Virus record (IMG/VR): IMGVR_UViG_3300000553_003188
Span: 3,634 to 34,583 of that record
Length of the DNA stretch: 30,950 nucleotides
DNA from: a virus
Strand: one strand, 5' to 3'
Shown here one piece after another: positions 1 to 30,950 of this stretch; position 1 is the stretch's first letter; each line of letters starts with the position of its first letter. Below the pieces are notes generated by a model. It did no database searches, was not told the origin of the DNA, and saw only the letters and a list, made by a program, of their open reading frames with translations. A program made the translations under genes and the position numbers.

Positions 1-767
1 GGCATACTATAATGGTCATTATAAATTCGCTTTAGCCTATTCCAGTTTATGCTAGCTAACACATGTCCCGGAATAGTTTTTTTAATGCTCGAAGGGTTCT
101 TCCAATCCATTGTTGTTTGAGAATTCATAATTCCTTCGTAATAGGTTATCCTGTTTGCTCGTTTTGGAGAACCTTTCGACCATCCTGGCCAGCTGCGGAA
201 TTCCTTTCTGAATTCCAACACCTTTGTTTGGATATCGGATTCGGTTGCCCCGGTGAGCACATCAACCAGAATGTCACTGAGGAAGTCCTGTACGATCTTT
301 GGTGTATCACTGCGTTTGAGGTCAAGCCCCATTGCTTTGATTTCGCCTTTTTTACCGTTAGTATCCTTGCGCTTGCCTTCCTTGTCATAGATAAGCACGG
401 CATATCTTTTCTTTTTGATAAACAATCCTTTGATTGCACAAAGCTCGCGTGCCGCCCTGATTATGGCTCCGTTTTTTTCCGGACAATTAAATGCTTGCTT
501 CATGAACTCAGGAAAGCTTGCGTTGGTCATGTCGCCAATCTTATCATATAGATCGGTTACGTTTTCCTTGGTCCACTCAAAGTCCTTGAATTCTGGAAGA
601 TCTTTCATAACAGGATAAGCAGAGAAATAACCAGAATTATGTACCAGTAATCCGTTAGCAAAGAAATATGGATGATTTTTATCCATTCCTATGTCGTATA
701 CATATTCGTCTTCAAATTCCCCGAGATCTTCAACAGATGATATCTCTGTTATGTAATGTTCCACCAT
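1..767 (-). CDS. 43: DNA polymerase C-terminal fragment (Pol-C) with intein C-half, partial
   Basis: This is the last fragment of the T4-type family B DNA polymerase; it runs off the left edge, so its C-terminus is missing. The ATG at 767 has an AGAGG Shine-Dalgarno and lies inside the 3' end of the upstream endonuclease gene (19-nt overlap). Residues 1-44 are an intein C-half: YVYDIG block, then FFANGLLVHN, with the C-extein starting at Ser45 (SGYFSAYP). The extein carries the KKRYAV motif, a stretch like T4 gp43 (KIMGLE-type, here IKAMGLDLKRSDTPK), and near the edge HVLASINWNRL, as expected for the thumb region. Joined to the fragment ending at 1846 it restores the catalytic motif YGDTD-S. 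It is too short for the usual ORF criteria only because it is cut by the window. The assignment is very secure; whether the halves actually splice is inferred. Confidence 0.93.
   Translation of the reverse strand, partial: MVEHYITEISSVEDLGEFEDEYVYDIGMDKNHPYFFANGLLVHNSGYFSAYPVMKDLPEFKDFEWTKENVTDLYDKIGDMTNASFPEFMKQAFNCPEKNGAIIRAARELCAIKGLFIKKKRYAVLIYDKEGKRKDTNGKKGEIKAMGLDLKRSDTPKIVQDFLSDILVDVLTGATESDIQTKVLEFRKEFRSWPGWSKGSPKRANRITYYEGIMNSQTTMDWKNPSSIKKTIPGHVLASINWNRLKRIYNDHYSM
636..767 (-). mobile_element. Split intein C-half (Int-C, 44 aa) in DNA polymerase
   Basis: The first 44 residues of Pol-C match an intein C-terminus: block F (YVYDIGMDKNHPYFFANG) and block G ending LLVHN, followed by Ser as the first extein residue. 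The penultimate His and terminal Asn needed for branch resolution are present. The partner N-half ends the fragment at 1849-2193. Together they make a mini-intein of about 159 residues without an internal nuclease domain. Confidence 0.9.
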
Positions 768-1792
768 TTTACAACCTCTTTTATTACAGTGTTTGCATCT
801 TTTATAAAGTCAGCTTCCCAGATTATTTTTAACGAAAAACCCCTAGCAGTTGCAGCTTTTATCTTATCATAATCATATGCCCAAATATCTTTAGCTGTCA
901 TTTTGAGATGTGGATGATAAAATGAAGATTTATACATTAATGGGTTACAATGCCAATAATCGCCATTGAATTCGATAATTTTCATACGTTGACTATCTGT
1001 TATATCATAAAAACATGGAGATTGCAATACGTCGCTCCATATACAAAACTGATTGGTCTTTACTGTATATTGAAGTGATGCACCGAGACTGCTTTCTATA
1101 CATTCAATAAATGTGAGTTCGGCTTTAGAAGTATATCCTCTATTGTTTCTTTTGGATAAGATTTCTAAAGCTGTTGGTTTATCTACTGAATATTTTGACA
1201 TTATCCAATCTATGTTAGAAGATTTACCTTTTTCTTGATTGTAGTTGATCCATTTTTGGTATCCATCTAGTCCGTATTTCTTTTCAAAATAATCTAAAGT
1301 ATTAGTGTATCTTTGTTTCTCAACATAATTTTCCCATATTTGCAGGCCAACCTGCTCTCCATGACGCGCTATACATTTTTCCTGGGTTACAGCACGAGAC
1401 CGGTTGAATTCGTCAAATTCTTCAACAGACCATCCGTACTTTTCTTTCTTGGTTTCATAAAGATTTTTGACTCTTTGTTTTTCTCGATAAGATTCCCATT
1501 TTTCTAAACCAATTTCATTGCCATATCTAGCCATATATGTTTCTTTAGTCCGCCTAGTATTATTCTGTCTTAGAAAATCAAATCTATTAACAAGATCGTC
1601 TAAATCGTGTGATACTAAATGGCAAAATGTATTGTAATATCCATTGGTTAAAGATAATCTGTTTGATATGATGTAGTTGTACAACATTTGTATTTTTTCT
1701 ATTTCAGATTGAGAATATGATCGTTGATTTGTAGCCGCTCTAAACCTAGCTGAGTTTATTACGTCGATGATATTATCAATTTTCTTTGGCAT
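749..1792 (-). CDS. Free-standing EDxHD/Vsr-like homing endonuclease between polymerase halves
   Basis: A 347-aa protein lying between the two intein-bearing polymerase fragments, in the same orientation. The C-terminal third carries a Vsr-like (PD-(D/E)XK-related) nuclease core: CFYDITDSQ, then MKIIEFNGDYWH, then IWAYDYDKIKAA and LKIIWEADF. The ligase endonuclease at 18370 has the same order of motifs. The middle holds imperfect repeats (RYGNEIGLEKWE, RHGEQVGLQIWE, KYGLDGYQKW), probably DNA-contacting. It has an AGGAG Shine-Dalgarno and a late-type promoter just upstream. Dassa and colleagues (2009) described this arrangement, a split intein flanking a free-standing nuclease, as fractured genes in marine metagenomes. 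Role inferred: it cleaves intein-less polymerase genes and so spreads the element. Confidence 0.88.
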   Translation of the reverse strand: MPKKIDNIIDVINSARFRAATNQRSYSQSEIEKIQMLYNYIISNRLSLTNGYYNTFCHLVSHDLDDLVNRFDFLRQNNTRRTKETYMARYGNEIGLEKWESYREKQRVKNLYETKKEKYGWSVEEFDEFNRSRAVTQEKCIARHGEQVGLQIWENYVEKQRYTNTLDYFEKKYGLDGYQKWINYNQEKGKSSNIDWIMSKYSVDKPTALEILSKRNNRGYTSKAELTFIECIESSLGASLQYTVKTNQFCIWSDVLQSPCFYDITDSQRMKIIEFNGDYWHCNPLMYKSSFYHPHLKMTAKDIWAYDYDKIKAATARGFSLKIIWEADFIKDANTVIKEVVKWWNIT

Positions 1793-1814
1793 ATTATGCG
1801 CTCCTATTATGAGT

Positions 1815-1822
1815 TATTTATT
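1815..1822 (-). promoter_or_regulatory. T4 late-type promoter for the polymerase homing endonuclease
   Basis: On the minus strand this reads AATAAATA, one mismatch from the T4 late consensus TATAAATA. It lies about 22 nt before the endonuclease ATG, with AGGAGC between as ribosome binding site. It would let the nuclease be expressed late, separately from the polymerase. Confidence 0.55.
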
Positions 1823-1845
1823 CACAATAGGAGCTGTGTTATGAT

Positions 1846-2363
1846 TCACAACGAAATAACCTTATCACCGATAGAAAGTTCAGTAGGTTTCTTGCTTACA
1901 AGCTGTCCATCCTTGGTAAGTATCATGATCGAATGATCGGCAGTAACAATCACGCTTTTGCCATCTGTTGTACTAACTTGGTATTTCTTTTTGGATACCT
2001 TATGTCGATAAACGTAATTATAATTTTTCCAATCAGTTGTTTTTAAAGAATGATCATATCCAATTAGTTTGATTTGATCATTAACAGAATATTCTTTATC
2101 TCCTTCATTCCAAAACAGATTCCCATTTAGGAATAGATCTTCTATCGTTCGTTGGCCAACCGAGGTGTTGATAATCGAAGATGCGTCAACCGAGTCGGTG
2201 TCGCCATAAATGCAGCTAATACCAAGATGGTTGTAATCGCCGGCAATTATCTCGTTGATTTTGCTCTGCATGTGCTTCACGATGCAGCGTCCGCTTAGCG
2301 TTGTACTTTGTGCCACCCTTGCATCAAAGAATCTTGATCCGGCATTTCCCAACGCCCCGTATA
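1846..2363 (-). CDS. 43: DNA polymerase middle fragment, exon 2, ending in intein N-half
   Basis: Second exon of the middle polymerase fragment. It starts inside a Leu codon completed by exon 1 and reads YGALGNAGSRFFDARV, then STTLSGRCIVKHMQ, up to motif C (YGDTD), which carries the catalytic aspartates of family B polymerases. The intein N-half follows at once and the ORF ends with GDKVISL. A conventional gene finder would call an ORF from an ATG at 2376, but that start lies within the intron; the exon boundary is after G2364. Spliced exons 1 plus 2 give 708 nt, an uninterrupted 235-residue frame. The piece must be joined post-translationally to Pol-C to give a working palm. Confidence 0.9.
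1849..2193 (-). mobile_element. Split intein N-half (Int-N, 115 aa) in DNA polymerase motif C
   Basis: The intein begins with Ser directly after YGDTD, the pol-c insertion site also used by archaeal family B polymerase inteins such as Tli Pol-2. Block A is SVDASSIINT, block B contains TADHSIMI with the TxxH motif, and the piece ends GDKVISL followed by a stop. There is no nuclease domain. Ser1 and Ser+1 are used as nucleophiles. Length plus the 44-residue C-half is that of a minimal split intein. Confidence 0.9.
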
Positions 2364-2616
2364 CCTTAATCTTCAAACAGAATCGTTAGTTCTATTCCGC
2401 ACCGTTATGTGCTGCTGCATGTTACCATGCAGAGGAGACTATATCACCATCCATAAATGGATGCTACCCGTTTCGGCTCACTTGAGCCTACGATCTTTCG
2501 ATCTAGTCGTTGAACCTTCATCTTTCGATGCTTGGCTGCTGATTGTCCAGCAACTGGAGTTTCCAGCAATTAGAGCAGTTTTCATTAAACAGTTACCTGT
2601 TTACGTCGCAATATTT
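2364..2616 (-). mobile_element. Group I intron (253 nt, no ORF) in DNA polymerase
   Basis: The intron sits between LLNS and YGALGN of polymerase motif B. On the minus strand the core elements of group IA introns can be read in order: AATTGCTGGAAACTCC (P), AATCAGCAGCCAAGC (Q), GTTCAACGACTA (R) and GATATAGTC (S). The 5' site follows T2617; exon bases UCGU pair with intron GCGA at 2609-2606, giving the usual U-G wobble at the cleavage site. The last intron base is G2364. Splicing joins T to TA, making Leu, so motif B becomes LLNSLYGALGN, as in T4. No endonuclease is encoded inside, so it may rely on a neighbour for movement. Confidence 0.9.
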
Positions 2617-2806
2617 ACGAATTAAGCAAAATTTTCTTGATCAATTGTCGCTGATCGTAAAAATCTCGGGTCTTGGATATAGCTACTTTACTTTCTAATG
2701 AATTAGGTACAATCTTGTTGTTTTCTAGCTTCAAATCATTGACTTTCATAAAAGAAATGATACCTGCTATATCATTGTTTTTAATTAAGTTATTTAGAGA
2801 TGCCAT
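2617..2806 (-). CDS. 43: DNA polymerase middle fragment, exon 1
   Basis: First exon of the middle polymerase fragment. The start chosen is the ATG at 2806, which has AAAGGA at ideal spacing; upstream in-frame ATGs at 2845 and 2821 lack one. The end, FYDQRQLIKKILLNS, is the first half of family B motif B; the reading frame then meets a TAA inside the group I intron. The N-terminal part (MASLNNLIKNNDIAG) belongs to the fingers region and has no intein features. The preceding piece, Pol-N, ends with a stop 1 kb away, so the two must associate without covalent joining, much as the split gp43A/gp43B polymerases of some Aeromonas T4-like phages are thought to do. Confidence 0.88.
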
Positions 2807-2826
2807 TAATGATCCTTTCATATTTA

Positions 2827-2834
2827 GATAAATA
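2827..2834 (+). promoter_or_regulatory. T4 late-type promoter for the opposite-strand endonuclease
   Basis: GATAAATA, one mismatch from TATAAATA, 42 nt before the ATG at 2876. The overlapping bases read TCTAAATA on the other strand toward Pol-M, a weaker match, so the short intergenic gap may fire both ways. Confidence 0.5.
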
Positions 2835-2875
2835 TACTTAATCAAGTGTAAGAGTAACTACAGCAGGGAGTCAAT

Positions 2876-3868
2876 ATGGTCGAAAATATCACCTATGTAA
2901 TCTGTCAAATTTGCGGAGCGCATAAGCGTGAACTTAACGGGCATATCCGCATGCACAGCATAACAATGCAGAATTACAAGTTATCTTTTCCGACTGCCCA
3001 AATAATATGTCAGGAAGCAAAAGAGCTTAAATCAGTTGGTGTTAAATCATCTGTTGCAAATCGGCCGCCTGTTTCAGCAGAGACACGATTAAAAATGTCT
3101 AAAAGCCGATCGCATAGATGGCAATTACTTAAAGAAGAAATGGGTGAAGAAAAATATTTAGTTATGAAACAAGAAAATGCTGCTAAAATGCGAGAAAGAA
3201 AAGGTGCTAATTTCAAACATAGTGAATCTACAAAACAAAAAATGCGAGGGCCAAGGCCGCATGCTTCGCGACCTAAAACTGCAGAGGAAAAATTAAAATG
3301 TAGTGAAGCTGCAAAGCGGCGGCCGGCAAGAGGACCACATACTGAAAAAACTATCGCTAACATGAAATTAGCGTGGGTAAGACGTAAATCTAACAAACTA
3401 ACATATGCGAAATATGTTGAAAATACTAGAAAAAGAATGACAACACCAGATGCAATTGGGCGTATTAGACGAGCAGTAAGCAAGCGATTATCAAATCCAA
3501 TATATGCCCAGAAGCAGTTTGATACAAAACCAGAATTAAAATTTCAAAAATTTTTAGAACAAGCAAACATTGCATTCACTAAACAATATATTATAGAAAC
3601 TGTCAACGGCAACTGGACTTATGATTTTTATATACCAAGTCTTTTAATGTTAGTCGAAATAGATGGAGAATACTGGCATTCAAAATCTTTAGAGCAAGTT
3701 AATCGCGACAAAATTAAATCAAATGTAGCCGGCCTTAAGGCCGGCTACAAACTGGCTAGAATAAGTGATAAAGACTTTAGACCAGAGATTATATTTTACT
3801 CACATCAAGAATTAACTACTCACAATGGTAACATGCTAGCAAACAGGTATTTAAAGTTCATTAGCTAA
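2876..3868 (+). CDS. Zinc-finger/NUMOD3 homing endonuclease inserted in the polymerase, opposite strand
   Basis: A 330-aa protein pointing against the polymerase and separating Pol-N from Pol-M. The N-terminus has a C-x2-C-x9-H-x3-H zinc finger (Cys10, Cys13, His23, His27). The basic middle has NUMOD3-like repeats (HSESTKQKMRG, HTEKTIANMK), modules known from DNA-binding parts of homing endonucleases. The C-terminus has a Vsr/EDxHD-type core: YDFYIPSLLMLVEIDGEYWH, then NRDKIKSN. Shine-Dalgarno CAGGGAG precedes the ATG. Its 3' end overlaps the Pol-N stop by 18 nt in convergent orientation. Unlike the other two nucleases in the window it is not flanked by intein halves. Role inferred: a mobile nuclease whose insertion accompanied the splitting of the polymerase, comparable in position to MobE-type insertions in other T4-like phages. 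Confidence 0.85.
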   Translation: MVENITYVICQICGAHKRELNGHIRMHSITMQNYKLSFPTAQIICQEAKELKSVGVKSSVANRPPVSAETRLKMSKSRSHRWQLLKEEMGEEKYLVMKQENAAKMRERKGANFKHSESTKQKMRGPRPHASRPKTAEEKLKCSEAAKRRPARGPHTEKTIANMKLAWVRRKSNKLTYAKYVENTRKRMTTPDAIGRIRRAVSKRLSNPIYAQKQFDTKPELKFQKFLEQANIAFTKQYIIETVNGNWTYDFYIPSLLMLVEIDGEYWHSKSLEQVNRDKIKSNVAGLKAGYKLARISDKDFRPEIIFYSHQELTTHNGNMLANRYLKFIS

Positions 3869-5542
3869 TTGTTGTTTTATAGATTCTGCAAGATCTGCAG
3901 ATATATCAATTCCATACCCTGCCAGATCAGCGCATTCGCGCATTAACGATTGCAGTTCTTGTCGCTCAGAATACCATCGAGCCAGCAAACCGGGTATTAT
4001 GCCCGGCTTATCACCGCTAAATATTGTTCCATTAGCAGATAATACCAAATTTTTACCGCTGTTGAACACGTAATCGTAAAGCTCACTTGCAGACACGGTT
4101 GAGGTCGATCCATCCTCAAAATCGACCGTAACCGGCGTTAGATCTTGGTTCATGACCTGGTTGTATTCAAGTGTGCCAAACATTGCGTTCCAAGCATCTG
4201 CAAAACTTTTCTTTTCGTTTTGCATACGTTTAGTAATAAGCTTGTCTGTACTTTCTGGACGTATATGTCCAACAATTGTTTCAGGACTCATGTTTAATGC
4301 GCGAATAGCAGATGGATATAGACTGTTAATGTCAACACCGCCGATCCAGTCGTGCATACCCGGCTTTGGATCAGCTACGTATGCGCCAACCACTCCAGAA
4401 ATGTTTATATCACTATTTTCATCTTTATCGCTGGAACTAGATTCGCTGTGAAAATTATCTCGCTTACGATTAGGAACCACAAACCCTAAATCCCACGATT
4501 CATTAACAATTGCTTGGTCAATTAACCCAACTGCGCCCATAGTAGTTGCAAGCAGTACACAATTTTCGTGAGCAAGATTATTACTCAGCTCGATGAACTT
4601 ATTTTTTGCGTCAATCTTTACCAACAGTAGTACGTCTTGCCTGTTATATTCAATAAATCTTTCAAAATCATTGTTATATAACGAATCTAGGCTGCCTTCA
4701 TAGTGTGTTTTCTTGTCTCCAACTTCGTATTCACCCACAAAATCCAGCCGATAACTATGCATTTCGTGATATGTATGCTTGCGATAAAGTTGCAGGTAAT
4801 CCATATGTATGCGTCCTACCAAATCGTAGGTTATGGTTTCTCGTCCATACGCCTCATATTCTCTACGCTTAGGAAACCTGCCCCATAAGCACAATCTACG
4901 GGTTTCTTCCTTACCCAACACCTGCACGATTCTGTTGTGGATGTAGGGTATATCAAATCTTTCGGAATTCCATCCGCTTAAAATATCCACATCATCTATT
5001 AGATCAAGGAATATTTCCAGTAGTTCTTTTTCGCTTTCGCAAAGCACAGTGTCTTCAAACTTTGCAACAATTTCTTCTGCAATTTCTTGCGACATGTTTT
5101 TTGGCTTAATAACCATAGTAAAATTACGCTGCATCCATGATAGATATACAGATATAGCAGTAATTGGAGAAAATGCGTCATCTGGACTTGAGAAGCCTCG
5201 CAAAGGATCAAAGTCCACCTCAATATCAAAGAACCCAACATTCAGTTCTGGAGATGCTGCGTTTTTATAATTATCGTATAAACAACGGAAAATTGGATTG
5301 ATATCACTTTCACGCAAGCTGTTTTTTGGCAACATAGCCAATTCTCGCGTAAATTCTTTTAGCTTATTGGTTGTAAATTTTTCACAAAGTGTTCCATATA
5401 TATCAGGTACTTTACCTTTATTGCTGGGCCAATAGACGGCATATTTTGCCGTATGAGTATTAAAAATACGCTTTCCAGCTTTATCACGTTCTACAACAAG
5501 AATTTGATTCTTGTCTCTGTCATATAATGCATCTATATACAT
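3851..5542 (-). CDS. 43: DNA polymerase N-terminal fragment (Pol-N): exonuclease and start of palm
   Basis: 563 residues of a T4-type family B DNA polymerase. Proofreading motifs are intact: Exo I FFDIEVD (Asp106, Glu108), Exo II SGWNSERFDIPY (Asp197) and Exo III YNRQDVLL (Asp303). Polymerase motif A is DINSLYPSAIRALN (Asp404). The fragment ends WYSERQELQ..., then a stop just before the fingers, where other phages continue without a break. Motifs B and C lie on the next two fragments. The ATG at 5542 has AAGG at good spacing. An acidic Ser/Asp insert (residues about 366-379) is not in T4. It is probably catalytically complete as exonuclease, but not as polymerase without Pol-M and Pol-C. Confidence 0.95.
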   Translation of the reverse strand: MYIDALYDRDKNQILVVERDKAGKRIFNTHTAKYAVYWPSNKGKVPDIYGTLCEKFTTNKLKEFTRELAMLPKNSLRESDINPIFRCLYDNYKNAASPELNVGFFDIEVDFDPLRGFSSPDDAFSPITAISVYLSWMQRNFTMVIKPKNMSQEIAEEIVAKFEDTVLCESEKELLEIFLDLIDDVDILSGWNSERFDIPYIHNRIVQVLGKEETRRLCLWGRFPKRREYEAYGRETITYDLVGRIHMDYLQLYRKHTYHEMHSYRLDFVGEYEVGDKKTHYEGSLDSLYNNDFERFIEYNRQDVLLLVKIDAKNKFIELSNNLAHENCVLLATTMGAVGLIDQAIVNESWDLGFVVPNRKRDNFHSESSSSDKDENSDINISGVVGAYVADPKPGMHDWIGGVDINSLYPSAIRALNMSPETIVGHIRPESTDKLITKRMQNEKKSFADAWNAMFGTLEYNQVMNQDLTPVTVDFEDGSTSTVSASELYDYVFNSGKNLVLSANGTIFSGDKPGIIPGLLARWYSERQELQSLMRECADLAGYGIDISADLAESIKQQLANEL

Positions 5543-5604
5543 GTAATTACCTTAAGTTTAGTATGTTATTCTACATGGTAGATGATGTTGGTCGCAAGAT
5601 ATAA

Positions 5605-5612
5605 AATAAATA
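5605..5612 (+). promoter_or_regulatory. Late-type promoter placed for a leaderless transcript
   Basis: AATAAATA, one mismatch from the T4 late consensus, separated by only ATTGC from the ATG at 5618. If the element covers -13 to -6 as in T4, transcription would start at the A of this ATG. Confidence 0.45.
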
Positions 5613-5617
5613 ATTGC

Positions 5618-6391
5618 ATGCAGCGTGTTTTTATTACCGCACCTAGTGCAAAAGCCGGATCTACCTTGTTGGCATGGCTACTTGCTCAACATAGCTATAT
5701 TAAGCAGCCGTCGATACCCGAAGAAGACGTACTTGGCCACATGCTTAATATTCTCGACTGGACACCAAGACACGACAGGACCATGTTAAACAACGGACTG
5801 CAACCAATTTATGCCAATCAACGGAATATAGCGCATATCCAAACCTTGTACGATAACATGGTAAATCCAAATAATTTTGATGTATCAAGTGTTAAATTTG
5901 TAGGATTTACCAGTTTTAATTGGCTACAAAACATTTTCAGCAACGATAATATTATTGTAATAATTAGAAATCCGCTCGATTGGTATGTTAGTTGGAGAGA
6001 ATGGCCTAAAAAGTTCAACTGGAAACCTGTCGACACTTCTGTTGAGTTTTGGATTAACACTTATATACGTCCAGCAGCACTGAGCCTAAAAAGTGCTAAA
6101 AATATTAAAGTGATACATTTTGAAAATTTGGTAAAATTTCCAGTTCAAACCATGACTAGCATTTATCAATATCTTGGTTGGCCTCCAGAACCTATAACTT
6201 TTGACGGACATTTAAATGTCTATAACAACTACACTGCTATCAAACCTGTTACCAACGCAGATAGCCATTCGTTGGTAACAGATGTAATAGGTAGAGGTAA
6301 GCATCTATTAGAGCCAGACTTGGCAGATAAAATTACAGCTATTATCAACGGCAATGATGCATTGAAATCGTTATGGTCTGACTTCAAATAG
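5618..6391 (+). CDS. Sulfotransferase-family protein
   Basis: Likely a PAPS-dependent sulfotransferase of about 257 residues. The N-terminus VFITAPSAKAGSTLLAWLL matches the 5'-phosphosulfate-binding loop, and IIVIIRNPLDWYVSW matches the 3'-phosphate-binding motif (R-x-P-x4-S-type). IKVIHFENLVKFP and IYQYLGWP fit the later part of the fold. An upstream in-frame ATG at 5582 would add 12 residues; I prefer 5618 because homology starts there and a late promoter sits exactly 5 nt before it. There is no Shine-Dalgarno at 5618. It is divergent from the polymerase and converges, without a gap, with galE. Substrate unknown; a surface polysaccharide or other host glycan is possible. Horizontal acquisition from a host is likely. 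Confidence 0.78.
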   Translation: MQRVFITAPSAKAGSTLLAWLLAQHSYIKQPSIPEEDVLGHMLNILDWTPRHDRTMLNNGLQPIYANQRNIAHIQTLYDNMVNPNNFDVSSVKFVGFTSFNWLQNIFSNDNIIVIIRNPLDWYVSWREWPKKFNWKPVDTSVEFWINTYIRPAALSLKSAKNIKVIHFENLVKFPVQTMTSIYQYLGWPPEPITFDGHLNVYNNYTAIKPVTNADSHSLVTDVIGRGKHLLEPDLADKITAIINGNDALKSLWSDFK

Positions 6392-7393
6392 CTAATAAAG
6401 TATATTAGCTTGTGTAAGCGATTGATACATATTGCTGCTGTACCACTTGTAGCTATCTAAAATCATCTCGTTCAATGATCTAGAAGGTTTCCAGTTAAGC
6501 AATTCAAGTGCTTTACTGTTATTGGAAAATCTCATAGCCGAGTCGCCATCTCTACGTGGACCGTATCTGTATGAAAGCTGCTTGCCAAGCAGCATTTCTG
6601 CCGTGTTGATAACTGTTTGAACGCTGTAACCCTGGCCACCTCCTAGATTAATAGCATGCGATCCAGGATTTTTTGGCAACCATTCTATAGCTTTTAGAAC
6701 AGCGTCGGCAATGTCCATAACATGTGTGTAGTCACGTATAGCTGTGAGATCTGGTGTAGGCCAATCTCGTCCAAAAACTGTAAAATCGCTGTTATGAACA
6801 GCCGACTCCATTACTTTGGCTAGAAGGTGTGTGCTACCGTTAAGCTCGCCCAAGTCGTATTTGTTATGAGAGCCTGCAACATTAAAAAATCTAAAGCTTA
6901 CACTACGTAAGCCGTATGCGCCATAATAATCTTTTAAAAGCATTTCTCCAGCTAGTTTAGTGCTTGCATACGGACTATATGGTGCTAAAAGACTTGTTTC
7001 GTCAACTGCGCTGTCTTGATCAGCGTAAACACTACTCGAACTAGCAAAAATAAAGTTACGTATTGAGTTTTTAGCACAGCATTCCAACAGAGAAACTGTT
7101 TTAATTACATTGTTTTCCCATGTATCAGCCGGATTAAGCATACTCGGACCTACTGTGCTGTTAGCAGCAAGATGTACTACCGCTTCAGGGCGGTAGTCTC
7201 GTATTGCATTTGTTATAACAGGACTTGCAAAGTCTTCGTCGGCCAATATATCACAATATCGTGTAGTATGGGGTAACTGTTTAGCACGCCGATCAATTAA
7301 CATTACAGAATAATCTGTTGTGTCTTTTAGTTGTGCAGCAATATGGCTACCTATATAGCCATTTCCTCCAGTTATAAAGATCCATTTTGTCAT
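6392..7393 (-). CDS. galE: UDP-glucose 4-epimerase (GalE-like)
   Basis: An extended short-chain dehydrogenase of about 333 residues, close to the usual 330-340 of GalE. It has the NAD-binding FITGGNGYIGS motif, the catalytic SSSSVY serine region and YASTK (Tyr143, Lys147, counted from the upstream TTG). HLAANSTVGPSMLNP, SFRFFNVAG and IRDYTHVMDIADA are family hallmarks. It interconverts UDP-glucose and UDP-galactose, or a related nucleotide sugar; substrate range cannot be read here. ATG at 7393 is chosen over TTG at 7396. It follows the DsbA-like gene by a few bases. In phages such enzymes are thought to alter host surface sugars or supply glycans for DNA or virion modification; with the adjoining sulfotransferase a surface role is reasonable. 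Confidence 0.9.
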   Translation of the reverse strand: MTKWIFITGGNGYIGSHIAAQLKDTTDYSVMLIDRRAKQLPHTTRYCDILADEDFASPVITNAIRDYRPEAVVHLAANSTVGPSMLNPADTWENNVIKTVSLLECCAKNSIRNFIFASSSSVYADQDSAVDETSLLAPYSPYASTKLAGEMLLKDYYGAYGLRSVSFRFFNVAGSHNKYDLGELNGSTHLLAKVMESAVHNSDFTVFGRDWPTPDLTAIRDYTHVMDIADAVLKAIEWLPKNPGSHAINLGGGQGYSVQTVINTAEMLLGKQLSYRYGPRRDGDSAMRFSNNSKALELLNWKPSRSLNEMILDSYKWYSSNMYQSLTQANILY

Positions 7394-7399
7394 CAAGTT

Positions 7400-7672
7400 T
7401 TATGCTCGGCCTGCAGCCATAAGAACCTGTTCAACTTCGTCAAGCTCTTCGCGACTTTCAGTAAGCTTGTCTTTGTTTTGACTATTTTTAAATGCAATAG
7501 TAATTGCCTTATTGAGAACTGTTTTTTTAATGTCCAATTCTTCTGCAATATTTTCAATAGTTTCTTTAAGGCCGTCTTTCATTGCAGCAATATCAACCAT
7601 TGCTTGCACACCTTCATTAATTAACCCTTGTAGACGTGCTTTATCTCCGCTTGACAGTGAACCTATAGACAT
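7400..7672 (-). CDS. dsbA: DsbA-like double-stranded DNA-binding protein
   Basis: A 90-residue, all-helical, charged protein resembling the DsbA proteins annotated in T4-like cyanophages, with LINEGVQAMVDIAAMKDGL, then ENIAEELDIKKTVLNKAI. T4 DsbA binds double-stranded DNA and modulates late transcription. A good AAGGAGC Shine-Dalgarno precedes the ATG. An out-of-frame ATG 5 nt upstream would encode four codons only. Assignment rests on size and recalled sequence pattern, so it is moderate. Confidence 0.6.
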   Translation of the reverse strand: MSIGSLSSGDKARLQGLINEGVQAMVDIAAMKDGLKETIENIAEELDIKKTVLNKAITIAFKNSQNKDKLTESREELDEVEQVLMAAGRA

Positions 7673-7729
7673 ATCATGCTCCTTATATGTTATATGACAA
7701 GCATGTGCACCATGTTACTGTGCTGTCAA

Positions 7730-8728
7730 TTAACTGTTAGTAGATGTGCCTTGCACTTCAATTCCATTGTTGCCAGACGACCACGTTATCAAATCATCTG
7801 AAAGCCAATATGTAAATTGTGTTAGTGTGCTTCTAGCAAATGCTAACCATCTGTATTTGCTGTCATAACTAAATGTTAATACTCGGTTAAACACGTATCC
7901 AAGCTGATTAAATGTAGAATATTCAAGCCCATTAAATGTAATATAAAGATTATTTACACCGTTTAACACCATAGAGCCAGTTTCGTTAGAAGTAATACCA
8001 ATTATGTTGTCGCCGGAATTTAGTTCAACTTCGTTCCATTGCACAGAATTCAACGTAGACGATATAAAAATTTTCCCACTCGAACCGTATAACCAAACAG
8101 TTGTGCCATCAAGTTGATACGTTCCTACACTGTAAATTGTTCCGGCTCCTGCAGGAATTGGTGCTTGTACCCAACTTATACCATAATCAAGGCTATAGTA
8201 CACATCGCCGCCGCCGGCGCCATTTGAACCAACAGCTACCCATACATCTGCTTGTAACACATCGGTTATAGGTGACAATGCAAAATACGAAACTTGATAG
8301 AATTCGCTGCCGTTTAGTGGATGAGTCCATACCATGTGCCATCCTTCTGTTGCACTATTCGACCGGTATATTTGTGCTACAGAGGTTTTAGGAGGATAAG
8401 GCCCGTATCCGTTTACATAATTATAACTACCAACTGCTATCCAATGCGGATACGAGTTTGCGTCAACTGATTGGGCAAGATCGGTTGTGCCAAACCCGTC
8501 ATTTATTACAGTTTGTACCCAATTGGTCATATCGGTAGTAGTCGACAAATACCCTCGCTGGTTCGAAACCGCAGCAGTGGTTCCGTCAGTTGCTAGTGCT
8601 GTACAAAAGTCGTTCGTTGAAAATGGTGACGACGCCTGTGTCCACAGTTGTCCGTCGTTACTTTGACTAGCAGCAGGCCAGCTGCCAAACGGCTGATTTA
8701 ACACGCCCGCTATTAGTATTGTTTGCAT
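7730..8728 (-). CDS. Asp-box beta-propeller protein, probable virion or adhesion protein
   Basis: 332 residues with repeated beta-propeller-like units. YYSLDYGISWVQ is a full Asp-box (S-x-D-x-G-x-x-W), and weaker copies occur (SNDGQLWTQ near the N-terminus, LSDDLITWSSG near the C-terminus, LSTTTDMTNWVQ). Such BNR/sialidase-type propellers occur in phage tail and fibre proteins that bind glycans, and in unrelated enzymes. The composition is rich in Ser, Thr, Gly, Asn and aromatics, with no signal peptide and no catalytic Arg triad I can recognise, so enzymatic sialidase activity is not claimed. It is translated after the GDPD-like gene, after a short gap with a weak Shine-Dalgarno (GGGAAA). 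Confidence 0.65.
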   Translation of the reverse strand: MQTILIAGVLNQPFGSWPAASQSNDGQLWTQASSPFSTNDFCTALATDGTTAAVSNQRGYLSTTTDMTNWVQTVINDGFGTTDLAQSVDANSYPHWIAVGSYNYVNGYGPYPPKTSVAQIYRSNSATEGWHMVWTHPLNGSEFYQVSYFALSPITDVLQADVWVAVGSNGAGGGDVYYSLDYGISWVQAPIPAGAGTIYSVGTYQLDGTTVWLYGSSGKIFISSTLNSVQWNEVELNSGDNIIGITSNETGSMVLNGVNNLYITFNGLEYSTFNQLGYVFNRVLTFSYDSKYRWLAFARSTLTQFTYWLSDDLITWSSGNNGIEVQGTSTNS

Positions 8729-8769
8729 TATATTTCCCGATTAATATCGTATATTTACCGGCGGCGATA

Positions 8770-9255
8770 TCACAAAAGTGCAGATTCAATTTGATGTATG
8801 TAGTCAGAGCAAAATGCGTAAACATCCAACTCACGACAGCGTAGTAGTGCATCAGTATTTTCGGGCATAACACAAATACTCAATGGAGTTAGTTGTTGTC
8901 CCGGATATGTCCAGATATAGTTTGAACTTGTAAGCACAGCTGGGTCTTCTTCATGAAAAAATGTATGTCCTAACCATTTATTTTTTTGAAGTTGATAAAG
9001 AGTTTGGATGCTTTTTGCATGTATCCAAGAATGATGCGTATCAAGATAACCTATACGATCGATTTTATAAAGCCATTCAAAATCAATTTTTGTTTGAGGG
9101 CTGTCATGTCCTAACCACCAATTGTTGTCTTGAAACCAAAGGTCAATTTCTACATCGTATCCCTGGTTTCTTGCTGATAAAATTGCCGAAACAGTATTCT
9201 CTTTTGTTTTGTCGGGTCCGTCTACAAGTCCCCTGTGCGCTATCAATAGTGGCAT
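8770..9255 (-). CDS. Glycerophosphodiester phosphodiesterase-like protein (short)
   Basis: 161 residues. The N-terminus is typical of the GDPD/PI-PLC TIM barrel: LIAHRG, TKENTVSAI, DVEIDLWF and WWLGHD, which contain the His, Glu-Asn, Glu-x-Asp and His-Asp metal and catalytic residues. Full GDPDs are 230-300 residues, so this is a short form that may have lost later strands, though the window reading frame shows no break. The ATG at 9255 has GGAGAC at proper spacing. Function inferred: hydrolysis of a phosphodiester, possibly in lipid or cell-surface polymers. It could also be a non-catalytic structural relative. Confidence 0.68.
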   Translation of the reverse strand: MPLLIAHRGLVDGPDKTKENTVSAILSARNQGYDVEIDLWFQDNNWWLGHDSPQTKIDFEWLYKIDRIGYLDTHHSWIHAKSIQTLYQLQKNKWLGHTFFHEEDPAVLTSSNYIWTYPGQQLTPLSICVMPENTDALLRCRELDVYAFCSDYIHQIESALL

Positions 9256-9302
9256 TATTGTCTCCGAGTTGAATTATTAAACAATAACGTCATTGGTGCC
9301 GA

Positions 9303-10322
9303 TCATACAATAATCGGCATACCAATATTACCAGACTTTCCTACAGGATATGCCTCAAATGTTGTGTCTGGAAACTCTTGTTTTAGAGTTAAAAACGCCT
9401 GCAGATTTGCCAAATGGTCATCAAACAACCGAACTTGATCGAATTGTCCATTTTTTAACAGTTTACGTATGATGACTTTTTTATTTTCAGCACTACTGCC
9501 TTTGTTTAGATTTCCAGCTCGATAAACATGTATTTTGCTCATGTCTAACCCATGGTCTTCAAATGCTTTTAAAAATTCATTTTTATCGTCCATATCTCCT
9601 CGTGCTGTAACAATCACAACACGTGAGTTTAATCTATGACCAATATTAGAAAGGGTTTCTTGTGCAGTACGCCATAGATTTTCTATAGGGCGACTGGTAG
9701 CTCTGAATAATTTCGCATCTTTAAATTGTCCAAAATCAAAACTTTCACCCGGTTGTAATTTGTAATTATTAAATTCGGCAGAAGACAATGTTTGTTCGGT
9801 ACCGTCTGGTTTTTTCACTACAACTGTTGCGGTGGTACGCATCAATGTATCATCTATGTCAAAAATAGTTAGAGCTGCTCCTGCATCATCTTCGCGAATC
9901 TGTTTACGTCCGCTGCAATGAAGATTTTTATACCAAACCGCACGCTTTTTGTAAAAATTATTTGCATCAGGGTCGTTAATTACCTTGATTGCTTTTGAAC
10001 ATGTCATTTTACCGCCATAGTGCCGTTGGACAAACTTTTTCAAACGTCCAGAACTTTGACCAGGATACGGCGGGTGGTCCGGCCGTTCTTCTTCATCTAT
10101 TGTTGCAAGCTGTTCATAATAGTCTAATCGTTCGCCTAAATGATCTAATGCTATTTCTCTTGCAACTGCAGGATCACTAGTGTGCTCCATTTCTACAGCT
10201 ATACCGCTATCTAATTGTCGTAACACATCATCAACAGTAACGTTGTATCGTACTGCCAGTGTAGCAGGCGACAAAGTTGGTTTATCAAGAGGACGTTGAT
10301 CTAAAAAATCAAATAATTTCAT
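9303..10322 (-). CDS. HAD-family phosphatase-like protein with DUF5661-like N-terminus
   Basis: 339 residues in two parts. The first 130 residues include VEMEHTSDPAVAREIALDHLGERLDYYEQL in outline, the pattern of the DUF5661 family, then a basic stretch (RLKKFVQRHYGGKM...). The second part is a HAD phosphohydrolase core: motif I IFDIDDTLM, motif II VVIVTARGD, and motif III with LFDDHLANL. This order and the lysine/nucleic-acid context recall polynucleotide-kinase 3'-phosphatase domains, but no kinase P-loop is present. Expected reaction: phosphate removal from a nucleotide, nucleic-acid end or small molecule; substrate unknown. A two-codon ATG-CGA-TGA reading frame overlaps the chosen start. 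Confidence 0.7.
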   Translation of the reverse strand: MKLFDFLDQRPLDKPTLSPATLAVRYNVTVDDVLRQLDSGIAVEMEHTSDPAVAREIALDHLGERLDYYEQLATIDEEERPDHPPYPGQSSGRLKKFVQRHYGGKMTCSKAIKVINDPDANNFYKKRAVWYKNLHCSGRKQIREDDAGAALTIFDIDDTLMRTTATVVVKKPDGTEQTLSSAEFNNYKLQPGESFDFGQFKDAKLFRATSRPIENLWRTAQETLSNIGHRLNSRVVIVTARGDMDDKNEFLKAFEDHGLDMSKIHVYRAGNLNKGSSAENKKVIIRKLLKNGQFDQVRLFDDHLANLQAFLTLKQEFPDTTFEAYPVGKSGNIGMPIIV

Positions 10323-10349
10323 CGCATTTTAACCTTTTTTGGTGTATGA

Positions 10350-10357
10350 TATTTATG
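10350..10357 (-). promoter_or_regulatory. T4 late-type promoter for the HAD protein gene
   Basis: Minus-strand CATAAATA, one mismatch from TATAAATA, about 27 nt before the start at 10322. It forms a divergent pair with the plus-strand promoter 28 nt to the right. Confidence 0.55.
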
Positions 10358-10385
10358 AAACATTGCATCTTTCGTTATGACGTAT

Positions 10386-10393
10386 TATAAATA
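10386..10393 (+). promoter_or_regulatory. Perfect T4 late promoter for speD
   Basis: TATAAATA, a perfect match to the T4 late consensus, about 38 nt before the speD start, followed by an AAGGAG ribosome binding site. Confidence 0.75.
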
Positions 10394-10431
10394 CCATCTA
10401 ACCCTTTATATCGACAAGGAGAATACATGAG

Positions 10432-10800
10432 ATGAGCAACTATTGGGGATACCATTTGGCAGTTGATGCTGCAGGACCAAAACTAGAAGCCATTAGCAGC
10501 ATTGCAAACGTTACAGAATTTGCCAAGGACCTTGTCAAACGCATCGATATGGTAGCGTTCGGCGAACCCCAGGTTGTTAGCTTTGGCAGCGGTAACAAGG
10601 CAGGTATAACATTAGTACAGCTCATCGAAACGTCAAACATTTGCTGCCATTATGTGGAAGATGACGGCAACGGCGGCACGGCATTCTATCTAGATGTATT
10701 TTCATGCAAAACATTTGATAACGATGTTGTACTCCAGTGCTGCGAGGATTATTTCGGAAAAACAAGCAATAGAATCCACTATTTTGTTCGGCAGGCTTGA
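10432..10800 (+). CDS. speD: S-adenosylmethionine decarboxylase proenzyme (SpeD-like)
   Basis: 122 residues, the size of phage SpeD. WGYHLAVDAAG at the start, RIDMVAFGEPQ, and LDVFSCKTFD match the family. Prokaryotic SpeD cleaves itself at a Ser that becomes the pyruvoyl cofactor; here Ser68 (ETSNICCH), His73 and Cys92 fall at the positions of Thermotoga Ser63, His68 and Cys83. The residue before the processing Ser is Thr, not Glu. The normal product is decarboxylated SAM for spermidine synthesis. Some phage SpeD relatives have been reported to decarboxylate arginine or ornithine instead, so activity should be tested. It has its own perfect late promoter and a start overlapped by an ATG-AGA-TGA minigene. 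Common in marine T4-like phages. Confidence 0.9.
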   Translation: MSNYWGYHLAVDAAGPKLEAISSIANVTEFAKDLVKRIDMVAFGEPQVVSFGSGNKAGITLVQLIETSNICCHYVEDDGNGGTAFYLDVFSCKTFDNDVVLQCCEDYFGKTSNRIHYFVRQA

Positions 10801-10801
10801 A

Positions 10802-11380
10802 CTAAAAGTGCATGGCGATAATGCTCGCAGCCCGGCCAGCATTATCGCCATATAAATTCTCAATCACCTGCTGTTTTTTTGATTCATCTGCCAGCATGGT
10901 ACGTATTTCACTTGCACTTGATACTGTATCACCTGCAACTTCAAAGGGCACAACCGGCATTATGGTCACATATGCATGACCATTTTTAGTATCAAACGGC
11001 TTCATTTCCACGTTTTGTTGCCATTCCTGCAGATATGTTGGTGTGCCGTCTTTTTTGACACCAAATTTTAACCTATTGGCGTCCTTTTCACTTACAACAA
11101 AGACAACATAGTCCGTTGTTGCCTCGTAGTTTGCCAATATCTCGCTGGCGATATATGGATTTTTCACTTCTGCAATGCGATCGCCGGGTATTCCAGCCAA
11201 TTGTGCAAGAGATTTACGCTCCTCAAAATTAAAAGGACTATCCGGTCCAACTTTTCCGCTGGTGGCAATCCAACGATCGGCGTAGGGAAAACACATACCC
11301 AGTAACGAATACATTGCAGCATGTCCTAGATGGAAGGGCTGGAATCTTCCTGGATAAATGACAACGGTTTTTCCTTGCAT
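10802..11380 (-). CDS. HxGH nucleotidyltransferase (NMN adenylyltransferase-like)
   Basis: 192 residues of the nucleotidylyltransferase alpha/beta phosphodiesterase superfamily. YPGRFQPFHLGHAAMY holds the GRFQPFHxGH signature, and TVSSASEIRTML corresponds to the C-terminal ISSTxIR motif that binds ATP phosphates. Closest known function is NMN adenylyltransferase (NAD synthesis or salvage), which several large phages encode; related cytidylyltransferases cannot be excluded. Start ATG directly follows the stop of the upstream gene (TAAATG). The last codons contain one arm of a 13-bp hairpin facing the speD end. Probably co-transcribed with the two nucleotidyltransferases upstream. Confidence 0.82.
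   Translation of the reverse strand: MQGKTVVIYPGRFQPFHLGHAAMYSLLGMCFPYADRWIATSGKVGPDSPFNFEERKSLAQLAGIPGDRIAEVKNPYIASEILANYEATTDYVVFVVSEKDANRLKFGVKKDGTPTYLQEWQQNVEMKPFDTKNGHAYVTIMPVVPFEVAGDTVSSASEIRTMLADESKKQQVIENLYGDNAGRAASIIAMHF
10812..10851. terminator. 13-bp hairpin at convergent speD / adenylyltransferase ends
   Basis: ATGGCGATAATGC pairs perfectly with GCATTATCGCCAT around a 14-nt GC-rich loop. It starts 11 nt after the speD stop and lies wholly inside the 3' coding end of the opposing gene. There is no T-tract, so it may act by pausing, by RNA 3'-end protection or as a weak bidirectional terminator. Confidence 0.55.
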
Positions 11381-12259
11381 TTACGCAATCTCCGCAAAAG
11401 TTGACTGCACTTTTTTAATGGCCAGTGTCTTTTCATCACCTTTTTTGGTACCAACTTCGCCAGATTTCACACTTACCATGCTTGTAAACACACCTGTTAC
11501 TCGTTGATAGCTACGAGTATTACGCAATATCAATTTGCTCTGTGCCAATAGCGTGGTAAAGTCTTGCGAAAGATCGTATTGATACAATAGTTTTTCTAGA
11601 TGTTGTATGTTTCTCGAAGTCCATTTAACAATTCTGCTTTCTTGCTGAAATGACCCAGGAACGTATGTAACCTTACGCAATTGCAATTCAGAGCTGCTGA
11701 GATTAAACTCGTAATCCTGATTTAGATTAAGATCATGTGGGTCAACATCAATCTCCAATAGTTTAAATAGTGTTTTTGGAGGTGTTTCTACAGCGGCAGT
11801 TTTTACGAGCCCAAGAATAATACCTTGTTTTGTTGCAGGGAAATCCAAAAACTTCTGTTTAAATTCTGCTTCTAATGCATCTAACGCAATGATGTTGTCT
11901 ATTTGTACACTATAACCAAGTGTTGCATCGTAATATCTTACTGTTACAATTTCGCCAGAATTATAACTGCGACGTCCTTGATATTTTTCGCTAGAAAATG
12001 GAACAATTACCGATAATGGTTGCTGAAGAAAAAATCCTTGCAAATCTTTCTTTAGCATTTTTTTCGATTTATCAGAATTTATATGTTCCACCAGATCGAT
12101 ATCGCCAAAATCTTGTTTATTTTTATCAGAATTATAACTACCTGATATCGACATAGTAGCAAATCCAGGAAATTGTTCTATTAACTTCTTATAACTATTA
12201 ACAAACTGCTCAAAATCAGAACGCAATCGAACACGATCTGCTCCAGTAACCCCGGACAT
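11381..12259 (-). CDS. Pol-beta-type nucleotidyltransferase B
   Basis: 292 residues. SISGSYNSDKNKQDFGDIDLVEH carries the GS...DxD metal-binding signature of the DNA polymerase beta-like nucleotidyltransferase fold, and YSVQIDNIIAL supplies a likely third aspartate. The remainder is not recognised. Such enzymes transfer nucleotides to RNA ends, proteins or small molecules (for example tRNA nucleotidyltransferases, MNT-type antitoxins, aminoglycoside adenylyltransferases); which one applies cannot be read here. The start overlaps the upstream gene's stop by one base (TAATG), with AAGGAG inside the upstream coding sequence, indicating translational coupling. Confidence 0.68.
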   Translation of the reverse strand: MSGVTGADRVRLRSDFEQFVNSYKKLIEQFPGFATMSISGSYNSDKNKQDFGDIDLVEHINSDKSKKMLKKDLQGFFLQQPLSVIVPFSSEKYQGRRSYNSGEIVTVRYYDATLGYSVQIDNIIALDALEAEFKQKFLDFPATKQGIILGLVKTAAVETPPKTLFKLLEIDVDPHDLNLNQDYEFNLSSSELQLRKVTYVPGSFQQESRIVKWTSRNIQHLEKLLYQYDLSQDFTTLLAQSKLILRNTRSYQRVTGVFTSMVSVKSGEVGTKKGDEKTLAIKKVQSTFAEIA

Positions 12260-13200
12260 TATCGGACTCCTTTTAATTTAGAATTATCGGGCAAAAACTT
12301 CCCACTTAGTCCCAACGGTTTACAACGCATCAACCATTCGTTTTGCAAATCGTCGGGAATATCGGCTCGGGTTGAGTCTAATATTTTAAAATAGATATTC
12401 AACAACAAATTGTAATCGTCTGGGCGCATACCTTGTTTTAAAACATTGTGCAAATTATAATAATTTTCAGCATCAGATTGCGTAATTTTTAGTAACAACC
12501 TGTCGCCTAACAACGATAATGCAGTGTTGGGATCAATTGATACAACCTCGCCAGTTGTTTTATCTTTAACACCATTTATATGCGTAAACGACAAATTTGC
12601 AACCTGAAATGCTGCAAGCATAAGCTGAGTACGATGTAAGCCTTTTACATTCGATCCTGCTGGTAATGCTGCTGAATAATACGAAAACAACAGCCATTTA
12701 AGATCACCTACCATCCAATCAATTTGTACACCTATACCAATATCGATCCCTAGTTGGTTTATTTGAGGATATACACCAAACAAATTACCATCTGTTACTT
12801 TCTTTTCGTGGCAGTGGTAATTTTTGGCATGTTGATTGATATGAGCAGCAAGCACCTTCAAAAACGCTTTCATTCGTAATTGAGCAGGTGTAGAAGTTCT
12901 TGCACGCTTTTGTAAATCTGCTGCCTCTGCCGCTACAACCGTTGGATCTATTCCCCATAACGCAACAGAGGCGTTGCTCATCGAAGCATCTAACATGTCA
13001 GTTGTGCTAACTGCTAAGTCAATATCTCCAGATTCAGCTTTTTTACGCACAGAGCCAACAGGGAGAAAATGCTGTTCGTTAAAAATGTCTTTTTTGTTTG
13101 GAAAAATTGTAGCTAGCTCGCAAAAGTATGCAGCAAGTGTAGTGTCAATATGTTCTAACTTAATATTTGCAGTTTTGCCTTCAAATACATTACCGCCCAT
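12259..13200 (-). CDS. Pol-beta-type nucleotidyltransferase A
   Basis: 313 residues. LPVGSVRKKAESGDIDLAVS matches the nucleotidyltransferase signature (G-S, then D-x-D), and VQIDWMVGDLKW gives a third acidic residue after a strand, as in the family. It is not close in sequence to the following gene although both share the fold, so they may form a heteromer or serve consecutive steps. It has a strong AGAGGAG ribosome binding site and an inverted-repeat promoter region just upstream, making it the first gene of a three-gene operon (A, B, HxGH enzyme). Confidence 0.7.
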   Translation of the reverse strand: MGGNVFEGKTANIKLEHIDTTLAAYFCELATIFPNKKDIFNEQHFLPVGSVRKKAESGDIDLAVSTTDMLDASMSNASVALWGIDPTVVAAEAADLQKRARTSTPAQLRMKAFLKVLAAHINQHAKNYHCHEKKVTDGNLFGVYPQINQLGIDIGIGVQIDWMVGDLKWLLFSYYSAALPAGSNVKGLHRTQLMLAAFQVANLSFTHINGVKDKTTGEVVSIDPNTALSLLGDRLLLKITQSDAENYYNLHNVLKQGMRPDDYNLLLNIYFKILDSTRADIPDDLQNEWLMRCKPLGLSGKFLPDNSKLKGVR

Positions 13201-13214
13201 ATAGAGCTCCTCTG

Positions 13215-13262
13215 TGTGCTATAGTATATACAAGATATAGCACATAGGGGTTGCTAGGTCAA
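13215..13262 (-). promoter_or_regulatory. Sigma70-like promoter overlapping a 9-bp inverted repeat
   Basis: Minus strand TTGACC (13262-13257), 17-nt spacer, TATATC (13239-13234). TGTGCTATA and TATAGCACA, perfect 9-bp arms at 13215-13223 and 13236-13244, flank and overlap the -10 region. The repeat could be an operator or a leader hairpin before the AGGAG of the nucleotidyltransferase operon. Confidence 0.45.
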
Positions 13263-13269
13263 GCAAATT

Positions 13270-13635
13270 TCACTTGTAGTCAATAAACTTTCGTATTGTA
13301 CTGGTAGAATTAACCCAATCAGGCTCTTTGCTTTTTGAAGCTGTTAATATGTTATGGGTAACACCCATAAGTTTGTCAGTTTTGTTTATTATATCCATCT
13401 CTTCGGGTGCGTAACATACCATAGTAATTGATTGATTAAAAACACTTTCTTGATCAATAACTACCTCACCTTTTGACACTGCTTCTGCAGCAGCCATATT
13501 TAGAAGGTATCTATATTGGTCGTATCCGTTGCTGTTTGGCAACGAAGGCACAGTAACCGTAGGCGGTAATGTGCTTTTAAGGCTAGGTTTCAGCTTAGGA
13601 GTGGTATATTCCTCAAACAGATCAATTAAACGCAT
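13270..13635 (-). CDS. Small protein, MR-xx-LFE family, copy 2
   Basis: 121 residues of unknown function. It begins MRLIDLFEE and has NGYDQYRYLLNMAAAEA, and ends STSTIRKFIDYK; the upstream gene has the same three features (MRARELFE, DYEYYRLLTALAG, SPVRVFKDYN). The two are diverged tandem copies. No membrane segment or known catalytic motif is visible. Start overlaps the upstream stop by one base (TAATG), so they are translationally coupled. Similar MR-xx-LFE proteins are frequent in large marine T4-like phages, where they remain uncharacterised. Confidence 0.72.
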   Translation of the reverse strand: MRLIDLFEEYTTPKLKPSLKSTLPPTVTVPSLPNSNGYDQYRYLLNMAAAEAVSKGEVVIDQESVFNQSITMVCYAPEEMDIINKTDKLMGVTHNILTASKSKEPDWVNSTSTIRKFIDYK

Positions 13636-13985
13636 TAATTGTAATCCTTAAATACTCTAACTGGACTTATTTTGTGTACAGAATCCATTTCACCGCTGGG
13701 TGCAGTTGTAAGATGTTTGTGATTTTTTTTCATTTTCTTTAACATTTTAACAACTTGGTCATGTTCTAACTTAGTGTAAGGAACTACAATTGGTTTATCT
13801 TTAAGTACACTGTTAAGTGGAATATCAGGGCTGTCTGGTACACCGGCTAATGCTGTAAGCAGTCGGTAATATTCATAGTCGCCTGCTAGATCTGGTGTGA
13901 GTGTGCCGTGAGGCATAGCTTCTCTAGTGCTGTCGGGTAGCTCTGCTGTATTTTTGTTGGTTTCAAATAATTCTCGAGCTCGCAT
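13635..13985 (-). CDS. Small protein, MR-xx-LFE family, copy 1
   Basis: 116 residues of unknown function, the upstream member of a diverged tandem pair. Landmarks: MRARELFE start, HGTLTPDLAGDYEYYRLLTALAG, a short lysine-rich helix (MLKKMKKNHKHL) and a SPVRVFKDYN end. It is hydrophilic with no signal peptide. The GCAAAGGTGTG stretch before the ATG gives a fair ribosome binding site. About 120 nt of upstream DNA separates it from the 380-aa gene on the same strand; there I see no convincing promoter. Confidence 0.72.
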   Translation of the reverse strand: MRARELFETNKNTAELPDSTREAMPHGTLTPDLAGDYEYYRLLTALAGVPDSPDIPLNSVLKDKPIVVPYTKLEHDQVVKMLKKMKKNHKHLTTAPSGEMDSVHKISPVRVFKDYN

Positions 13986-14108
13986 AACGGCACACCTTTG
14001 CTGTTTTATAGTATATTTACCTTTTGCGCAAACTGCTGCAACTGCTTGCTGTGCAATAGTTCACCTGGTCAATATCTACGCACATATAACATAGTTAGAT
14101 TAACGGCT

Positions 14109-15251
14109 TTATGTTCCTGCCATGATAATTGCGCGATTTACAACTGCTTCAACCAACTCAGGATCATGTCCTTCAGATTTCAACCTCTTCGAAATAGCCA
14201 CCCATGCACGGTCTCCCAATCCAACTTTCATAGTTTCATACATTTCAATTACAAACAAATTGCGTACACTCTCATCTATAGGCGCATTTATGTCGGTATT
14301 GTGTATGGTTTTATCATGAATATCCGGTGATTGTTTAGCCCATTGCAGAGGTGTTAGCCCAGCTTTGCTGCTTTTCCATGTTTGAAGCAGACTGTTCAGG
14401 TCAGTTTGATTACTTTTTTGTAAAACGTTTTGCATAATTTTGTTAACCACTGCGTCAGTTAGTGGTTTTCCTGTACGTCCGTACTTAACTAGTTCATTAC
14501 GCAGCATACCAACAGATTTAAGAACGTTGTGTTTTACCATTTGTTCAGATAGTGTTGCGGTTTGTATCCAGCTATCAGGAGTTTTACCAGTGTCGGCTAT
14601 AAACATATCATGCAACGATCTTGGTGTAATGTTATCGGTTCTGCAAATTGTTTGCATAACAGAATCAATATAATCGTAATCTAGGTTTTTACCAGCCTCT
14701 GCTGCGGTAATTAACTGTTTTTTAAGCTTTGACACACTTGATAATTTGCCGTTGTCCTCATTTACATCTTTACTTGCAAGTTCAGTCAATGCTGCTACCA
14801 TTGTATTAATAGTATTGGCCACTTGCTTAACGCTGTGTGCAGCACCTCGATAATTAACATCGGAGCCTGTTAAATCATCAGCAAGTTGTACAGCTTCTCT
14901 GGCAGCTTTTTTACGAAGTCCTGCCATAGTGTATCGTCCTGCACCACCTAGTATTAGTATTTCGCTTTTATTCATAGGGTCTGTAGGATCTAAATGATAG
15001 ACCACACCTTCTGCTACTGAGTTTTTTTCCAGCATGTTGTCTTGCATCGGAACATATGTTCCAAACAACGATTTCAAATTGTCAATTTGATCTTTAAGAT
15101 TTTGACTGTTTGGTATACTGTTACAAAGATTTACCAGTGCATTTAAATGACGGGCTATTTCCGGACCAACTTGTGTTACTGCATCCATATCAACCCCTAA
15201 TTTTGGAGTAATTAACGTTATTAAATGATTGTTAAGTTGGTCAAGGTTCAT
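14109..15251 (-). CDS. Hypothetical 380-aa protein, helical
   Basis: Not recognised. It is largely alpha-helical by composition, with SEILILGGAGRYTMAGLRKKAAREA near residue 85-110, and several Lys/Asn/Asp-rich helices after it. No signal peptide, membrane segment or enzyme motif is visible. GGAGA precedes the ATG well, and a late-type promoter lies about 25 nt upstream, so it is probably made late; a virion or assembly role is possible but not shown. A terminator sits between it and uvsE, so it is expressed on its own. Confidence 0.7.
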   Translation of the reverse strand: MNLDQLNNHLITLITPKLGVDMDAVTQVGPEIARHLNALVNLCNSIPNSQNLKDQIDNLKSLFGTYVPMQDNMLEKNSVAEGVVYHLDPTDPMNKSEILILGGAGRYTMAGLRKKAAREAVQLADDLTGSDVNYRGAAHSVKQVANTINTMVAALTELASKDVNEDNGKLSSVSKLKKQLITAAEAGKNLDYDYIDSVMQTICRTDNITPRSLHDMFIADTGKTPDSWIQTATLSEQMVKHNVLKSVGMLRNELVKYGRTGKPLTDAVVNKIMQNVLQKSNQTDLNSLLQTWKSSKAGLTPLQWAKQSPDIHDKTIHNTDINAPIDESVRNLFVIEMYETMKVGLGDRAWVAISKRLKSEGHDPELVEAVVNRAIIMAGT

Positions 15252-15274
15252 TTTGGTCTCCGATATGTACCTTG

Positions 15275-15282
15275 TATTTATT
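15275..15282 (-). promoter_or_regulatory. T4 late-type promoter for the 380-aa protein
   Basis: Minus-strand AATAAATA, one mismatch from consensus, just downstream of the uvsE terminator and about 24 nt before the start at 15251. Confidence 0.5.
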
Positions 15283-15289
15283 CTTCACG

Positions 15290-15320
15290 AAAAAGTCCGC
15301 AACAGTTTGCTGTTGCAGAC
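15290..15320 (-). terminator. Rho-independent terminator after uvsE
   Basis: On the minus strand GTCTGCAACAG pairs with CTGTTGCGGAC (11 bp, one G-T) around CAAA, followed by five T. It begins about 23 nt after the uvsE stop. Confidence 0.75.
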
Positions 15321-15342
15321 TTTTGAATGAAGACTGAAAAAA

Positions 15343-16383
15343 TTAAATATGCTGTGTTAACAGTTGATCAACCAGTTGCCGGCTTGCTAAATTTTTAGAT
15401 TTACTTTCTGCCATCATATCGCCCCACTCTAAATGTCCAAGTGCCCATGTATTTAAAATTCGATGATTATACATATTACTATGTGCTCTCAAATCTGTTT
15501 TTTTATATTTTTTCAATAAAATCTCAATATCTGGCATTGTAGTCATATAATTTTGTAAAATTTCCATTTTCGATTGGCTATAATGGAATACCGGGCGTTG
15601 TCCGCACCAACTATCTATTACTTTATGCAATCTGTCGTCAGATGGAGACAAATATTTTCCAGTTTTAATCCAATTATGATGCAAATCAACGACTAGACCA
15701 GCTTTATCACCGACAAGTAGAATGTCATCTAACCCTGCTTGGTATTCATCGTTTTCAATGGTTAATGCATATCGAAGCTCTGTGCTCAACCTGTTCCATG
15801 TAGCGTTAAACCCATCAACGCCGAGTCTACCGCTTAGATGTACGTTAATTTTAAAATCTAATTTTGATTTACAGAACCCCATCTGGGATGCCATTGTTGC
15901 ATGATATTCAAGTTCTTCTATACTTCTAGTGACTACATCCGGTTTATCAGACACTATACAACAAAACTGTCCAGGGTGAAAGCTTAGACGAATGTTATGT
16001 TCTCTTGCAAATTTGCCAATTTTGTCAAACTCTTTCTCGCAATATGTTTTAACAGCAGCTTGCTGCCAAAAATATCCATATGAGGGCTCTGTATACATTG
16101 GTAACAAATCGCTGCTGAGACGTAGCATACGCATTTCTGATGAAAAATCTGCAACGCGACCAAGCAAACGCTGCACACTTGCGAGGTTGTGTTGCATAAC
16201 CGACCAAAGTTTTGCTTCTGCGGCATCTCGAGATTGGCGATTTAACCAAGCCACGGTTGTACCGCCGGTGTTTAACAAACTTTCAAGTTCTTTTACTTGC
16301 TTAGTTTTTTTCACATCCGCATTTTCAAGATATTTGCAGGCAAATCCTACTCTTTGTTGCATGTCTGTAACCATTCCGGCCAA
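15343..16383 (-). CDS. uvsE: UV-damage endonuclease (UvdE/UvsE)
   Basis: A TIM-barrel UV-damage endonuclease that nicks DNA 5' of UV photoproducts and other lesions. Family landmarks are in order: MLRLSSDLLPMY, IRLSFHPGQF, NVHLSGR, LTIENDEY, LVVDLHHNWI, FHYSQ and LRAHSNMY, with the His, Glu and Asp metal ligands present. Bacterial UvdE is about 300 residues; this one has 346 from the first Met, and MQQRVGFACKYL (start at 16362) may be the true start since homology begins there. The gene overlaps the end of the small gene upstream by either 37 or 16 nt. It is closed by a good terminator. In a surface-ocean phage it would repair sunlight damage. Confidence 0.92.
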   Translation of the reverse strand: MAGMVTDMQQRVGFACKYLENADVKKTKQVKELESLLNTGGTTVAWLNRQSRDAAEAKLWSVMQHNLASVQRLLGRVADFSSEMRMLRLSSDLLPMYTEPSYGYFWQQAAVKTYCEKEFDKIGKFAREHNIRLSFHPGQFCCIVSDKPDVVTRSIEELEYHATMASQMGFCKSKLDFKINVHLSGRLGVDGFNATWNRLSTELRYALTIENDEYQAGLDDILLVGDKAGLVVDLHHNWIKTGKYLSPSDDRLHKVIDSWCGQRPVFHYSQSKMEILQNYMTTMPDIEILLKKYKKTDLRAHSNMYNHRILNTWALGHLEWGDMMAESKSKNLASRQLVDQLLTQHI

Positions 16384-16676
16384 GCCAGTTGTACTAACGT
16401 CATATCACCCTCATATTCGAAGTAAAGTGTCATAGCATGCGGCAGTTCGCTGGTAACTACACACACATCACCGTTGCATTGTTGTTCAACAAACCTGCGT
16501 AATTTAACCAAAGTGTAGCGGTGTTTCCACCAAAAATCTCCCCAATACCAATTTACACAGTAAGGGAACAACTCGTTAGGCCAGACACTGCTTCTCCTAT
16601 CATAAAATAGAAGATCATTAGGAATTATATGCGGATCATGTTTTGTCACTGTTTGGAATACAATATATTTTCCCAT
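16347..16676 (-). CDS. Small hypothetical protein of the LTWG-end family (diverged)
   Basis: 109 residues, unrecognised. Rich in Trp, Tyr and Phe. Near the C-terminus MTLVQLAWPEW resembles MSLLLLTWG and RALFILTWL at the ends of the two upstream small proteins, suggesting common descent. AGGAT lies at a proper distance from the ATG. It overlaps the start of uvsE, implying coupled translation. Small phage proteins with a terminal xFxLxWG motif are common in T4-like marine phages; their role is unknown. Confidence 0.6.
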   Translation of the reverse strand: MGKYIVFQTVTKHDPHIIPNDLLFYDRRSSVWPNELFPYCVNWYWGDFWWKHRYTLVKLRRFVEQQCNGDVCVVTSELPHAMTLYFEYEGDMTLVQLAWPEWLQTCNKE

Positions 16677-16695
16677 GCGCTATCCTAACACAACT

Positions 16696-16932
16696 TTAAC
16701 CCCAAGTCAACAACAAAAGTGACATGTGAGGTCCATATTTTATAACAACTTCTTTTTTTGAGGTCATAGAATTTCTATGGAATGTAGAACGAACGTACCA
16801 AATACTGTGCCAACCATGGCTTCGTCCAATAGTAGTCTTACACCATTTTGTTATTGCAACAAGCTCGTCGTGATTACAGGGCAAGAACACTCGAACCGTA
16901 CATCCATCTACAGTGTCTAACCTGTTTTCCAC
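16696..16932 (-). CDS. Small hypothetical protein ending LLLTWG
   Basis: 78 residues, starting with GTG just 4 nt after the stop of the upstream gene. VRVFLPCNHDELVAITKWCK and KKEVVIKYGPHMSLLLLTWG are the two recognisable blocks, and the latter matches the C-terminus of the neighbour. No Shine-Dalgarno is obvious, so it may depend on translational coupling. Function unknown. Confidence 0.6.
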   Translation of the reverse strand: MENRLDTVDGCTVRVFLPCNHDELVAITKWCKTTIGRSHGWHSIWYVRSTFHRNSMTSKKEVVIKYGPHMSLLLLTWG

Positions 16933-16936
16933 AAAA

Positions 16937-17239
16937 TTACAACCACGTTAATATGAACAACGCACGATGTTGTTTGCGATCAAACCAAAAAAGGTATTGT
17001 GAATTATCAAGCTCGTGTACGAAATCTTCCCAATAGCCGTCAAAGTAGTCTATATATCCTTCTAAAGCCTCAACCAGAATGTTACCTCCCCGAGGCTCGT
17101 CAAACTGATCTCTACACCATTCTTTCATAAGGTGCAGCTTATCCATCTTTTCAGGAGGAATTTCTACACAATGATTTAACACCCAGCAAATTAGGTCAGG
17201 ACGAGGATATCTGGTAAATTGGGTTGGAGTGTATTTCAT
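16937..17239 (-). CDS. Small hypothetical protein ending ILTWL
   Basis: 100 residues, unrecognised. Acidic and aromatic middle (YIDYFDGYWEDF) and a C-terminus RKQHRALFILTWL matching the following gene's KYGPHMSLLLLTWG. The ATG overlaps the TGA of the upstream membrane protein (ATGA). First of three related small genes leading to uvsE. Confidence 0.62.
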   Translation of the reverse strand: MKYTPTQFTRYPRPDLICWVLNHCVEIPPEKMDKLHLMKEWCRDQFDEPRGGNILVEALEGYIDYFDGYWEDFVHELDNSQYLFWFDRKQHRALFILTWL

Positions 17240-17412
17240 AGTTTAGGTTCAATTTTTTGTTTGTAGGTCACTTTATGTTTGCGATAATGCAGCCAATATC
17301 GTACCCTACTGTATAAATTTACAAGCTGTTTACATGCTGTCCACGCTATACCTGTAGCTAATCCGGCAACAGGTATTAAACACAACAGAGATAAAAATTT
17401 ATAGTCAACCAT
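17236..17412 (-). CDS. Small membrane protein, 58 aa
   Basis: A short gene below the usual ORF length cut. It reads MVDYKFLSLLCLIPVAGLA, then TGIAWTACKQLVNLY, then a basic tail (RVRYWLHYRKHKVTYKQK). One hydrophobic segment of about 20 residues with a positively charged C-terminus suggests an inner-membrane protein with the tail in the cytoplasm. The start follows the ligase stop by 2 nt and its stop overlaps the next start (ATGA), a strong sign that it is real. Function unknown. Confidence 0.7.
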   Translation of the reverse strand: MVDYKFLSLLCLIPVAGLATGIAWTACKQLVNLYSRVRYWLHYRKHKVTYKQKIEPKL

Positions 17413-17414
17413 GA

Positions 17415-18359
17415 CTAGATTTTTTCACCAGGTTCCCAACCACGAAACCGCATAAACACAGGAAATCGCATGCTGTATAAATTGTTACTAGCTTGATTAA
17501 GGGTAAGTGCGTCGCATTTGATCTCACCAATTCGACCTTTGATTGTGGTTCTATTTTGCCAAATAGCGTCCCTCAACTCGTCGCTGTATCCGCTGCCGAC
17601 GCTGGTTTGAATGTGTTTGCCGTTGTCTACTCCTGCAAAAACACATGCGCCCATGGTGTGTTCATATTTGCTACCAGGCGTGCCAGCTACTACATCAACC
17701 AATTCCAGATCGATTGTGACAAAAGGCTTAATTTTCAACCAAGCGTCGGTACGTGTAGTCTCATAAGATGCAGCAGGGTCTTTGATCATAATTCCCTCAT
17801 ATCCAGCTGCTACAGTATCTCTGTTAAATTCGGCAAATGTTGCTTGACCTTCAGCAGTATCCAAATTTACCCAAAGCTTTGGTACAACATAAACACTACC
17901 ATTGGAAATTTCATTCAATAGAGGTTGAAATTCAACCAATGCTGCATGACGTTGTGTTTGAGTTAGTGTGCATTCGCCGGCTTGAAAGTCATCTAATGGC
18001 AAACAGTCAAATAATGCCAGCTTAGCATCGGTTGTATCAACGTCATCTTTGCGATTGAGCTGTGACATCAAAGCTTGAAAACTACGGCTTACCATCTCAC
18101 CGTCAAATACCATACTGGTAGTAATGGTAGGCAATAGTTTTGCCAGCTGCGATGCAATGTGTGGAAAATTTTCATTTAGATGACCGTCACGACTATATTG
18201 CGTAACAGTATTTTTATTTTTATCTAGAATGCTGATGATTCGACAATTATGAACTAGAACATTATTAGCAAAAAAATTACTAACATTTTCAACTTCTAAA
18301 TCATAACGATCAAACTGCTCAGTAATTTCTTCGATCGCCGTAATTGTAACAAACGTCAT
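17415..18359 (-). CDS. 30: DNA ligase C-terminal fragment with intein C-half
   Basis: C-terminal part of a T4-type ATP-dependent DNA ligase. Residues 1-38 are an intein C-half (YDLEVENVSNFFANNVLVHN), and the extein begins CRIISILD. After splicing the active-site motif I becomes KLDG-CR. The extein contains motif III (MVFDGEMVS), motif IV (EGIMIKDP) and motif V (AWLKIKPF), and ends with the OB-fold-like part (AGTPGSKYEHTMGACVF, GSGYSDELRD). N-extein 174 plus C-extein 276 gives about 450 residues, near T4 gp30 (487). GAGGA overlaps the stop of the endonuclease upstream. Splicing itself is inferred. Confidence 0.93.
   Translation of the reverse strand: MTFVTITAIEEITEQFDRYDLEVENVSNFFANNVLVHNCRIISILDKNKNTVTQYSRDGHLNENFPHIASQLAKLLPTITTSMVFDGEMVSRSFQALMSQLNRKDDVDTTDAKLALFDCLPLDDFQAGECTLTQTQRHAALVEFQPLLNEISNGSVYVVPKLWVNLDTAEGQATFAEFNRDTVAAGYEGIMIKDPAASYETTRTDAWLKIKPFVTIDLELVDVVAGTPGSKYEHTMGACVFAGVDNGKHIQTSVGSGYSDELRDAIWQNRTTIKGRIGEIKCDALTLNQASNNLYSMRFPVFMRFRGWEPGEKI
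18246..18359 (-). mobile_element. Split intein C-half (Int-C, 38 aa) in DNA ligase
   Basis: Thirty-eight residues ending NNVLVHN before Cys+1, with the YDLEVENVSNFFA block typical of intein motif F. The partner N-half ends the upstream ligase fragment. It has its own ATG and ribosome binding site, as a naturally split intein requires. Confidence 0.9.
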
Positions 18360-18369
18360 AATATTTTCC

Positions 18370-19254
18370 TCAATACGAGTTAGTTAGGTTGACGGTATTG
18401 TATATTAATTCTTTAACTTTGTCAAAGCTTTTTTTAATGTCAATTTCCCATATCGTGATAACTGTCACATTAAATGATTCTATATGCTCCTGTCGCAACT
18501 TATCATTTTCCCAAATTTCTTGGGCAGTAGTAGGACCAATATGTAATTGAATGATATCACTTGGATAATATACTCTCGAGTCAGCATGCCAGTAGGTACC
18601 AAATATTTCTATCACAATTCTATATTGTTGCATCCATATATCAACTATAGGGGAATATATTCTGTTATTTTTACTACGCTTTTTAGGAAATAAATTGGGA
18701 ATTTCGTTTTCGTGTAAAATACCTTGATCAAGTAACCAGTTTGACAACTTTTGATGCGGTTTTGTTAACATATGCTTGTCTGTAGACCGAGGTAGGTACC
18801 GAGCGTTAGAAACACCATATTTTTCCAAAAGAGTTGTTATTATTTTGTCTTTTATTTCTGCCCTTTGAAAAGGATTGTCAACCCCATGCCTATCTTGATT
18901 GGTTGATACCTTTTTTTCTTTTATTGAAGTTGATTTAGAAACATTATCAACTCCGTACCTTTGTTCTACAGTTGATTTATATTGTTCTCGTGTTGATAAT
19001 AAGTTTGCAGATTCTTTAATACTCATAGTGGTAATTCCATTTATTCTGCACCAATCTCGTAAATGTGCTCCACTAATTTTAATTCCAGCCCATTCTTCGC
19101 TTGTTTGTTCCATTCTATAGATTGGCATTTTTTCAACTATCAACATTTGTCTTAACAGGCTTTCAAAAGGCTCTAATCGTGCCTGACTTTTCATAGTTCT
19201 ACAATAATGCCTATTACTAATATTTGTTTTTTTACAAAATTTACAATACGACAT
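18370..19254 (-). CDS. Free-standing EDxHD/Vsr-like homing endonuclease between ligase halves
   Basis: About 294 residues from the ATG at 19254, which has AGGT upstream; a TTG at 19269 is less likely. The N-terminus holds a small zinc-binding motif (Cys4, Cys7, His16, Cys18). The middle has repeats around YGVDN, HGVDNPFQ and YGVSNARY, a module seen in other phage homing nucleases. The C-terminal core reads PIVDIWMQQYRIVIEIFGTYWHAD, then TAQEIWENDKLRQEH and VTVITIWEIDIKK, matching motif for motif the nuclease at 749-1792. It sits exactly between the two ligase intein halves. Role inferred: homing of the fractured ligase allele. Confidence 0.87.
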   Translation of the reverse strand: MSYCKFCKKTNISNRHYCRTMKSQARLEPFESLLRQMLIVEKMPIYRMEQTSEEWAGIKISGAHLRDWCRINGITTMSIKESANLLSTREQYKSTVEQRYGVDNVSKSTSIKEKKVSTNQDRHGVDNPFQRAEIKDKIITTLLEKYGVSNARYLPRSTDKHMLTKPHQKLSNWLLDQGILHENEIPNLFPKKRSKNNRIYSPIVDIWMQQYRIVIEIFGTYWHADSRVYYPSDIIQLHIGPTTAQEIWENDKLRQEHIESFNVTVITIWEIDIKKSFDKVKELIYNTVNLTNSY

Positions 19255-19282
19255 AAAAATACCTGCCAAGTTTATTATACCG

Positions 19283-19290
19283 TATTTATC
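19283..19290 (-). promoter_or_regulatory. T4 late-type promoter for the ligase homing endonuclease
   Basis: Minus-strand GATAAATA, one mismatch from TATAAATA, about 28 nt before the ATG at 19254. Its position mirrors that of the promoter at 1815 in the polymerase cassette. Confidence 0.5.
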
Positions 19291-19319
19291 ACAGACTATA
19301 AACTTGATGGTGTATTACT

Positions 19320-20159
19320 TTATTTTTCCAGCAATTTATCACCAACTTTTAGTAAATCAACCCTTCGCCAACATTTAATATTTGGTAACCATACCCTATG
19401 ATTACCAGTTAATGGCGGCAATAGTTTACCATTTTCTAATGTAATGCGATACCATTTAATTGTGTCATCATTAATATCCTTGGCATTTTTGGCCCAGTTT
19501 GTTATAGTATTAAACTCAATTTTACCAGTTAAGGTATTAAAGGATTTAATTTTACCAGATATTTTATTATCAACAACTTCAGCGATGGATATTGTTTGTC
19601 CATCATCAAATTCAATTTCCCATTGTGCCGATAAACATCCGTCTAGCTTCATATCAAGAAATTTTGGTCCAGTCATTTTTTTGGGAAAGTCTTCACCATT
19701 TTTTGCAAGCTGACAAGAAAAAACAGGAATGATGTATTTGCGAGCGTCATCACCATTTTTTTCCAAAACTTTGTTGATGGTGATTTTTGTAACGCCACAT
19801 TTTAAATTTTTCAGTAATATACGACGATAAAATCCGTTCCAATGATAAACAGACGCAGCATCTGCTGCTGCGCGTAAAACATCGCGTGCAGTGTTTCCTG
19901 TAAATTGCCGTGTTTCAAGTTTGTGTGCGAGATCAGTAAATTTCTGCCAGGTTAATGATGGAACAAAGTCGGGGTCCTCGTCATCCTCTATCAGAGGTAC
20001 TTTCTTAACTCCGTATGTGCGAAGTGAGTCTAGTGCCATGAGCGATCCCTGGAAGAACTCAATAATTTTGAGATCCCATGCAGATTGAATGATACGCTCT
20101 TTATCTAAACGGCTTGTTGTGGCTTCAAGAGCTAACACAACATCTGCAGCTGATTGCAT
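19320..20159 (-). CDS. 30: DNA ligase N-terminal fragment with intein N-half
   Basis: N-terminal part of a T4-type ATP-dependent DNA ligase (residues 1-174) plus a 105-residue intein N-half. Similarities to T4 gp30 include RQFTGNTARDVL (T4 RKLTGNAAIEEL) and LLKNLKCGVTKITINKV (T4 RDLECGASVSIANKV). It ends at the catalytic lysine motif KLDG (Lys171), then the intein starts at Cys175. AAGGAG precedes the ATG, and a sigma70-like promoter lies just upstream. This fragment alone lacks motifs III to V and cannot ligate. Confidence 0.94.
   Translation of the reverse strand: MQSAADVVLALEATTSRLDKERIIQSAWDLKIIEFFQGSLMALDSLRTYGVKKVPLIEDDEDPDFVPSLTWQKFTDLAHKLETRQFTGNTARDVLRAAADAASVYHWNGFYRRILLKNLKCGVTKITINKVLEKNGDDARKYIIPVFSCQLAKNGEDFPKKMTGPKFLDMKLDGCLSAQWEIEFDDGQTISIAEVVDNKISGKIKSFNTLTGKIEFNTITNWAKNAKDINDDTIKWYRITLENGKLLPPLTGNHRVWLPNIKCWRRVDLLKVGDKLLEK
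19323..19637 (-). mobile_element. Split intein N-half (Int-N, 105 aa) in DNA ligase motif I
   Basis: Begins CLSAQWEIEFDDGQTISIAEV (block A) directly after KLDG and contains TGNHRVWLPN (block B, T-x-N-H form), ending LLKVGDKLLEK and a stop. Nucleophile Cys1, with Cys+1 on the partner extein. Together with the 38-residue C-half it is a 143-residue mini-intein. Confidence 0.9.
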
Positions 20160-20185
20160 TTGGGTATCTCCTTATTTGTGAGTGA

Positions 20186-20213
20186 ACTATAACATAACAA
20201 CTATATATGTCAA
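20186..20213 (-). promoter_or_regulatory. Sigma70-like promoter for DNA ligase
   Basis: Minus strand TTGACA (20213-20208), 16-nt spacer, TATAGT (20191-20186), then AAGGAG and the ligase ATG at 20159. A near-consensus host-type promoter, fitting early expression of a replication gene. Confidence 0.65.
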
Positions 20214-20216
20214 CAG

Positions 20217-20796
20217 CTAAGAGACTAACTTTGCGGTTGGTTGGGTCCATAGACCATATCTCCCCCGCCGAAGCGAAGGAAAATGTTTTGCGAAAAACCC
20301 TGCGTACAGGCAGTTTCCACAGATCGGTTTTCATGCTTGATAGTTGTCTATCGCTGGCGGTTGCCCGGTACCAGCATCACATGCACATCTTGAACAGTTG
20401 TTCAGCAGCGGAAAGCATACAAGGGAACCAATCAACCTTGTATGTTCTTGATCGTTATCAATGGTAGATAGAGCGATCCGTTATTAACCCATGCATAACA
20501 TGGCGCGAGAATTTATCAACCTATTCCTGATCTTGGTTGTTGTATTCCGGGTTCGGGCTGGAGATATTTTCACCACGAGGACAGCCGATACTTCCCGGTC
20601 GAGCGAGTGATGCGCTCATTTGTTTGGGTTCCTGATGCGCCAGCATCCCTTCCCCACGCAGATTCCATTTACTGCGATATCTTATCACTTTAAGGTCTAA
20701 TACAATCCAATAAACATTATATGATCGCAAATCAAAACAGTAGCCTGATGCAATAGCATCCCTTCCGCAAGTGGTTACCAACTACCACCATCTCAG
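20217..20796 (-). ncRNA. Candidate large structured RNA (about 580 nt), class unknown
   Basis: This stretch has no credible gene on either strand yet is rich in paired elements on the minus strand. Closing helices: CTGAGA (20796-20791) with TCTTAG (20222-20217), and GTTGGT with ACCAAC just inside. Internal hairpins include TCCTTCGC-TTCG-GCGGGGGA (20261-20280, UUCG loop), GCTGG...CGG-GCAA-CCG...CCAGC (20353-20375, GNRA loop), a 9-bp CATACAAGG stem (20416-20444), and nested CCGGG/CCCGG and GGCTG/CAGCC (20547-20598). A motif of GGAAGG-GATGC-N4-GCATC-AGG occurs twice (20744-20766 and 20631-20653). The loop types favour the minus strand. Size and phage setting recall ROOL and GOLLD RNAs, but I cannot assign a class. 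The ligase promoter follows directly. Confidence 0.6.
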
Positions 20797-20853
20797 TTCA
20801 TCTTATAAGTAGAGTGAATAATATTGTGCCTGTGATGGGTATAGCAATAAAGC

Positions 20854-20888
20854 ATTATGTGGTGGGATATTGACTCCCACCACATAAT
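20854..20888. terminator. 14-bp perfect hairpin after the gene ending at 20891
   Basis: ATTATGTGGTGGGA and TCCCACCACATAAT pair perfectly around TATTGAC. It lies 2 nt past the stop of the minus-strand gene and before the candidate RNA. No T-tract follows on either strand, so it may be a 3'-end stabiliser or processing site rather than a classic terminator. Confidence 0.55.
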
Positions 20889-20890
20889 TA

Positions 20891-21745
20891 TTAAGGTTTC
20901 CAACCTGGGGGTGTAGCACACCCTGTTGAAAACGCTGAGCTACTATATGCGGGGAATGGATCAGCTTTATACTGAACATCGTGTTTTTTATGTAGTTTTA
21001 TGCCCATCTTTTCTAAATTCTTTGCAGTATTATAATAGATGACCATGATTGCGTCTGGTTGAGTTGGATTATTGCGCCTAAATTGAGTAGTTACGGTTTC
21101 CCAATCTGTAGCTTTACCAAAACCAGTGCCAACTTCTTGGCTTACATAATTTAGGTTAGCTACTTGTCTGTAGTTTAGTTCTGGAGTGTTTAGTGTTTGT
21201 TGCAAGTTTCCTGTATTTGCTGTTGCAGCCTGTACTGCCGCAGCGCGTATGGCAGTGTTGTTTGCAACACTGCTATACACCCAAGATGCTGATACTCCTG
21301 GATGTCCGTTGTGCGGAAATACCGTAGCGACATCGGAAAACACACTTGGTATCTCCTGATATTCTTGAAACACCATAGCTCCGATAACACCTGTATTGGT
21401 AGTAGAGCCACCTATACTGTTTACATAGCTATCCCTGCTACGGCTGAAGTAAAACTCAGCAGCCTGATTGTTGTTGAGTTTCCAACCCGGTACTGAAATT
21501 GTTTGACCGCTAGCTATTACGTAGCCTTGGCTGTTCAACCCTGCCGGTTTGCCTTCAAGTACATCTAAACCATCGACACTAAGAATAAACAACGCACGTT
21601 GATGAGATCTATTAGTTAAATCAATTGTGTAATTATTACCTTCACGACCTTCAATCCAAATAGAACCGTTGTGATAATATTCGTCGGCGGGTCTGCGTCC
21701 TAGTGGGCGTATTAACAGTTCGTATTGTTTAGCTGAATCAAACAT
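20891..21745 (-). CDS. Conserved hypothetical protein (EGKPAG family)
   Basis: 284 residues of unknown function. The first half contains YELLIRPLGRR, IWIEGREGNNYTIDLTNRS, ALFILSVDGLDVLEGKPAG and GYVIASGQTISVPGWKLN, a beta-rich pattern I recall from conserved hypothetical proteins in bacteria and large phages. NTGVIGAMVFQE follows, then a variable Ala/Asn-rich part. No signal peptide. AAGGAA precedes the ATG at good spacing. It follows the VWA gene by 5 nt, so the two are co-transcribed and may interact. Confidence 0.68.
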   Translation of the reverse strand: MFDSAKQYELLIRPLGRRPADEYYHNGSIWIEGREGNNYTIDLTNRSHQRALFILSVDGLDVLEGKPAGLNSQGYVIASGQTISVPGWKLNNNQAAEFYFSRSRDSYVNSIGGSTTNTGVIGAMVFQEYQEIPSVFSDVATVFPHNGHPGVSASWVYSSVANNTAIRAAAVQAATANTGNLQQTLNTPELNYRQVANLNYVSQEVGTGFGKATDWETVTTQFRRNNPTQPDAIMVIYYNTAKNLEKMGIKLHKKHDVQYKADPFPAYSSSAFSTGCATPPGWKP

Positions 21746-21750
21746 GATGA

Positions 21751-22512
21751 TTATTCCTTCATGCTCTTAAGTTCGCTGGGTGTGTAAAGTCCAACGGAAT
21801 ACAACTCTGCAGTACTAGCACCTGCAGTTTTTGCCGAACGCATACGAACTGTACTTGCACTAACTGCAACCATAGTTTCATGCATGTTGCCGGTATTGTA
21901 GTTAACACTGTTGCTGTTATTCATGCCAAAGGTGCTTCCAACTGAAAATGCATCTATGTTTGCCCCTAAGAATGTAAATGTCCAATCAGCCTTTTCTGCT
22001 GCTGCAACCATCTCTTTGATTTGACTACGGTTGTATTGATTTGAAGCATTTTCCTCCCCGTCTGTCATGATAGTAATGATTACACCGGGTCTGTCTTTCT
22101 TCCTACTTTGAGATAGTACAGAGTTAACACTTTCAATTGCATTACCGATTGCATCAAGAAGATTTGTACCGCCGCTTGGTCTATAGTTACTCTTATCTAA
22201 CAGAGGAACTTCGTTTAGTGGACGATTATTGAAAACTGTTTTAATATGCGGGCTATCAAACTTAATAAGGCTTAAGTAGCCTAGTCCTGCATTACTTTCA
22301 GCCTTGCGCTGACCATGTACAAATTCATTAAAGCCGGCAATGGTTGAATCCTGGCAGGTCAACATACTGCCACTTTCGTCTAGCACAATGGTAATTAGTG
22401 TACCATTTTTTCCTGCTTTTTTAAACTTGTATGATTTTTGTTTAGAATTTGATACCTGGGCTGCTACTGTTGCATTAGTTGCTACGCCAGGGAACGGATT
22501 TGGTAGATTCAT
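21751..22512 (-). CDS. VWA-domain protein with intact MIDAS
   Basis: A von Willebrand factor A domain protein of about 253 residues. The metal-dependent adhesion site is complete: DESGS, the Thr in PSGGTNLLDA and the Asp in TDGEEN. The start at 22512 (MNLPNPFPG) is preferred, as CGGAGAG lies upstream; an in-frame ATG at 22596 would add 28 residues with no such signal. Bacterial and phage VWA proteins often work with a partner, for example MoxR-type ATPases, but none is in this window. Cytoplasmic as judged by the lack of a signal peptide. Co-transcribed with the EGKPAG gene. Confidence 0.85.
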   Translation of the reverse strand: MNLPNPFPGVATNATVAAQVSNSKQKSYKFKKAGKNGTLITIVLDESGSMLTCQDSTIAGFNEFVHGQRKAESNAGLGYLSLIKFDSPHIKTVFNNRPLNEVPLLDKSNYRPSGGTNLLDAIGNAIESVNSVLSQSRKKDRPGVIITIMTDGEENASNQYNRSQIKEMVAAAEKADWTFTFLGANIDAFSVGSTFGMNNSNSVNYNTGNMHETMVAVSASTVRMRSAKTAGASTAELYSVGLYTPSELKSMKE

Positions 22513-22598
22513 GTTTGCTCTCCGAGGACTTTCCTGCCGAGATTCACCTCTCGGTCTTTCTGCCTCATATATCGTCAGCATGATTGCCGACAACACAC

Positions 22599-22627
22599 TA
22601 TATATCTAAGATATGTTCAACTTGCAA
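22599..22627 (-). promoter_or_regulatory. Possible sigma70-like promoter for the VWA operon
   Basis: Minus strand TTGCAA (22627-22622), 17-nt spacer, TATATA (22604-22599), about 87 nt before the VWA start. AT-rich surroundings make chance matches easy. Confidence 0.35.
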
Positions 22628-22818
22628 TAACTATTTTTGTGAATCACAAGATTTTAGTTGCCAAATGCTATATAACCGATCTGTAGTTACAGCTACGGAA
22701 CCGATACCCACCGCAACTACGTCGGCAATTTTGGAAAAAAATCAATCGTAGTGTTGGTTGCTTAGTTATTTTATATGTTCGATTTTTATTAATCGTATGC
22801 AACCCTACTCGTTAATTT

Positions 22819-23433
22819 TTAAATAGTAGGAAATAATATATTTGTCATGTATTCATCGGCACCGTTTGGACCTAAAATGTTAGTTAAGGCTCGACGTGTG
22901 TGTTCGTTACGACGTTGTTGTATACAATAATTATTTTGTGCGGCAATTATTTCGTTTGAATTACCTATGTCCCCTAACGTTGGAAGATAATAATTCAACA
23001 CTCGCACAGCTTCGTTACCAACTGTGTCCATTTCTTCTGGAGACGGACGGCATGCAAGCCAATGTTGCGAAAATATTTCACCCCATTCTGGCCGTTCTCT
23101 AATTCTACCTATGACTATCTTAGTAAACGGTTTAGTAGGGGTTACAGTTGGGCTTAAATCCATAAAAACCCCTGTAATTTTATTTTCGCCTGCTACAACA
23201 TCAAATCCGTATATAGGTGCAGGATCGGTATGATGTGGAAAAACGCAGCAATGTATTGCTGCAAATTTTGGTTGTTTGAAAATTTGAACATGGCCTAATC
23301 GAAACTTTGAACTGCGATACTGAAAGTTTTCCCAACCATAATCGTGTGTTGGCAACAGATGTGACTCAAACTGTGATTGTAAAATACAATTTAAGCGTCT
23401 TGCAATTTCATCTACTTTATCAATGCAATTCAT
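22819..23433 (-). CDS. pcyX: Ferredoxin-dependent bilin reductase, PcyX/PcyA/PebS family
   Basis: 204 residues of the ferredoxin-dependent bilin reductase family, which reduces biliverdin IXa to pink or blue bilins. PIYGFDVVAGENKITGVFMDLSPT is the family signature; Asp78 falls at the catalytic Asp105 of PcyA and PebS. The preceding AIHCCVFPHHTDP matches the strand before it. The protein is shorter than cyanobacterial PcyA (about 245) and similar in size to phage enzymes. PcyX, described from ocean viral metagenomes by Ledermann and co-workers in 2016, makes phycoerythrobilin; sub-family assignment here is by context and memory, not alignment. Its start overlaps the heme oxygenase end by 14 nt with AGGAA at proper spacing. 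Confidence 0.85.
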   Translation of the reverse strand: MNCIDKVDEIARRLNCILQSQFESHLLPTHDYGWENFQYRSSKFRLGHVQIFKQPKFAAIHCCVFPHHTDPAPIYGFDVVAGENKITGVFMDLSPTVTPTKPFTKIVIGRIRERPEWGEIFSQHWLACRPSPEEMDTVGNEAVRVLNYYLPTLGDIGNSNEIIAAQNNYCIQQRRNEHTRRALTNILGPNGADEYMTNILFPTI

Positions 23434-23968
23434 ATAATTCCTGATATATTTTAATTATGTATCTAAATGCTATTCTTGCTTCATCTAGTTCTTGCTGATC
23501 TATGTAACATAAAAGTTGTTGACGTATATAGTCGACACATTCTTTAACGTTTACAAATTGCAAGTGATTTGTTGGCAACGTGAGTTTTTTAGCTATAATC
23601 TGACCGCCATACAGATATCCAAGATAAAAACAATACACTGCTCCTTTTAGTTGACCGCTAATGCATGGCTGAAACATACTATTAATATAGTCAACATATT
23701 CTATTGTGGCCGGCATTGCGCGTACTTGCCCGCCAACACACTCACTTAAATCTTGTGCAAATTTATGACGACGACATATACGATGATCTAAATTTTTAAG
23801 TTGACGTTCTATAGCATCTGTTATCAACCATAACTGATAACATAAATTTCTATAGATATTGGGATCAATATTACCTGATATCAAATCTTTGGCCAATTGA
23901 GTAGTTTCGGCGATATCATGTAAATCTTTAACTGCTAAGCGCAAATCTTGTTGTGTAAACGATGTCAT
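23420..23968 (-). CDS. Heme oxygenase-like protein
   Basis: About 182 residues, a heme oxygenase fold. LHDIAETTQLAKDLISGNI gives the proximal heme ligand His17 in the family context, and GAVYCFYLGYLYGGQIIAKKL corresponds to the distal helix (GDLSGGQ in classical enzymes). Here Tyr118 replaces the Asp (Asp140 in human HO-1) that supports oxygen activation, and Tyr120 replaces the Ser. The reaction expected is heme to biliverdin IXa, the substrate of the next gene. ATG at 23968 is chosen over TTG at 23974. It sits between the RyR-domain gene and pcyX with tight spacing, a bilin-forming operon. Activity given the changed distal residue is uncertain. Confidence 0.85.
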   Translation of the reverse strand: MTSFTQQDLRLAVKDLHDIAETTQLAKDLISGNIDPNIYRNLCYQLWLITDAIERQLKNLDHRICRRHKFAQDLSECVGGQVRAMPATIEYVDYINSMFQPCISGQLKGAVYCFYLGYLYGGQIIAKKLTLPTNHLQFVNVKECVDYIRQQLLCYIDQQELDEARIAFRYIIKIYQELYELH

Positions 23969-23976
23969 GCACAATT

Positions 23977-24546
23977 TTAGCTTCTTTTTGCAGTTAAACT
24001 CAATTTCATTTCGCTTAAAACTTCTAACAAACTTATCATTCTATGATATTCTGCTCGCTGATAGCGTTCTGCGAGCGTATCCCAGTCTTTACACATTGGA
24101 CTAACTTTTGCCCGACTGTTGAAATTTTGTCCAAAACGCCACCCTTCATTTATTTTTCTGTTTAACCAACTAGCATGATTGCGCTTAGCTGCTTCTAGTG
24201 CAATTACTTTAAGTACATCTTCTTTAACTATTTCTTGCTTGTTGTCGTTTTGTGGATGTTGGCTCCAGGTAATTTCAAAATCAACTTCGGGTATCACAAC
24301 ATTTGCCTGTTGCGCTATCTTGTTTGCTTCTTCGCCTTCCAAATCTCTGCAAAGCACTGCACAATATCGATGTGTACCGTTGATTTTTCTATAGTAAAAT
24401 CTTCTCGGTTTGTTGTTTGGTGTGAGTTCGGTTGCAGACAAGATACCAGGCGGTCCGCCATTAGTTACGGACTTGAACCAGTTTACAATACTTTGCTTGT
24501 CAAGCTCTTTATCGGTGCTGAGACATATATAAGGATGGTTGAACAT
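23977..24546 (-). CDS. RyR-domain protein
   Basis: 189 residues. The C-terminal part (residues 118-178) has the RyR-domain pattern: ASWLNRKINEGWRFGQNF, AKVSPMCKDWDTL and QRAEYHRMISLLEVL, corresponding to W-x-GW-x-Y/F-G, H/SP and R motifs known from ryanodine receptors and many phage proteins. The N-terminal part (MFNHPYICLSTDKELD...) is not recognised. Function of phage RyR proteins is not established. It is first in the RyR-heme oxygenase-PcyX group. On the minus strand ACTAAATA lies 4 nt before the ATG, a weak late-promoter match. Confidence 0.7.
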   Translation of the reverse strand: MFNHPYICLSTDKELDKQSIVNWFKSVTNGGPPGILSATELTPNNKPRRFYYRKINGTHRYCAVLCRDLEGEEANKIAQQANVVIPEVDFEITWSQHPQNDNKQEIVKEDVLKVIALEAAKRNHASWLNRKINEGWRFGQNFNSRAKVSPMCKDWDTLAERYQRAEYHRMISLLEVLSEMKLSLTAKRS

Positions 24547-24563
24547 ACACTATTTAGTGAAAA

Positions 24564-26207
24564 TTAATTAGATCGAACACCTGATACAACTCTAGGCCAC
24601 ACAGCTCCGGATGTTGGCCTAAATCCAAAATTGTTTACAGGATATACTGCTCCAATATTAACAAGTCTAAATATATTAGAACCAATTGGCACACCTAGTC
24701 CTGTTACAGCATCCCATCCGTTGGTTGCTGTATATCCTGATACACTGCCATATGCATTGTTTCCCGACGTCACGTCATAAAACGCACTAGTATTTGCATA
24801 AAATAATGTATTAGCCATCCCTATACGCCGACCTGTAAGTTGAATAAGTTGTGCAATCAGTCCTGCAATTAGCGGCGCAGCAGCACTTGTGCCACCATAT
24901 TGACTGTATGTGTTTTGCGATCCCCAATAAAACTGATAACCAGTGTTTGGATCTGCGTTAGCAGACACATCTGGAACTCCGCGTACAGCAAGAGACGACG
25001 ATGTAAGTGACGGATAGGTTTTTATAGATAACCCAGTTTGATATGATGGCAGTGAAAATACAGTACTAACGCCACCTCCAGAACCAGACCATGCAACTTC
25101 ATTTAATCGCATGCTGCTAGATAATGTTAGTGTGGTGCCGCCGACTCCGACAACATAGTAACTAGAAGCTGGATATAACACCTGTTTAGTATTGCTGTTA
25201 GCGTAAGAGGACCCTTGGTCTCCGGAAGAGACACAAATGGTTATTCCTAATATTACAGCCTGCGCAAACACTGCTTCTACTGCTGCTATTGCAGAACTGC
25301 TCCATTCAGTCTCGCCGCCTGCCCAGCTAATGGAAAGCACACTTGGAGAATTAACCTTGTCATGTATAGCAGTATTAATTGGATCTTCGAAAATTGTATT
25401 TGGTGCAAAATAAATTGCCAGTTTTGCATTTGGAACAACTCCACCGCAGACATAAATGTCTAGCATAACTTCTGGCGATGCACTGCTATCTGTTGGGTTA
25501 TTTGTTGCACCGTTTACATCTATATCTACTGTTTTAGGATTTGACAAGCCTATTCTTCCAAAACTAGATGTTAAATTTTGGGTAGTATATCCGCCTCCAT
25601 ATTCAATAATACCTACACATACACCATATCCGTTGCTGAGGGGGAAATTATATGCAGTGGCAACTTGTAACGGTGTTAACGCAGATTGTATATTTGCACT
25701 TGTATTGGCTGAAATTGCATGATGTGAAATTTTTGCAGAATTATGTAATCCTCGTATATATTCGATTATACCTTCTAGCTCTGCTGGAATATATAAAACT
25801 CCGTTGTAGCCTGTAAAAACGTGGTTAGGTGTTTGTATAGTTTGTAAATTTGTTTTAAAAGTATTATTAAAATTTTCAGCTGTGCCTGAAATTTTAATAG
25901 TTGCTGCTGCTGGTGCAACGTCAATTACAGTAAGACCGACTTGGTTAACAAATTCTGTTACAAGATTTATATCGGAAGATGTTGAACTGTAATTTTTTTC
26001 AAAGTCTGCATACGAGAGATGATCGGTTATCCGACCATTTGCTATTTGGTTTGCATATCCTATCATGGATAGACCGTTGTATATTGGTCGCCTAACCATG
26101 ATATTTGCAGTAACTATTGAACTCCCATCTAACGGGCTAATAGCTATTGCATCTTTTGGAAAAGATTCCATTGTAGTTGTTAACTGAATGCAAGATAACA
26201 AATTCAT
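24564..26207 (-). CDS. Sedolisin (S53) family serine-carboxyl protease with pro-domain
   Basis: About 547 residues. An N-terminal kumamolisin-type activation domain (HLSYADFEKNYS, GTAENFNNTFKT, HVFTGYNGVLYIP) is followed by the catalytic domain. SPEVMLDIYV holds the catalytic Glu and Asp four residues apart, SSGDQGSSY the oxyanion Asp, and YGGTSAAAPLIAG the catalytic Ser. FYDVTSGNNAYG and NGWDAVTGLGVP match the calcium-site end. All key residues are present, so an active acid-type endopeptidase is likely. Start at 26207 immediately follows the collagen-like gene's stop. No secretion signal is evident. Its place downstream of two fibre genes suggests a virion-attached or processing protease. 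Confidence 0.9.
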   Translation of the reverse strand: MNLLSCIQLTTTMESFPKDAIAISPLDGSSIVTANIMVRRPIYNGLSMIGYANQIANGRITDHLSYADFEKNYSSTSSDINLVTEFVNQVGLTVIDVAPAAATIKISGTAENFNNTFKTNLQTIQTPNHVFTGYNGVLYIPAELEGIIEYIRGLHNSAKISHHAISANTSANIQSALTPLQVATAYNFPLSNGYGVCVGIIEYGGGYTTQNLTSSFGRIGLSNPKTVDIDVNGATNNPTDSSASPEVMLDIYVCGGVVPNAKLAIYFAPNTIFEDPINTAIHDKVNSPSVLSISWAGGETEWSSSAIAAVEAVFAQAVILGITICVSSGDQGSSYANSNTKQVLYPASSYYVVGVGGTTLTLSSSMRLNEVAWSGSGGGVSTVFSLPSYQTGLSIKTYPSLTSSSLAVRGVPDVSANADPNTGYQFYWGSQNTYSQYGGTSAAAPLIAGLIAQLIQLTGRRIGMANTLFYANTSAFYDVTSGNNAYGSVSGYTATNGWDAVTGLGVPIGSNIFRLVNIGAVYPVNNFGFRPTSGAVWPRVVSGVRSN

Positions 26208-26208
26208 G

Positions 26209-26868
26209 TTATGACTCTGTTTGCACAAGAGTTAATGTAATTGTAATAGCAGCATTCACATTTGATGTGTTAACAACTTTCATTTGTATTGCAGTATTAA
26301 TTGTGGTGTTGTTATTCCACCCGCCTACATACGGAGTGAATACTACTTTGTCAGCTCCCGTTGTAATTGCTTCGGCAATTACCCCGCTACCTGGTGCAGG
26401 ATCAACATTTATCGGTCTAGACAAATCTGCTGATTGTGACACTGCGCTGCTATATATTGTTACCCATGCAGCCGACGATGTTTGTATAGACAGCAAGTTG
26501 TACGAATGAAACCCATTTACTGACACCAAGCTGCTTGCATTAGGAGCCAATGTAGCAGTTGTTACAGATTGGGATGTTCTTGATGCCAACGTGCCGGCAC
26601 TAGCTGTACCTGCAGGACCTGTTGGCCCTGTATTAGCAGCAGTTCCTGGTACGCCTGCAGGACCAGTAGGTCCTGGTTGTCCCGCTGGTCCGGTATACCC
26701 TGTTACCCCTGCATTACCTTGCGAACCTGCACTCCCAGTTGGTCCGGTTACAGAGCGTCCTGTTGGACCTGATGGTCCTTGAATTCCGGTAGGTCCGGTA
26801 TAACCAACATTACCTTGCGATCCTACATGCCCTGTTGGACCTGTTGGCCCTGTTGTAATTGTAGTCAT
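26209..26868 (-). CDS. Collagen-like repeat protein, 219 aa
   Basis: Residues 7-90 are Gly-x-y repeats rich in GPTGPTG and GPAG with GxQGNxG variants, a collagen-like triple helix. The C-terminal 125 residues form a Ser/Thr/Asn/Val-rich beta domain without recognised motif. Such proteins build thin trimeric fibres or head decorations in phages. AAAGGAGA precedes the ATG, between the upstream fibre gene's stop and this start. The protease gene follows at once, so the three are likely co-translated. Which virion part it belongs to is unknown. Confidence 0.85.
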
Positions 26869-26885
26869 AATAGTTCTCCTTTCAC

Positions 26886-27872
26886 TTACAATGCTGTAAA
26901 TGCAAATGTTAGCTGTATTTTGGGTGCATCGTCACCTATACTGTAGTTACTACTACCCCAGCATTGCACTGAATTTCCGTAAGATGTAGCAAGTAAGCGA
27001 AACTGGGTTGCGTTATATACAATTGGATATACCTGGCCTCCTATATTGCCATTTGTCAATATTCCAGCAGCACCTGGGATTATATACGGTGCTAAGTTCC
27101 ATGTGTTTGTTTGTATATTACCTGTGTATATGCTTTGCGATGCCAGTGTTGTGTCAAACTGCAAGCTGTTAGGCAGTGTTATAACATAGTCGCCATTCCC
27201 TGCAGCACCACTCCCTGCTGTTTGCATATATGTAACAATTATTTGCCATTGTTTTGTGCCAACTTGCCGGTAGCTTATGTTGTCAGCTGCTACTGTGCCT
27301 TTTGTTGGTGCAGTAACAGTGGCTGCAATTGTGATCGATCCTGCACTTGTCCACGCAGGTATTGCAGGTCCAGTTGGTCCAGTTGCCCCTGTAGGCGACC
27401 CTAACGGTCCGGTTGGACCAGGAGGCCCAGTAGGACCACCGAGTGGTCCGGTTGGACCAGTTACTCCTTGTAAACCTATCGGCCCTGTTACAGGAGCTCC
27501 TGTAAGAAACGTTGTAACATCAATTGTAGAGTTAGCTAATGGCGCAACTACAAATGATATTTGAGATCCTACAATAGTATAATTAACGTTTATCGTTTGT
27601 ATCAAGCCGTCGACATTTACTAACGCATTGTTAGGACTCTGTGGTATTACACTTAACGTAAAATTAACAGTAACTCCGTTACCAGTAAACGAATCGACGA
27701 CTAACGAAGTTAGTAATACTCCTGGTACACCCTGTGGTCCTGTTGGTCCAGATGGGCCTGTTGCTCCTGTGTAATTTAACAACCAACCTTGCTGGGCGGC
27801 CGACCAGGTCCATGATCTAGGACCTATACTATAAACTTCACCGTCATACGGGCTTGGAGGAAATGCTGACAT
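26886..27872 (-). CDS. Tail-fibre-like protein with two collagen-like segments
   Basis: 328 residues. It starts [28 protein letters not shown] in outline, the motif that opens many T4-like cyanophage and roseophage fibre proteins. A short GxY segment (residues 34-51) and a longer one (about 128-170) are separated by a beta-rich insert ([20 protein letters not shown]). The C-terminus is a globular beta domain, likely the receptor-contacting end. A late-type promoter ends only 7 nt before the ATG and no ribosome binding site is visible. Confidence 0.85.
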
Positions 27873-27879
27873 GATCTTA

Positions 27880-27887
27880 TATTTATG
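27880..27887 (-). promoter_or_regulatory. T4 late-type promoter close to the fibre start
   Basis: Minus-strand CATAAATA, followed by 7 nt and the ATG at 27872. With T4 spacing the RNA would begin about 2 nt before the start codon, a near-leaderless message. Confidence 0.5.
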
Positions 27888-27911
27888 GTATCATATTGTT
27901 GGTACATACGT

Positions 27912-27919
27912 GATAAATA
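27912..27919 (+). promoter_or_regulatory. T4 late-type promoter for the secreted nuclease
   Basis: GATAAATA, 29 nt before the ATG at 27949, with AAGGAAAC between them. Divergent from the fibre promoter 25 nt to the left. Confidence 0.55.
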
Positions 27920-27948
27920 CAGTTACTATATAACTAAGGAAACATCAC

Positions 27949-28776
27949 ATGAAAAAATACATCATTGCAGCATTAATACTGACAGTTGTATCAACACCAT
28001 TGTTAGCTGCGCCGCAGGCTCCGGCCCAACCAATTGCTGCTTGTCAGGCACAAGCTCCATACGGATTTCCACAAAGCGCACATCCGGGAATACCGCTATG
28101 CCATCATGCATATGCTACATTTGTAGATCCTGTTGCAAAGATTCCGGAATGGGTTGTATACACACTCACATCGACACACGCATTAGGATGTTTACCACGT
28201 ACAAATGCGTTTGCTGCTGATCAAAGTTTTGCTGGTAGTGCAACTCCGCAAGATTATGCCGGTACTGGGTTTGACAAAGGACATATTGCTCCTGATGGCG
28301 ACATGAGTTTTGATAATCAAGCTGAAAATGAAAGCTTTTTAATGACCAACATGAGTCCTCAAGCTCCTGCATTTAATCGTGGTATATGGAAGTTGCTGGA
28401 AACATCTGTTCGTGGATGGGCAGTACAAACTGGTCATACGTTTACTGTGTATGCTGGGGACATATATGGCGCCGGAGACAAGACAATAGGCAACGGTGTA
28501 GTAGTTCCGCACGCTATGTTTAAAATAGTCATAGACGACACTACTAAACAAGTTGCAGGCTGGGTATTTCCACACGTTGCCCCTTACCCAAATCTCGGAA
28601 ACGACCTAACAAAGTTTCGTGTAGCAGTTGCTAATATTGAACAAGCCGCTGGTATTAAGTTTGGATTTCCTGCAGGTGCAAGTGAACTTGCAGCAGGTCA
28701 AGAATGGAAAGTAGATTTTGGAGCGTTAACTGCGGCAAAAAGACAAAAATGTGGAGCTAATGCAGCGGTAGACTAA
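27949..28776 (+). CDS. Secreted DNA/RNA non-specific endonuclease (NUC1/EndoG family)
   Basis: 275 residues. An N-terminal signal peptide (MKKYIIAALILTVVSTPLLA, cleavage after Ala20-Ala21) marks export to the periplasm or outside. The catalytic block is GFDKGHIAPDGDM (DKGH, residues 109-112, form of the DRGH motif), ESFLMTNMSPQAPAFNRGIWKLLE with the metal-binding Asn143 and Glu151. It resembles Serratia nuclease and EndoG. Four or more Cys suggest disulfides. It has its own late promoter and a strong terminator, so it is a single-gene unit. Possible roles: degrading host or competing DNA at lysis, or excluding other phages; not shown. Confidence 0.9.
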   Translation: MKKYIIAALILTVVSTPLLAAPQAPAQPIAACQAQAPYGFPQSAHPGIPLCHHAYATFVDPVAKIPEWVVYTLTSTHALGCLPRTNAFAADQSFAGSATPQDYAGTGFDKGHIAPDGDMSFDNQAENESFLMTNMSPQAPAFNRGIWKLLETSVRGWAVQTGHTFTVYAGDIYGAGDKTIGNGVVVPHAMFKIVIDDTTKQVAGWVFPHVAPYPNLGNDLTKFRVAVANIEQAAGIKFGFPAGASELAAGQEWKVDFGALTAAKRQKCGANAAVD

Positions 28777-28786
28777 TATTATTACA

Positions 28787-28827
28787 ATGCCAGCAAGTGC
28801 AATACACTTGTTGGCATTTTTTTTTTT
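28787..28827 (+). terminator. Rho-independent terminator after the nuclease
   Basis: ATGCCAGCAAGTG pairs with CACTTGTTGGCAT (13 bp, one G-T) around CAATA, followed by a run of eleven T. The stem begins 11 nt after the stop codon. Confidence 0.93.
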
Positions 28828-28857
28828 GACATTGTGCGTAAACAAGGAACTATATCA

Positions 28858-29100
28858 ATGACAACATATTCTTTCTATCCGCCAGATATTGGAACTGTTA
28901 CAACTCTCGATTCGGTTGATAGTTCATCACAACATATAACAATCAGTTTAAATGCAAACATTGTTGACGATTTGAGATGGATTAACTATTATAGAGCTAA
29001 GATTGATCGCGAAAATACGATGCGCGAAACTAACCCGGCGTTAAAAAATACATGGGATTCTTATCAAACAATGTTAGCAATAGTTATGGATGACGTGTGA
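28858..29100 (+). CDS. Small hypothetical protein, 80 aa
   Basis: Not recognised. It begins MTTYSFYPPDIGTVTTLDS, and continues with a helical half (DDLRWINYYRAKIDRENTMRE in outline) ending AIVMDDV. The ATG at 28858 is chosen over a GTG at 28834 because CAAGGAAC lies at proper distance. Hydrophilic, cytoplasmic by appearance. Its stop overlaps a GTG that could start the next gene (GTGA), suggesting coupling. Confidence 0.6.
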   Translation: MTTYSFYPPDIGTVTTLDSVDSSSQHITISLNANIVDDLRWINYYRAKIDRENTMRETNPALKNTWDSYQTMLAIVMDDV

Positions 29101-29171
29101 TAAAAACTTTATGCGCAATGCGTGGAAAGCGACTTGGGGATTGTGATTTTAAATCGCAAGAGATAAAAATA

Positions 29172-29372
29172 ATGAAAAAAAATGACAATGAAGTGTCAAT
29201 TAGCACAAGCCTGAGGGCGGCGATAAATGTTGGCTTTGCAAATACCTTTAGTATGTTTTGCCGCCCTATTCATGCGGCAAAAACGATCATCGGTTTAGAG
29301 AAAGACAAAAGCATTATGGTGATGATAAGAGATGAAGAACGTCGTATAATGAAAAATAAAATTAAAATTTGA
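29172..29372 (+). CDS. Small hypothetical protein, 66 aa
   Basis: Not recognised. From ATG 29172 (with AGAG 11 nt upstream) the protein is 66 residues: basic ends with a mildly hydrophobic centre (RAAINVGFANTFSMFCRP). A GTG at 29097, overlapping the stop of the gene before, would give a 91-residue version; the choice is open. The 87 nt to the next gene include a late promoter. Confidence 0.5.
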   Translation: MKKNDNEVSISTSLRAAINVGFANTFSMFCRPIHAAKTIIGLEKDKSIMVMIRDEERRIMKNKIKI

Positions 29373-29446
29373 CGTTATTTCAAAATAAAATTTTCGTACC
29401 TTGGAATTTCCCACACTCAAGTTGAACGGCGAAAAAAACTTTATGA

Positions 29447-29454
29447 TATAAATA
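29447..29454 (+). promoter_or_regulatory. Perfect T4 late promoter 5 nt before a start codon
   Basis: TATAAATA followed by ACTGC and the ATG at 29460. With the element at -13 to -6 the first transcribed base is the A of the ATG. The sulfotransferase gene has almost the same layout (AATAAATA, ATTGC, ATG). Confidence 0.65.
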
Positions 29455-29459
29455 ACTGC

Positions 29460-30014
29460 ATGTTCGGAAAGATTGCAATTATACAGTTTTTTCTCATGCT
29501 TGCTATGGCAGGCGCCGGCGTCGCATATTTTCACTACACGGAAGGCGTTATAAACGGATTGCACGAAGACAATGCTAAACTTCAAGTAGCTGTGTCAACA
29601 CAACAAGCAACTATAGAAGCACAACAAAAAGCAGCCAAAGCACAAGCAGAACAGACAGTAGTTTTGCAACAAACCATTGATGATGCAGAAGCACAACGTA
29701 GAGAGCTTGCAGACAAGCTGCGCAACAAAGATATAGCTGCTATGGCACGAGCAAACAGTGTTGAGTTAGAACAACGTATAAATCGCGCTACAGCGCAAGC
29801 ATTTAGTGAAATAACAAAATTAACAACTCCGCAAGATAGACCAACACCTGCTGTTGCTACAAACACAAACACAAACACAAACACAACCGCAGCATCTGCA
29901 CCATCTAACCCGGCTGTAACAACACCAATCCCAACAACTAGTAACACACTTAAGCCGTCTAATTATCAGCCGCCTCCTAAGCCACCTGCTTCTAGTAAAG
30001 GTGTAACTCCGTGA
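29460..30014 (+). CDS. Probable inner-membrane spanin (Rz-like)
   Basis: 184 residues with i-spanin architecture: an N-terminal membrane helix (IAIIQFFLMLAMAGAGVAYF, residues about 5-24), a long Glu/Gln/Ala-rich coiled coil in the periplasm (about 33-115), and a Pro/Thr/Asn-rich tail with a short NT repeat from tandem hexanucleotides. The next gene overlaps by 4 nt (GTGA) and encodes a lipoprotein, as in Rz/Rz1 pairs that fuse the two membranes in the final step of lysis. Sequence identity to known spanins cannot be judged by eye; the call rests on topology and pairing. A perfect late promoter lies directly upstream. Confidence 0.65.
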   Translation: MFGKIAIIQFFLMLAMAGAGVAYFHYTEGVINGLHEDNAKLQVAVSTQQATIEAQQKAAKAQAEQTVVLQQTIDDAEAQRRELADKLRNKDIAAMARANSVELEQRINRATAQAFSEITKLTTPQDRPTPAVATNTNTNTNTTAASAPSNPAVTTPIPTTSNTLKPSNYQPPPKPPASSKGVTP

Positions 30015-30395
30015 TTAAGAATATCGTATGCTTGTTTGCTGTGTGTGCACTACTAGCTGGATGCGGCAGTGGAACAAGTACCATCAATGTTATGGCTAAA
30101 CCAATTGATATTGATATTGCACGCACTGCTGACCCTCGTGCAGTTGAGATGCATACTATAACTTTCAAAGTTATAAACAAAGACAACATAGATAGCTTTA
30201 TACAAACATTGTCAAAAGCTCAAGGAAACTTCGAATCCGGTTTTTATAGCAATTACAACAAAGGATTACGAAAATTTAAGCTTGAATTTAGCCGACCTAC
30301 GCAGATACATTGAAGATCAACGAGCTGTTATTATCTATTACCGTAACCTAACAACACACAACAACAGTGTTACATCTACTAATACAGCAAATTAA
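30011..30395 (+). CDS. Probable outer-membrane lipoprotein spanin (Rz1-like), apparent frameshift
   Basis: Starts with GTG overlapping the i-spanin stop. A lipoprotein signal is clear: MIKNIVCLFAVCALLAGC with LLAGC at the lipobox, Cys18. Frame 1 continues MHTITFKVINKDNIDSFIQ and stops at 30313 after a frame-poor tail. From about 30230 the +1 frame carries PVFIAITTKDYENLSLNLAD, then LRRYIEDQRAVIIYYRN, ending at 30395; the DYENLSLNxAxxRRYI pattern is one I recall from phage lysis lipoproteins and close relatives. The +1 frame is open from about 30190, so the shift lies between 30190 and 30265. Either a sequence error, a mutation or a programmed frameshift. Confidence 0.6.
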
Positions 30396-30611
30396 CAGAG
30401 CATAATTATTCTGCAATCAGCTGTTAGTGACTCAGCTCAAGCGGTATTAACATCTTACGATTCACACACGAGCCGCACGTTTTATTTGATGCAAGACATT
30501 GATTTGTTGATTCAATATCCAAGGTCTCTACCAACACCGGGTCATGCGCGTTGCGCAAATGACCAATGCGGTAAATACCTTGGCATATAATTATTTACTG
30601 GAGAACACAGC

Positions 30612-30950
30612 ATGTCTCAAACTATTAGCAATCTGCCCGATGACGACGAACCTTTACCACGCCGTCGGCCTGCCATTGATGAGGTGCATGCGTCCCATGC
30701 TGCTGCTGGAGAATATCTGGCACCGTTGGGACCTCCGCTAACATCAACATCGTCGACACTAGGTAACGGGTTGCCACTACCCCCTGCAACTGGAATACAA
30801 CAGTCAACAATGGGTAGCAGTGTTCCGGCTGCATCTGGGTCTGTACAAATGCCTCAGCCAATGGCAGGCGTTGGAATTCCACAACCAATGACCGGCATGG
30901 GTGCACCAATGACGCCAATGACCGGCATGGGTGCACCAATGACGCCAATG
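30612..30950 (+). CDS. Met/Pro/Gly-repeat hypothetical protein, partial at right edge
   Basis: Open to the window end with no stop, at least 113 residues. GGAGAA lies at proper spacing before ATG 30612. It begins MSQTISNLPDDDEPLPRRRPAID in outline, continues Ser/Thr/Pro-rich, and from 30888 has two full copies of a 30-nt tandem repeat encoding MTGMGAPMTP, with a third beginning at the edge. Low complexity and lack of a signal peptide fit a disordered structural or scaffold-type protein. No function recognised. Confidence 0.65.
   Translation, partial: MSQTISNLPDDDEPLPRRRPAIDEVHASHAAAGEYLAPLGPPLTSTSSTLGNGLPLPPATGIQQSTMGSSVPAASGSVQMPQPMAGVGIPQPMTGMGAPMTPMTGMGAPMTPM
30888..30950 (+). repeat. 30-nt tandem repeat (MTGMGAPMTP), at least two copies
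   Basis: Two identical 30-nt units at 30888-30917 and 30918-30947 and the first codon of a third. Perfect copies at DNA level suggest recent expansion; the array may continue beyond the window. Confidence 0.85.

What the first reader, a model, noticed from the sequence alone, without database searches (positions are those of the whole stretch)
1..5542. One DNA polymerase gene interrupted at three levels: split gene, group I intron, split intein
The T4-type polymerase is spread over Pol-N, Pol-M (two exons) and Pol-C. To make enzyme the phage must excise a group I intron from RNA, trans-splice an intein at motif C, and assemble Pol-N with Pol-M/C without a covalent link. Two homing endonucleases on opposite strands lie in the gaps. 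Each type of break is known in T4-like phages; seeing all three in one gene, two of them inside motifs B and C, is unusual. Motifs Exo I-III, A, B and C are all intact once pieces are joined.
Basis: partly seen in the sequence, partly recalled or inferred. Interest (0 to 1): 0.92.

Follow-up and report, generated by a model that had tools for sequence, protein, structure and literature searches.

The report
Phage DNA polymerase gene broken thrice
A giant-phage DNA polymerase gene really is cut up by a gene split, a self-splicing RNA intron and a protein-splicing split intein, and comparison with relatives shows that these come from two separate selfish DNA units (split plus intron travel together, intein with its own nuclease travels alone), so the pattern is uncommon but recurrent and gives a natural experiment on how homing nucleases and introns team up.

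Summary
A T4/RB69-type family B DNA polymerase is encoded in three proteins, one of them interrupted by a 253-nt ORF-less group I intron (2616-2364) and two joined through a split intein (GDTD|S ... HN|S). Joined in silico, the 975-aa enzyme aligns end to end with intact relatives, and the pieces are under purifying selection. The combination is not unique: 6 of 87 distinct related polymerases with all three sites resolved carry it, and most breaks also occur alone or in pairs. New here: the three breaks are two mobile units. Unit A is a homing-endonuclease gene that splits the fingers domain plus the intron 63 codons downstream. All 10 introns found sit in split genes (0 in 80 unsplit ones), and a donor-like/recipient-like/product-like trio (L016/L026/L018) shows nuclease, split and intron moving as one ~1.6-kb tract that ends just past the intron. 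Unit B is the split intein with its own nuclease, sitting in an otherwise L005-like gene. The fingers break is where Aeromonas phage gp43A/gp43B is naturally split. Best reading: collaborative homing of nuclease plus intron, beside a fractured-gene intein. Individual mechanisms are known; the composite is a new variant.

The parts
3851..5542 (-). Pol-N: exonuclease domain, motif A and first fingers helix (563 aa)
   Evidence: DNA_pol_B_exo1 2.2e-22 and DNA_pol_B 7.6e-11; phrog_262/2062 E<1e-115
2876..3868 (+). HEG1: free-standing Vsr-like endonuclease gene, antisense to the polymerase, in the fingers gap (part of unit A)
   Evidence: weak Vsr hit, E 5.9e-4, below Pfam cut-off; phrog_559/9084 homing/HNH endonucleases; orthologues in L016 and L018; dN/dS 0.31 L016/L018
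2617..2806 (-). Pol-M exon 1: second fingers helix up to motif B (MASLNNL...KKILLNS + first base of Leu)
   Evidence: start chosen by ribosome-binding site AAAGGA (inference)
2364..2616 (-). ORF-less group I intron in motif B, between the first two bases of the Leu codon of NS-L-YG (part of unit A)
   Evidence: Rfam RF00028 96.8 bits; 37 of 71 predicted pairs with compensatory change in 9 homologues
2194..2363 (-). Pol-M exon 2, extein part up to GDTD of motif C
   Evidence: DNA_pol_B 3.1e-8
1846..2193 (-). Intein-N (115 aa, Ser1, block B TADH) plus stop (part of unit B)
   Evidence: Intein_splicing E 7e-8, 32.9 bits, just under cut-off; phrog_27191 2.3e-23
749..1792 (-). HEG2: endonuclease gene between intein halves (347 aa, EFNGDYWH motif; part of unit B)
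   Evidence: phrog_22677 5.1e-48; orthologues in the same place of most retrieved PolB split inteins; dN/dS 0.14
636..767 (-). Intein-C (44 aa, ends LLVHN; next residue Ser+1), overlapping the HEG2 stop by 19 nt
   Evidence: Intein_splicing 5.4e-4, under cut-off
1..635 (-). Pol-C extein: rest of motif C, palm and thumb; runs out of the window to its stop at L004:3390

Best explanation
The gene is one functional, probably essential polymerase occupied by two neighbouring selfish units. Unit A: a homing endonuclease gene sits in a surface loop at the fingers tip and divides the gene into Pol-N and Pol-M; 63 codons on, an ORF-less group I intron sits in motif B. The nuclease most likely cuts alleles lacking the unit in the roughly 120-bp stretch from fingers loop to motif B, and repair copies nuclease gene and intron together (collaborative homing); the intron then masks the site. 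Unit B: a split intein at motif C with its own endonuclease gene between the halves. Expression: the intron self-splices so exon 1 and exon 2 join; Pol-M and Pol-C trans-splice through the intein to restore GDTDS; Pol-N then associates non-covalently with the joined Pol-M/C. Shown: anatomy, in-frame joints, RNA covariation, purifying selection, co-transfer of split and intron, separate transfer of the intein. Inferred: nuclease activity and cut sites, splicing, assembly and enzyme activity.
For: Among 96 distinct related polymerases, split/intron states are 80 neither, 10 both, 6 split only, 0 intron only (Fisher p 7e-10). On a Pol-N tree split changes at least 11 times, intron 7, intein 16; in independent pairs differing in intron, split goes the same way in 4-6 of 6 and never the other way. 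L018 is mostly 90-100% identical to L016 over nuclease + exon 1 + intron but about 74% outside, and matches L026 outside: left breakpoint between informative sites 9581 and 9584, exon 1 27/27 donor sites, right side all recipient from 11238 (intron ends 11164). A second pair with an unrelated HNH nuclease in the same gap, L005/L093, shows the same tract ending at the intron; exon 1 17/17 donor. Introns of L005 and L007 are 100% identical although Pol-N is 87% identical. Unit B: relative to L088/L005, informative sites after the window's intein are donor-like for 3 sites, then overwhelmingly recipient-like. P1 covaries across the splice site: exon UCG with GCGA, exon UCC with GGGA. dN/dS: Pol-N 0.07, Pol-C 0.06, intein-N 0.07, intein-C 0.04. 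The break maps to a loop (residues 563-575 of intact relative L052) between two fingers helices, at the position of the 44RR gp43A/gp43B break.
Against: No cleavage, splicing or assembly was measured. Most comparison sequences are metagenomic contigs. L061, L139, L141 and L150 have the split without intron, so the nuclease can live there without it. The tree-based pair test alone is borderline (median p 0.06). The triad fixes the cut region only to the segment between the two insertion points. HEG1 and HEG2 family assignment is weak at sequence level (HEG1 below Pfam cut-off, HEG2 no Pfam hit).
Confidence: 0.8

Rival explanations
1. Three unrelated insertions accumulated in a hot-spot gene; split and intron transfer together only because they are about 190 nt apart and are co-converted, while the nuclease cuts elsewhere and the intron has no role in its homing.
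For: Two unrelated nuclease types occupy the same gap; some split genes lack the intron.
Against: No intron is ever seen without the split; in both transfers the tract ends close to the intron, and in the intact empty site only about 120 bp separates the two insertion points.
Confidence: 0.25
2. The locus is a decaying polymerase pseudogene, with replication done by another polymerase.
For: The window's own record is a 34.6-kb fragment, so a second polymerase elsewhere in that genome cannot be excluded.
Against: All joints are in frame, motifs are intact, dN/dS is 0.04-0.07 across pieces; a 452.8-kb relative with a closely related split intein has no other PolB and no PolA.
Confidence: 0.04
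3. The arrangement is an assembly artefact or chimera.
For: Metagenomic contig with two ambiguous codons in Pol-C.
Against: The same kinds of junction occur in several independent contigs (L013, L016, L060, L093, L127) and the split-intein locus in isolated phage MIJ3.
Confidence: 0.02
4. Pol-N and Pol-M are rejoined covalently by an unrecognised trans-splicing system.
For: Every other break in this gene is repaired covalently (inference).
Against: HEG1 is antisense between them; Rfam finds no second intron; Pol-N and Pol-M have their own stop and start; L007 and Atu_ph07 have nearly adjacent separate ORFs with no element between; the gp43A/gp43B precedent works as two polypeptides (PMC2988022).
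Confidence: 0.03

Closest known systems
Split PolB with split intein of Pseudomonas phage vB_PaeM_MIJ3 (PMC6892783)
   Same: Same insertion point GDTD|S, related intein (block A SVDGSTILNTSL against SVDASSIINTSV here), endonuclease gene between the halves.
   Different: Fingers not split, no intron; its intervening nuclease gave no match to HEG2 at the cut-off used.
Split gene 43 (43A/43B, seg43) of Aeromonas phages 44RR and 25 (reviewed in PMC2988022)
   Same: Break in the same fingers loop (alignment column 643 against 633 here); in phage 25 a homing endonuclease gene is associated with the split.
   Different: No intron or intein reported there; different nuclease family; no such composite reported.
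Fractured genes (Dassa et al. 2009; text not held, known from citing papers and memory)
   Same: Conserved enzyme gene broken by a split intein with a free-standing, often Vsr-related, endonuclease gene between the halves.
   Different: From memory, no report of the same gene also carrying a fingers split and an intron.
Collaborative homing: free-standing nuclease plus ORF-less intron (T3/T7-like phages, cyanophage, ICP1; PMC10448857)
   Same: Nuclease gene outside but near an ORF-less intron; both acquired together.
   Different: Here the nuclease gene lies inside the coding sequence and itself splits the protein; two nuclease families share the spot.
[quoted passage not shown]
   Same: RNA-level and protein-level splicing in one phage gene.
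   Different: Different gene; two mechanisms, not three.

Membership tests
Group I intron | Match to the group I covariance model above gathering score | tested here: met
   96.8 bits against 50
Group I intron | P1 with U.G at the 5' splice site, terminal G, exons joined in frame | tested here: met
   P1 covariation in A1
Group I intron | Self-splicing | not testable with these tools
   needs in vitro transcription or RT-PCR
Class 1 split intein / fractured gene | Nucleophile at residue 1, TxxH in block B, terminal HN, Ser/Thr/Cys at +1 | tested here: met
   S1, TADH, LLVHN|S read from the sequence
Class 1 split intein / fractured gene | Profile match to the intein splicing domain | tested here: inconclusive
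   both halves match Intein_splicing in the right order but under the whole-domain cut-off (32.9 and 20.2 against 35.8 bits)
Class 1 split intein / fractured gene | Free-standing endonuclease gene between the halves | tested here: met
   HEG2 1792-749; orthologues in the same place in most retrieved PolB loci
Class 1 split intein / fractured gene | Protein trans-splicing | not testable with these tools
   needs co-expression
Split gp43 (43A/43B) polymerase | Break in the fingers loop, all conserved motifs retained | tested here: met
Split gp43 (43A/43B) polymerase | Fragments co-purify and polymerise | not testable with these tools
   shown for phage 25 in the literature (PMC2988022)
Collaborative homing pair | Nuclease gene outside the intron and both acquired together | tested here: met
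Collaborative homing pair | Nuclease cuts the intron insertion site | not testable with these tools
   tract limits place the cut only between fingers loop and motif B
EDxHD (Vsr-like) homing endonuclease (HEG1, HEG2) | Profile match and catalytic motif | tested here: inconclusive
   HEG1: Vsr 20.1 bits against cut-off 27; HEG2: no Pfam hit; DGEYWH / NGDYWH motifs by eye

The most novel reading that the evidence does not exclude
Unit A is a composite selfish element in which the nuclease gene makes its home by permanently splitting an essential enzyme at a tolerated loop, and uses an ORF-less intron 63 codons away as mask and repair of its own cut site in motif B; different nuclease families have taken the same seat beside the same intron lineage, and loss of the nuclease leaves a lasting two-subunit polymerase (L007, L013 and perhaps Atu_ph07).
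Probability: 0.5. Interest if true: 0.75.

Novelty: new variant of a known kind. Interest (0 to 1): 0.6.

Why it matters
It has been unclear how a free-standing homing nuclease and an intron come to collaborate (PMC10448857 says so outright). This polymerase family offers closely related empty, single, double and triple states, with donor-like, recipient-like and product-like alleles, so the cut site, the role of the intron as a mask, and the origin of permanently split polymerases can be tested directly. It is also a gene whose product needs RNA splicing, protein splicing and subunit assembly, useful for studying why such baggage persists in an essential gene.

Tried and rejected
Scan for relatives of the window's HEG1 found none by pattern; the L016 orthologue was used instead. 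Scan with the HNH nuclease found only loci already known plus one truncated contig, so it adds no independent test of its link to the intron. T4-late-promoter-like motif between HEG1 and Pol-M: only imperfect matches, not found there in L016/L018; dropped. Dassa et al. 2009 is not held. Literature searches for a phage polymerase with intron plus split intein found none. The frequency of the intein is biased by using HEG2 as a query, so it is not interpreted. In the L005/L093/L009 trio the left breakpoint could not be placed.

Full report
WHAT IS THERE. The window is positions 3634-34583 of a 34,583-base virus record, a fragment. On the minus strand lie Pol-N (5542-3851), Pol-M exon 1 (2806-2617), a 253-nt group I intron (2616-2364), Pol-M exon 2 with intein-N (2363-1846), HEG2 (1792-749) and intein-C with Pol-C (767 to beyond the window; stop at L004:3390); HEG1 lies antisense at 2876-3868. 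Rfam finds the intron at 96.8 bits. Removing intron and intein gives KKILLNS-LYGALGN and IYGDTD-SGYFSAY in frame. The joined 975-aa protein aligns over its whole length with one-ORF polymerases of relatives, for example L012 at 73% identity, and matches RB69 gp43 at E 5.9e-61. The gene after Pol-C resembles a sliding clamp by eye only; it had no Pfam hit.

RELATIVES. A viral-contig scan with Pol-N gave 80 loci; scans with Pol-C, Pol-M/intein-N and HEG2 gave more; MIJ3, Phosso and Atu_ph07 came from the phage collection. The breaks vary: most polymerases are unbroken or have only the intein; MIJ3 has only the intein, Atu_ph07 only the split. Six distinct loci with all three sites resolved have split, intron and split intein: window, L013, L016, L060, L093, L127; introns confirmed by Rfam. 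L060 is also broken in exonuclease motif I with another HNH-like gene, and L079 has an additional in-frame intein in exonuclease motif II. Two intein sites two residues apart are used: GDTD|S (window, L008, L013, L042, L088, MIJ3) and GD|TDS (L009, L016, L060, L079 and others).

TWO UNITS, NOT THREE. After removing near-duplicates (98.5% Pol-N identity), split and intron states are known for 96 polymerases: 80 neither, 10 both, 6 split only, none intron only. On the Pol-N tree the traits change at least 11 (split), 7 (intron) and 16 (intein) times; in independent pairs that differ in the intron, the split goes the same way in 4 to 6 of 6 and never the opposite way (median sign-test p 0.06, so the tree test alone is borderline). 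Direct evidence is the sequence of transferred tracts. L018 and L016 are about 74% identical through Pol-N, then 97-100% over the end of Pol-N, 89-100% over the nuclease gene, 91-100% over exon 1 and 94-100% over the intron, then fall to 74%. Site by site, L018 follows L026 (unbroken) almost throughout up to 9581, L016 from 9584 through 27 of 27 sites in exon 1, and L026 again from 11238; the intron ends at 11164. In an unrelated nuclease background (HNH gene in the same gap), L005/L093 shows the same picture. L005 and L007 have identical introns, although their Pol-N proteins are 87% identical and L007 has no nuclease gene in the gap. The window's split intein plus HEG2 is a separate unit: up to 97% identical in DNA to L088 in HEG2 and up to 100% to L008 in intein-N, against roughly 60-85% in flanks, with informative sites switching to the L005-like state within 6 nt after the intein.

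FUNCTION. The intron is under RNA selection: 37 of 71 predicted pairs show compensatory changes in nine homologues, including P1, where the exon Ser codon (TCG or TCC) and the guide sequence (GCGA or GGGA) covary. All ten introns splice in frame (the L127 junction, NSAYG, is one codon off and was assigned by hand). Polymerase and intein pieces show dN/dS 0.04-0.07, HEG2 0.14-0.21, HEG1 0.31. A 452.8-kb relative with a closely related split intein has a single PolB, the broken one, and no PolA. The fingers break falls in a loop between helices 551-562 and 576-581 of a model of intact relative L052 (mean pLDDT 71.5), which Foldseek places with RB69 gp43; the sequence alignment puts the 44RR gp43A/gp43B break there too. 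The phage 25 split polymerase co-purifies and is active (PMC2988022), so non-covalent assembly of Pol-N with Pol-M/C is plausible.

VERDICT. Each mechanism is known. The composite of a gene-splitting nuclease and a nearby ORF-less intron moving together, with two nuclease families in the same seat, is what is new. Cleavage, splicing and assembly are inferred.

Noticed in passing
window 20159-19320, 19269-18370, 18359-17415 (-): ATP-dependent DNA ligase also looks fractured by a split intein at its active-site motif (KLDG|C ... VHN|CR), with an endonuclease gene related to HEG2 (shared phrog_22677) between the halves. The ligase-N half shows no intein Pfam hit.
   Followed up: partly
L060 6525-9332: Fourth break in this polymerase: exonuclease motif I is split around an HNH-like endonuclease gene; near relative L048 (97% DNA identity) is unbroken. 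L193 has a similar break. How the exonuclease halves rejoin is unexplained.
   Followed up: partly
L079 6117-9650: In-frame intein in exonuclease motif II (SGWN|C ... VHN|S) of a polymerase that also carries the GD|TDS split intein.
   Followed up: partly
L050 10294-11487: A TnpB-like ORF (by eye) lies in the split-intein gap next to a HEG2 that has lost its N-terminal half.
   Followed up: no
L013 10744-10900: Split intein with no nuclease gene between the halves, only about 155 nt.
   Followed up: no
L046 11277-11580: Second partial copy of the polymerase C-terminus downstream of the gene.
   Followed up: no
L086 2886-5359: Phosso's DNA ligase is annotated as two ORFs, while Atu_ph07's is one.
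   Followed up: no
window 26228-24564 (-): Phage-borne serine protease with a kumamolisin activation domain, next to collagen-like GPTG repeat proteins (26868-26209, 27872-26886).
   Followed up: no
window 5582-6391 (+), 16383-15343 (-), 27949-28776 (+): Sulfotransferase, UvdE UV endonuclease and a DNA/RNA non-specific endonuclease.
   Followed up: no
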